Origin: Anaerolineales bacterium
GTDB lineage: Bacteria; Chloroflexota; Anaerolineae; Anaerolineales; Villigracilaceae
DNA length: 44,027 nucleotides
Assembly: GCA_013360875.1 (NCBI GenBank)
Contig: JABWAU010000017.1
Span: 1-44,027 of the forward strand
Direction of reading: 5' to 3'
The position numbers were made by a program, and so were the translations under genes. Shown here piece by piece: positions 1-44,027 of this stretch; the first letter of the stretch is position 1, and the number at the start of each line of letters is the position of its first letter. The notes under the pieces were generated by a model that was given only the letters and a program-made list of their open reading frames with translations, was not told the origin of the DNA and did no database searches.

Positions 1-624
1 ACGTCACGCCGGCATGGCGGCGATGAAATAAAGTCGATTTTTGAAAGTTTTAGAGACGCATGTGGATGGTGGAACAATAATTGTACAAGCGAGTTTACTA
101 TTGAGCAGTTCTTAGGCATGTATTTATTGTTTGAAAGCAATATAGATGCCCCAAGGGCACAGATTGATACATTGAGTGAGGTTCTTGCCACAATTTCGGC
201 CCAAAACCTTTATGTGGGGGGATTTAATCCGGCTTACTGTAGTGTTGGCGGTCAATGTGCCAATGCGGTATTTAATTTTATAGCGGCAAATATTGATGGA
301 AGTAGTGGATTATGGGGCGGTCCTAATGCCGCAGCAAGCTACGCTCAAAAAACAGGTGTACCGAAATATGGGAGTGAAACAGCACTCAGAGATAAAATTG
401 CATCAGTGGGTCAGATGGCTCTTGACCCGTCTACAGTAATTTCCTGGGACAGGAATAAGGGGCCTTCTTCATGGGGGAACGATCAATCTTGGGCAGATGC
501 GTTAATAGTAGAGGAGATATGGGAAGGCTTTAATGGCTTATCCCCAAATAGTATATATTACTATTACAGAGATGCAATTTATTTTTCCGTAGATCAATGG
601 CTCTACTGGAAGGGAGGAAAGTAA
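1..624 (+). CDS. Unrecognised protein, 5' end outside window
   Basis: The reading frame is open from base 1 and ends at the TAA at 622-624, so the gene starts upstream. The ATG at 118 is only an internal methionine and has no ribosome binding site. About 207 residues are visible. They include a run of Trp, Asn and Cys (GWWNNNC) near residues 22-28, then a soluble-looking stretch rich in aromatic residues and ending WLYWKGGK. No catalytic motif or family is recognised. Codon use is clearly more AT-rich than in genes after 2.2 kb. It lies 1 base before a lipoprotein gene, and an RHS core remnant follows both. It could therefore be the variable C-terminal tip of an RHS/polymorphic toxin, but no toxin fold was recognised, so this is inference only. 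Confidence 0.7.
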   Translation, partial: TSRRHGGDEIKSIFESFRDACGWWNNNCTSEFTIEQFLGMYLLFESNIDAPRAQIDTLSEVLATISAQNLYVGGFNPAYCSVGGQCANAVFNFIAANIDGSSGLWGGPNAAASYAQKTGVPKYGSETALRDKIASVGQMALDPSTVISWDRNKGPSSWGNDQSWADALIVEEIWEGFNGLSPNSIYYYYRDAIYFSVDQWLYWKGGK

Positions 625-625
625 T

Positions 626-1972
626 ATGAGCATCAGGGTATTTTGTGTTTGTTGCTTGACTATGCTTATTGTTGTGGGATGTCAGCCGACAGTAACCAGC
701 TATGGTCCTCCTGTGTTAGAAACTCAAGCAAGAACAGAAGAGGTTGCGGAGACGCAAATTGTTCCACCCAGTGAAATCAATCCAGCTATCGAGCCTAGCC
801 CAACTACATTGTCTGAAATAATCCTTAATAAGATAACTCCTGCTAATAGTTCTGAAGCCAGGCTAAGTAATCAATGCCTCAACATCACAAATGTGCCACC
901 AGCCTCTAATAGCATCATTGCTTTGCGAAGTCTAGTGGGCGTTGTTCCCGGTCAAACTCCCGACATAATTCTTATTGATATGTCTGAAGAGCAGCTAAAA
1001 GAATCAACTCAAAAAATAAATATAACACCTAATTTTGCCGTTTCTCCCGATGGAGAATTGATTGTATACTTAGCCAGTACAATTACGAATGGAGTCACAC
1101 AACTTAACCTAATCATAGCAAATGGAAACTTCCAAACAATAAATTCCATTCCATGGAACGATCACTGGTCCCGTATTTTAGGCTGGACGGCGGATCAAAA
1201 GATAATAGTCTCATCATCAAGAACGGAAACGATATCACCTTCCTTTGTTTCTTATACCTTGATAGATCCGATAAGCGGTGGACAACAATCTTTTCATTTA
1301 GGTATTTCTGATTTCATAGACGGCTCGTTATATGATGCGCCTTATTGTGAGAGCTGGTATGGCGTATTAGTAGACCCCACTCTTAAGTGGGCTGTATACC
1401 CAAAACAGAGCAACGTTAACGCTGAGATGTATACTTATGCGCTCTGGGATATTTCAAACAATAAATCAGTGTTTGACCTTGAGAAGATTTTTTCTTCCTT
1501 CTGGTTCTTTATCAATGCCTCTCCCATGCCCAGTTGGTCGAGTGATGGAGGGCAATTTGCGTTTGTAGGTCAGCATCAGGATGAATCTCCCGGAGAAATT
1601 GAGTTGTTCAGTGTAAATGTAAATGGGGATATTTTGCAACTGACAAATCTGTCTAGTATTGGATATGTATTGCCATCATTCCATAGTTGGTCTCCTGATA
1701 ATAGCCTCATCGCCTTTTCTATAACTCCGAGAGGATCGGATGTTGGAAATATTGCCATAGTAAACGCCGTTACGCTTGATGTGACAGATTTATGCCTGTC
1801 TATTAACGTGCAGGAACCTCCCCCAATTTGGTCCCCCAACGGGAAACAATTCTTGGTAGTTGACAGATATGACGAAGGTCACCAACGAGTATTATTAGTC
1901 GATATCGAAAAGAATATTGTTTTTCCGGTTGTAGCAGATGCTGAGCCGATTGGATGGATGGTAAAACCATAA
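626..1972 (+). CDS. Lipoprotein with TolB/WD40-like beta-propeller motifs
   Basis: A 448-residue protein. The ATG at 626 follows the previous stop by one base and has an AGGGAGG ribosome binding site. Residues 1-19 form a signal peptide ending in a lipobox (VVGC), so the mature protein is probably attached to the outer membrane face by a lipidated Cys19. A Pro/Thr/Glu-rich linker of roughly 60 residues follows. The remainder carries spaced blades with SPDG, WSSDGGQFAF, WSPDNSLIAF and WSPNGKQFLV, the repeat signature of TolB/PD40-type six-bladed propellers. Such proteins usually bind partners rather than catalyse. Base composition is AT-rich like the upstream gene, so the two probably arrived together. 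If the upstream frame were an RHS toxin tip, this product would sit in the usual immunity position, but nothing in the sequence proves that role. Confidence 0.75.
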   Translation: MSIRVFCVCCLTMLIVVGCQPTVTSYGPPVLETQARTEEVAETQIVPPSEINPAIEPSPTTLSEIILNKITPANSSEARLSNQCLNITNVPPASNSIIALRSLVGVVPGQTPDIILIDMSEEQLKESTQKINITPNFAVSPDGELIVYLASTITNGVTQLNLIIANGNFQTINSIPWNDHWSRILGWTADQKIIVSSSRTETISPSFVSYTLIDPISGGQQSFHLGISDFIDGSLYDAPYCESWYGVLVDPTLKWAVYPKQSNVNAEMYTYALWDISNNKSVFDLEKIFSSFWFFINASPMPSWSSDGGQFAFVGQHQDESPGEIELFSVNVNGDILQLTNLSSIGYVLPSFHSWSPDNSLIAFSITPRGSDVGNIAIVNAVTLDVTDLCLSINVQEPPPIWSPNGKQFLVVDRYDEGHQRVLLVDIEKNIVFPVVADAEPIGWMVKP

Positions 1973-1979
1973 AGCAACA

Positions 1980-2165
1980 TTACTCCCTTTTGTCCTTAGT
2001 GGTCACAACGAATTGACAGGTTCCCAAGTCACCAAGTATTACTACGCCGGATCACAGCGCATCGCCATTCGGACCGCTGGTACACTCTACTTCATGGTTT
2101 CGACACGGCTGCGCCAGTCAGCCCGGCGTCTCGGCGATCATCCTTCAGCTTCCGCTTCGACCGAC
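1980..2165 (+). pseudogene. RHS/YD-repeat core remnant
   Basis: Read in frame from about 1980 there is no stop, and the peptide contains VTKYYYAGSQRIAIRT then GTLYFM. This matches the YYYxGxQRIAxRxGxxLYF motif that precedes the LGDHLGS core of RHS proteins. An LGDH plus Ser-rich stretch reappears about 12 residues later (around 2129-2165), as if a short segment were inserted or the core decayed. There is no proper start codon; the TTG at 2013 lies inside the motif. It is GC-richer than the two genes before it. RHS elements characteristically have a GC-rich core and AT-rich exchangeable tips, so this is best read as a leftover core fragment. The rest of 2094-2188 shows nothing else recognisable. 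Confidence 0.55.
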
Positions 2166-2188
2166 TTTCTTTTTTGCCACAACCATTT

Positions 2189-4114
2189 TCAATTCGGCGC
2201 GTACTCGTACAGCCAGAACAGAATCTCCCCGTTCCAGGCGTTTTTGAATAGAAGCAGGCCTCCGGGGAATTCCGCTCGCACGGTTTCGATCTCACCCTGA
2301 TCTTCCGGCAGAAAGACGAAAATAATTCTTTCCCCTGTTAGTTGGCTTCGGTCGAATGACGCCCAGTCCGGCGGAGAGTCAATGCCGGTTGCCTGGGGCG
2401 CGAGGTATTGGATGCTCGGGATAGAGTAATACCCCATGCGCGGGCTGTGCATGAACACCACTTGCGTGCCTTCGGGTTTGTCCTGCAAATAGTTCGCGAG
2501 TTCCTGCGCGATCGCTCCGTTGCTGGCGAGGTTTTCTCTCCTGTCCACGGCGCGATAATCCCGGAAGTAGAAATTCAGGTCGCTTGTCGCGGCGATAAGG
2601 ATGACGGCATATCCCAGGAATGCCGCGACTCTCGCATGTTTCAACCAGATTGTTTCGAACATCTCGACGGCTTTGTGCAAACCGAATCCAACGAGCAACG
2701 CGTTGGCGGGCGCCGCGGCGACGTACCTTTGTGCGGCGGGAGGCGATTCGCTGAGTCCGCCGATGAAACCGAACAGGACCAGCCATAAGGTCAGGAAAAC
2801 GAGGCGGCTGTCACGGTTCTTGAATAACAGGAAGATGATTCCCAGGTAGAACAGGGCGCCGAAGATCGGACGAAGGATCGGCGTCTCGGGTTTGTACCAG
2901 TTTCGCAGGTGAGCGACCGTGTACGCCTGCAATCCGGCCGCGATCTGCTCCGAAATCTTCCCGATGGATTCATCCGTTCCCCCGTTGACGGACGATACAC
3001 GGGCGAACGGCGCGAGGAATTGGTTCGGCTCATGGATGTAATACCGCGCCAGCGGGAAGACAACCGCCAGCGCAACCGCAAACGTGAGGACGAGATGAGG
3101 AGCGGATCGGTAAAACCGGCTGCGTTGAAGGAAGAACGCAATGATCATGCAGCCAATGAGAATGGCGAACAATCCCCGGCTGGTCACGTAAAAGTATTGG
3201 GAAAATCCCAGCGCCAGCCCGCCAAGCAGATACGCGAGCCGCCTGTCCCGCGCCCATCCATACCAAAGCGCGCCGAGGGTGAGGATATATCCCAACCCGT
3301 CCCAGATGTTGTTGAGTCCCAGGCGGCTGAAGTGGATGTGGAAGTGGAGCGCGGCAAGCGCCAGCGCGGAGAAACGCCCCGCCCGTTCGCCGAACATGGC
3401 TTTGCCGCAAAGATAAACTGCCGCCACGGTCGCTGCGCCGGCGATTGCGGATGGAAACCGCAGGGCTTCAGTGGTCGCGCCGAAGACTCGGATGAACAGG
3501 GATTGGATGAAGGAAAAAAACGATGGGAACGAGAACCAGCCCGCGATGAAGATATTGTCCCAGTCTCCGGTCGCAAAGTCACGCGCGCCGATGCCCGCCG
3601 ATCCCTCGTCTCCTGTGAGGATGATCGGGAATCCTCCCGCGCCGATCCCTCTAACCAGAAAGGCGAATAGCGCGATACCCGCCGCGAAGAGAATCGTCTG
3701 CCTGGCGATCCTCGGTTTCTCTTCATCCCATTCGTAACCGCCGATGAAGATCAGCGCAATTCCCGCGAGCCACGCGATCACCGCGAAAATGGGACTGTAC
3801 ATCCTTGCCCCGTATCCCGCCCCGATGGCGCCGAGAACGATAAAGACCGGGCTCAACCCCAATAACAGAACCTGCCAGGAAAGAATCCCGAACCATGCAG
3901 CGAGTCTGTCAATGGCGCGTTCGAACCGCCGATAGATTTTTTCGCTTTGATGTATGAGCAATCCCGTGACGAAAAAGGACGAACCTGCCGCAAGCGACCA
4001 GAGGTGATTTCTCTGATCGAACGGCAGGTCCGCGTTGATTTGAATGCCGAAATACAGAATGAGACTCCCCCCAGCCAGCAAAACAGAGACCAGCGTTCCC
4101 CGCCTGCCGTCCAT
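2189..4114 (-). CDS. Family-39-like membrane glycosyltransferase
   Basis: A 641-residue polytopic protein with about a dozen hydrophobic segments. It is of the GT-C class (dolichyl-phosphate-mannose mannosyltransferase / ArnT-like), which uses lipid-linked sugars on the outer face of the membrane. The acidic pair D169-E170 in TGDEGSAG follows the first long membrane block and matches the DE motif of the first external loop. The SRLGLNN stretch and the long C-terminal soluble part are also usual. The C-terminal 130 residues are soluble and end in LYEYAPN. The start ATG lies 3 bases after the stop of the acyl-CoA dehydrogenase gene, so the two are probably co-transcribed. The acceptor and sugar cannot be read from sequence. 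Confidence 0.8.
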   Translation of the reverse strand: MDGRRGTLVSVLLAGGSLILYFGIQINADLPFDQRNHLWSLAAGSSFFVTGLLIHQSEKIYRRFERAIDRLAAWFGILSWQVLLLGLSPVFIVLGAIGAGYGARMYSPIFAVIAWLAGIALIFIGGYEWDEEKPRIARQTILFAAGIALFAFLVRGIGAGGFPIILTGDEGSAGIGARDFATGDWDNIFIAGWFSFPSFFSFIQSLFIRVFGATTEALRFPSAIAGAATVAAVYLCGKAMFGERAGRFSALALAALHFHIHFSRLGLNNIWDGLGYILTLGALWYGWARDRRLAYLLGGLALGFSQYFYVTSRGLFAILIGCMIIAFFLQRSRFYRSAPHLVLTFAVALAVVFPLARYYIHEPNQFLAPFARVSSVNGGTDESIGKISEQIAAGLQAYTVAHLRNWYKPETPILRPIFGALFYLGIIFLLFKNRDSRLVFLTLWLVLFGFIGGLSESPPAAQRYVAAAPANALLVGFGLHKAVEMFETIWLKHARVAAFLGYAVILIAATSDLNFYFRDYRAVDRRENLASNGAIAQELANYLQDKPEGTQVVFMHSPRMGYYSIPSIQYLAPQATGIDSPPDWASFDRSQLTGERIIFVFLPEDQGEIETVRAEFPGGLLLFKNAWNGEILFWLYEYAPN

Positions 4115-4117
4115 GTT

Positions 4118-5287
4118 TTACTTCAATCCCATCTCGCTTCTCGAAATGACCAGCCTTTGTATCTCGCTTGTCCCCTCGTAGATCTCGGTGATCTTCGCGT
4201 CGCGGAAGTAACGCTCGATGGGCAGTTCCCGGCTGTAACCCATCCCGCCGTGGATCTGCACCGCCTGATGCGTGACCCACATGGCGGTCTCGCTGGCGAA
4301 CAACTTCGCCATGGACGCCTCGAGCGAATAACGACTCCCGTCCTTCTTGGATTTCTCCTTTGCCATCGCCGCGTTATAGATCAACAGACGAGACGCCTCG
4401 ATGCGCGTCTTCATGTCTGCGATCTTGAATCCCGTCCCCTGGAACGCGCCGATGGGTTGACCGAACGCTTCACGCGTGACCGCGTACTGGCGCGCGGCTT
4501 CGTAAGCCGCTTCCGCGATCCCGAGCGCCTGCGTCGCGATCCCGATCCTGCCCGCGTCGAGGACGGTCATGGCGATCTTGAATCCCTCGCCCTCCTCGCC
4601 GAGACGACTCTCCACCGGCACGCGGCAGTCCTCGAAGATCAACTCGCTCGTTGCCGAAGCGCGGATGCCGAGTTTTGGTTCCTTCTTTCCGCGCGTCAGA
4701 CCGGGCGTGTTTGCTTCGACGAGGAACGCGGTTACGCCCTTGTGTTTCTTCTCCGGGTCGGTCATCATAAAGACGACGAAATAATCCGCCACCGGCCCGC
4801 TCGTAACCCAGGATTTGCGGCCGTTCAAAATGTAGTGGTTGCCGTCGCGCACCGCGCGGGATTTCATCGTCCCCGCGTCCGATCCGCTCATCGGTTCGGT
4901 CAGCGAATACGCGCCGACCGATTTCCCCGAGGCGACCGGGGTGATGAATTTTTTCTTCTGTTCCTCCGTTCCGAACTTCCAAATTCCGTGACAATACAAT
5001 GAGTTGTTCACGGACATGATGACGCCATGCGCCGCGTCCGCTTTGCAGATCTCTTCGAGGGCGAGAACGTAGGCGAGCGTGTCCATGCCCGCGCCGCCGT
5101 ATTCTTCGGGGATTTCGATGCCCATGAATCCCAACTCACCCATCTTCCTGACGGTTTCGCTGGGAAACTCTCCGCTTTCGTCGAATTCAGCCGCTACGGG
5201 GACGATCTCCTTTTGGGCAAAGTCGCGGGCGGCATCGCGAATCATTTTGTGTTCTTCGCTCAGGGGGTATAGCGCAAGTTCTGTCAT
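4118..5287 (-). CDS. Acyl-CoA dehydrogenase (short-chain/butyryl type)
   Basis: A 389-residue flavoenzyme of normal family length that oxidises acyl-CoA to trans-2-enoyl-CoA and passes electrons to electron-transfer flavoprotein. The FAD/substrate signatures YSLTEPMSGSDAG and GRKSWVTSGP lie in the middle domain. The C-terminal helical domain has REAFGQPI, QIHGGMGYS and IYEGTSEIQR, where Glu371 aligns with the catalytic base of butyryl- and medium-chain enzymes. The start has a GGAGG site seven bases upstream. A perfect TATAAT on the minus strand lies about 27 bases before the ATG, so this gene probably starts the operon with the glycosyltransferase gene. Chain length specificity is inferred only from overall resemblance. 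Confidence 0.93.
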   Translation of the reverse strand: MTELALYPLSEEHKMIRDAARDFAQKEIVPVAAEFDESGEFPSETVRKMGELGFMGIEIPEEYGGAGMDTLAYVLALEEICKADAAHGVIMSVNNSLYCHGIWKFGTEEQKKKFITPVASGKSVGAYSLTEPMSGSDAGTMKSRAVRDGNHYILNGRKSWVTSGPVADYFVVFMMTDPEKKHKGVTAFLVEANTPGLTRGKKEPKLGIRASATSELIFEDCRVPVESRLGEEGEGFKIAMTVLDAGRIGIATQALGIAEAAYEAARQYAVTREAFGQPIGAFQGTGFKIADMKTRIEASRLLIYNAAMAKEKSKKDGSRYSLEASMAKLFASETAMWVTHQAVQIHGGMGYSRELPIERYFRDAKITEIYEGTSEIQRLVISRSEMGLK

Positions 5288-5313
5288 TCCATTCCTCCGG
5301 GTGTGATGAAGGG

Positions 5314-5319
5314 ATTATA
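5314..5319 (-). promoter_or_regulatory. Probable -10 box of the acyl-CoA dehydrogenase operon
   Basis: On the minus strand TATAAT lies at 5319-5314, which would place the transcription start about 20 bases before the ATG at 5287. No good -35 hexamer is seen at the usual distance, so the call rests on the -10 box and its position alone. Confidence 0.4.
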
Positions 5320-5450
5320 CCGCTTCGCGACACAAGTATCCCTTCGATTGCTCTGATAAAATCGGGGAGGATTCCGTAAAGCGACATTCAAGTCGCCCTG
5401 CGCAGCGATACGCTTCGCAGTGTCGCGGTACAACCTCTGCGAACCACGCC

Positions 5451-6353
5451 ATGAACGCCAAACCCTCCATCGAAGAACGCATCTGGGCGGCGATCGTCCA
5501 CCTCTCCACACTGGCAATGGGAATCGGATTGTTCCTTCCCATTTTCGGCTGGTCGGAGAGTCGGCGAAAATCCAACTACACTTCGTTCCAGTGTTTGCAG
5601 GCGTTGGGGTATCAGACTTTGGGATACACCGTCTGGATCCTGACGATGCTTATCGTGGCGATCGTCAGTGGAGTTGGCTTCCTTTCCCGCGTTCAAAACA
5701 TGGATACCCTCGAAGCAGACTTGAACGCCTGGGCGGCGGGTCATTCCATCCTGATGGTCGGGTTGATCGCTTTGTATCTCCTCCCCCCAGTATTTGCGGC
5801 GATCGCCTGCGCGCTCGGCAGGGATTTCCGTTATCCGCTCATGGGAAGGCGCCTGGCGCGATATTTGGGATACGACCTGACACGATCCAGCGAAGAGAAA
5901 ACCTGGCTGGTCGAGGAACACGAGGATCGCTGGGTCGCGTCCATGGGACATTTCAGCATCATCATCGTGATTTGGGGGTTGCTTGTCCCGATTTTTTCCT
6001 GGGCGTTGCAAGGGAAACGAAGCCTGTTTCTCAAATTCCAAGCCATTCAAGCCTTCGCATATCAGGCAGGGACAACACTGCTGTATTTCGCGGCGGGATT
6101 TTTCTACGTGTTCGGGATCGCGGTATTCCTCCTGACCATCGGTTTCGAGGGCGAGATTTCGTTCGATTCGTCGAACGTTTTGATCGGCGCGGTCGTCTTC
6201 TTTATTTCACTGTTGGTTACATTGCTCATCCTTCTGGCTGTCCCGCTGCTGCACATCCTCGGTCAGTGGGCGGGGTATCGGGTGTTGAAAGGGGATGGGT
6301 ATCGGTATCCGATAGTGGGGAGGATGGTTGAGAAATGGATGGCAAAACAATAG
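5451..6353 (+). CDS. Tandem DUF4870-like integral membrane protein
   Basis: A 300-residue membrane protein made of two similar halves. Each half begins with a short soluble helix and a histidine-containing segment (ERIWAAIVHLSTL near residue 8; EDRWVASMGHFSII near 160). This is followed by PIFxW, a polar stretch (SFQCLQALGYQ / KFQAIQAFAYQ) and further hydrophobic helices. This layout matches the DUF4870/Tic20-like fold, duplicated in one chain. Function is unknown for the family; a channel or accessory role is only a guess. No strong ribosome binding site precedes the ATG. The stop lies five bases before the preferred start of the aminopeptidase gene, so the two are probably one transcript. 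Confidence 0.75.
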   Translation: MNAKPSIEERIWAAIVHLSTLAMGIGLFLPIFGWSESRRKSNYTSFQCLQALGYQTLGYTVWILTMLIVAIVSGVGFLSRVQNMDTLEADLNAWAAGHSILMVGLIALYLLPPVFAAIACALGRDFRYPLMGRRLARYLGYDLTRSSEEKTWLVEEHEDRWVASMGHFSIIIVIWGLLVPIFSWALQGKRSLFLKFQAIQAFAYQAGTTLLYFAAGFFYVFGIAVFLLTIGFEGEISFDSSNVLIGAVVFFISLLVTLLILLAVPLLHILGQWAGYRVLKGDGYRYPIVGRMVEKWMAKQ

Positions 6354-6358
6354 CCTCA

Positions 6359-7180
6359 ATGAAAATCCTCATCGCCGCAGACATGGAAGGAATCACCGGC
6401 GTGACGACGTGGGAGCAGGTCACGCCGGGACATGCGGAGTACGCGCGCTTTCGCAGGCTGATGACCCAGGATGTGAACGCCGCCATCCGCGGGGCGATGG
6501 AGGCGGGCGCGGACGAGGTCATCGTCGCGGACGGTCATTGGGACGGGTCGAACGTTCTGATCGAGGAACTCGACCCGCGCGCGCGGTTGAACAGCGGTTC
6601 GCCTTCTCCGTTTTCGATGATGCAGGGAATTGACGAAAGCATGGACGGCGTGATGTTCATTGGTTATCACGCGCGCAATGGAAGCGCGAACGCGATCCTC
6701 GATCATACGTGGTCGTCGAAAACGGTTGCCAACGTGTGGCTGAACGATATTTTGACCGGGGAATATGGTTTGAACGCGGCGCTGGCGGGTCACTTCGGCG
6801 TACCTGTGATCATGGCGAGCGGCGACCAGACGGCTTGCGCGCAGATCGTCGAATTGCTGGGCAATGTTGAGACGGCGGTCGTCAAGCAGGCGACTGGGCG
6901 CTTTGCCGCGGAGTGCCTCCCTCCGTCTATGACGCAGGAGATGATCTTCGAGGCGGCGTCTCGCGCGGTGGAGAGGCTGGCGGAGGGCGATGCGCCCGAT
7001 CCGTTCGTGCTGGATACACCGGTGCATGTGACTGTGGAGTTCTCCGCTTCGGATATGGCAGACAGGGCTTCGAGGATTCCGTTCACGGGACGCGAGGGGA
7101 GGCGCGTCACGCTCGCGGCGGGGGAGATGGTGTCCGCGTATAACGGCTTCCGCGCCATGGTGATGCTGGCAATGGGCTGA
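6359..7180 (+). CDS. M55-family D-aminopeptidase (DppA-like)
   Basis: A zinc peptidase of the DppA family that removes N-terminal D-amino acids from peptides, usually linked to recycling of cell-wall-derived peptides. The start at 6359 is chosen over 6335 because it gives the canonical N-terminus MKILIAADMEG and avoids overlap with the preceding gene. With this start the ligands fall on family positions: Asp8, Glu10, His60 (VADGHWDG) and His104 (GYHARNG). The fifth ligand is probably Glu135, and the nucleophile region contains Asp115-His116, one residue later than in Bacillus DppA. Length (273 aa) is normal. It sits just upstream of a peptide/polyamine-type importer but has its own end, so a functional link is possible but not shown. 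Confidence 0.9.
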   Translation: MKILIAADMEGITGVTTWEQVTPGHAEYARFRRLMTQDVNAAIRGAMEAGADEVIVADGHWDGSNVLIEELDPRARLNSGSPSPFSMMQGIDESMDGVMFIGYHARNGSANAILDHTWSSKTVANVWLNDILTGEYGLNAALAGHFGVPVIMASGDQTACAQIVELLGNVETAVVKQATGRFAAECLPPSMTQEMIFEAASRAVERLAEGDAPDPFVLDTPVHVTVEFSASDMADRASRIPFTGREGRRVTLAAGEMVSAYNGFRAMVMLAMG

Positions 7181-7285
7181 AGGGGGAAGAGGCTGTTCGA
7201 GCAGGATCAGGTTTCGGCTGGGGGAGAGGCGCCCTTCGTCTACGCTCAGGGTACAAAAAAGCCTGTCTGTATCGGAAATCGTTGA

Positions 7286-7315
7286 TTGACTCCCTTTCCG
7301 AAGGTTCTATATAAT
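7286..7315 (+). promoter_or_regulatory. Sigma70-type promoter of the polyamine importer
   Basis: A TTGACT box at 7286-7291 is separated by 18 bases from a perfect TATAAT at 7310-7315. Transcription would begin near 7322, leaving a leader of about 120 bases before the binding-protein ATG. The leader holds a small hairpin (CTGAAA at 7339-7344 pairing with TTTCAG at 7355-7360) and an isolated AAGGAGG at 7370-7376 that precedes no start codon. Nothing else is recognised in 7181-7285. Confidence 0.75.
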
Positions 7316-7441
7316 CGAACAATTCACAACTTATAAGGCTGAAAGGTGTTCCATTTTCAGATTTTCGGGAAGGAGGTGGTCGCGCGGAGACAGCGTTTTT
7401 TTGTTCGTCGTGCCAGTTCAAAAATCCCAAAGGAGAGAGAT

Positions 7442-8704
7442 ATGAAGTCCAAATGGTTCGTACTGTTCAGCGCGCTGGTCCTTGCCAGCCTTGTCCTGTC
7501 CGCCTGTGGAGGGGCGGCTCCCGCGACGAGTGAAGCGCCTCCCCCTGCCGCTCCAACTGACGCGCCCGCCGCCGCCCCCACCGACGCGCCCGCGCCAACG
7601 GAAGCCCCCAGCATGGAACTCGAGGGCGAAGTCTCCATCGTCGCCTGGCCCGGTTACATCGAACGCGGCGAGACCGACCCGAATTACGACTGGGTGACCG
7701 AGTTCGAAGCGCAGACCGGCTGTATGGTGAGTGTGAAGACCGCGGCGACCTCCGACGAAATGGTCGCCCTGATGAACGAGGGCGGCTTCGATCTCGTGAC
7801 CGCCTCCGGCGACGCATCCAACCGCCTGATCGCGGCCGGCAAGATCCAGTCCATTGACATTTCCCGCATTCCCAGTTACGACAAAATTGACCCGCGCCTG
7901 CAAAATGCGCCCTGGCATACGGTGGATATGGACGGCGACGGTACGCCCGAACATTACGGCGTGCCTTATTCCTCCGGGCAGAACGTCCTGATGTACAACA
8001 CGGATATCTTCAGCGACCAGCCTCCGACAAGTTGGAACGTGGTGTTCGAGGAGACGGTTTTGCCGGACGGTCAATCGAACAAGGGACGCATCCAGGCTTA
8101 CGATGGTCCCATCTATGTCGCTGACGCCGCGCTGTACCTGATGTATCACCAGCCGGAACTCGGCATCGAGAATCCCTATCAACTGACCCGCGATCAATTC
8201 AATGCGGCGATCGAACTCCTCCGCCAGCAGCGCACACTGATCAACCGCTACTGGCACGACGCGTTCGTCCAGATGGATGATTTCAGGAACGAGGGCGTGG
8301 CGGCTTCGAGTTCCTGGCCCTTCCAGGCGAACCTGTTGAAGTTCGAGGGCGCTCCCATTGAAAAGGTCGTCCCTGTGGAGGGCGCGACCGGCTGGGCGGA
8401 TACCACCATGATGCACGTGGATGCCGAGCATCCCAACTGCGCTTATGCGTGGATGGAATGGTCGCTCAATCCCAAACTGCAGGGTGATCTTGCCGCCTGG
8501 TTCCAAAACGTCCCGGTCCGTCTGGATGCCTGCGAAGGCAATGAACTGCTCGGTCCCGACGGCTGTGTGAACAACGGCTTGAACGACTTCGACAAGATCT
8601 GGTGGTGGCGCACTCCCACCGCGGACTGCGGCGATGGGCGCATGGAATGTGTCCCGTACCACGAATGGGTTACGGCTTACATCGCTGTGATCGGCGGTCG
8701 TTGA
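7442..8704 (+). CDS. ydcS: ABC importer substrate-binding lipoprotein, YdcS-like (polyamine family)
   Basis: A 420-residue periplasmic-type binding lipoprotein. The ATG at 7442 has an AAAGGAGAG site 4 bases upstream. Residues 1-20 form a signal peptide with lipobox LSAC, followed by a Pro/Ala/Thr-rich linker of about 35 residues. The mature part has VAWPGYIERG, FDLVTASGDAS, DPRLQNAPWHTV, YGVPYSSGQNVLMYNTD and a C-terminal TADCGDGRMECVPY. These segments are characteristic of the YdcS branch of spermidine/putrescine-type binding proteins. It heads the D-A-B-C style importer operon. The real substrate may be a polyamine or a related cation such as GABA; sequence alone does not decide. Confidence 0.87.
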   Translation: MKSKWFVLFSALVLASLVLSACGGAAPATSEAPPPAAPTDAPAAAPTDAPAPTEAPSMELEGEVSIVAWPGYIERGETDPNYDWVTEFEAQTGCMVSVKTAATSDEMVALMNEGGFDLVTASGDASNRLIAAGKIQSIDISRIPSYDKIDPRLQNAPWHTVDMDGDGTPEHYGVPYSSGQNVLMYNTDIFSDQPPTSWNVVFEETVLPDGQSNKGRIQAYDGPIYVADAALYLMYHQPELGIENPYQLTRDQFNAAIELLRQQRTLINRYWHDAFVQMDDFRNEGVAASSSWPFQANLLKFEGAPIEKVVPVEGATGWADTTMMHVDAEHPNCAYAWMEWSLNPKLQGDLAAWFQNVPVRLDACEGNELLGPDGCVNNGLNDFDKIWWWRTPTADCGDGRMECVPYHEWVTAYIAVIGGR

Positions 8705-8726
8705 TCGCCGCTTCGTGAATTCGAAT

Positions 8727-8760
8727 ATCAGGCGGGGGACCTCCTCCGCCTGATCCCTAT
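8727..8760 (+). terminator. Hairpin after the binding-protein gene (possible attenuator)
   Basis: ATCAGGCGG at 8727-8735 pairs perfectly with CCGCCTGAT at 8746-8754, and the next bases are AT-rich (ending TATATTTT). A second perfect hairpin GGCGGT-CTCT-ACCGCC lies at 8791-8806. Such structures between a binding protein and its transporter genes often stop part of the transcription, so that the binding protein is made in excess. That effect is inferred. Confidence 0.55.
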
Positions 8761-8886
8761 ATTTTCAGTACTTCACGAAAGCGCGTATTTGGCGGTCTCT
8801 ACCGCCGTATTTGTGTGCTTCGCGAAGAGCGCAAATTACGCAGGGTTTTCGTGATCTACTGATTTTTCAATGAGCCTCAAAAGACG

Positions 8887-9924
8887 ATGAATAATTCCTC
8901 CGTTGTTGCCGTGCGTTTCGACGGCGTAAGCCGTTATTTCGGGGAGGTCAGAGCCGTGGATCAGGTTGACCTCAAGATCCAGGACGGCGAATTTTTTTCC
9001 ATGCTGGGTCCTTCCGGTTCGGGAAAGACGACCTGCCTGCGCATGATCGCGGGTTTCGACCGTCCGACCGCAGGCAGGATCCATTTATACGGGCAGGACG
9101 TTTCGGGATTGCCGCCTTATGAACGGAACGTCAACACCGTGTTCCAGGATTACGCGTTGTTCCCGCACATGAACGTCGGCGACAACATCGCTTACGGATT
9201 GATGGTCAAGAGGGTGCCCAAAGCCGAACGCATGAAACGGGTGGAGGAAATGCTCGAACTCGTTCAACTTTCGGGATTTGCCGGACGCAAGCCCTCCCAA
9301 CTCTCCGGCGGACAACGACAGCGCGTCGCCCTCGCCCGGGCCCTGATCAATCACCCCAAAGTTTTGCTTCTCGATGAGCCGCTCGGCGCCCTCGATCTGA
9401 AACTGCGCCAGCAGATGCAGGTGGAACTAAAGTCCATTCAGAAGCGGGTGGGCATCACCTTCATTTTCGTCACGCACGATCAGGAGGAAGCCATCACCAT
9501 GAGCGACCGCATCGCCGTGTTCAACCAGGGCAGGATCGAGCAAATCGGTTCGCCCGCCGAGATCTACGAGAAACCTGCCTCGCCCTTCGTGGCGGGATTC
9601 GTCGGCACGTCGAACCTGGTCGGCGGGGAGGTGGCGAAGCGTTTGACCGGCTCCGAACAAACCTTCTCCGTCCGCCCGGAGAAGATCCATCTGGGCTCCG
9701 CGCAGGATACGCCTTCCCCGGACATGATCGTTGTGGATGGAGTCATCCGCGATGTGATCTACCTGGGCTTGTATACCCGTTATCTGGTGGAGATCGAAGG
9801 CGGCATTGACCTGGTGGTGGTGGAACAAAACCTGAAAACCTCTTCGATGGAAGCGCTTTCCGCAAAGGGGCAAAAGGTGAAACTGTCCTGGCACAAGGAT
9901 CACGTCAGCCGCGTGGGAGGGTAG
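8887..9924 (+). CDS. ydcT: ABC importer ATP-binding protein (PotA/YdcT-like)
   Basis: A 345-residue ATPase that drives the importer. Walker [10 protein letters not shown] is at residues 41-49, the Q-loop at VFQDYAL, the ABC signature LSGGQRQRV at 139-147, Walker [12 protein letters not shown] at 160-170 and the H-loop His197 in THDQEEA. After about residue 240 a beta-rich TOBE-type regulatory domain follows ([11 protein letters not shown], then a second strand set). Length and layout are those of PotA/MalK-type subunits. The permease gene begins 2 bases after the stop, so the three downstream genes form one unit. The binding-protein gene is separated by 182 bases containing two hairpins. Confidence 0.93.
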
Positions 9925-9925
9925 G

Positions 9926-10831
9926 ATGCTCAACCGCATTTCGACATATTTTTATCAACGCCCGAAACTCGTGCTGGCTCTTTTCCTGCTGCCGCCCATG
10001 CTGTACATGGCAGTCGTGTATCTCGGTTCGTTGTTTTCCCTGCTGATCAACAGTTTTTATTCGATTGACGATTTCACCGGTCTCGTCATTCGTGAACTTA
10101 CATTGAAAACATACGGTCAGGTCTTCAGCCCTGCCAACCGCGAGATCTTCATGCGTACCGCAACCATGGCGGCGGCTGTCACCGTATTCGACGCGCTGCT
10201 CGCGTTTCCCCTCGCGTATTACATCGCCAAGTTTGCCTCGCCGCGTGCAAAGACCTGGCTCATCATCGCGGTAACCATCCCGCTCTGGTCGAGTTATCTG
10301 GTGCGCGTCTACGCGTGGAAGTTGATCCTTGCAAAGGAGGGGATCCTGTCGTGGTTCATCAACCTCCTCCGCCTCGACGGCGCGCTGGAGTGGTTGTTGA
10401 GTTTTCCGAGCATCGGCGGGTCGTCTCTCGCGCTCTCGCCCATCGGCATGTTCATCGTGTTCTCCTATATCTGGCTTCCCTACATGATCATCCCCATCCA
10501 GACCGCGCTGGAACGCGTCCCCGGTTCGCTCCTCGAAGCCTCCAGCGACCTGGGTGCGAGACCGCTGCAAACGTTCCGCACGGTCATTTTGCCGCTGGCG
10601 TTTCCGGGCGTTGTGGCGGGTTCGATCTTTACCTTCTCTTTGACGCTGGGAGATTTCATCGTTCCGCTTTCGCTGGGCAACTCGAAATTCTTCATCGGGC
10701 AGGCGGTCTATTCGTATCAGGGAACGGCGGGGAATATTCCGCTTGCCGCCGCCATGACGATGGGTCCCGTCGTCATCATGATCGTCTATCTTTTAGTCGC
10801 CCGCAGGTTGGGAGCGTTCGATGCCCTCTAA
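9926..10831 (+). CDS. ydcU: ABC importer permease (PotB/YdcU-like)
   Basis: A 301-residue inner-membrane permease with six predicted helices. The N-terminal part [17 protein letters not shown] and the long external loop before the second helix are usual for PotB-type subunits. The coupling EAA loop is readable as [20 protein letters not shown] near residues 205-224, with the invariant glycine. It lies between the ATPase gene and the second permease gene, overlapping the latter by 11 bases, which suggests translational coupling. With YdcV-like and YdcT-like partners it would form the membrane channel of the importer. The role is well supported; substrate remains that of the whole system. Confidence 0.92.
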
Positions 10832-11642
10832 ATCCTCCTCCACTCCGAAAGCCTCGTGGGGACTGAAACTCGCCTCCCTGGGAACGCTGCTTTTCCTGCA
10901 CGTCCCCATTTTCATCATCTTTCTCTACACGCTCACGCCCGACGAGAGAACGTACACGTTTCCGCTTCCGGGCATTACGTTCAAGTGGTTTGGCGTCGCG
11001 CTTCAACGCGCGGACCTGTGGCGCGCGCTGAAGTTGTCCCTCCAGGTCGCAGCGGTTGCCACCTTTGCCGCGCTCGTTTTGGGAACGCTCGCCGCGGCGG
11101 CGGTCTATCGCAGCAAGTTCTTCGGCAGGGAGGCGATTTCGTTCCTGCTCGTTCTGCCCATCGCATTGCCCGGCATCGTGACCGGCATCGCCCTGCGCAC
11201 CGCAATCGGCGGGCTCGACATTCCATTTTCGTACTGGACGATCGTGATCGGTCACGCCACGTTCTGCGTGGTTGTTGTTTACAACAACGTGTTGGCGCGC
11301 TTTCGCCGCATGCAGGGATCGCAGATCGAAGCCTCTATGGATTTGGGCGCCAACTCATTTCAAACCTTTCGTTATGTTGTCTTCCCTAACATTGCCACCG
11401 CGCTTCTCGCAGGCGGGATGCTGGCGTTCGCGCTCTCGTTCGACGAGGTGATCGTGACCACATTCACCGCCGGTCAACAAACGACTTTGCCGATCTGGAT
11501 CTTTTCCCAACTCACGCGTCCGCGCGACCGTCCGGTCACGAACGTGGTCGCGATGTTCGTCATGCTGATCACCTTCCTGCCGATTGTGTTTGCGCAAAAA
11601 TTGTCCGCCGCGAGTTCGGATACGGAAGGGGAGCCGAAATAA
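10821..11642 (+). CDS. ydcV: ABC importer permease (PotC/YdcV-like)
   Basis: A 273-residue second permease. The start overlaps the upstream permease by 11 bases. Six membrane helices are visible. The family-typical segments are [14 protein letters not shown] at the first helix, [12 protein letters not shown] in the core and the EAA loop [20 protein letters not shown] near residues 172-191. A conserved [13 protein letters not shown] motif with acidic residues follows at about 207-219, as in PotC. It is the last gene of the operon; a terminator-like hairpin with a T run follows within 60 bases. Confidence 0.92.
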
Positions 11643-11678
11643 GGGATGTCGTTTTTTCGATGCAGGATTAACCGTCAG

Positions 11679-11703
11679 CCCGGCGCGAAGCGGGTCTTTT
11701 GTC
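11679..11703 (+). terminator. Terminator of the importer operon
   Basis: CCCG at 11679-11682 pairs with CGGG at 11691-11694 around a GCGAA loop (one bulged G), followed directly by TCTTTTGT. The stem is short but GC-only and correctly placed after the last permease gene. Confidence 0.5.
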
Positions 11704-11727
11704 CTCCAAAATCCTCCCTCGAAAAGA

Positions 11728-11755
11728 TTGACATCACGTCAATAACCATTACAAT
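11728..11755 (+). promoter_or_regulatory. Sigma70-type promoter with overlapping palindrome
   Basis: TTGACA at 11728-11733 and TACAAT at 11750-11755 are separated by 16 bases. The -35 box is the left arm of a perfect inverted repeat TTGAC-N5-GTCAA (11728-11742), a placement typical of an operator. The transcript would start near 11762 and run toward the SET-domain gene. Confidence 0.65.
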
Positions 11756-11761
11756 TACGTT

Positions 11762-11971
11762 CAAATCCAACCAGGAGCGTTCGATATTCCAACGACTCGC
11801 ACGAGTGTGAATGAAAAAATACTTGTGCCACTTCTTTAATCTGATACGCCACGAATAAAATCTGGCTTCCGCCGCCCTCCAACTGAGACTTGGTGAGGCG
11901 GCGGGACTGCTTAAGGTTAGCGCAGTCAACACAGTGGTTTGGAACTGTTGTGCTTTGACTGTTTTTGTTTT
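11762..11971 (+). ncRNA. Structured leader or small RNA before the SET-domain gene
   Basis: This lies in the 412-base gap 11643-12054. A GC stem GCCGCC (11871-11876) pairs with GGCGGC (11897-11902). It is followed by CAGTCAA (11923-11929) pairing with TTGACTG (11955-11961), with inner CACA/TGTG pairing and then TTTTTGTTTT, an intrinsic terminator. The transcript from the promoter at 11728 to this terminator would be about 210 nt. A further perfect stem CTTTGGC/GCCAAAG lies at about 11997-12016, before the start codon. It could be an independent small RNA or an attenuated leader. No known RNA family motif was recognised. Confidence 0.45.
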
Positions 11972-12054
11972 GTCGGTATTCCGATGTGTAGTTCCTTTGG
12001 CGCGCGTTGCCAAAGATATCCCGGGCGAAATGCCTCGTAATAAGAAAGGAAAGA

Positions 12055-12585
12055 ATGAGCGGTCAATTTTATTCCCATCTGAACCCGAAGTGCGATTCGG
12101 GCGTGTTCGAAGAAAAAGGCGGATGTGGCGTGTTTGCCCGCGAGCCGATCCATAAGGGTGAGTTGATCTGCCTGTGGGGCGGACGCATCGTTGCAGAGAA
12201 CGAACTCGACCCCAACATGGAGTTTTTCACTCAACGCATCCTCCAGATCGAGGAAGGTTTTTACCTGGAGGCGCCGCTGCCGCTGGAACCGACCGATTGT
12301 TTCAATCATTCCTGCGAACCCAACGCCGGCTTCACGGGGCAGATCGGTCTCATTGCCATGCGCGACATCCACGCGGGGGAGGAGATCACCTTCGATTACG
12401 CCATGTGCGACGGCTCGGATTACGACGAGTTCGATTGTTATTGCGGCAGTCCCAATTGCCGCGGGCGCGTCAAAGGCACCGATTGGGCAAACCCCGAACT
12501 GTGGGAAAAATACGACGGTTACTTCATGCCATATCTCGCAAGACGCATCGAGAAACTCAAAACGAAGGCGCGTGTGCTTGCCTAA
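12055..12585 (+). CDS. SET-domain protein (probable protein-lysine methyltransferase)
   Basis: A 176-residue single-domain protein. The ATG at 12055 has an AAGAAAGGAAAG site immediately upstream and is preferred to the in-frame ATG at 12007. SET motifs appear in order: GCGVFAREPIHKGELI (residues 24-39), NHSCEPN (84-90, the knot-forming AdoMet-binding motif) and EEITFDY (109-115, with the catalytic Tyr115). A post-SET-like CYCGSPNC follows at 128-135, whose Cys128, Cys130 and Cys135, probably with Cys87, could bind zinc. SET proteins are mostly eukaryotic; bacterial members exist and have been linked to ribosomal or chromatin-like substrates. The target here is unknown. It is monocistronic, bounded by a structured leader and a strong terminator. 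Confidence 0.88.
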   Translation: MSGQFYSHLNPKCDSGVFEEKGGCGVFAREPIHKGELICLWGGRIVAENELDPNMEFFTQRILQIEEGFYLEAPLPLEPTDCFNHSCEPNAGFTGQIGLIAMRDIHAGEEITFDYAMCDGSDYDEFDCYCGSPNCRGRVKGTDWANPELWEKYDGYFMPYLARRIEKLKTKARVLA

Positions 12586-12592
12586 AGCCGGA

Positions 12593-12629
12593 ACGGATTG
12601 CACGGTACAATGGTGCAGTCCGTTTTATG
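12593..12629 (+). terminator. Intrinsic terminator of the SET-domain gene
   Basis: ACGGATTGCAC (12593-12603) pairs with GTGCAGTCCGT (12613-12623) through 11 positions with one wobble and a 9-base loop, followed by TTTATGTTT. It begins 8 bases after the stop codon. Confidence 0.8.
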
Positions 12630-12641
12630 TTTGGCGCAAAA

Positions 12642-12705
12642 CGTCCCGAAGGTTTCCTTGAACAACCGGGCTGAATCGCTCCAACCTTCGGGACGCTGTA
12701 TTTTT
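12642..12705 (+). terminator. Second hairpin with T run directly before the glycosyltransferase start
   Basis: CGTCCCGAAGGTT (12642-12654) and AACCTTCGGGACG (12683-12695) are perfect complements of 13 bases around a 28-base loop, followed by CTGTATTTTT. It ends 5 bases before the ATG at 12710. It could be a back-up terminator or an attenuator controlling the next gene. Confidence 0.55.
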
Positions 12706-12709
12706 CATC

Positions 12710-14176
12710 ATGTTCAAATCCTTTGCGTTTCGAATCTACGTTGTTGCGCTCATCCTGCGTTTGATTCCCGTCTTCCTCGCGCGCGATCTAGGCATCGGAC
12801 TCGACGACATGTTCCAGTACGACATGCTGGCGCGCAGTCTCGCGCAGGGACATGGATTTCGTTGGTACGCGCAGGCGGACCTCGACCGCTTCGCCTCATT
12901 CCTGACCTTCGATCTGTCCAGCCTCGAGAATTATGATCCTGCCCTCGGCGTGCCCACCTCGTTCCGCGCGCCGCTCTATCCGATTTTTCTTGCCATCGTT
13001 TATTTCTTCAACGGAATTGATCCTTCACGCTTCTTCGCCGCGAGATTGACGCAAGCCATCTTTCTCGGAGCGCCGCTCGCTCCGCTGACTTATTTCGTGG
13101 CAAAGCGTCTATTTGGGCTCAAAGTGCTTGCTCCTGTAAGTTCGACGGCAAGCCTTCCGACTCCAAAAATCGCCGCCTGGATCGTCGCCGCGTACCCGCT
13201 CCTCCTCGTTTACCCCCTCGGTCTCGGAACCGAAAATCCCTTCTTCGTCCTCCTCCTTGCAAGTTTCCACTTTCTACTATCCACCACTGAAAAACCAAGC
13301 GCTTTCCACTTTCTACTTTCCGGTTGTTTCCTCGCCCTCACCTCCCTCACCCGCTCCGTCATTCTCCCCTTCGCCCTTGCCGCCTTCTGCCTTCTGATCT
13401 ATTGGCATGGAAGACGCGCAATTCTCGCAATTCTCCCATTCTCCCTGTTGATCACTCCCTGGATCGTCCGCAACTCCCTTCTTCATCAAAAACCGACCGG
13501 CATCGAAACCTCGATGGGTTACAATCTGTACCTCGGCTATCACCCGCAAGGAGATGGTTCATTCGTATTCGGGCCCTCGCTCGATTTATTGACCATCCTC
13601 GACGACGCCGAACGCGACCGTGTCGGTGCACAGAAGTCTTTGGAATTCGTCAAAGCGCAGCCCGAAAGATTCATTCCGCTGGCAATCAATCGTTTGAGAT
13701 TTTTCTTCGGGCTTGAGAAACGCGTGTTAATGTATTTCTACTCGAACAACATCGTCGGCTACGTTCCGCTCCCGTTGTTGTTGACCATTTCCGCCATTCT
13801 GCTTTTGCCCTTTATCATCGTCTCCACCTCCGCCGCGTTGGGGCTGTCGCTTTTGCGATGGAAGCCCGGACATATTTTGCTGGCGTTGTTATTCATCACT
13901 TACGTCACTCCACACGTGTTCATCCTCTCCGAAGACCGTTTTCACCTTGCCCTCGTGCCATATATTGCCATCCTTGCCGCGCAGTTCTGGATGAATGGAT
14001 TCGGTACGTTGTCCGCCCGCTGGCGTGAATCACAAACCGGCAAAATTCTCGTAATTCTCTCAATTCTCTCTTTGGTTTTCCTCGTAACCAACTGGATCCT
14101 CGAACTTGCCCGAGACTGGGATAAAATCTCACAACTGCTTGGACCCGACGGCAACCAAACCTACTTCCCCTATTGA
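12710..14176 (+). CDS. Family-39-like membrane glycosyltransferase
   Basis: A 488-residue polytopic membrane protein of the GT-C superfamily. The first external loop carries LDDMFQYDMLARSLAQGHGF (residues 31-50), matching the acidic D-x-x-x-Y-x-x-x-A-x-x-L pattern of ArnT/PMT enzymes that use polyprenyl-phosphate sugars. About ten further hydrophobic segments follow, with TENPFFVLLL and SEDRFHLALVPYIAIL, segments found in this family near the membrane core. There is no clear ribosome binding site; a T-run-bearing hairpin ends 5 bases upstream. It differs from the 2189-4114 enzyme in length and lacks its soluble tail. Sugar and acceptor are unknown. The next gene starts 39 bases after the stop. 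Confidence 0.8.
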   Translation: MFKSFAFRIYVVALILRLIPVFLARDLGIGLDDMFQYDMLARSLAQGHGFRWYAQADLDRFASFLTFDLSSLENYDPALGVPTSFRAPLYPIFLAIVYFFNGIDPSRFFAARLTQAIFLGAPLAPLTYFVAKRLFGLKVLAPVSSTASLPTPKIAAWIVAAYPLLLVYPLGLGTENPFFVLLLASFHFLLSTTEKPSAFHFLLSGCFLALTSLTRSVILPFALAAFCLLIYWHGRRAILAILPFSLLITPWIVRNSLLHQKPTGIETSMGYNLYLGYHPQGDGSFVFGPSLDLLTILDDAERDRVGAQKSLEFVKAQPERFIPLAINRLRFFFGLEKRVLMYFYSNNIVGYVPLPLLLTISAILLLPFIIVSTSAALGLSLLRWKPGHILLALLFITYVTPHVFILSEDRFHLALVPYIAILAAQFWMNGFGTLSARWRESQTGKILVILSILSLVFLVTNWILELARDWDKISQLLGPDGNQTYFPY

Positions 14177-14215
14177 TTCCTGCCCTCACTTTCCACTTGC
14201 CGCTTGTCACTTTTC

Positions 14216-14830
14216 ATGAAAACCCTCCTCGGCAATAGACTCACCTTCGACTGGAAAGTCGTCACCATCACCATCCTTTCCACCCTGTTGTTGATGGTGG
14301 ATTACTATCACCGACTCACGCCCTATTATTATTGGGACCGGGTCATTCTCTATCTTGTCATTCCTTTAGCGTTCATTCTCCTTGTCTTTCGCGAAAACCC
14401 GAAGGAATTCGGATTTGCCCTTGGCGACTGGAAAGCCGGACTGGTCATCACCGCCCTCGGTATTCTGCTGATGGCTCCGGTCATCTATTTTCTCGGAAGC
14501 GGCGACGCGTCCATGCGGGAGTATTACAAACCTTATACCAACGGCTTGCCGTGGACGACCTTCCTCGATTTGATCGGCTGGGAGTTCATGTTCCGTGGCT
14601 GGATCCTATTCGGATACGCGCGCAAGTTTGGGCATGACGCATTGTGGTTGCAGGCGGTCCCGTTTGCCATCGCGCACATCGGCAAACCCGAAGTGGAGAC
14701 TCTCTCCACCATTTTTGGCGGCTTCGCCTTCGGCTGGGTGGCGTACCGAACGAAGTCATTTCTTTATCCGTTCCTCATCCATTGGTTCATATCCACGTTC
14801 ATTATCATCGTCGCCGCAGGCTTGATTTAG
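14216..14830 (+). CDS. CPBP-family intramembrane protease homologue
   Basis: A 204-residue membrane protein. The ATG at 14216 is preferred over the TTG at 14204. The family motif normally reads EExxxR; here GWEFMFRGW (residues 121-129) keeps Glu123 and Arg127 but has Trp in place of the first Glu. The second motif is present as FAIAHIGKP with His154, and a third histidine is His189 in IHWFISTF. CPBP proteins include CAAX-prenyl proteases and bacteriocin-processing or immunity proteins. The missing first glutamate could change or reduce activity, although variants of this kind occur in the family. Substrate is unknown. Confidence 0.75.
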   Translation: MKTLLGNRLTFDWKVVTITILSTLLLMVDYYHRLTPYYYWDRVILYLVIPLAFILLVFRENPKEFGFALGDWKAGLVITALGILLMAPVIYFLGSGDASMREYYKPYTNGLPWTTFLDLIGWEFMFRGWILFGYARKFGHDALWLQAVPFAIAHIGKPEVETLSTIFGGFAFGWVAYRTKSFLYPFLIHWFISTFIIIVAAGLI

Positions 14831-14867
14831 CGGTTGACTCCGGAGGGCTTCGACCATCCGACTCCCA

Positions 14868-14931
14868 GACTATCCGACTATCAGACTATCAGACTATCCG
14901 ACTATCAGACTATCAGACTATCAGACTATAT
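14868..14931 (+). repeat. Octamer tandem repeat, eight copies, ending in the start codon of the next gene
   Basis: Eight consecutive 8-base units of consensus GACTATCM (CC or CA at the end; last unit GACTATAT). The final unit supplies the A and T of the ATG at 14930. In another frame the array encodes repeated RLSDYQTI if translation begins at an upstream TTG (14834). Confidence 0.95.
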
Positions 14932-15373
14932 GACCACCTTCTCCCTCCGCCCCGCCCGTGAATCAGAATCCAGCCAAATCAGGGAATTAATTCATTCGGT
15001 CGGGATCAACCCCCTCGGTCTGGATTGGAGGCGTTTCGTCGTCGCGGTGAACGATCGAGATGAAATGATCGGCTGCGGGCAGTTGAAGCCTCACGGGAAG
15101 GACATCCTTGAACTGGCTTCGCTTGCCGTGTATCCCGAACACCGCGGAACAGGAGTCGCGCGTGCCATCATCGAACATCTGCTGGTAAACAGCCCGCGCC
15201 CGTTATTCCTCACATGCCGTTCGTCGCTGGGCGTTCTGTATGAAAAATTTGGCTTTGTCAGTGTGCCGTATGAGGAGATGCCGCGTTATTTTCAACGCAT
15301 CAGCAGGCTCGCGAATCTGTTCTTCAAATTTGCCGCCATTAACGAACATCTGCTGGTGATGAAGTTGCAGTAA
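14930..15373 (+). CDS. GNAT-family N-acetyltransferase
   Basis: A 147-residue acetyltransferase. The ATG at 14930 gives a clean N-terminus (MTTFSLRPARESE) typical of the fold. The acetyl-CoA-binding segment is LASLAVYPEHRGTGVARAII near residues 62-81, with the R-G-x-G-x-A pattern, and the C-terminal strand has LYEKFGFVSVP. The overall size and the early GCGQLKP strand resemble ArgA/YhbS-like small acetyltransferases that modify amines or amino acids; the acceptor cannot be told. The upstream 64 bases are an octamer repeat and contain no ribosome binding site, so expression may depend on coupling or on repeat number. It ends 10 bases before the ComEA-like gene. Confidence 0.87.
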   Translation: MTTFSLRPARESESSQIRELIHSVGINPLGLDWRRFVVAVNDRDEMIGCGQLKPHGKDILELASLAVYPEHRGTGVARAIIEHLLVNSPRPLFLTCRSSLGVLYEKFGFVSVPYEEMPRYFQRISRLANLFFKFAAINEHLLVMKLQ

Positions 15374-15383
15374 AATTGCTCAA

Positions 15384-15959
15384 ATGCAGAATCTAAAATC
15401 CATCCTCAACCTGGTTTCGGGAATTCTATTCGGGCTGTTCGTCGCCGCCGTCATCTGGGTGGTATCGCGCAACCCGAGCGGGCAGGCGGTGACGCTCCGC
15501 CCGGCGCCGACCGAAAAACCGATCATCGTCCACATCACCGGCGCAGTGCCGCGTCCCGGCGTGTACGCCCTGCCCAAGGGAGCGCGCGTCCAGGACGTCA
15601 TATCCGCAGCGGGCGGTTTCCTCGCCGAGGCGGAAAAGGAAACCATCAACCTTGCCCGCACCCTCGAAGACGGGGAGAGGCTGGATATTCCCTACATGGA
15701 GGGTTTTTCGCCTGTCATTCCCACAGCCATCCCCGAACTGGTCACCTCCGGCTCGGACGAGGACCTGGTGAACATCAATACCGCGTTGGCTTTCGAACTC
15801 GAGTCCCTGCCGGGCATCGGTCCCGCGCTGGCGCAGCGGATCATCGAATATCGCAACGCGAACGGACCCTTCCTCTCCACGGAGGATATTATCAACGTTC
15901 CGGGCATCGGACCCGGCACCTACGAACGCATCAAAGACCTCATCACAGTGGGGGAATGA
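15384..15959 (+). CDS. comEA: ComEA-like SLBB and helix-hairpin-helix DNA-binding protein
   Basis: A 191-residue membrane-anchored protein. Residues 8-28 form an N-terminal membrane helix. Next comes an SLBB domain (IIVHITGAVPRPGVYALP at 47-64, then VQDVISAAGGF). The C-terminal part has two helix-hairpin-helix motifs, SLPGIGPALAQRIIEYR and NVPGIGPGTYERIKDL, the DNA-binding elements of ComEA. ComEA is the extracellular DNA receptor of natural competence, which hands DNA to the ComEC channel. No comEC or other competence gene is in the window, so competence is not established. The methyltransferase gene overlaps its stop by four bases (ATGA). Confidence 0.9.
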   Translation: MQNLKSILNLVSGILFGLFVAAVIWVVSRNPSGQAVTLRPAPTEKPIIVHITGAVPRPGVYALPKGARVQDVISAAGGFLAEAEKETINLARTLEDGERLDIPYMEGFSPVIPTAIPELVTSGSDEDLVNINTALAFELESLPGIGPALAQRIIEYRNANGPFLSTEDIINVPGIGPGTYERIKDLITVGE

Positions 15960-16510
15960 CCATGCCCTTCGATCACTTCGATTTCATTGCCCCGTTCTAC
16001 GCGCGCGTGTCCTATTCCGCGCTCGACAAAATGCGCGAACTTGCGGGATTGCCAACCCAGGGACGTCTGCTCGACCTCGGCGGCGGCACGGGGCGGGTCG
16101 CCGCCGCGTTGCGGGACGATGTGGATGAGATCGTTATCGCGGACATATCCATGGGAATGTTGAAACAAACGCATCGTCCCACGCTCGAACCTGTCTGCTC
16201 ATATTCTGAATCCCTGCCCTTCCCCGACGATTTTTTCGAACGCGTCATCATGGTGGACGCCCTCCACCACGTCGTTGACCAGCCCGCCTCCGCGCGCGAG
16301 ATGTTCCGCGTCCTCAAACCCGGCGGGCGGATCGTCATCGAGGAACCGGACATCAACACCTTCGCCGTCAAACTGATCGCGCTGGCGGAGAAACTCCTTT
16401 TGATGAGAAGCCGCTTCCTTTCGCCCCTGCGGATCGCCTCCCTGTTTCCAGCCGGAAAGACAAATGTGGTCTCGGAAGATTCGAGCGCCTGGGTGATCGT
16501 TTCGAAATAG
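15956..16510 (+). CDS. Class I SAM-dependent methyltransferase (UbiE-like)
   Basis: A 184-residue methyltransferase. The start ATG overlaps the ComEA-like stop; ATG at 15962 is also possible. Motif I is LLDLGGGTGRVAAAL (about residues 37-51), the acidic post-I strand is VIADISMGMLKQ, and motifs II/III are MVDALHHVVDQ and VLKPGGRIVIEEPD. This is the layout of UbiE/Methyltransf_11 enzymes. The chain ends soon after motif III with a short AWVIVSK tail, so the C-terminal lid is compact. The substrate is unknown. In the same frame beyond the TAG there is another 30-codon open stretch (see findings). Confidence 0.85.
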   Translation: MTMPFDHFDFIAPFYARVSYSALDKMRELAGLPTQGRLLDLGGGTGRVAAALRDDVDEIVIADISMGMLKQTHRPTLEPVCSYSESLPFPDDFFERVIMVDALHHVVDQPASAREMFRVLKPGGRIVIEEPDINTFAVKLIALAEKLLLMRSRFLSPLRIASLFPAGKTNVVSEDSSAWVIVSK

Positions 16511-16604
16511 AAGAATGCGATCCATTACCCCCTGAGCCGCGAAGCGCACGCCGAAGCCCGCGAAAAGATCGCAGTGCGGCGCGAAGCCCCCGCCGATTAG
16601 CAGC

Positions 16605-18071
16605 CTATTCCACCCTCCCATCCCACGTTGACCATTTGCGCTTGTCCCGCGCAAGCAAATCATCTGCCTCGATGGGACCCCACGAACCCGGTTCGTAGAA
16701 CGCGAGCGGCTGGTCTTGCGATTCCCACGCTTCGAGGATGGGGTCAATCAGTCCCCAGGCGGTTTCCACCTCGTCTGCGCGGGTGAACAGGGAGGCGTCG
16801 CCGGTTATGGTGTCCAGGAGGAGGCGTTCGTAGGCTTCGGGAATCGCCGTCTTGCCGAACGAGTCCGCGTAATGGAATTCCATATCCACCGAGCGCATGT
16901 CCGCGATCGTATCGGGGACCTTCGCCTCGAACCGCCAGTGGATGCCCTCGTCGGGTTGCAAGTACAGGACGAGCATGTTGGGCGTCAGGCGATCGTCCTT
17001 CGAGGGGAAGAGCATGTGCGGCGGTTCCTTGAATTCGATGGTGATCTGCGACAGTTTTTCCTTCAATCGCTTGCCCGAACGCAGATAGAACGGGACGCCC
17101 TGCCAGCGCCAGTTGTCAATTTGCATGCGTACAGCCGCAAACGTGGGGGTCATGGATTCGGGATTGACACCCTCCTCTTCGCGATAGCCCTTGTATTGCG
17201 CGCGGACCGTCCTGCGCGCCACCTCCTCCGCTTTCATCGGGCGCATCGAATTCAGCACCTTGACCTTCTCATTGCGCAAGGCGTTTGCTTCGAAGGAGGC
17301 GGGCGGTTCCATCGCGACCAGAGTCAGAAGTTGCAGAAGATGGTTCTGGAACATATCGCGCACAACGCCGACGTTATCGTAGAACCGCGCCCGATGCTCC
17401 ACGCCGACCTGTTCTGCCACCGTGATCTCGACGTGGTCAATGTAATTTCGATTCCACAACGGCTCGAAGATCGTGTTGGCAAAGCGCGTCACCAAAATGT
17501 TCTGTACGGTCTCCTTGCCGAGATAATGGTCAATGCGATAGATCTGTCTTTCGTTCAACGTCTTGTGGATCTGTTCGTTCAAACTGCGCGCTGAGGCGAG
17601 GTCCATGCCGAACGGCTTTTCGATGACCACCCGTCGCCAGCCTGCGTTCTCGGTCAATTGACCGGTCAACCCGAGCAGGTCAACGATGTTCGGGAAGACG
17701 CCGGGCGGGGTCGCCATGTAATAGATGCGGTTGCCCGAATCGGGCTCCCAATTCTTGAGGAAACCGGCAAGATTTTTGAAGTCAGCCAGGTCTGAATATC
17801 TGCCTTGTTGGTAGACAAGATGGGGCGCGAATGTATCCCACTCCTCCTCATTGAATTCGAACGAGGCGAATTTCCTGATCCCTTCTTCAAGATGCGCGCG
17901 GAATCCTTCATCGGAGAATGCCGTGTTGCCGTATCCGACGATGTGAAACTGTTTCGGCATGCGTCCCTTGCGATACAAATTGAACAGCGATGGCACCAGT
18001 TTGCGCTGCGCCAGATCGCCCGACGCGCCGAAGATGACGATTGAAATTGGTAAGCCGTTGTCCATATACAT
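16605..18071 (-). CDS. zwf: Glucose-6-phosphate 1-dehydrogenase
   Basis: A 488-residue enzyme converting glucose 6-phosphate to 6-phosphogluconolactone with reduction of NAD(P)+, the first step of the oxidative pentose phosphate branch. The nucleotide-binding fingerprint GASGDLAQRK is at residues 15-24, EKPFG at 151-155, and the active-site signature RIDHYLGKE at 179-187 contains the catalytic His. ATG codons at residues 1 and 3 are both possible starts. It is the last gene of a minus-strand cluster with gnd and pgl; a 61-base gap holding a small palindromic element separates it from gnd. All expected residues are present. Confidence 0.96.
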   Translation of the reverse strand: MYMDNGLPISIVIFGASGDLAQRKLVPSLFNLYRKGRMPKQFHIVGYGNTAFSDEGFRAHLEEGIRKFASFEFNEEEWDTFAPHLVYQQGRYSDLADFKNLAGFLKNWEPDSGNRIYYMATPPGVFPNIVDLLGLTGQLTENAGWRRVVIEKPFGMDLASARSLNEQIHKTLNERQIYRIDHYLGKETVQNILVTRFANTIFEPLWNRNYIDHVEITVAEQVGVEHRARFYDNVGVVRDMFQNHLLQLLTLVAMEPPASFEANALRNEKVKVLNSMRPMKAEEVARRTVRAQYKGYREEEGVNPESMTPTFAAVRMQIDNWRWQGVPFYLRSGKRLKEKLSQITIEFKEPPHMLFPSKDDRLTPNMLVLYLQPDEGIHWRFEAKVPDTIADMRSVDMEFHYADSFGKTAIPEAYERLLLDTITGDASLFTRADEVETAWGLIDPILEAWESQDQPLAFYEPGSWGPIEADDLLARDKRKWSTWDGRVE

Positions 18072-18076
18072 CCTTT

Positions 18077-18102
18077 GGAATCGACCAGCTTGCTGGTCGA
18101 AC
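18077..18102 (-). repeat. TGGAAT plus CTTG-loop palindrome, copy 1
   Basis: CGACCAG and CTGGTCG pair perfectly around CTTG, preceded on the plus strand by TTTGGAAT. It lies between gnd and zwf. Related copies are at 24082-24105 and in the 26898-26956 gap. Confidence 0.7.
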
Positions 18103-18132
18103 CCTGCGGGAGCAATCTCCCTGACTCTAAAA

Positions 18133-19041
18133 CTACTCCGCCTTCTTCAGCGCGTGCCCGCCGAATTGATTTCTCAATGCCGCCAACATGCGCGCGGAGA
18201 AATTCTCCTCGTCACGGCTGGCGAAGCGCATTTGCAAAGCGAGCGTGATCACGGGCGCAGGCACGTCGAGATCAATGGATTCGAACACCGTCCATCTGCC
18301 CTCGCCCGAATCCGCAACCCAGGGTTTGATACCGGACAATTTTGAGTCTTCATCCAATGCCCGCGCCGCAAGATCCAACAACCACGAGCGCACCACGCTC
18401 CCATGTTGCCAAATATGCGAGACTTGGGCGAGATTGAGTCCAAATTCCTCCTTCGCCCTCAAAATGCTGAACCCTTCTGCGAACGCCTGCATCATTCCGT
18501 ATTCGATCCCGTTATGAACCATTTTGACGAAATGTCCCGCGCCATGCGGACCGACGCGTCCCCAGCCTTTATCCGCCGCAGGAGCCAGCGTCTCGAAAAT
18601 GGGACGCATCCTTTCCGCGACCTCGGGCTTGCCTCCGATCATCAGGCTGTATCCTTCGCTGATGCCCCAAATCCCCCCGCTTGTGCCGCAATCCAGAAAG
18701 TCAATACCCTTCGGTTCGAGCATCGCGGCGTGACGGATCGAATCCTTGTAATTCGAGTTGCCGCCGTCAATGAGGATATCGCCATTGCCCAATAAGTTCG
18801 ATAACTTTTCGATTGTATCGTATGTCGTTTGCCCGGCAGGGACCATCACCCATACGATGCGCGGTGGTTTCAATTTGCTCACCGCCTCTTCGAGCGAGTG
18901 CGCGCCTTTGATGCCGAACGTTTCCGCTTCCTTGACGGTCGCTGCCGTACGCGCAAAACCAACCACGCGATGACCTCCACGCACGAGACGCGTCGCCATG
19001 TTCATTCCCATCTTGCCCAAACCGATCATTGCAAGTTCCAT
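18133..19041 (-). CDS. gnd: 6-phosphogluconate dehydrogenase, short (Gnd/YqeC-like) form
   Basis: A 302-residue enzyme oxidatively decarboxylating 6-phosphogluconate to ribulose 5-phosphate. The start at 19041 is chosen because GGAGG lies five bases upstream; a GAG-coded extension to 19053 is less likely. GLGKMG at 7-12 is the dinucleotide fingerprint. Substrate and catalytic motifs follow: DGGNSNY (92-98), GTSGGIWG (119-126) and GHFVKMVHNG (169-178) with the catalytic Lys173. The chain is about 170 residues shorter than the E. coli enzyme and belongs to the short class found in many bacteria, often NAD-preferring. It is placed between pgl and zwf, completing the pathway. Confidence 0.95.
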   Translation of the reverse strand: MELAMIGLGKMGMNMATRLVRGGHRVVGFARTAATVKEAETFGIKGAHSLEEAVSKLKPPRIVWVMVPAGQTTYDTIEKLSNLLGNGDILIDGGNSNYKDSIRHAAMLEPKGIDFLDCGTSGGIWGISEGYSLMIGGKPEVAERMRPIFETLAPAADKGWGRVGPHGAGHFVKMVHNGIEYGMMQAFAEGFSILRAKEEFGLNLAQVSHIWQHGSVVRSWLLDLAARALDEDSKLSGIKPWVADSGEGRWTVFESIDLDVPAPVITLALQMRFASRDEENFSARMLAALRNQFGGHALKKAE

Positions 19042-19064
19042 GTAATCCTCCAATATAGCCTCTC

Positions 19065-19178
19065 GTCATTACGAGCGAAGCAATCTCCGACACAGCGCGA
19101 GGGGATTGCTTCGGGCTGGGGTCTCGATACGAGCGAAAAGGATGCTCGCCCTACTTGACCACCAGCCCTCACAATGAC
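19065..19178. repeat. GTCATT-type imperfect palindromic repeat between gnd and pgl
   Basis: GTCATT at 19065-19070 and AATGAC at 19173-19178 mark the ends. Inside, GCGAAGCAATCTCC (19075 on) is mirrored by GGGGATTGCTTCG (from 19101). A nested pair GGGCTGG (from 19113) / CCAGCCC (to 19168) encloses a further palindromic core. This is the form of widespread non-coding palindromic elements often seen between bacterial genes. Confidence 0.7.
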
Positions 19179-19184
19179 ATGTGA

Positions 19185-19931
19185 TTATCTTTTCAGTTCC
19201 CGCGGCAGCCTGCCTGCTGCATCTTCATCCACCAGCCAGATCAATCTCCCATTCTTTGGGTTGATCCGTTGAGCGGGATACAAGTCTGGATTATATCTGC
19301 CGCTCAACACTTCTGCCAAAGTGGTCGCTTTCTTTTCGCCCGCCGCCATGAAAACGACCATCCGCGCCTCGTTGAAGACAACCTGTGTCAAAGTCACGCG
19401 ATGTGCAGGACGATCCTGATAGTTTGCTGTAACGGGGATAACCGTACCTATTTTGTGTACCGTCGAGCCGGGAAACAACGAAGCGGTATGCCCGTCCTCG
19501 CCCATACCGAGATACACGAGATCAAAGCGCGGAAATCCCAGATTGTCCTCGGCAAACGATTTCAAAACCTGCGCATAATCCTGCGCGGCGGAAGCGGGAT
19601 CGAGTTCGCCTCTAACGCGATGGACGTTTTCATCCGGGATGAAGACCTGATCCAACAGGACCTCTTTCGCCTGATGGTAATTACTCCCGGCGTCCTCCGG
19701 CGGGACGCATCGTTCATCGCCCCAGAAAACGTGGACTTTGCTCCAATTCATTTTTTCGCGATGCTCCATTGCAAGCATTTGAAAGAGGCGGTTTGGCGTG
19801 CCGCCTCCGTTGAGCGCGACCAGAAAGCGATCGCGCTCCGTGATGGACATTACGGCTTGCTCGATGAAAATATCCGCCGCCTCGCGGCTGAGACTCTCCA
19901 CATCCTTGAAGATGCGAAGTTCGGGTTTCAT
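19185..19931 (-). CDS. pgl: 6-phosphogluconolactonase
   Basis: A 248-residue lactonase of the DevB/NagB-like family that hydrolyses 6-phosphogluconolactone. The start at 19931 overlaps the acyltransferase stop by four bases (ATGA); a four-residue longer form from 19943 is possible. Family segments are LNGGGTPNRLF, VFWGDERCVPP and MGEDGHTASLFPG, with the His and acidic residues of the active site. Length is normal. It links zwf and gnd functionally. The gap to gnd is filled by a palindromic repeat which may reduce read-through. Confidence 0.95.
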   Translation of the reverse strand: MKPELRIFKDVESLSREAADIFIEQAVMSITERDRFLVALNGGGTPNRLFQMLAMEHREKMNWSKVHVFWGDERCVPPEDAGSNYHQAKEVLLDQVFIPDENVHRVRGELDPASAAQDYAQVLKSFAEDNLGFPRFDLVYLGMGEDGHTASLFPGSTVHKIGTVIPVTANYQDRPAHRVTLTQVVFNEARMVVFMAAGEKKATTLAEVLSGRYNPDLYPAQRINPKNGRLIWLVDEDAAGRLPRELKR

Positions 19932-20812
19932 ACTTGACCCCATGCCATGTGTTGATGGAGTTGTCGGCGCGCCGCCTGCTCGATGTCCGCCAGAATGTGT
20001 TCGTGATTTTCCCCGGTAATGACTTCACCAAATGTGACGCGCGGCGTGAGTCCGAAAAGTTCCCTGCCGCTCAGCATTTGCCGCGCGAGTTGATGGAGGA
20101 ATGCAAGCCGCTGGCGATCCGGTCTGGCTTTGCGAAACCGTGTGATGGGATGCCGCATGAAGGCGGGCTTGATGACTCCGCTTACGATGGTGACGAGGAT
20201 CTGCAAGCCCGGAACGCGTTGCAAAAAAATCTCGAGGCTGCGCGACCAGCGATCGAATTCCGCATCCGGGCCCGGCATGAATTCGGGATCGGGTTCGATG
20301 CCGCCGCGCGGGAAGATGAGCAATGCGCCTCCGCTTTTCAGGTGGCGGATCGAACTGCGGATGACCTGCGTGCGTCCCATCGTGTCGCTGAGTTCGGGCG
20401 CGAAGAATGCCCGTTCGTTGATGTGCGGAAGATGTTGGAAGAACGGGATGTCGCCGATGATGACTTTGTAATCGGGGCGTTCCACGTACGCGGAGATGAC
20501 GATTGAGTCAACCGAGGCGGGATGGTTTGCCGCGATGACGAGCGGTCCGCGGGAGGGAATGTTTTCGATGCCGCGCGCGGAGTGGGATTTGACAAAGCGC
20601 GGCAGTATCCAGCGCGCGCCGGCGGAGAGTCCGCCCTCGGCGACGACGCGGTCGAGGTTGATGCCCACTTCCGCGGCGGCGCGCGCGGCTTTGCCGAAGA
20701 CGAAACGGATCATCGCCCGAGTTCGCGCGGTTTGAGGGAGCGCGAAGGCTTTGGTCAATTCGTAGATGAGGGTTTCGGCGAGGGTTTGGAATTCTTCGTC
20801 GCGGTTGTTCAT
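19928..20812 (-). CDS. PlsC-like 1-acyl-glycerol-3-phosphate acyltransferase
   Basis: A 294-residue acyltransferase. The PlsC signature NHPASVD is at 96-102 (the NHxxxxD catalytic His-Asp pair). The second block is FPRGG at 167-171, a variant of the usual FPEG. The flanking IGDIPFF and HINERAFF segments fit the family. Such enzymes acylate lysophosphatidate or other glycerolipid acceptors at the membrane. The Glu-to-Arg change in block III is unusual but known among PlsC relatives, and it makes the exact acceptor uncertain. It overlaps pgl by four bases, so it is in the same transcript although its chemistry is unrelated to the pentose phosphate pathway. Confidence 0.82.
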   Translation of the reverse strand: MNNRDEEFQTLAETLIYELTKAFALPQTARTRAMIRFVFGKAARAAAEVGINLDRVVAEGGLSAGARWILPRFVKSHSARGIENIPSRGPLVIAANHPASVDSIVISAYVERPDYKVIIGDIPFFQHLPHINERAFFAPELSDTMGRTQVIRSSIRHLKSGGALLIFPRGGIEPDPEFMPGPDAEFDRWSRSLEIFLQRVPGLQILVTIVSGVIKPAFMRHPITRFRKARPDRQRLAFLHQLARQMLSGRELFGLTPRVTFGEVITGENHEHILADIEQAARRQLHQHMAWGQV

Positions 20813-20839
20813 GTTGGGTCATATATGGCAATCAAGCAT

Positions 20840-20910
20840 GTCATTTCAAGCGAAGTGGGAAATCTTTGCTTGGGGGGAAGATTTCTCCTCACTTCGTTCG
20901 TCGAAATGAC
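20840..20910. repeat. GTCATTTC-type palindromic repeat
   Basis: Three perfect complementary pairs are nested: GTCATTTC (20840-20847) with GAAATGAC (20903-20910), CGAAGTG with CACTTCG, and GAAATCTT with AAGATTTC. It lies between the methyltransferase stop and the acyltransferase start, resembles the 19065-19178 element, and could fold into a strong hairpin in the transcript. Confidence 0.8.
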
Positions 20911-20913
20911 AAC

Positions 20914-21477
20914 TCAATTCTTTTGAAACAAAAACCACGCGGAAGGGCGTTCGCGTTTGTCGAATCCGTTTTGGCGGGAGCGGAGGAGGAATCGGAGGGA
21001 GATGAGGTCAATATCCGCCTCGACCAGCCCGGGCGGCGCGTGATGCGCGCTCGGGCGGAAGAATCCGTACATGAGCCAGAATCCGCGCGGGGCGAGGAGG
21101 CGATCCAGTTGAGTCAGGTAATCCCGCCTGCCCTGTTGTGAGAGACCGTGAAAACATCCGATGTCGAGGGCAAGGTCGTATTGATCGGCGATGCCGTCGA
21201 GTCGAGTCACGTCGCCCACGCGCAGATCTGCTGTGACGTTTGCGCGCTCGATTTTTTTCCTCGCGGCGCGGATGGCGCGCGGCACAAAGTCCACGCCTGT
21301 GACCTGCCAGCCGGAGCGCGCCAGGGCGAGGACGTTCGTGCCGGTGCCGCAGCCGAGGTCAATGGCTTTGCCGGGCGGGTGGGTTCGAATGAATTCGAGG
21401 AGTTCGGGAGGGGAAATGCCGCTGTCCCAAGGCGGCTTGCGGAGATACCAGAGGATGAAGGTCAGACGACGAAACAT
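20914..21477 (-). CDS. Class I SAM-dependent methyltransferase
   Basis: A 187-residue methyltransferase. An N-terminal RKPPWDSGISPPELLEFI precedes motif I AIDLGCGTGTNVLAL (residues 38-52) and the acidic GVDFVPRAIRAARKK strand-helix. The catalytic region is LALDIGCFHGLS and the C-terminal part YGFFRPSAHHAPPGL. The N-terminal PPWDxG...PE block is typical of a subgroup related to thiopurine and tellurite-type methyltransferases. The substrate is not known. It is divergently oriented to the EF-G-like gene, sharing a 128-base regulatory region. A palindromic repeat separates it from the acyltransferase gene. Confidence 0.85.
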   Translation of the reverse strand: MFRRLTFILWYLRKPPWDSGISPPELLEFIRTHPPGKAIDLGCGTGTNVLALARSGWQVTGVDFVPRAIRAARKKIERANVTADLRVGDVTRLDGIADQYDLALDIGCFHGLSQQGRRDYLTQLDRLLAPRGFWLMYGFFRPSAHHAPPGLVEADIDLISLRFLLRSRQNGFDKRERPSAWFLFQKN

Positions 21478-21527
21478 GATGGAGTAAGGCTAGCGGCGCC
21501 CGGCGTGTCACTTCCAAATGAAGAAGG

Positions 21528-21564
21528 TTGTCACTTTGACAATTCAAATGAGTTCTTTTACAAT
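21528..21564 (+). promoter_or_regulatory. Promoter and operator-like palindrome of the EF-G-like gene
   Basis: TTGACA (21536-21541) and TACAAT (21559-21564) are separated by 17 bases, a near-consensus sigma70 promoter. A perfect inverted repeat TTGTCA-CTT-TGACAA (21528-21542) overlaps the -35 box, where a repressor could act on both divergent genes. Confidence 0.75.
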
Positions 21565-21605
21565 CACTCGGCTTGCTTACATCCCACGACAGGAAGGGCT
21601 GATAC

Positions 21606-23687
21606 ATGAAAGAGTATACCACCGAGTTTCTTCGCAACGTCGCGCTTGTTTCGCATGGGGGGGCGGGCAAGACGATGCTAGCGGAGTCATTTCTTCATGC
21701 GACGGGGGCTACCACCAGGTTGGGCAAGGTCGAGGACGGGACAACGGTTTCCGATTACGACGAGGAGGAACAGCGTCGAAAAATTTCACTATATGCGAGC
21801 GTGATTCCGATCGAACATCGCGATCACAAGATCAACGTCATTGACGCGCCGGGCTACACCGATTTCGTGGGTGAGATGATCTCCGCCCTGAGTGTGGCGG
21901 ACGGCGCGATCATTTTAGTGGATGCGGTCGCCGGTTTGGAAGTCGGCACGGAACTCGCCTGGCGCTACGCCGATCAGTTCAACCTGCCGCGCTTTATAGT
22001 TGTCAACAAGATGGATCGTGAGAACGCCGATTTCGAAAAGGTCTTTGCCGAGCTGGATGAGTTCGTGCGTTCGCACGGCAAGCGCACGGTCAAGGTCCAT
22101 TTGCCGATCGGCGAGAAGCAGGATTTCAAGGGCGTGGTGGACATTATCGGCATGAAGGCGTACATGGGCGACGGCAGGACCATCGCCGAAATTCCAGCCG
22201 AAATGAAGGAAGCGGCAGACGCAGCGCACTTCACGCTCGTGGAAGCCGCGGCGGAGGGGGAGGACGAATTGATGGAGAAATATCTCGAAAACGGTTCGCT
22301 CTCGGACGAGGAAATTGTGCGCGGCTTAAAGGACGTGGTCTACAACGGGAGTTTTGTCCCGGTCTTCTGTGCGGCGGGCGGACGCGAGATCGGCTCCATC
22401 GCCCTGCTCAACGACATCGTTGACCTGATGCCTTCCCCGTCGTCCGCGCCTGCGCGCGTCGCCCAGGGCAGGGAGGGCGAGGAAAAATTGACCGCCTCCG
22501 ATTCGAATCCGCTGGCGGCTTACGTATGGAAGACGACCGCCGACCCGTTTGTCGGCAGGATGTCGTACTTCCGCGTATTCTCCGGCTCGGTCCAGGCGGA
22601 TATGTACGTGTGGAACCAGAACAAGGGAACGGATGAGCGCATGTCCGGTTTGCACTTTCAGCGCGGCAAGGAACAGATCCCGACGAAAGTCGTTCACGCG
22701 GGCGACATCGCGGTCGTATCCAAATTGACCGCGAGCGTTACCGGCGATACGTTTTCCGATAAGGGACATCCGTTCACGATCCCCGCGCCGAAATTCCCCG
22801 CCGCGTTGTATCGCGTGGCGATCACCCCCAAAACCCAGGCGGACGCGGCAAAGATTTCGCCCACGCTGACCAAACTCTGCGAAGAGGACATGACCCTCAC
22901 CTGGTATAACGACCCTATCACACACGAGACCGTTTTGCAGGGCATGGGCGACCAGCACATTGACGTGGCGATCAACCGCGCACAGACAAAATTCCAGGTG
23001 GGCTTGAACATCCAGCAGCCGAAGGTCCCGTATCGCGAGGGCATCACGCGCAAAGCCTCCGCGCAATACCGCCACAAGAAACAGACCGGCGGCGCGGGTC
23101 AATTTGGCGAGGTGCATCTCCGCATCGAGCCGCTCCCGGAAGCCGATTTCGAGTTCGGAGACGAACTCGTCGGCATGAACCTTTCGCGTTCGTACCTGCC
23201 TTCCATCGAAAAAGGGATCAAGAACGCCATGGAGCGCGGCGTCTTCGCGGGCTACCCCATGAGCAACGTCAAGATCATCGTCTACGACGGCAAGGAGCAC
23301 GAGGTGGACTCGAAACCGGTCGCGTTCGAGATCGCGGGACGCGAAGCCTTCAAACTTGCGGTGCAGAGCGCGGGCCCCGTGTTGTTCGAGCCGATCATGA
23401 ACGTGCGCGTCACCGTCCCCGACGCGAACATGGGCGACGTGATGAGCGATCTCAACACCCGCCGCGGACGCGTGCAGGGAACCGAAGCCGAACACGGACA
23501 TACGGTCATCATTGCCCACGTGCCGCTGGCGGAAATGATGCGCTACACCACCCAACTCCGCTCGATCACCGGCGGGCGCGGTTACTTCACGATGGAATTC
23601 GACCATTACGAGATCGTTCCGACGAACGTTGCCGGTCCGATCATCGAAGCCCACAAGAAGGAAATGGAAGCGAAGAAGGAAGAGTGA
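21606..23687 (+). CDS. EF-G-like translation GTPase (FusA2 type)
   Basis: A 693-residue translational GTPase with all EF-G domains: G domain (P-loop SHGGAGKTM at 16-24, G3 DAPGYTDF at 80-87, G4 NKMD at 134-137), domain II, and domains III-V (GGAGQFGEVHLRIEP, then the C-terminal RGGYFTMEFDHYEIVP-like end). The G3 motif has Tyr84 where canonical EF-G has the catalytic histidine. This is characteristic of the second EF-G class (FusA2) whose members are thought to act in special conditions or in ribosome splitting rather than as the main elongation factor. It has its own promoter. A large hairpin follows the stop codon. Confidence 0.9.
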   Translation: MKEYTTEFLRNVALVSHGGAGKTMLAESFLHATGATTRLGKVEDGTTVSDYDEEEQRRKISLYASVIPIEHRDHKINVIDAPGYTDFVGEMISALSVADGAIILVDAVAGLEVGTELAWRYADQFNLPRFIVVNKMDRENADFEKVFAELDEFVRSHGKRTVKVHLPIGEKQDFKGVVDIIGMKAYMGDGRTIAEIPAEMKEAADAAHFTLVEAAAEGEDELMEKYLENGSLSDEEIVRGLKDVVYNGSFVPVFCAAGGREIGSIALLNDIVDLMPSPSSAPARVAQGREGEEKLTASDSNPLAAYVWKTTADPFVGRMSYFRVFSGSVQADMYVWNQNKGTDERMSGLHFQRGKEQIPTKVVHAGDIAVVSKLTASVTGDTFSDKGHPFTIPAPKFPAALYRVAITPKTQADAAKISPTLTKLCEEDMTLTWYNDPITHETVLQGMGDQHIDVAINRAQTKFQVGLNIQQPKVPYREGITRKASAQYRHKKQTGGAGQFGEVHLRIEPLPEADFEFGDELVGMNLSRSYLPSIEKGIKNAMERGVFAGYPMSNVKIIVYDGKEHEVDSKPVAFEIAGREAFKLAVQSAGPVLFEPIMNVRVTVPDANMGDVMSDLNTRRGRVQGTEAEHGHTVIIAHVPLAEMMRYTTQLRSITGGRGYFTMEFDHYEIVPTNVAGPIIEAHKKEMEAKKEE

Positions 23688-23692
23688 GATAG

Positions 23693-23762
23693 TACACAGG
23701 TAAAAGTAGACAGGTACACAAGTTGAAAGACTTGCGTACCTGTTTTCTTGTTTACCTGTGTA
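23693..23762 (+). terminator. Long hairpin after the EF-G-like gene
   Basis: A left arm at 23693-23723 is complementary, with few mismatches, to 23730-23762 around a six-base loop (TGAAAG). The central pairs CAGGTAC/GTACCTG are perfect. A T-rich stretch (TGTTTTCTTGTTT) lies inside the right arm. A stable hairpin 5 bases after the stop codon is consistent with termination or mRNA protection. Confidence 0.6.
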
Positions 23763-23786
23763 CTTGTGTACCTGTATATTTGTATA
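23731..23786 (+). repeat. Degenerate octamer tandem repeat, seven copies
   Basis: Seven 8-base units following CYTGTGTA (starting CTTGCGTA, CCTGTTTT, CTTGTTTA, CCTGTGTA, CTTGTGTA, CCTGTATA, TTTGTATA), with CTTG and CCTG alternating at first. They end 15 bases before the ATG of the first sulfur carrier. Related inverted units lie in the left arm of the adjacent hairpin. Confidence 0.85.
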
Positions 23787-23801
23787 CATTACAATATCCC
23801 C

Positions 23802-24074
23802 ATGCCGACCATCCGCGTCTCAAACATCATCAGTTACTACACAGACAAACAGACTCACTTCGAAGTTTCCGGTTCCACCGCGCTGGAAGCTGTGCAAAAT
23901 GCGGTGAGGAAATTCCCCGCGCTCGAGTTCCACGTGTTCGACAGGGACGGCAACCTGCGCCGGCACATCAATTTGTTCGTGAACGATGTGCATGTAAAAG
24001 ACCTGGATGGGATTGAAACGAAGGTGGGGGAGAACGACGTTGTTCGCATTCTTGCCGCGGCGGCGGGGGGATGA
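23802..24074 (+). CDS. ThiS/MoaD-like sulfur carrier protein (first copy)
   Basis: A 90-residue ubiquitin-fold sulfur carrier. The ATG at 23802 is used; an upstream extension would translate the octamer repeat. The chain ends in AAAAGG: the terminal Gly-Gly is the site that MoeB/ThiF enzymes adenylate and convert to a thiocarboxylate. The core reads FPALEFHVFDRDGNLRRHIN and LFVNDVHVKDLDG, matching the strand pattern of CysO and the other carrier at 26974. It lies upstream of a structured leader and cysM, outside the tightly packed part of the cluster. Whether it serves cysteine synthesis, molybdopterin or another pathway is not decided by sequence. Confidence 0.85.
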   Translation: MPTIRVSNIISYYTDKQTHFEVSGSTALEAVQNAVRKFPALEFHVFDRDGNLRRHINLFVNDVHVKDLDGIETKVGENDVVRILAAAAGG

Positions 24075-24081
24075 GTCTTTT

Positions 24082-24105
24082 GGAATCGACAGCTTGCTGT
24101 CGGAC
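24082..24105 (+). repeat. TGGAAT plus CTTG-loop palindrome, copy 2
   Basis: CGACAG and CTGTCG pair perfectly around CTTG, preceded by TTTTGGAAT, 8 bases after the carrier stop codon. It has the same layout as the copy at 18077-18102. Confidence 0.7.
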
Positions 24106-24172
24106 ATGCGTTTCGACTATGATGTTCACGGTCGAACGCATCTCCGCTTAGCGCGAGTCCTGGATTTTTGAC

Positions 24173-24200
24173 TTGACAATTCAGGTAAGAATCATAAAAT
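24173..24200 (+). promoter_or_regulatory. Sigma70-type promoter of the cysteine cluster
   Basis: TTGACA at 24173-24178 and TAAAAT at 24195-24200 are 16 bases apart. Transcription would start about 24207, giving a leader of roughly 250 bases before cysM. Confidence 0.65.
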
Positions 24201-24206
24201 ATTGGG

Positions 24207-24395
24207 CATCAAATAGGCAGACCATGAAACCATTTACCCATTGCTTGTGTCTACGGCGGGGCTCGTAACCGCCGCCTGAGACACCTCCGCAGTCAACGGA
24301 TCCCAGACGGTAGGACGACCCCCGCGCGCAAAACATTGCAACATGCGTGGCGTTCGTTCGCCGTCTTTTTGTTTACCCGTTGACTGCTTTTGATT
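24207..24395 (+). ncRNA. Structured leader with terminator before cysM (candidate attenuator or riboswitch)
   Basis: The 385-base gap 24075-24459 holds, in order, the small palindrome, the promoter and this RNA. Stem 1: GTGTCT (24247) with AGACAC (24279), enclosing CGGCGG with CCGCCG. Stem 2: GCAGTCAACGG (24289-24299) pairs perfectly with CCGTTGACTGC (24377-24387), which is followed by TTTTGATTT. Nested inside it, AGACGG (24305) pairs with CCGTCT (24361), itself followed by TTTTTGTTT. The layout, with a promoter, two stems and a terminator before a biosynthetic gene, suggests regulated transcription. No T-box, SAM or other known riboswitch core was recognised. Confidence 0.55.
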
Positions 24396-24459
24396 TAATT
24401 CACGCAAAAGGATCGCGTACTCGGCGCTCACTTGCGTTGATTACGCAAAGAAGGATAAT

Positions 24460-25410
24460 ATGACCTTGCTTGACTATGGATTATCCGAAACGAAGACTCT
24501 CTCATTGGATGGACTCGCGGCTCACGTCGGGAACACGCCTCTTCTCCCGCTTCGCCGCGTGACCTCAAACCTGCCTCCGCGCGTCCGGGTCTTTGCCAAA
24601 GCCGAATGGTTCAACCCGGGCGGTTCCGTCAAGGACAGACCCGCGCTCAACATCATCCAGTCTGCGCTGGCGAACGGCGATCTTGGAAACGGCAAGCGCC
24701 TGCTCGATTCCACCTCCGGCAACATGGGCATCTCCTACGCCACCTTTGGCGCGGCGCTGGGAATCCCGGTCACCTTGACGATCCCTGCCAGCGCCAGCCC
24801 GGAGCGCATGACGATCCTCAAAGCGCTCGGCGCGGAGATCGTCCTCACCGATCCCACCGAAGGCTCGGACGGGGCGATCCTCGCGGCGCGTGAGTTGGCG
24901 CAGCAAGAGCCTGATTTGTATTGGTACGCAAATCAATACAACAACCCGGCAAACTGGGAGGCGCATTACAAATCCACGGGACCGGAGATTGCCTCACAAA
25001 CCAATGGCGAGGTGACCCATTTCGTCGCGGGGCTTGGCACCTCGGGCACGTTGATGGGTACCGGCAAATACCTGCGTGAGCAACTGCCGGATGTGAAGAT
25101 CGTCGCCTTCCAGCCGGATGCCGCCTTCCACGGGCTGGAGGGACTCAAGCACATGCCGACCGCCATCAAGCCTGGCATCTACGATCCTTCATTTGCTGAT
25201 GAAACCCTCGAAGTGCGAACAGAGGAGGCGCATGATATGGTGCTGCGCCTGGCGCGCGAGGAGGGCTTGTTCGTGGGGATCTCCTCCGGCGCGGCGGCAG
25301 TTGCCGCTCTACGTGTTGCCAAAAGATTGGACGCAGGCGTTGTCGTGACGGTCTTCCCGGATGCCGGGTACAAATATTTGAGCGACAAATCGTTGTGGGA
25401 GGGAAAATGA
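24460..25410 (+). CDS. cysM: PLP-dependent cysteine synthase, CysM-like (O-phosphoserine type likely)
   Basis: A 316-residue fold-type II PLP enzyme. Lys58 in NPGGSVKDR binds PLP, STSGNMGIS (84-92) contacts substrate carboxylate, and GLGTSGTLMG (191-200) is the phosphate loop. The context (CysO-like carrier, JAMM peptidase, MoeB-rhodanese) is that of the mycobacterial CysM pathway, in which O-phosphoserine accepts sulfur from a carrier thiocarboxylate. Lys230 in GLKHM aligns with the region holding the phosphate-binding Arg of mycobacterial CysM, so a basic residue is kept. The 3' end overlaps the peptidase start by four bases. Use of O-acetylserine with free sulfide cannot be excluded. Confidence 0.88.
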   Translation: MTLLDYGLSETKTLSLDGLAAHVGNTPLLPLRRVTSNLPPRVRVFAKAEWFNPGGSVKDRPALNIIQSALANGDLGNGKRLLDSTSGNMGISYATFGAALGIPVTLTIPASASPERMTILKALGAEIVLTDPTEGSDGAILAARELAQQEPDLYWYANQYNNPANWEAHYKSTGPEIASQTNGEVTHFVAGLGTSGTLMGTGKYLREQLPDVKIVAFQPDAAFHGLEGLKHMPTAIKPGIYDPSFADETLEVRTEEAHDMVLRLAREEGLFVGISSGAAAVAALRVAKRLDAGVVVTVFPDAGYKYLSDKSLWEGK

Positions 25411-25838
25411 TCCTGAATATTCCCGAGGACTTGATCGCCCGGATTCATTCGCATGGAGAGGAGGCTTATCCGGAGGAGGGCGCTGGTTTCCTACTTGGCG
25501 CGTACTCGGAGAACGGGACGCGCGAGGTCGAGTCCATTCTTCCGCTTTCCAATTCGCGGGAGGAGGAGGCGCGTCACAACCGGTATTTGATCGCGGCTGA
25601 GGATTACGTCAAAGCCGAGGAAACGGCGGACAGCCTCGGGTTGAGTCTGATCGGCGTCTTCCATTCGCATCCGGATCATCCGAACGAGCCGTCCGAATTC
25701 GACCGCGAATGGGCGCAGCCGTTTTTCTCCTACGTCATCACGAGCGTGCGTTCGGGTAAAGCCATGGAAAGCCGTTCGTGGAGATTGACCGAGGACCGTT
25801 CGAAATTCGAGGAAGAAGAGATAAAACTCAACGCGTAA
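25407..25838 (+). CDS. mec: JAMM/MPN+ metallopeptidase, Mec-like (releases cysteine from carrier)
   Basis: A 143-residue zinc isopeptidase-like protein. The ATG overlaps the cysM stop (ATGA). The JAMM signature HSHPDHPNEPSEFD begins at residue 86: His86, His88 and Asp99 bind zinc and Ser96 is conserved. The catalytic glutamate is in YPEEGAG (Glu23 or Glu24). In the mycobacterial system the equivalent Mec cleaves cysteine from the C-terminal glycine of the carrier after CysM has joined them. Position directly after cysM supports the same role. Its TAA stop lies inside the first unit of an 18-base tandem repeat. Confidence 0.9.
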   Translation: MILNIPEDLIARIHSHGEEAYPEEGAGFLLGAYSENGTREVESILPLSNSREEEARHNRYLIAAEDYVKAEETADSLGLSLIGVFHSHPDHPNEPSEFDREWAQPFFSYVITSVRSGKAMESRSWRLTEDRSKFEEEEIKLNA

Positions 25839-25942
25839 TTGGTGTTCTCTGTGTAATCGGCGTTCTCTGCGTAATTGGCGTCCTCTGCGTAATCGGCTTT
25901 CTTTGCGTAATCGGCGTCCTCTGCGTAATCGGCGTTCTCTAA
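25835..25942 (+). repeat. 18-bp tandem repeat, six copies
   Basis: Six perfect-length units of consensus GTAATCGGCGTYCTCTGC, starting with the stop codon of the peptidase gene and each carrying TAA in that same frame. A short hairpin GTGCGC/GCGCAC follows at about 25951-25970. Single related sequences occur near 24440-24455 (inverse orientation, upstream of cysM) and about 8832-8845. Confidence 0.95.
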
Positions 25943-25996
25943 CGCCAGTGCGCGCAAGAGAGCGCACACTACGCAAAACGCTTGTAGGATAGAAAC

Positions 25997-26488
25997 ATGA
26001 CATCTCAAACCTTGCAAAAAGTGGATCACTCTGCTTTGAAGACAAATCAAATCATGATCATCGCGCTGAACGTTCTGGCATTCGCGTTGAGCCTGCCTGT
26101 GATCGCGGCGTTCGTCGCACTGGTAATGGGAATCGGTTCCACACTGAAAGTCCCCGGCTTTGGATTTGTGTATCAATCCATTCTCAAGCCGCGCGGTTGG
26201 ATGAAGCCCGATGTGCTGGAGGATAATCCCGAACCGCATCGCTTCGCGCAATTCCTCGGGTTCCTGTTTATGACGGGCGGATCGCTCGCATTGTTTTTCG
26301 GTTCGAGCGTGTTGGGCTGGTCGCTGGTGTGGCTGGTCGTCGCGCTTGCCTCATTGAACGCCTTCGGTGGATTTTGCGTGGGATGCGCGGTGTATTACTG
26401 GCTGGCTCGGCTGCGCCTGCCCGGCTTCTCGAAAGAGCCGCCCGAAGGGACATTCCCCGGCATGAAACCCAAAGCGAGGGACGCATGA
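25997..26488 (+). CDS. DUF4395 membrane protein with Cys pair
   Basis: A 163-residue membrane protein with about four hydrophobic helices. It contains the family's GFCVGCAVYYW motif (Cys127 and Cys130, a CxxC pair at the end of a helix), and NEPxxHRFAQ-like DNPEPHRFAQFLG before the second helix block. DUF4395 genes are often beside thioredoxin genes, and here the next start overlaps its stop by four bases. A role in transmembrane thiol exchange is suggested by the Cys pair and neighbour but is unproven. It follows the repeat array after the peptidase gene. Confidence 0.8.
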   Translation: MTSQTLQKVDHSALKTNQIMIIALNVLAFALSLPVIAAFVALVMGIGSTLKVPGFGFVYQSILKPRGWMKPDVLEDNPEPHRFAQFLGFLFMTGGSLALFFGSSVLGWSLVWLVVALASLNAFGGFCVGCAVYYWLARLRLPGFSKEPPEGTFPGMKPKARDA

Positions 26489-26892
26489 ACGTGGACATCC
26501 TGTTGCGTTTTGGGTACGCCCTCGGTATCATTGTATTGGGCGCGCTTGCCTACTGGCTGGTGAATCAGAGATTGCTGGCGCGGGCGCGGAGCAACGTTCC
26601 TTCCTTGTTCGCTGTTCCGCCTCAGAAGCCGGTGATCGTGTATTTCACCACGCCGGATTGCGTTCCGTGTAAAACGATTCAACGTCCCGCGCTCAGACAA
26701 CTTGCCAGTCTGATGGGCGATAAACTGCAAGTAATCGAAATTGACGCCACCGAACGCCCCGACCTGGCGAAGCAATGGGGCGTGTTGAGCGTCCCGACCA
26801 CGTTCCTGCTGGACGCGCGCGGCGAGGCGCGTTACGTCAACAACGGCGTTGCCCGCGCGGAAAAGTTGATGGAGCAATTGCAGACTTTGTAA
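26485..26892 (+). CDS. Membrane-anchored thioredoxin-like protein
   Basis: A 135-residue protein. Residues 8-26 are an N-terminal membrane helix and the rest is a thioredoxin fold. The active site is CVPC (Cys59, Cys62) in FTTPDCVPCKTIQ, instead of the usual CGPC, and the cis-proline motif is SVPTTFLLDARG. The start overlaps the DUF4395 stop (ATGA). It may reduce disulfides outside the membrane or supply electrons to sulfur transfer in the cluster; the latter is inference from position. Length is that of a minimal anchored thioredoxin. Confidence 0.88.
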   Translation: MNVDILLRFGYALGIIVLGALAYWLVNQRLLARARSNVPSLFAVPPQKPVIVYFTTPDCVPCKTIQRPALRQLASLMGDKLQVIEIDATERPDLAKQWGVLSVPTTFLLDARGEARYVNNGVARAEKLMEQLQTL

Positions 26893-26897
26893 AATCT

Positions 26898-26956
26898 GGA
26901 ATCGGAAAGATTGCTGTCGTTATTCGCAAGAGCAAGCTCCTGCATTCCAAAGTCAT
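26898..26956. repeat. Two TGGAAT/CTTG palindromic elements in opposite orientation
   Basis: The gap between thioredoxin and cysO holds CTGGAATCGG...TTGCTGTCG (26897-26919), a decayed copy. It is followed on the minus strand by CTTTGGAATGCAGGAGCTTG (26956-26937), whose GCAGGAG/CTCTTGC arms enclose a CTTG loop with one mismatch. Confidence 0.55.
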
Positions 26957-26973
26957 TTAGGAGAACAAACTAT

Positions 26974-27246
26974 ATGCCTGTATTACGAATACCCACCCCG
27001 TTACGTGTTTACACCAACGGGCAAAGCGAAGTGACCGTCAATGGCTCGGATATTTCCGAAGTGCTCACGGACCTGACGACCCAATATCCCGCCATCAAGC
27101 CGCACTTGTTCAACGAAGGCGGCGAACTGCGTCCGTTCGTGAATATATTTGTCGGCGAGAACAATATCAAGGATTTGCAGGGGGTAAGTACGGCGATCAG
27201 GGATGGCGAAAAATTGATGTTGATCCCATCCATTGCGGGAGGCTGA
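26974..27246 (+). CDS. cysO: CysO-like sulfur carrier protein
   Basis: A 90-residue ubiquitin-fold carrier. The ATG at 26974 follows AGGAG by 10 bases. It is very like mycobacterial CysO: early IPTPLRVYTNGQ, then TQYPAIKPHLFNEGGELRPF, VNIFVGENNI and the C-terminal IPSIAGG. The terminal Gly-Gly is converted to a thiocarboxylate by the adjacent MoeB-rhodanese protein and donates sulfur to CysM-bound substrate. The activating gene begins 2 bases after its stop. It is the better CysO candidate of the two carriers in the window. Confidence 0.93.
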   Translation: MPVLRIPTPLRVYTNGQSEVTVNGSDISEVLTDLTTQYPAIKPHLFNEGGELRPFVNIFVGENNIKDLQGVSTAIRDGEKLMLIPSIAGG

Positions 27247-27247
27247 T

Positions 27248-28399
27248 ATGTTACCCGAACTCTCACGCGATGAAATCCTGCGTTACTCGCGCCACCTGCT
27301 GATCCCCGAAGTGGGATTGGAAGGTCAGCGCAAACTCAAGAACTCGTCCGCGCTCATCATCGGCACGGGCGGGCTTGGCTCGCCGGTCGCGCTCTATCTT
27401 GCCGCGGCGGGCATCGGCCGCCTCGGGTTGGTGGATTACGATGTGGTGGACGCCTCCAATCTTCAGCGGCAGGTCATTCATGGGACGTCTACGGTTGGAA
27501 AGTTGAAAGTGGAAAGCGCGCGGGACAAACTCGTTGACCTGAATCCCGACATTCAAGTGGATATTTACAACGAGCCCTATACCTCCGAAAACGCGCTGCG
27601 CATCGCGCGTGACCATGACATCATCCTCGACGGGACCGACAACTTCCCGACGCGTTATCTCACCAACGACGTGGCAGTGTTCCTCGGCAAGCCCAACGTG
27701 TACGCCTCGATCTATCGCTTCGATGGGCAGGTGAGCGTGTTCCATGCCAAAGAGGGACCGTGCTATCGCTGTCTCTTCCCCGAGCCGCCCCCGCCGGGAC
27801 TTGTTCCTTCGTGCGCGGAAGGCGGGGTACTTGGCGTTTTGCCCGGCACGATTGGAACAATTCAAGCAACCGAAGCATTGAAGGTTTTGCTTGGTATCGG
27901 CGAGCCGTTGATCGGAAAACTTCTGCTTTACAATGCCCTCGATATGTCGTTTGACTTCGTGAAGTTAAAGAAGAATCCAAACTGCCGCGTGTGCGGACCG
28001 AATGCCGACATCAAGGAGTTGATTGATTACGAGGAATTCTGCGGCGTTCCCAGTCACGATCACGAGGAGGGCTCTGCCGGCGCGGGGTGGGACATCACGG
28101 CAACCGAACTTGCGGAGCGCGTGAAGCACAATCACCTCAAACTGCTGGATGTGCGCGAGCCGCACGAACTCGAAATCTCGGCTCTGCCGAATGCGGTCAA
28201 TATTCCTCTTGGGCAGTTGGCGGCGCGCCTCTCCGAACTGGACTCCGCCGAGGAGATGGTGATCTTCTGCAAATCCGGCAGTCGTTCGGCGCGCGGGCTG
28301 GAACTTCTGGCGAGCGCCGGGTTCAAGAAGGTGAAGAACCTCAAAGGCGGCATCAACGCCTGGGCGAGGGAAGTGGATACGAGTTTGCCGGTGTATTAG
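27248..28399 (+). CDS. moeZ: MoeB/ThiF-type adenylyltransferase fused to rhodanese (MoeZ-like)
   Basis: A 383-residue bifunctional protein. The E1-like domain has GTGGLGSPVA (39-48) for ATP, catalytic-type Cys189 in VPSCAEGGV, and four zinc cysteines (Cys172, Cys175, Cys246, Cys249). The rhodanese domain begins near residue 280 with LLDVREPHE and has active Cys341 in FCKSGSRSARG. It adenylates the carrier's C-terminal Gly and transfers sulfur from the rhodanese persulfide, forming the thiocarboxylate. It is translationally adjacent to cysO. The same enzyme might also serve the carrier at 23802. Confidence 0.94.
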   Translation: MLPELSRDEILRYSRHLLIPEVGLEGQRKLKNSSALIIGTGGLGSPVALYLAAAGIGRLGLVDYDVVDASNLQRQVIHGTSTVGKLKVESARDKLVDLNPDIQVDIYNEPYTSENALRIARDHDIILDGTDNFPTRYLTNDVAVFLGKPNVYASIYRFDGQVSVFHAKEGPCYRCLFPEPPPPGLVPSCAEGGVLGVLPGTIGTIQATEALKVLLGIGEPLIGKLLLYNALDMSFDFVKLKKNPNCRVCGPNADIKELIDYEEFCGVPSHDHEEGSAGAGWDITATELAERVKHNHLKLLDVREPHELEISALPNAVNIPLGQLAARLSELDSAEEMVIFCKSGSRSARGLELLASAGFKKVKNLKGGINAWAREVDTSLPVY

Positions 28400-28404
28400 T
28401 TTCG

Positions 28405-28492
28405 CGCTGAGCGAAGCATGGCGCAGACGAAGCGCGTATTTCGTGACAGTGCGCTTCGTCCGGGTTCAACTCACGGCTCACACCGCTCAGCG
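28405..28492 (+). promoter_or_regulatory. Nested inverted repeats between moeZ and the flavoprotein gene
   Basis: CGCTGAGCG (28405-28413) matches CGCTCAGCG (28484-28492) and, inside, ACGAAGCGC (28427-28435) matches GCGCTTCGT (28451-28459), all perfectly complementary. No T run follows. The outer stem ends two bases before the ribosome binding site of the next gene, so it could influence its translation. Confidence 0.5.
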
Positions 28493-28506
28493 TGAGGAGG
28501 ATATTC

Positions 28507-29643
28507 GTGAAACGTGTCCTAATTCTCGGCGGCGGGTTTGGCGGGATTGCGACCGCCCGCCGCCTCAAACAAAAACTCGCAAATGACGTTGATGTCATCC
28601 TTGTGGATCGCCGCGATTATTTCATGGTCGGGTTCCGCAAGAGTTGGGCGCTGGTCGGCGAGTCCACGCTTGAGGCGGGACAAAAGCCCCTCGAAAGCCT
28701 CAGCAGGATCGGGGTGGATGTGAGGCGGGCGACGATCGAGGCGACTCATCCTCAAGAGAAGTCTGCTCTCGTTGACGGAGAGCGAATCCAGGCTGACGCG
28801 TTGGTCGTCGCTTTGGGCGCGGAGTTGAACACATCCGCCGTGCCGGGCTTCGACGAACATGCCTTCAACGTGTACGACGCAAATGATATTCCGCGCGCGG
28901 CAAAAGCGCTGAGTGATTTTCAGGGCGGGCGACTCGTGATCGGAATTTTCGGCGCGCCGTACAAGTGCCCGCCCGCGCCTTATGAGATGGCGTTGATGAT
29001 CCGCGACAGGTTCAAGGCGCGCGGCGTCAAGGCAAGCATTGAGGCGTTCACGCCGCAACCGATGTCGTTGCCTGTGCTGGGTCAGGCGGGATGCGATTTG
29101 ATCGAAAGCAGGTTAGCCGAAAACGGAATTGATTTTTATCCGAACCATAAAGCGACCGCGATCGAAGCGGGCGAGGTAGTTTTCGCCAATAAAAGAATGC
29201 CGTTCGATCTGTTGCTGGGAGTGCCGCCGCATCGTCCGCCTGCGGTGGTGCGTGAAAGCGGACTGGTCGGCGAATCGGGTTGGGTGGAGGTGAATAAACG
29301 CACTCTTGAAACATCGTTCGCGGACGTGTACGCCATCGGAGATGTGACCCAGATCATGCTGGCGAACGGCAAGCCCCTGCCAAAAGCAGGACTATTCGCC
29401 GAACAGATGGGGGAGACGGTCGCCGAGCGGATCGCGTCGAAGTTTGCAGGCGAGGAACCAGTTGCAACCTTCAAGGGTGAGGGGGGGTGCTATCTCGAAG
29501 TGGGCGGCGGGAAGGCGATGCTTGTGCAGGGAAGATTCCTCGTCGAGCCGGAACCCGAGGTCTCGCTTGCAGAAGCGACCACCGGCTTCATGGACGAAAA
29601 ACGCTCCTTCGAGACGCAGAGGTTGATGGAGTGGTTTGGATAA
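28507..29643 (+). CDS. FAD-dependent oxidoreductase, sulfide dehydrogenase-like (FCSD/SQR family)
   Basis: A 378-residue flavoprotein. The GTG start at 28507 follows GAGGAGG by six bases and begins directly at VLILGGGFGG, the FAD fold. Cys154 in GAPYKCPPAPYE and Cys328 in GGCYLEVG match, in spacing and context, the redox cysteine pair of flavocytochrome c sulfide dehydrogenase and sulfide:quinone reductase. The second nucleotide block YAIGDV is at 275-280. It follows the cysteine cluster, so oxidation of sulfide or a persulfide is a reasonable role, but quinone or cytochrome partners are not visible. A general NADH dehydrogenase-like function is the alternative. Confidence 0.82.
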   Translation: MKRVLILGGGFGGIATARRLKQKLANDVDVILVDRRDYFMVGFRKSWALVGESTLEAGQKPLESLSRIGVDVRRATIEATHPQEKSALVDGERIQADALVVALGAELNTSAVPGFDEHAFNVYDANDIPRAAKALSDFQGGRLVIGIFGAPYKCPPAPYEMALMIRDRFKARGVKASIEAFTPQPMSLPVLGQAGCDLIESRLAENGIDFYPNHKATAIEAGEVVFANKRMPFDLLLGVPPHRPPAVVRESGLVGESGWVEVNKRTLETSFADVYAIGDVTQIMLANGKPLPKAGLFAEQMGETVAERIASKFAGEEPVATFKGEGGCYLEVGGGKAMLVQGRFLVEPEPEVSLAEATTGFMDEKRSFETQRLMEWFG

Positions 29644-29718
29644 ACGCGGGAATTTTGTAACAAAAAACTATCCATTTCGTCCTATTAGTGGTAGTCCAAT
29701 CTCTTTATCCCAGAAAGG

Positions 29719-29771
29719 CAGGGGTTTTCCAGGTTCAGACTTGTGATTTATTGGATTTCAGGAGTTTTCCA
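29719..29771 (+). repeat. Direct repeat upstream of the histidine kinase promoter
   Basis: CAGGGGTTTTCCA (29719-29731) and CAGGAGTTTTCCA (29759-29771) agree in 12 of 13 bases and are 40 bases apart, about four helical turns. They lie 50-110 bases upstream of the TATAAT at 29822-29827, a position suited to an activator. Confidence 0.5.
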
Positions 29772-29821
29772 AAAGGCTCCGATTCCTGACGAAAAGTCGC
29801 GTATGTTGCGCCAATAAGATG

Positions 29822-29827
29822 TATAAT
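29822..29827 (+). promoter_or_regulatory. -10 box before the histidine kinase gene
   Basis: A perfect TATAAT at 29822-29827; the -35 region is weak, which fits a promoter needing an activator. Start of transcription would be near 29834. The rest of the 29644-29899 gap shows only the direct repeat. Confidence 0.5.
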
Positions 29828-29899
29828 GAATCTTGAAAGTTGAGCGGAAAATTTTATTTCGGGAGCGGAGTCTTACGTTTCATCCATGGGACATGGCAC

Positions 29900-31270
29900 A
29901 TGAAATCGTTTGGGAAAAGATTGGGTTCGTATATAAAATCACTGGCTGAACCGCTTACAAAATGGCGCTGGGTGATCCTTGCCCTCATCGGTCTATCCCT
30001 GTTATGGGTGGAAATCCTAGAGTTCCAGGAGTTCCAGGTGTTTGGGGAACCCTTTCATTACATTGAGGTGTTCCAGTATGCCGTGCTTCTCGCCGCCACC
30101 GGAATTCTGATCGAATTGTTCGCGCGCTCCAATCGCGCCCACAAGCAAGCAGTAAAGATCCTGGAATATAAACACCGCCTCAGTCTGGAATTGGCGTCGG
30201 ATAAAGATTCGGAATCTCTGATCGGGAAACTGACCAAATTGCCCGCCAGGATCGCGAATGTCGAAGAGACGTACCTGCTTGTCAATGACCCTCTGAGTGG
30301 GAAATTCGAAAGGGTGGGACATTGGATCGCAAATACGCAGGCGCTTCATGCGGGCGTTTGGGATCCAACCCTGACTTGCGCGAGATGCCAGGAAAAGAAC
30401 GTCAATGAAAGGATCATCTTTAACTGTTGCCGCAGCGATGAGGGCTTTCCCTCGAATCGTGTGTATTGTCTGGGATTGCGCGGCGATGACTTTCCCATTA
30501 CCATCCTTAAATTCCGACTTGCGCCCGGCTTGAAACTTTCGGAGGACGAAGAAGAGGTTTTCGAAAACATCGGGGATGAGATCATTGTGGCAATTCGGGC
30601 GAACCGGGATCGCGAAAGACTGGCTGAAATGCAATCCGCCCAGGTGGCAATGGCGGAACGCCGCGCCATTTCCAGTTTTGTCCACGATCAACTGGGTCAG
30701 AATCTCGGCTATTTGCAATTGAAACTGGATCAACTCGGCTCTGATGAAAAGATCAGAAGCATGAAAAACGTCTGGGTGGAAATGCAACGGTTGCGGGAAA
30801 TCGCCAACGAGTCTTATGAGATCGTGCGCGACATTCTCAGGAAGATACAACCCGAGACCAGCCCACACCTCACCAACCTTTTGCAGGAACATGCCAGGTC
30901 TATCTCCCGCAGGGCGAATTTTGCGCTCGATTTCAAATCTGTGGGCAAGCCTGTCCCCTTGACCCCCAGCGCCCAACAATTGATCTTTTTCACCTTTCGT
31001 GAGATCCTCAGCAACGTGGAAAAACACGCGAACGCAAGCAAGTTGGACGTGCTTGTCGTTTGGAACGATGGCATTCTCGACATCACGGTGGCGGACGACG
31101 GCGGGGGATTCGATACCAACGCGGTTCCCCAGGATGATCATTTCGGGTTGACGATCATGCAGGAGAGGGTTGCCAATGTAGGGGGAAAGTTCCTGGTCAC
31201 ATCATCCACCGACTCTGGCACGGTTGTTTCGATAAGCGTGCCGCTTGAGTCCATCATGGTGAAGACATGA
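29900..31270 (+). CDS. Sensor histidine kinase, HisKA_3 type with Cys-rich GAF-like sensor
   Basis: A 456-residue kinase from the ATG at 29900 (a TTG at 29840 would lie almost at the transcription start). Two membrane segments (about 23-37 and 58-74) are followed by a coiled-coil and a GAF-like domain (100-235). This domain contains Cys160, Cys163 (TCARC), Cys176, Cys177 (FNCC) and Cys190, suggesting a metal or redox site. The phosphoacceptor is His262 in FVHDQLGQNL (HisKA_3 motif). The ATPase region has REILSNVEKHANAS, VADDGGGFD and GLTIMQERV. It overlaps the response regulator gene by four bases, so they form a two-component pair of the NarX/LiaS type. Confidence 0.9.
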   Translation: MKSFGKRLGSYIKSLAEPLTKWRWVILALIGLSLLWVEILEFQEFQVFGEPFHYIEVFQYAVLLAATGILIELFARSNRAHKQAVKILEYKHRLSLELASDKDSESLIGKLTKLPARIANVEETYLLVNDPLSGKFERVGHWIANTQALHAGVWDPTLTCARCQEKNVNERIIFNCCRSDEGFPSNRVYCLGLRGDDFPITILKFRLAPGLKLSEDEEEVFENIGDEIIVAIRANRDRERLAEMQSAQVAMAERRAISSFVHDQLGQNLGYLQLKLDQLGSDEKIRSMKNVWVEMQRLREIANESYEIVRDILRKIQPETSPHLTNLLQEHARSISRRANFALDFKSVGKPVPLTPSAQQLIFFTFREILSNVEKHANASKLDVLVVWNDGILDITVADDGGGFDTNAVPQDDHFGLTIMQERVANVGGKFLVTSSTDSGTVVSISVPLESIMVKT

Positions 31271-31950
31271 ACAATCAGGAAATGCCTCCCCGAAAAGTGC
31301 TGATTATCGAAGACCATGTCCTATTTCGCGATGGATTGATCAGCCTGTTCCACTCCACCACAGATTTCCAGGTCGTGGACCAGGCTGGCACGATCAGGGA
31401 AGGCGTTGAAAAAGCCTTTTACCACAAGCCTGACGTGATCCTGATGGATTTTTCCCTGCCCGACGGAACGGGATTGGACGCAACCAGGGCGATCCTGGCG
31501 GAATTGCCCGAATGCAAGATCGTCTTTCTCACGGTTTTCGAAACGGACGAAAATCTGATGGAAGCCATCCGCCTCGGCGCGAAGGGATATTTGCTTAAAA
31601 ATATTTCCGGTTCCTCTCTGCTGGCAAGCCTTCGCGCTCTCGACCAGGGGGAGGTCGCCATGTCGCGCAAAATGATGAGCCGGGTGATGGAATTTTCGCG
31701 CTCCGGCGCCCTCCCTCCAGCCAGCGACGCGCTCTCCCGACTCAGCCCCCGCGAAATCGAAATCCTTTACGAATTGCAAAACGGAGCGTCGAACCTGGAG
31801 ATTGCCAGCCGCTTATTCCTTTCCGAAAACACTGTGAAGCATCACATCCATAGCATCCTGGATAAACTGGGGGTGAAGAACCGCCATCAGGCGGGCGTGC
31901 TTGCAAGACAATTGGGATTGAAGAACGGAAGGTCCGGGACCGGCAAATAA
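31267..31950 (+). CDS. NarL/LuxR-family response regulator
   Basis: A 227-residue regulator. The receiver domain has acidic Glu15-Asp16, phosphoacceptor Asp61 in ILMDFSLPDG, Thr89 and Lys111. The C-terminal LuxR-type helix-turn-helix spans about 155-215 with LSPREIEILYELQNG, EIASRLFLSENTVKHHI and ILDKLGVKNR. Start overlaps the kinase stop. It should bind DNA when phosphorylated; likely targets are its own region and the secreted-protein genes downstream, by position only. Confidence 0.95.
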   Translation: MNNQEMPPRKVLIIEDHVLFRDGLISLFHSTTDFQVVDQAGTIREGVEKAFYHKPDVILMDFSLPDGTGLDATRAILAELPECKIVFLTVFETDENLMEAIRLGAKGYLLKNISGSSLLASLRALDQGEVAMSRKMMSRVMEFSRSGALPPASDALSRLSPREIEILYELQNGASNLEIASRLFLSENTVKHHIHSILDKLGVKNRHQAGVLARQLGLKNGRSGTGK

Positions 31951-32087
31951 CGCATCTGTTGCATCGTTACGCGGGGATTAACCCCCGGCGGTTAATCCAT
32001 CCAGGAAAGGATCGTCCAAAAGATGATCCTTTTTTGATTCCAAATTTCGACAAAGGGCAATGGACATACGCAATCCGGGAGAGTATC

Positions 32088-32471
32088 TTGATTGCGGATA
32101 AAAACACTCCTGTTAGGTGTAATTCTTTGGAAAAGCGCTGTTTTTTCGTAGGACGAAGGGATTCATTATTCAGGCAACTCGTGGCGAGCCTGTTGGTTGA
32201 TTTGACCGTCAACCTCGATCTGTACGAAAGCAATGCGGATTCGACAGGCGATCTAATCGAGGAGGTGGCGGAGGTCGAACCGCACATCATCCTGCTCGAG
32301 GAATCGTCGCCCTTTTCCGAGAATTCTTTTCTCGTGCGTTTGCTGATCGCGAAGCCGGGCGTGCCGGTGATCGTGATCGGCGAGGAATCCAATTTCATGT
32401 ACATCGTTCACCTGGAGACCAAACTTCTGAGTTCATCCGACGAATTGATCAAAGCCATCGAACGGGTCTGA
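32088..32471 (+). CDS. Degenerate receiver-like protein
   Basis: A small protein whose start is uncertain; TTG at 32088 with GGGAG six bases upstream is chosen, while the open frame extends back to 31959. The core alternates strands and helices as in receiver domains: CFFVGRRDSLFRQLVASLLVDL, then PHIILLEESSPF, and VPVIVIGEES. The phosphoacceptor position after the third strand holds Glu-Glu rather than Asp-based LxMD, so it may be unphosphorylatable or mimic the active state. It sits between the two-component genes and the giant secreted protein gene. No family name is recognised, and function is only suggested by position. Confidence 0.55.
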   Translation: MIADKNTPVRCNSLEKRCFFVGRRDSLFRQLVASLLVDLTVNLDLYESNADSTGDLIEEVAEVEPHIILLEESSPFSENSFLVRLLIAKPGVPVIVIGEESNFMYIVHLETKLLSSSDELIKAIERV

Positions 32472-32584
32472 CCCCGCCTGTCCTGGCGCAATGGAAAAGG
32501 AGCATGCAAGGCATTGAAAAACCACATCCACCCACCCATCTATGTTGTTGTGACGATTCAAGTAATTCCACAAGGAGGTAAAGC

Positions 32585-35500
32585 ATGACCCAGGAAACCC
32601 CAACCCTTTCATCCCGCCGCGGCGCAGGAGCCTGGCGATGGGGTGTAACGCTTCTCACCATCCTGGTGATGGTGATCGGAGGCGTTACACCGTCTTCGAT
32701 ATCCGGGCTTTTCGTTGAACGCGCCGCCGCGCTCACCACGTCCCATTTGACGTTGCACGTTGTGGACGCAGGAGACTCTTCCGCCATCGGCGAATACAAA
32801 TATCTCATCAACGTGGATAATACCGGCAACCCGTTTCAGGCGCGTGAGGATGGCTGCTCGCCCGACGACCCGGGCTATCCGGATTCCTGCGATTGGCCCT
32901 CCATCCGCGCCGTACCGGGCGCTGCGCCCATCTTCGCGCAGGGAAATCAGGACGATTTCAACGGTGTGAACATGAACGGCTTCGATCTCCCCGATGGAAA
33001 ATACCTGATCAGCGTGATGGCGAACGGATACAAACTCGGCGGCATCCATTTCACGGTGCCGCTGCAGGGAACCGGCGAAGTCACCGTCCGTCTCCATCCG
33101 CATCCGCTGCCCACAGGTACAATACGGATCAAGGTCTTCCATGATAACGCCTCTACCAATGGGCAATACGATACCAGCGAAAGCGGTCTCGAGGGATTCC
33201 ACGCGGTGGTCAACGATATCGTCGGACAGGTCTCGACGGACATCTTCGGCAATCCGCTTTGCACCACTTACGACGCAGGCGGAAACCCGACCGGCATCAA
33301 CCTATATGGCTGTTTGAACAGCGACGCCAACGGGGACATTGTCATTCCGAACCTGGGGCCCAACCGTTACGATGTGACCGTCATTCCGCCTCCAGGACAG
33401 ACATGGCTGGAGACCACCACGTTGGAAGGCGGTCTCAGTTGGGACACCTGGCTGCAAGAGGGCAGTACAGGCTTGGACAATGAATTTGTCGTCGCGGCTG
33501 AACCATTCCCCTGGACCATATTCGGCTTTGTCGAGCCGATGGACAATCTCAATGATCCCGAAGTAACTGGCGGCATAAGCGGCACATTGGTTGCCGCGTC
33601 GGTCTTCCAGCCTCCGGCAGGGGCTTTACCCTCCTATTTCGGCGATCAATGGACCGGTTTCAGCGGTGTGAAAGTTCTCGGACCCGTCACCGATGGCTGG
33701 GTCGCGCTTTCCGACCTGCAGAACGCCATTGACCAAACCGTGTACGTTGCACCCGCCAACCCCGATGGGACATTCGTCATCAATAACGTGCCGGATGGAA
33801 ATTATCTGTTCACCTGGTGGGACCAGAATCTCAACTACATCCTTGACCTGAATCAGGTAACGGTTGCGGACGGTCAGATAACGGACATGGGCACGCCTCT
33901 CTTGACCGGCTGGTTCACCCGAATTGATGGATATGTCTTCAACGATCTGAACAGCAACGGCAAACGGGATCCGGGCGAACCGGGCATTGCCGATTACCTC
34001 GTCGTGCTGAAAGACCGCGATAACAGCGAGATTGACCGCATGTCCATCGCGGCTGTCACGGACGCGAACGGCTATTACCTGTTCGAAAAAGCCTATCCGA
34101 TGGGATCGTGGATGATCCTCGAGGCGTACCACGACCGCTATTACACGACCGGCGTCACCTACCAGGTCGAGAATCAGCCGGAGGAGACAACCGTCCTCGG
34201 CGCTGGCGTGGACGTGGGCGTCCTGCCCATCCTCGGTCAGGGCGGACGTTTGGACTGGGGCGTGCGCCCGTACGCTCCCGGCACGAATGGCGGGATCGTT
34301 GGCACGGTCTTCTACGATGTGACCCGCAACGAATTGGACGCGCAATACCAGGCAGTGGAAGGCTGGGCGCCCGGCATCCCCGGTCTTCTGGTCACGGTTT
34401 CCAAACCTGTGTACTGCCCGTTTGACGACGTGACGCCGTGCGACCCGACGGAAACCTTTGCGCTCGCGGAAGACGGCTCGATTGCCAGGGATATGACTGC
34501 CGGCGGCGTTGCCTGCGGCACCGATCCCCTCGCGGCGTGCGATCCAACCGGCACCTGGGAGTTGGATGGCAGCGGCAATTATAAGGTGGGCCCGATTGTC
34601 AGCACCGCCATCACCGAAACGTGGGAACAGCCCACAGGGTGTATCGCGCGCAACGCGCACGGGGATCCATCTCCGCAATTAGTCCTGCCTACAGACCCGG
34701 AGGCGCGCTGTCTCGAAGCGCCCCTTTTGGGTACGCAATTCCAAAACGGATTTGCAACTCTTGATGGCAACTACGGATTCGATACCATCTACTCCGGCTT
34801 CGGGAGTGCGGACGAACCGGTCGGCACCTCCATTCCCGCGGGAGATTACCTCGTGGAAGTGGTCGTCCCGAATGACAGCTTGGGCAGGCCAATGTACCAG
34901 GTCGTGCGCGAAGAGGATATTAACGTCTTCGGCGGCGACGAGTTCATCCCCGCAGTGCCGCCTCCTCCCTGCGCAGGTCCCATGCACATCGTGGACGTGG
35001 CAGGCGTCGGCGCGGACGGACCCGAAGCGGTGGACAATCCCTCGTTCGCGGACGCGGGCGGGAGTCCCTTCGAGGGGATGCAGAAACCGCTGTGCAACGT
35101 CAAACTCGTTACCTTGAACAACGGCAAATCCATCGCACCGGGCTTCACCTTCTTCACCGACGTCCCGCTTCCCGGCCGCTGGAAGGGCTACATTATCAAC
35201 GACCTGGCGATCTCCACCGATCCTCGAAGCCTGTTCTACGGCGAGGTGGCGGGTCTTCCCAACTCCCCGATCGGCGTCTACGACTTCACCAATAACATGG
35301 TCGCTTCGATCACCTCCGACCCGAACGGCGTGTACGAGATCCTGCTTCCTTCGACGTATTCGATGAACTGCCCAACGCCCTCCGGCGTTTGCCCGAACGT
35401 GTATTACATCCAGGGCAACGACCCGAACCTGGCGGGATACAATCCGCAGTTCCGCACCATCGGAACGCTCTTCGAGATCTATCCGGGCTTGATCCTCCCC

Positions 35501-38500
35501 TCGGATCTTGCCCCAACGCAGGCTGTCTCCAGCGTGCTGGCGGCGGATTCGCAATTCAATTACGCGCCGCAATGCCTGCTCGATTCCGCCACGCCGCAAC
35601 TCTTCAGGGTCTCCCAACCATACGGAAGCCCCGGATCGAGTTTCACGATTACAGGTCTGGGATTTGGCGAACAGAGCGGAGGCAGTCAGGTGACGTTGGA
35701 TGGAATCCCACTTGACATCTCCTCGTGGACTGATACCGGCATTTCCGCTACCATCCCGACCTCGATGCCGATCGGTCCTCATCAACTTTCGATCCGCTCG
35801 GGCAACGGCAAATCCACCGTCAACGGCTTGACCTTCCACGTGACCGGTTACGGCAATTTCCCAGCCAACGGCGTGTTGGATGATTTCAATCGAGCCAATG
35901 GCGTTCTGGGCGCGGATTGGGGCGGCAACGTAAACAATCAAGCCACCTATCGCATCAACGGTAACAACGTGCAAGTGCGCGGCAGCGGCAACGCCTGGTG
36001 GACCTCGGCTACATATGGCGCGAACCAGGAAGCCTACTTTACGTTCGTTCAACTCTCCACCTCGGCAAGCGAACAGGCGCTGCTCCTGAAATTCAGCGGG
36101 AATAATCCCGCCGCCAACAATGCCTCGGTGATCGAAGTCACTTACGGCAGCGGGGCAGTGCGCGTCCGCACCAAGAACCCGGGGCAAAACCTGAACAACG
36201 CGGTCACCCGCGCCACGTTCCCTGCCGCGTTTGCGGCGGGCGACCAACTCGGCGCGCAGGCGTTCGAGGATGGCACGGTTGTCGTGTACAAAAACGGCTC
36301 CCCGATAGGATCCGTCAACGTCTCGGTTGCCGGCGCGTGGACCCTCGGCGGCGGTCGCATCGGTGTTCGCTTCAATGGGACAACCAACGTCAACTTTGCC
36401 CGCTTCGACGACTTCGGCGGCGGCGACGCGGCGGCTCCATACCTGCCTGCCATCTACGAAGTCGGACCCGGCAAGCCCTATGCGACCATCCAAAGCGCGG
36501 TGGATGCCGCCTCTGCGTCAGGCGGCGCGCGCCTGGTTGTGGTCTATCCAGCCTCGAGCGGCATGTACCTCGAGAACGTGGTTGTCTACGACTCGATCAT
36601 GTTGCAGGGCGTTGGTCCCGGCGGCATGTACGCTAATGCGACCAAAGTGGATGGCTCCGTCATTGACGGGCGCGGCGTAACCGGCGATTCTCCCTATGCA
36701 GAGGCTTGGCGTGTCTTCGTCACAGGCTTGAGCTGGAGCGGCAACCAGGCGATATTCGAAGGACCTGTGGTATACGTTGTCGCGCAGGATGGCGATTTCA
36801 CCGCCGCCCACCCCGCCAGCATTGACGGCTTCACGATCCAGGGCGGCGACCAGCAGGGCTTCCCGAATCAGATCAACCCCAATGCGGGTCCGGCGAATCA
36901 CGAGATCTCTGGCATCCAGGGCGGCGGCATTTTCGTCAACGGATATGCGCGCTTCCTGCAAATCACCAACAACATAATCCAGAGCAACGGCGGTGCGTAT
37001 GGCGGCGCCATCCGCCTCGGAACGCCGCATCTGCCCGGCGCGCTGAACGATAACCAAAACGATTTCATCCGCATCGCGCACAACCGCATCCTGGGCAACG
37101 GCGGCACAAACCTGGCAGGCGCGGTGGCAATCTACTCCGGCGCGGAAGGATACGAGATCGCCCATAACGACATCTGCGGAAACTTCTCCGCGGAATACGG
37201 CGGCGGCGTCAGCCACTACGGCTTGAGTCCGGACGGGAGCATCCATCACAACCGCGTGTACTTCAACCGCTCCTACGACGAAGGTGGCGGCATTATCATC
37301 GCCGGTGAACTGCCCACAGACCCGATTACCCTCTCTGCCGGCGCGGGTCCTGTGGACGTGTACGCCAACCTGATCCAGAACAACCTTGCCAACGACGACG
37401 GCGGCGGTCTGCGCTTTCTCATGGCGGGGAACTTCGAATACAACGTATACGACAACATCATCGTCAACAACGTCTCGACGCACGAGGGCGGCGGCGTCTC
37501 CTTGAACGACGCGCCGGATGTCCACTTCTACAACAACACCGTGATGAAGAACATCACCACGGCGACCGCGCTCACCAGCAACGGTCAACCTGCACCCGCC
37601 GGTCTTGCCTCCGCGCGCAACAGCGCGCTCCTACAGGCGACTCTGCCTTCCGGCTCGCCCATCTTTAGCGACCCCGTCTTGTTCAACAACATCTTCTGGG
37701 ATAACCGGGCAGGATGGTTCGTTGGGGATACAGTGGCAGGCATCGGCTTGACAGGCGACCCGAACCCCGTCAATTACTGGGATCTCGGCGTCTCCGACGG
37801 CACGGGCTTGTTGTCGCCCACGAACTCTATTTTGCAGACCGATTACGGCACGATCCCCGATGCCTCGAACCAGTCTGTGGACCCGCAGGTGGTTGACCTC
37901 TACGACACCACCGTCAGCACATTGCCCTGGCGCGGCCATCCCCGCTTTGTGGACGTGTTGATGATCACAGTGGATACTGCGCCGAATCTCCTGGGCGACT
38001 ACCACCTCCAGGACGCTTCACCCGCCCGAGATGCTGGCGCGCCATCGAAAGGCTCCGTCTCCGCTCCGGCCTTCGACATTGACGACGATGCTCGCCCGAT
38101 CAACGGCGCCTTCGATATCGGCGCGGATGAAATTCCGCTGCTTGCCGATCTCGCCATCGCAATGGACGATGGACAGACGAATACCGCCCCCGGCAACGCG
38201 ATCACTTACATCATCGTAGTCTCGAACGCCGGTCCCAACCCGGTCACCGGCGCGACCGTGACCAACTTCTTCCCCGCCTCTCTTACCGGCGCAGCGTGGA
38301 CCTGTTCAGCCTCCGGCGGAAGTTGCGGCGCGGCGGGCGGCAGCGGCGACATCAACACAACGGTTGACCTGTCTGCGGGCGGAAGCGCGACGTTCACGGT
38401 CAACGCCACCGTCTCCGCGGGCGCGTCCCTCTCGTTGAGCAATACAGCAACCATCGCGGCGCCGTCCAACATTACCGACCCGAACCCCGCAAACAACAGC

Positions 38501-39490
38501 GCAACCGATACCAATACAATCCTGAGTGCCGACCTCTCGATCAGCGTCACGGATGGACAGACCAGTCTTAGCGCGGGCGGTCCGGTGACTTATATGATCG
38601 GCGTCTCGAACGTGGGCCCCGAACCGGTGGTCGGCGCGAGTGTGGTGGATAACTTCCCAGCCTCTCTTAGCGGCGTCACGTGGACCTGTTCCGCGGCGCC
38701 CGGTTCCAGTTGCGGCGCGGCGGGTGGAAGCGGCGACATCAATACAACGGTTGACGTTGCGGTCAACGGGGCGGTGCTGTTCTACGCTTACGCCACCCTC
38801 TCCTCGACCGCTTCCGGGACGCTCTCCAACGCTGTTGCCGTCTCGCCTCCCGCCGGGCTTGCGGACCCCGATCCCGCCGACAACAGCGCGACCGACACGA
38901 CCGACATCCTGGCGTATCAATTCCCATTGCTGGACGATTTCAACCGGGCGAACGCCAACAACCTCGGCGCGAACTGGAGTCAGGCAAACACCGGACTCAA
39001 AGTTGACCTGCGGGTCAATAACAACCAGGCAGTCGCCAACCAGGTCAACGACCGCGGTCAGGCAATCTGGAACGCATCGGTATTCGGCGCAAACCAGGGA
39101 GCCTCATTCACCTTTGCCAACAACACCCGGCACAACGCGGCGTTGATCCTGAAAGCCAGCGGAGGCACCGTCACTGCCCCGTCGAACTTCATCCGGGTGC
39201 GCTTCCAGACGACCGGAGGCGGACGGATACTCGTCCAAACCACGACAAACGGCGGCGGTTCCTACACCACCCGCGGCATCCTTACCGGAGTTCCATTTGC
39301 CCTCGGAGACACATTGACCGCCGCGGCGTACTCGGACGGGACGGTCAACGTGTACAAGAACGGCGTGCTGGTTGGAAGCGTCTCGACCTCCGCGGCGGGA
39401 GCGTGGACTCTGGGCGGCGGGCGCATCGGCGTACAGTTGCAGACCAACGGCATTCGTGTGGATGCCTTCAAGGGCGGCAGCCTGCCCTAA
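32585..39490 (+). CDS. Giant secreted multi-domain surface protein
   Basis: A 2301-residue protein. AAGGAGG lies six bases before the ATG. Residues about 18-50 form a long signal peptide ending near RAAALT. Modules in order: SdrD-B-like repeats (about 177-305, 445-555, 569-765, with VFNDLNSNGKRDPGEPG); an IPT/TIG domain (1005-1090); an LamG-like module opening DDFNRANGVLG (1097-1279); a right-handed beta-helix with many GG- and asparagine-rich turns (1292-1852); two tandem DUF11 domains (1853-1980, 1981-2112); and a second LamG-like module opening DDFNRANANNLG (2116-2301). No sorting signal or membrane anchor ends the chain. Such proteins mediate adhesion or polysaccharide binding, but no enzyme active site is recognised. 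It is followed 69 bases later by the multicopper oxidase genes. Confidence 0.9.
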   Translation: MTQETPTLSSRRGAGAWRWGVTLLTILVMVIGGVTPSSISGLFVERAAALTTSHLTLHVVDAGDSSAIGEYKYLINVDNTGNPFQAREDGCSPDDPGYPDSCDWPSIRAVPGAAPIFAQGNQDDFNGVNMNGFDLPDGKYLISVMANGYKLGGIHFTVPLQGTGEVTVRLHPHPLPTGTIRIKVFHDNASTNGQYDTSESGLEGFHAVVNDIVGQVSTDIFGNPLCTTYDAGGNPTGINLYGCLNSDANGDIVIPNLGPNRYDVTVIPPPGQTWLETTTLEGGLSWDTWLQEGSTGLDNEFVVAAEPFPWTIFGFVEPMDNLNDPEVTGGISGTLVAASVFQPPAGALPSYFGDQWTGFSGVKVLGPVTDGWVALSDLQNAIDQTVYVAPANPDGTFVINNVPDGNYLFTWWDQNLNYILDLNQVTVADGQITDMGTPLLTGWFTRIDGYVFNDLNSNGKRDPGEPGIADYLVVLKDRDNSEIDRMSIAAVTDANGYYLFEKAYPMGSWMILEAYHDRYYTTGVTYQVENQPEETTVLGAGVDVGVLPILGQGGRLDWGVRPYAPGTNGGIVGTVFYDVTRNELDAQYQAVEGWAPGIPGLLVTVSKPVYCPFDDVTPCDPTETFALAEDGSIARDMTAGGVACGTDPLAACDPTGTWELDGSGNYKVGPIVSTAITETWEQPTGCIARNAHGDPSPQLVLPTDPEARCLEAPLLGTQFQNGFATLDGNYGFDTIYSGFGSADEPVGTSIPAGDYLVEVVVPNDSLGRPMYQVVREEDINVFGGDEFIPAVPPPPCAGPMHIVDVAGVGADGPEAVDNPSFADAGGSPFEGMQKPLCNVKLVTLNNGKSIAPGFTFFTDVPLPGRWKGYIINDLAISTDPRSLFYGEVAGLPNSPIGVYDFTNNMVASITSDPNGVYEILLPSTYSMNCPTPSGVCPNVYYIQGNDPNLAGYNPQFRTIGTLFEIYPGLILPSDLAPTQAVSSVLAADSQFNYAPQCLLDSATPQLFRVSQPYGSPGSSFTITGLGFGEQSGGSQVTLDGIPLDISSWTDTGISATIPTSMPIGPHQLSIRSGNGKSTVNGLTFHVTGYGNFPANGVLDDFNRANGVLGADWGGNVNNQATYRINGNNVQVRGSGNAWWTSATYGANQEAYFTFVQLSTSASEQALLLKFSGNNPAANNASVIEVTYGSGAVRVRTKNPGQNLNNAVTRATFPAAFAAGDQLGAQAFEDGTVVVYKNGSPIGSVNVSVAGAWTLGGGRIGVRFNGTTNVNFARFDDFGGGDAAAPYLPAIYEVGPGKPYATIQSAVDAASASGGARLVVVYPASSGMYLENVVVYDSIMLQGVGPGGMYANATKVDGSVIDGRGVTGDSPYAEAWRVFVTGLSWSGNQAIFEGPVVYVVAQDGDFTAAHPASIDGFTIQGGDQQGFPNQINPNAGPANHEISGIQGGGIFVNGYARFLQITNNIIQSNGGAYGGAIRLGTPHLPGALNDNQNDFIRIAHNRILGNGGTNLAGAVAIYSGAEGYEIAHNDICGNFSAEYGGGVSHYGLSPDGSIHHNRVYFNRSYDEGGGIIIAGELPTDPITLSAGAGPVDVYANLIQNNLANDDGGGLRFLMAGNFEYNVYDNIIVNNVSTHEGGGVSLNDAPDVHFYNNTVMKNITTATALTSNGQPAPAGLASARNSALLQATLPSGSPIFSDPVLFNNIFWDNRAGWFVGDTVAGIGLTGDPNPVNYWDLGVSDGTGLLSPTNSILQTDYGTIPDASNQSVDPQVVDLYDTTVSTLPWRGHPRFVDVLMITVDTAPNLLGDYHLQDASPARDAGAPSKGSVSAPAFDIDDDARPINGAFDIGADEIPLLADLAIAMDDGQTNTAPGNAITYIIVVSNAGPNPVTGATVTNFFPASLTGAAWTCSASGGSCGAAGGSGDINTTVDLSAGGSATFTVNATVSAGASLSLSNTATIAAPSNITDPNPANNSATDTNTILSADLSISVTDGQTSLSAGGPVTYMIGVSNVGPEPVVGASVVDNFPASLSGVTWTCSAAPGSSCGAAGGSGDINTTVDVAVNGAVLFYAYATLSSTASGTLSNAVAVSPPAGLADPDPADNSATDTTDILAYQFPLLDDFNRANANNLGANWSQANTGLKVDLRVNNNQAVANQVNDRGQAIWNASVFGANQGASFTFANNTRHNAALILKASGGTVTAPSNFIRVRFQTTGGGRILVQTTTNGGGSYTTRGILTGVPFALGDTLTAAAYSDGTVNVYKNGVLVGSVSTSAAGAWTLGGGRIGVQLQTNGIRVDAFKGGSLP
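32642..32691 (+). promoter_or_regulatory. Long hairpin inside the signal-peptide coding region
   Basis: GGTGTAACGCTTC (32642-32654) pairs with GAGGCGTTACACC (32679-32691, one wobble), and inside it TCACCATC (32655-32662) pairs perfectly with GATGGTGA (32668-32675) around a five-base loop; only TCG (32676-32678) bulges. The stem lies 57 bases after the start codon of the giant protein gene. Confidence 0.6.
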
Positions 39491-39506
39491 GTTGTAACCT
39501 GTGAAG

Positions 39507-39538
39507 CCTGTGGGAGGCTGTCATCAGCCTCCCACAGG
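39507..39538 (+). terminator. Perfect intercistronic hairpin before the first cupredoxin gene
   Basis: CCTGTGGGAGGCTG (39507-39520) and CAGCCTCCCACAGG (39525-39538) are perfect complements of 14 bases with a TCAT loop. No T run follows; the next gene's AAAGGAG site begins about 10 bases later. It may be a partial terminator or a 3'-end stabiliser of the giant-protein mRNA. Confidence 0.55.
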
Positions 39539-39559
39539 ATCAGCCAAAAGGAGTCACTT

Positions 39560-40864
39560 ATGAAACTGGATAAATTCCCCCGTCGAATCAACCGGCGCGA
39601 CTTTCTGAAACTGGCAGGGAGCGGGTTGCTCGCCGCGGGCGGCATCGGCGTTGCCCACAGGCTGGCGTCCGGCTTACTCCTCCCCGATTTGATCGCCTCC
39701 GCGCAGGGTGAGGAACCGGACCTGGTCTTCGCGGCGACCGATGGCTGGATCTATCTGCCGCCTCTTCCCACCCCTTCACCGTATCACCCGGACGACCTTT
39801 CTCCCGACCCAAGCCTTTTTACAACCTACATGTTCGGCTTCAGGAATGTGACTGGTATGACCGAGGAGCAGATTCTCAATCAAAAAATGAAGGCGCAACA
39901 CTCGGCGCCCATGTTCTGGATCAACGAAGGTCAACAGTTCCGGCTCGAACTGCGGAACCTCGGCTTGCAGATGCGCCCCGACCTGACCGACGCCCACACG
40001 GTGCATTTCCACGGCTTCAAGAACGCCATTCCCTTCTTCGATGGCGAACCTTCTTCGTCCGTGTCCGTGCCGATGAATCGCGCCTTCACTTACATTTATC
40101 GTCCGCACGATCCCGGCACGTATATGTTCCACTGCCACGTGGAGGATGTGGAACACGTTCAAATGGGTATGACGGGACTGGTCTTCGTCCGCCCGGCGCA
40201 GGATGGCAACACGTCGCTGTACCCGAGCGGCAAATACGTGTTCAACGACGGCGATGGCTCCACCGGTTACGACCGCGAGTTTGGGATGCACCTCAGCGAA
40301 ATGTGGGTGGATTCGCACTGGGCGGATTCGCACATCCAACTACCCGAATGGAGCGATTACAAACCCGATTTTTCGATGATCAATGGACGCGTGTATCCTG
40401 ATACGGTCGCCCCCAACGGTCAGGGCTTCGACGCAAACGGCGACCTGATCGCGCCGGACGGCTTTCCATACCTCCAATACCAGCCCATCTCTTCGCTGGT
40501 GCAATGCAACGAGGGCGAACGGGTGTTGTTGCGCTTTACCAACCTCGGTTTCATGCAGGCTTCGATGACGATTGACGGCATTCAAATGCGCGTGGTCGGC
40601 AAGGACGCCACGTTCCTGCGGAACGGCGGCGCCGACATCAGTTATCTCACCAACACCGTTGTCATCGGCGCAGGCGAATCATTCGATGTCATCTTTACCG
40701 CCCCCACTCATTCCGGAGGAAGCGGACCCGATACCTACCTGCTCTATAACCGCAACTTCACCATGTCTCATTCCATCGGCGATTTCGGCGTGGGTAAGCA
40801 GATGACGGAGATCCGCGTCCACCCCGCCGGGAGCCTGCCCACCCAGACGGCGCCGAATACGTAG
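39560..40864 (+). CDS. Tat-exported multicopper oxidase-like protein with type-1 copper site (protein A)
   Basis: A 434-residue protein with two cupredoxin domains. The Tat signal is NRRDFLKLAG (11-20) with a hydrophobic stretch and cleavage near residue 49. Domain 1 keeps HTVHFHG (His146, His149, His151) and GTYMFHCHVEDVEHVQMGM, with His191, Cys192, His193, His199 and Met202/204 giving a type-1 site plus two HxH pairs. Domain 2 has FMQASMTIDGIQM where a histidine cluster would be expected, and its C-terminal segment TMSHSIGDF lacks the HCH motif. A complete trinuclear site therefore cannot form within this chain. AAAGGAG precedes the start. It is followed 15 bases later by protein B. Confidence 0.85.
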   Translation: MKLDKFPRRINRRDFLKLAGSGLLAAGGIGVAHRLASGLLLPDLIASAQGEEPDLVFAATDGWIYLPPLPTPSPYHPDDLSPDPSLFTTYMFGFRNVTGMTEEQILNQKMKAQHSAPMFWINEGQQFRLELRNLGLQMRPDLTDAHTVHFHGFKNAIPFFDGEPSSSVSVPMNRAFTYIYRPHDPGTYMFHCHVEDVEHVQMGMTGLVFVRPAQDGNTSLYPSGKYVFNDGDGSTGYDREFGMHLSEMWVDSHWADSHIQLPEWSDYKPDFSMINGRVYPDTVAPNGQGFDANGDLIAPDGFPYLQYQPISSLVQCNEGERVLLRFTNLGFMQASMTIDGIQMRVVGKDATFLRNGGADISYLTNTVVIGAGESFDVIFTAPTHSGGSGPDTYLLYNRNFTMSHSIGDFGVGKQMTEIRVHPAGSLPTQTAPNT

Positions 40865-40879
40865 CCAAAGGAGTTCATC

Positions 40880-42151
40880 ATGCTCAAGCATTCCCATTTC
40901 AGACCCCATAAGGTTTTGACGACCCTGTTTGCGCTGGCGTTGATCCTTTCGTTGTCCGTCGGCGGAAAATCGGCGCAGGCGCAGGCACCCGCCTCCGACG
41001 GGATGGTCTGCACTTATGGCCCGAGTTTCAGCCTCACTTCTCAAACCGGCTACGTCGGCACACCCGATGGAAACGTCGTGTTCATGTGGGGGCTTTCCTC
41101 CGGCTCGGATCCCTTCCAATATCCGGGACCCGTCCTGTGCGTGAACGAGGGCGATACGGTCACCGTCGTGCTGCACAACACGTTGAACCGCGCCACCTCT
41201 CTCGTCTTCCCGGGGCAGGAAAACGTCCTGGCGGACGGGGAACCGGACGGGCCCGTGTTCAGCGTCGGGGGGACTCTGCTTTCGATGGCGAAGCAGGCGT
41301 CAGCGGGAGGGGGAAGCGTCACCTATAGTTTTGTGGCGACGCGTCCTGGCACGTTCCTCTATTATTCCGGCACAGAAACCGACATCCAGGTCCCGATGGG
41401 TTTGTTCGGCGCGATCGTCGTGCGTCCCGCCGGTCATCCGGATTGGTTATACGGCGATCCCAAAACCGCCTTCAACCCGAACAGGGAATACATCGCCCTG
41501 TTCTCCGAGGTGGACCCAATGCTCAGCGCGGCGATGGAACAGAACCGACCCTTCAGCGCGCGGAACTATCACCCGCGTTACTGGTTCATCAACGGGCGTG
41601 GACTTCCCGATACGCTCGCGCCCAATTACGCGTCGTGGCTGCCGGGTCAGCCTTACGGCGCGCTGGTTCGCATCACACCCTGGCACGAGACGTTGAACCC
41701 CCTCCCGGCAGCGGTGCGATATCTGAGCGTCGGCACAATTGATTATCCCTTTCACCCGCACGGCAACAACGTGCGCGTGGTGGGACGCGACGGCAACCTG
41801 CTGGCCGGCTCGGTGGACCTGGCGTACGACAAATATTCGATCCCCGTCGGACCCGGCCAGGCTTGGGATACGCTCTTCACCTGGCACGACCCCGAAGCCT
41901 ATAGCGCCGGGAACCCGGTGCCTGTGACCTTTGCCAATATCCTGGATATGTTCTTCGGCACTTTCTACAGCGGAAGTCCCTATCTGGGAACGCAGGGTCC
42001 CGTCCCGGTTGGAACGACGATCCAGAACCAATGCGGCGAGTACTATCACATCGCGCACAACCACGCCCTGTACCAACTGACTTCGTGGGGCGCGGTGATG
42101 ACAGGCATGGGCACCTACACGCGCATTGACCCGCCGGAGGGCTGTCCGTAA
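40880..42151 (+). CDS. Multicopper oxidase-like protein with domain-2 histidines only (protein B)
   Basis: A 423-residue secreted protein with a Sec signal peptide (about 12-35, ending AQAQA). Domain 1 resembles cupredoxins (YPGPVLCVNEGDTVTVVLHN, then GTFLYYSGTETDIQVPMGLFG) but has no HxH pairs. Domain 2 carries DYPFHPHGNNVRVVG (His292, His294) and YYHIAHNHALYQL (His390, His393, His395) with downstream Met407/Met410; there is no Cys between the histidines, so no type-1 site. This is the mirror image of protein A. A heteromeric enzyme with protein A is possible; alternatively it is a degenerate structural relative. Start has AAAGGAG. Confidence 0.85.
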   Translation: MLKHSHFRPHKVLTTLFALALILSLSVGGKSAQAQAPASDGMVCTYGPSFSLTSQTGYVGTPDGNVVFMWGLSSGSDPFQYPGPVLCVNEGDTVTVVLHNTLNRATSLVFPGQENVLADGEPDGPVFSVGGTLLSMAKQASAGGGSVTYSFVATRPGTFLYYSGTETDIQVPMGLFGAIVVRPAGHPDWLYGDPKTAFNPNREYIALFSEVDPMLSAAMEQNRPFSARNYHPRYWFINGRGLPDTLAPNYASWLPGQPYGALVRITPWHETLNPLPAAVRYLSVGTIDYPFHPHGNNVRVVGRDGNLLAGSVDLAYDKYSIPVGPGQAWDTLFTWHDPEAYSAGNPVPVTFANILDMFFGTFYSGSPYLGTQGPVPVGTTIQNQCGEYYHIAHNHALYQLTSWGAVMTGMGTYTRIDPPEGCP

Positions 42152-42179
42152 TGGGCAGAAAGGTATGAGGAGAATTCCC

Positions 42180-44027
42180 ATGAAAACAAATACATTGCAT
42201 CCACTTCGGGCGAGCCTGCTGACATTGGGGTTGATCCTTGCGATCATCGCCTCGGCGTTTCCCCATTCGGTTTCCGCCGCGGTGCTGCCCGCCTCCACGT
42301 GTTCGGAAGCGGGCGGCGTCCGCACTTGTGATTTGTACGCGACCACCGGCACGCTGTCACTGCCAGGCGGCGGGAGTGTGACGATATGGGGATACGCCGC
42401 CAACAGCGGAGACCCCGCATCCCTGCCCGGGCCCATGTTGATCGCCAACTCCGGTGAGACGCTGGTCGTCGTCCTTCATAACAACCTGGGCGAATCCACC
42501 TCACTGACCATTCCCGGCCTGGGCGGCGTTTCAGACTTAACCGGGGCTGGGCCGGGCGGTACGAAGTCTTACATCTTCCCCAGCCTTCAGCCCGGCACGT
42601 ACATTTATCAAGCCGGTCCCACTGCCAATGGCGAACGACAGGTGGGGATGGGAATGTACGGGGTCCTGATCGTCCGCCCGGCCGGCGCGCCACAGGAGGC
42701 TTACGGGCCCGCTTCAACCTTCGACGATGAGGCTGTCCTCGTGATGAGCGAGGTTGATACTGCGCTGAATGCGGCTCCGACGACTTTCGACATGCGCAAC
42801 TACACGCCGAGGTATTTCCTGTTCAACGGCAAGGGCTATCCCAACACGGACGAGATGGATACGATTGCCGGGCATAAAGTCCTTTTGCGCGTGGTCAACG
42901 CGGGGATTCAAAGCCATCCCATCGGCGTTTTGGGATTGCGCTACACTGTCCTTTCCATGGACGGGAAACCTTTTGCTTATCCCTACTCCGCAGTTTCCGA
43001 GACCCTCGGCGCGGGTCAGACCGCCGACCTGCTGGTGACGATACCGGCAACCGCGCCGGGCAACCAGCGTTACGCGGTCTATAACCCGAGCATGAGGCTG
43101 TTGAATAATAACCAGCGCTTCGGCGGTATGTTGACCTTCCTGCACGTTCTGGGAAGCACAGGCATCGGCGATCAGACCGGTCCCTCCGCCAGCGGACTAT
43201 CCCTCACGCCGAATCCCTCCAATGGCTCCAGCCTGATCACACTTAATGCGACCCTCACCGACGCGGAAAATAACGTGGTCCAGGCTGAATACTTCCTGGA
43301 TGCCGCCGGCGCGGATGGAAGCGGCATTCTGATGAACGCGTCGGACGCCGCGTTCGACGATTTGACGGAAGCAGTTACGGCTGTGATTGACCCGGCGCCG
43401 ATGTCCTCCGGCAGTCATGTCGTTTATGTCCACGGAAAGGACGCGGCGGGCAACTGGGGCGCGTTCAAGTCGGTCGTCCTGATCCTCGACAAGGCGGGAC
43501 CTTCCATCAGCAGTTTATCCGCCAATCCCAATCCGAGCAGTGGCTTGGTCAGCGTTTCGATCAGCGGCACGGCGAGCGACAGCGCCTCAGGCAACAGCAA
43601 CGTGGTGGACGCGGAGTTCTTCATTGACGTCTTGGGAGCGGACGGTTCCGGCACGCCCATGACGCGCAACCAGACCGCGCCGGTCGTCTCCCTCAGCGGA
43701 ACGATCCCCGCCTCCACGATGAGCGGTTTGAGCGAGGGCTATCACTGGGTCTACATCCACGCACAGGATTCCTACGGCAATTGGGGACCGTTCGGCTCCC
43801 TGCAATTCGGCGTGGATAAGACGGGACCCGACGCCGGCAACGTACAACTGAGGCCCAACCCGAACAACGGCTCGCTTCCCTATTCGCCCTCCATCCAATC
43901 GGTGCGTGTGGACGCGCGCTTCACCGAACCCGGTTCCGGCGCGGTGACCTCCGCTGTGAAGAACGCCGAGTTCTTCATTGACACGGTCGGCGCGAACGGC
44001 ACTGGCATCCTTATGACCCCCACGGAC
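42180..44027 (+). CDS. Cupredoxin-like secreted protein with C-terminal repeats (protein C), 3' end outside window
   Basis: The reading frame runs from the ATG at 42180 (GAGGAG site upstream) to the last base, 616 codons, without a stop. A signal peptide ends near residue 34 (SVSAA). Two cupredoxin-like domains align with proteins A and B (LPGPMLIANSGETLVVVLHNN, GTYIYQAGP, QVGMGMYGVLIVRP; then RYFLFNGKGYPNT). Nearly all copper ligands are lost; one HP remains in IQSHPIGV. From about residue 339 come three related repeats of roughly 103 residues, each with NPxNGS...VVxAEYFLD-like...GADGSGxxM and AAGNWG or YGNWG; the third is cut off. It probably has a binding or structural role. Confidence 0.85.
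   Translation, partial: MKTNTLHPLRASLLTLGLILAIIASAFPHSVSAAVLPASTCSEAGGVRTCDLYATTGTLSLPGGGSVTIWGYAANSGDPASLPGPMLIANSGETLVVVLHNNLGESTSLTIPGLGGVSDLTGAGPGGTKSYIFPSLQPGTYIYQAGPTANGERQVGMGMYGVLIVRPAGAPQEAYGPASTFDDEAVLVMSEVDTALNAAPTTFDMRNYTPRYFLFNGKGYPNTDEMDTIAGHKVLLRVVNAGIQSHPIGVLGLRYTVLSMDGKPFAYPYSAVSETLGAGQTADLLVTIPATAPGNQRYAVYNPSMRLLNNNQRFGGMLTFLHVLGSTGIGDQTGPSASGLSLTPNPSNGSSLITLNATLTDAENNVVQAEYFLDAAGADGSGILMNASDAAFDDLTEAVTAVIDPAPMSSGSHVVYVHGKDAAGNWGAFKSVVLILDKAGPSISSLSANPNPSSGLVSVSISGTASDSASGNSNVVDAEFFIDVLGADGSGTPMTRNQTAPVVSLSGTIPASTMSGLSEGYHWVYIHAQDSYGNWGPFGSLQFGVDKTGPDAGNVQLRPNPNNGSLPYSPSIQSVRVDARFTEPGSGAVTSAVKNAEFFIDTVGANGTGILMTPTD

Follow-up and report, generated by a model that had tools for sequence, protein, structure and literature searches.

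A putative heterotrimeric multicopper oxidase with a single trinuclear copper site divided between two gene products

Main finding

Three consecutive genes for cupredoxin proteins, here called A, B and C, are located at the end of the window, i.e. the whole stretch of 44,027 nucleotides analysed. We propose that their products assemble into a heterotrimer, related to the type C two-domain multicopper oxidases, in which a single site works. We put the probability of this reading at roughly three in four; complex formation, copper content and oxidase activity have not been shown. The evidence consists of the partition of the copper ligands between A and B, their strict conservation, a constant gene neighbourhood, matching gene histories and the fusion of C to a giant surface protein in some relatives.

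Copper ligands of A, B and C

Protein A (39560..40864, plus strand) has 434 aa, two cupredoxin domains and a twin-arginine-like signal. Its domain 1 contains the motifs H146-T-V-H149-F-H151 (HTVHFH, residues 146-151; 39995..40012, plus strand) and H191-C192-H193...H199...M204 (residues 191-204, HCHVEDVEHVQMGM; 40130..40171, plus strand). These provide the type-1 ligands His146, Cys192, His199 and Met204 together with half of the trinuclear ligands, His149/His151 and His191/His193. A comparable set is absent from domain 2 of A, and the N-terminal type-1 set is found neither in B nor in C. In protein B (40880..42151, plus strand; 423 aa), which likewise has two cupredoxin domains, the remaining half of the trinuclear ligands lies in domain 2, as the pairs HPH (residues 292-294; 41753..41761, plus strand) and HNH (residues 393-395; 42056..42064, plus strand), and domain 1 has none. 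Protein C (42180..44027, plus strand) consists of two cupredoxin domains lacking any His-x-His pair, followed by repeats. Judged from the sequence, its most probable start codon is the ATG at 42180, which follows GAGGAG, rather than the TTG at 42126; its 3' end is missing because the window is the entire contig. Multicopper oxidase (Cu-oxidase) Pfam domains were detected in all three proteins.

Thirteen selected triads were aligned. Every A retained all domain 1 ligands and had no His-x-His pair in domain 2, every B had the two pairs of domain 2 but none in domain 1, and no C had a ligand pair. The trinuclear pairs thus number two, two and none per chain in 13/13 triads, and none of the three proteins combines the four pairs of a complete site in one chain; a protein that did so would have refuted the original prediction of a site shared by A and B. 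Lone histidines persist at ligand columns in a few proteins: all three of genome G448, B and C of G375, and B of G416.

The eight ligands of A (H146, H149, H151, H191, C192, H193, H199 and M204) were kept in 31/31 aligned A sequences and the four of B (H292, H294, H393 and H395) in 31/31 B sequences, from rows spanning several phyla. Such invariance rules out a chance pattern and points to continued selection on the metal site. With the open reading frames in place, it also confirms the predicted complementarity of copper ligands in three consecutive cupredoxin proteins. One point against the proposed reading is that conservation in the other domain of each protein (domain 2 in A, domain 1 in B) is about as high as in the ligand-bearing domain. 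The proteins could instead be former oxidases that now have a purely structural role at the surface, as the loss of the ligand pairs of C and the neighbourhood of large surface proteins might suggest. We regard this as very improbable, since not one ligand of A or B varies across the 31 aligned rows, which come from several phyla.

Conservation of the gene triad

The order A-B-C on one strand was found in all 30 relative loci fetched. These loci were retrieved using short peptides of A, and are biased towards close relatives. A, B and C are separate reading-frame segments in 30/30 loci and no A-B-C fusion was seen among them, so that a one-chain six-domain protein is not present there. Profile searches (E up to 1e-30) were made in two genome samples. 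Among 301 genomes of the phylum of the window there were nine A copies in eight genomes, and among 151 genomes from the order that includes Methylobacter tundripaludum seven copies in six genomes; B and C adjoined every copy. Homologues of A regularly occurring alone would have spoken against a shared site, and no A without B and C beside it was found among these 16 copies. When the best 15 plasmid records each for A and B were compared, the eight with E < 1e-40 for A were the same eight for B. The triad also occurs in cultured bacteria, namely Methylobacter tundripaludum, Cryobacterium and Cupriavidus metallidurans. No mention of the locus was found in those parts of the C. metallidurans papers that were available, its locus tags being unknown.

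Gene histories and other split proteins

In a tree built from 13 selected triads, each of the three proteins A, B and C formed one clade (support 100/100, 98/98 and 99/98, respectively), with the B and C clades as sisters. Two deep groups were identical across the three clades. The distances of A, B and C were correlated (r 0.89 to 0.94, uncorrected for species history). Congruent trees and correlated distances are no proof of contact, since the genes of one operon share their history anyway.

Undivided relatives with a complete ligand set within a single chain were found in G244 and G300. G185 encodes an 815-aa ORF in which an A-like and a B-like unit are fused, with exactly complementary ligands, and G448 contains a gene pair, A-like and B-like, in which the ligands are split as in A and B. 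The halves of the G185 protein and the G448 pair fall outside the A, B and C clades. Grouping the second half of G185 with B was rejected (p-AU 2.6e-5) and grouping it with B and C together gave p 0.026, while grouping the first half with A was not rejected at 0.05 (p 0.063). Grouping the 307-aa protein of the G448 pair with B and C gave p 0.32. On these topology tests a separate origin of the G185 split from that of A and B appears likely, and ligands may have been divided in this way on more than one occasion.

Structure predictions

The best solved relatives of the A profile are 3g5w (2.2e-17) and 2zwn (4e-15), both of which we take to be type C two-domain multicopper oxidases; 3g5w is a blue copper oxidase of Nitrosomonas europaea and 2zwn a metagenome laccase. 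The ligand motifs of A align to domain 1 of these two proteins, and the HPH and HNH of B align to HSH and HDH in domain 2 of 2zwn. By E-value, the top match of B was ascorbate oxidase, ahead of 2zwn, which counts against the proposed reading. Taken as a whole, comparison with relatives gives good support to the claim that A and B make up one multicopper oxidase site.

An AlphaFold model of A and B of the window, read through as one chain, was of fair quality (pLDDT 76.5, pTM 0.73). It was based on 39 rows (7 A-B chains, 20 A and 12 B), fewer than were at hand; alignments of 71 and 24 rows were left unused because in some cases A-only or C-only rows had been assigned to B, or B-C rows to A. A model of A-B-C from locus L005, based on 10 rows, was poor (pLDDT 60.3, pTM 0.39). 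The B half of the A-B model matched 2zwn with Z 28.9 (276 residues, rmsd 2.7), 3g5w with Z 28.7 and 3gdc with Z 28.0, and these three were tied at the top of the 983 chains aligned to it. The matches listed cover the B half only, and the absence of the A half is uninformative on A. The C part of the poorer model reached Z 26.2 to both 2zwn and 3g5w, the top row being 27.0.

Superposition of the whole A-B model, without C, on ceruloplasmin, factors V/VIII and Mnx gave rmsd values of 15.5 to 21.5 with a query TM of 0.23 to 0.29, and as a prediction this model gives no support for a ring. This misfit and the lack of physical evidence of contact leave room for the explanation that there is no shared site, A acting in electron transfer as a mononuclear blue copper protein, with B binding a metal of its own through four histidines. 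We consider it distinctly unlikely: the four trinuclear histidines that A keeps in 31/31 sequences would be superfluous in a blue copper protein, the identical complementary split is joined in one chain in G185, and B stands beside every A copy found.

Protein C and the giant surface protein

Directly upstream of A lies a gene for a giant surface protein (32585..39490, plus strand; 2301 aa) with SdrD_B, TIG and DUF11 domains and a weak choice-of-anchor Q match below the cut-off. A relative of this protein is encoded upstream of A-B-C in all 28 loci having more than 1 kb of upstream sequence. In addition, C is fused to a homologue of it in both Burkholderiales records examined, C. metallidurans and P. 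caribensis, which strengthens the link to the surface protein first suggested from this locus alone. The repeats of long C relatives matched the Ig-like Pfam family Big_13 in six of seven scanned (E up to 0.01), two of these matches scoring below the Pfam cut-off. The relative loci additionally encode a small D protein and a subtilase.

Genes for a histidine kinase (29840..31270, plus strand) and a LuxR-type response regulator (31267..31950, plus strand) were identified further upstream by Pfam, with relatives in 9/30 and 10/30 loci, respectively (E up to 1e-10). We infer that the two are possibly partners and that the regulator possibly controls the A-B-C locus. Promoter- and terminator-like sites showed no excess over shuffled sequences between 32300 and 44027.

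We propose, by inference, that C is both the third ring subunit and a tether, rather than the scaffold first suggested. It is also conceivable that A and B share a site with C outside the ring as a mere linker to the giant protein; the enzyme would then be a heterodimer of A and B, or a trimer in which either A or B is present twice. In G448 an A-like gene is paired with a B-like one and a third copy is lacking from the 14 kb inspected, the G185 ORF contains only two units, and C is the least conserved protein, with a mean pairwise identity of 0.487 vs 0.627 and 0.589 for A and B. C has nevertheless retained both cupredoxin domains and adjoins A and B in 30/30 loci, and its dead half-sites are what would be expected of the third seat in a ring. 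We find the linker explanation unlikely, though it is the most serious competitor of the heterotrimer.

Proposed enzyme

In the proposed heterotrimer, A, B and C would have diverged from copies of one type C two-domain multicopper oxidase and would come together outside the cytoplasm; both the assembly and the ring order B-A-C are inferred. An ordinary homotrimer has a trinuclear site at each of its three interfaces, where domain 1 of a subunit meets domain 2 of the next, and two of the three would have been lost here. The remaining site would be formed by domain 1 of A, with the type-1 copper and four trinuclear histidines, against domain 2 of B with the other four. If this site is loaded with copper and active as an oxidase, which is likewise inferred, electrons would pass from the substrate to the type-1 copper of A and from there, via the bridging His-Cys-His, to the trinuclear centre shared by A and B, where O2 would be reduced to water. 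C would close the ring and connect the enzyme to the giant surface protein, the surface attachment again being an inference. As to the substrate, we can only guess at a phenolic compound or a metal ion outside the cell, either Mn or Fe.

Comparison with known copper proteins

A, B and C resemble the type C two-domain enzymes in having two cupredoxin domains per chain, a type-1 site in domain 1 and trinuclear His pairs of domains 1 and 2 at matching places. Whereas each type C chain holds the full set, the ligands are here divided over two gene products, so at most one site per trimer can form. According to the accessible part of one study, type C enzymes have the type-1 ligands in the N-terminal domain, and two-domain enzymes are trimers in which two protomers contribute residues to each trinuclear site (PMC13151041).

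Summed over A, B and C there are six cupredoxin domains, as in ceruloplasmin and MnxG, and, if the inferred ring exists, one trinuclear site where three would fit. Unlike these single-chain six-domain proteins, A, B and C are separate. MnxG holds the entire active site, whereas the proposed A-B active site is itself divided between homologous subunits; the A-B-C complex would be similar to Mnx in being a multicopper oxidase complex from more than one gene product. As far as the available portion of the source goes, the Mnx complex consists of MnxG with an MnxE3F3 hexamer, and no homologues are reportedly known for MnxE and MnxF (PMC5622069). Bacterial six-domain proteins are described, in the portion of another paper at hand, as carrying the mononuclear site in their second domain and the trinuclear one between the second and third (PMC3600357), in contrast to the type-1 site of A, which is in a first domain.

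The two-domain fold is shared with the copper nitrite reductases NirK and AniA, and these enzymes have a metal site at subunit interfaces. Unlike their single type-2 copper, the His-Cys-His of A and the two domain 2 His-x-His pairs of B belong to an eight-histidine trinuclear set. The copper nitrite reductase model (TIGR02376) was rejected for all three proteins (A 27.2, B 30.8 and C 49.1 bits vs a cut-off of 296.3), as was the copper resistance oxidase CopA/PcoA (TIGR01480; 31.2, 31.8 and 38.5 bits vs 478.95).

Significance

No description of a heterotrimeric, heteromeric or split multicopper oxidase or laccase was found in the open-licence literature, the only literature searched, which is weak evidence. 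With somewhat less confidence than in the heterotrimer itself, we suggest that A-B-C is the first recognised hetero-oligomeric multicopper oxidase with a single trinuclear site divided between two gene products, and that in form this heterotrimer stands between two-domain enzymes that are homotrimers and six-domain enzymes made of a single chain, such as ceruloplasmin. Trimers of two-domain proteins are the presumed ancestors of such six-domain copper proteins. If the proposal is true, a heterotrimer with two of its three sites dead and its chains still separate would be the kind of intermediate that this history needs, and the idea is open to testing at the bench. It would also be a natural example of an oxidase formed by joining two incomplete proteins. 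For the unnamed family of giant surface proteins, the A-B-C locus provides a first lead on their role.

Gene arrangement

The window spans an entire contig of 44,027 bases. In it, the giant surface protein of 2,301 residues is followed by three consecutive open reading frames, all on the + strand, which encode protein A (39560-40864), protein B (40880-42151) and protein C (42180 to the contig end). The start of B, preceded by AAAGGAG, lies 15 bases on from the TAG that ends A. Multicopper oxidase domains were found by Pfam in A, B and C alike, and the NCBIfam matches of all three were far under the curated cut-offs.

Between the giant gene and A (39507-39538) lies an inverted repeat whose two 13-bp arms match perfectly around a 6-base loop, without a T run; through it the giant protein and the oxidase may be made in different amounts. 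The response regulator and the giant gene are separated by an ORF of 170 residues without Pfam match (31959-32471), which has similarly placed relatives in 4 of 30 loci (L006, L007, L009 and L028).

Distribution of the copper ligands

As noted in the original prediction, the ligands expected of a trinuclear site are divided between A and B. Domain 1 of A carries type-1 ligands and two trinuclear His-x-His pairs (HTVHFH, residues 146-151; HCHVEDVEHVQMGM, residues 191-204), and the other two pairs are found in domain 2 of B (HPH, residues 292-294; HNH, residues 393-395). C has neither the domain 1 motifs of A nor the domain 2 motifs of B. When the window was aligned with 30 relatives (31 rows per protein), H146, H149, H151, H191, C192, H193, H199, M202 and M204 were kept in every row of A, and H292, H294, H393 and H395 in every row of B. 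M189 and H253 of A were also kept in 31/31 rows and H258 in 30/31; the two conserved histidines of A residues 253-258 (SHWADSHIQ, window 40316-40333) are not ligands of known copper sites.

The His-x-His split was obeyed by 13/13 A, 13/13 B and 13/13 C proteins in a ligand table, and the same division was seen in divergent members from the order of Methylobacter tundripaludum (G375, G416 and G448) and from Chloroflexota (G288). Lone histidines were left at the domain 2 ligand columns of one A protein (G448), and at the domain 1 columns of three B proteins (G375, G416 and G448) and two C proteins (G375 and G448).

The A profile was closest to the solved structures 3g5w (2.2e-17) and 2zwn (4e-15), both of which we take to be type C multicopper oxidases, and the motifs of A align on their first-domain copper motifs. 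The best E-value of the B profile was to ascorbate oxidase 1aoz (5.1e-14), ahead of 2zwn (1e-11); on domain 2 of 2zwn, HPH of B aligns on HSH and HNH on HDH. The oxidase types A, B and C are used as defined in PMC13151041, which describes the trinuclear site of two-domain enzymes as common to two protomers. Each of proteins A, B and C is a two-domain multicopper oxidase by fold, and none of them alone meets the ligand definition. Among open-licence papers, nothing apt was found on a heterotrimeric, heteromeric or split multicopper oxidase.

Co-occurrence and gene neighbourhood

Scanning genome contigs with A yielded 58 stretches, 30 of which encode a relative. The hosts are Chloroflexota, Methylobacter and another Methylococcaceae, Cryobacterium and other actinobacteria, an Oxalobacteraceae, a deltaproteobacterium, an Ilumatobacteraceae and a Nitrospirae bin. 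The order A-B-C on a single strand was found in 30/30 loci. By tblastn, a relative of the giant protein was located upstream in 28/28 loci with more than 1 kb of upstream sequence, a small protein D after C in 27/28 loci with more than 600 bases downstream, and a subtilase-like protein E after D in 25/26 loci with more than 3 kb downstream; L027 was the sole locus with enough sequence and no match to D or E. Looser clustering placed the giant protein in 26/30 loci and D in 18/30. Peptidase_S8 was present in 6/6 E proteins scanned, and 3/3 D proteins scanned had no Pfam match. The response regulator and the histidine kinase encoded upstream in the window have relatives in 10/30 and 9/30 loci, respectively. 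In two loci (L013 9980-13885 and L014 11711-15616) C is extended at its N-terminus by about 300 residues ahead of the cupredoxin domains.

Less biased counts come from profile searches. At E up to 1e-30 in 301 genomes of the phylum Chloroflexota, to which the closest named relatives assign the window, and with the window's genome included, A was found in 8 (9 copies), B in 10 and C in 31, and 9/9 copies of A adjoin B and C by coordinates. The B and C matches of G061 are about 1 kb apart. The two B-positive genomes beyond the A set, G244 and G300, contain undivided relatives. E-values for C were 1e-91 or better in the triads and 1e-31 to 1e-52 in the extra genomes, of which those opened (G244, G300, G185 and G277) proved to encode other multicopper oxidases. 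Among 151 genomes of the order of M. tundripaludum, A was present in 6 (7 copies), each with B and C adjoining. Some genomes hold multiple sets: two in G246, three in G309 and two in G416.

A plasmid collection gave 62 records matching A, 141 matching B and 205 matching C, mostly weakly. Among the best 15 records each for A and B, 8 had E below 1e-40, identical for both, and all belong to Cupriavidus metallidurans and Paraburkholderia. The two of these 8 that were opened, C. metallidurans CH34 and P. caribensis, encode A and B followed by one long ORF. In CH34 (locus L099, NC_007974.2 1335305-1343428) this ORF is 2,708 residues from stop to stop, with matches to C (38-433) and to the giant protein (816-2703); that of P. 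caribensis extends beyond the stretch read. A link between C and the giant surface protein follows from this fusion. Upstream of A in L099, ORFs similar to components of a type II secretion or pilus system were noted by eye, without a search.

Evolutionary history and differently divided relatives

A tree, for which no root was inferred, was built from 50 proteins that included 13 chosen triads. A, B and C formed one clade each (support 100/100, 98/98 and 99/98), with B and C as sister clades (100/99). The same two groups recur within all three clades: CH34, G416, L033, G375 and G448 make up the first, the window and the rest the second. The separation of A, B and C from the outside rows was weakly supported (71/58). 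Pairwise distances over 31 loci correlate (0.918 for A-B, 0.892 for A-C and 0.939 for B-C), uncorrected for shared species history.

Every ligand is found in one chain in G244 (374-residue ORF) and G300 (389-residue ORF). An 815-residue ORF of G185 (L104 575-3019) combines two units whose ligands are complementary, the first A-like with the domain 1 set only and the second B-like with the domain 2 pairs only, and is a four-domain oxidase with the A/B-type split inside one chain. A third, single plastocyanin-like domain was recognised by eye behind the second unit. Membership of its second half in the B clade was excluded (p 2.6e-5). Besides a normal triad, G448 has a pair of adjacent ORFs (L103 6613-8565), of 343 residues with the domain 1 set only and 307 residues with the domain 2 pairs only. 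No third copy was present beside this pair within the 14 kb inspected, and it is a two-gene version without C.

Predicted structure, assembly and export

The window's A and B, modelled as a single chain by reading through the stop, gave a pLDDT of 76.5 and a pTM of 0.73. The B half aligned to 2zwn, 3g5w and 3gdc with Z of 28.9, 28.7 and 28.0, tied at the top among 983 chains aligned, and the C part of a poorer first model reached Z of 24.5 to 27.0 to two-domain oxidases and nitrite reductases. The whole A-B model fitted the six-domain proteins listed by Foldseek poorly (rmsd 15.5 to 21.5, query TM 0.23 to 0.29); the A-B interface is therefore without structural support, which is the main gap in the evidence.

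If the homotrimer ring were retained, the order would have to be B-A-C. The interface of B domain 2 with A domain 1 would then be alive, whereas both halves would be lost at A2-C1 and at C2-B1. One surviving interface would leave all four other half-sites dead, and only those, which matches the ligand pattern.

The window's A has a twin-arginine-like signal. RRxF[LIM] was found near the start in 19/31 rows of A, some of the A rows being cut or having RRDLL in its place, and in 0/31 rows of both B and C. Judged from this signal pattern alone, A may cross the membrane in folded form and B and C may use Sec, in which case assembly would be outside the cytoplasm.
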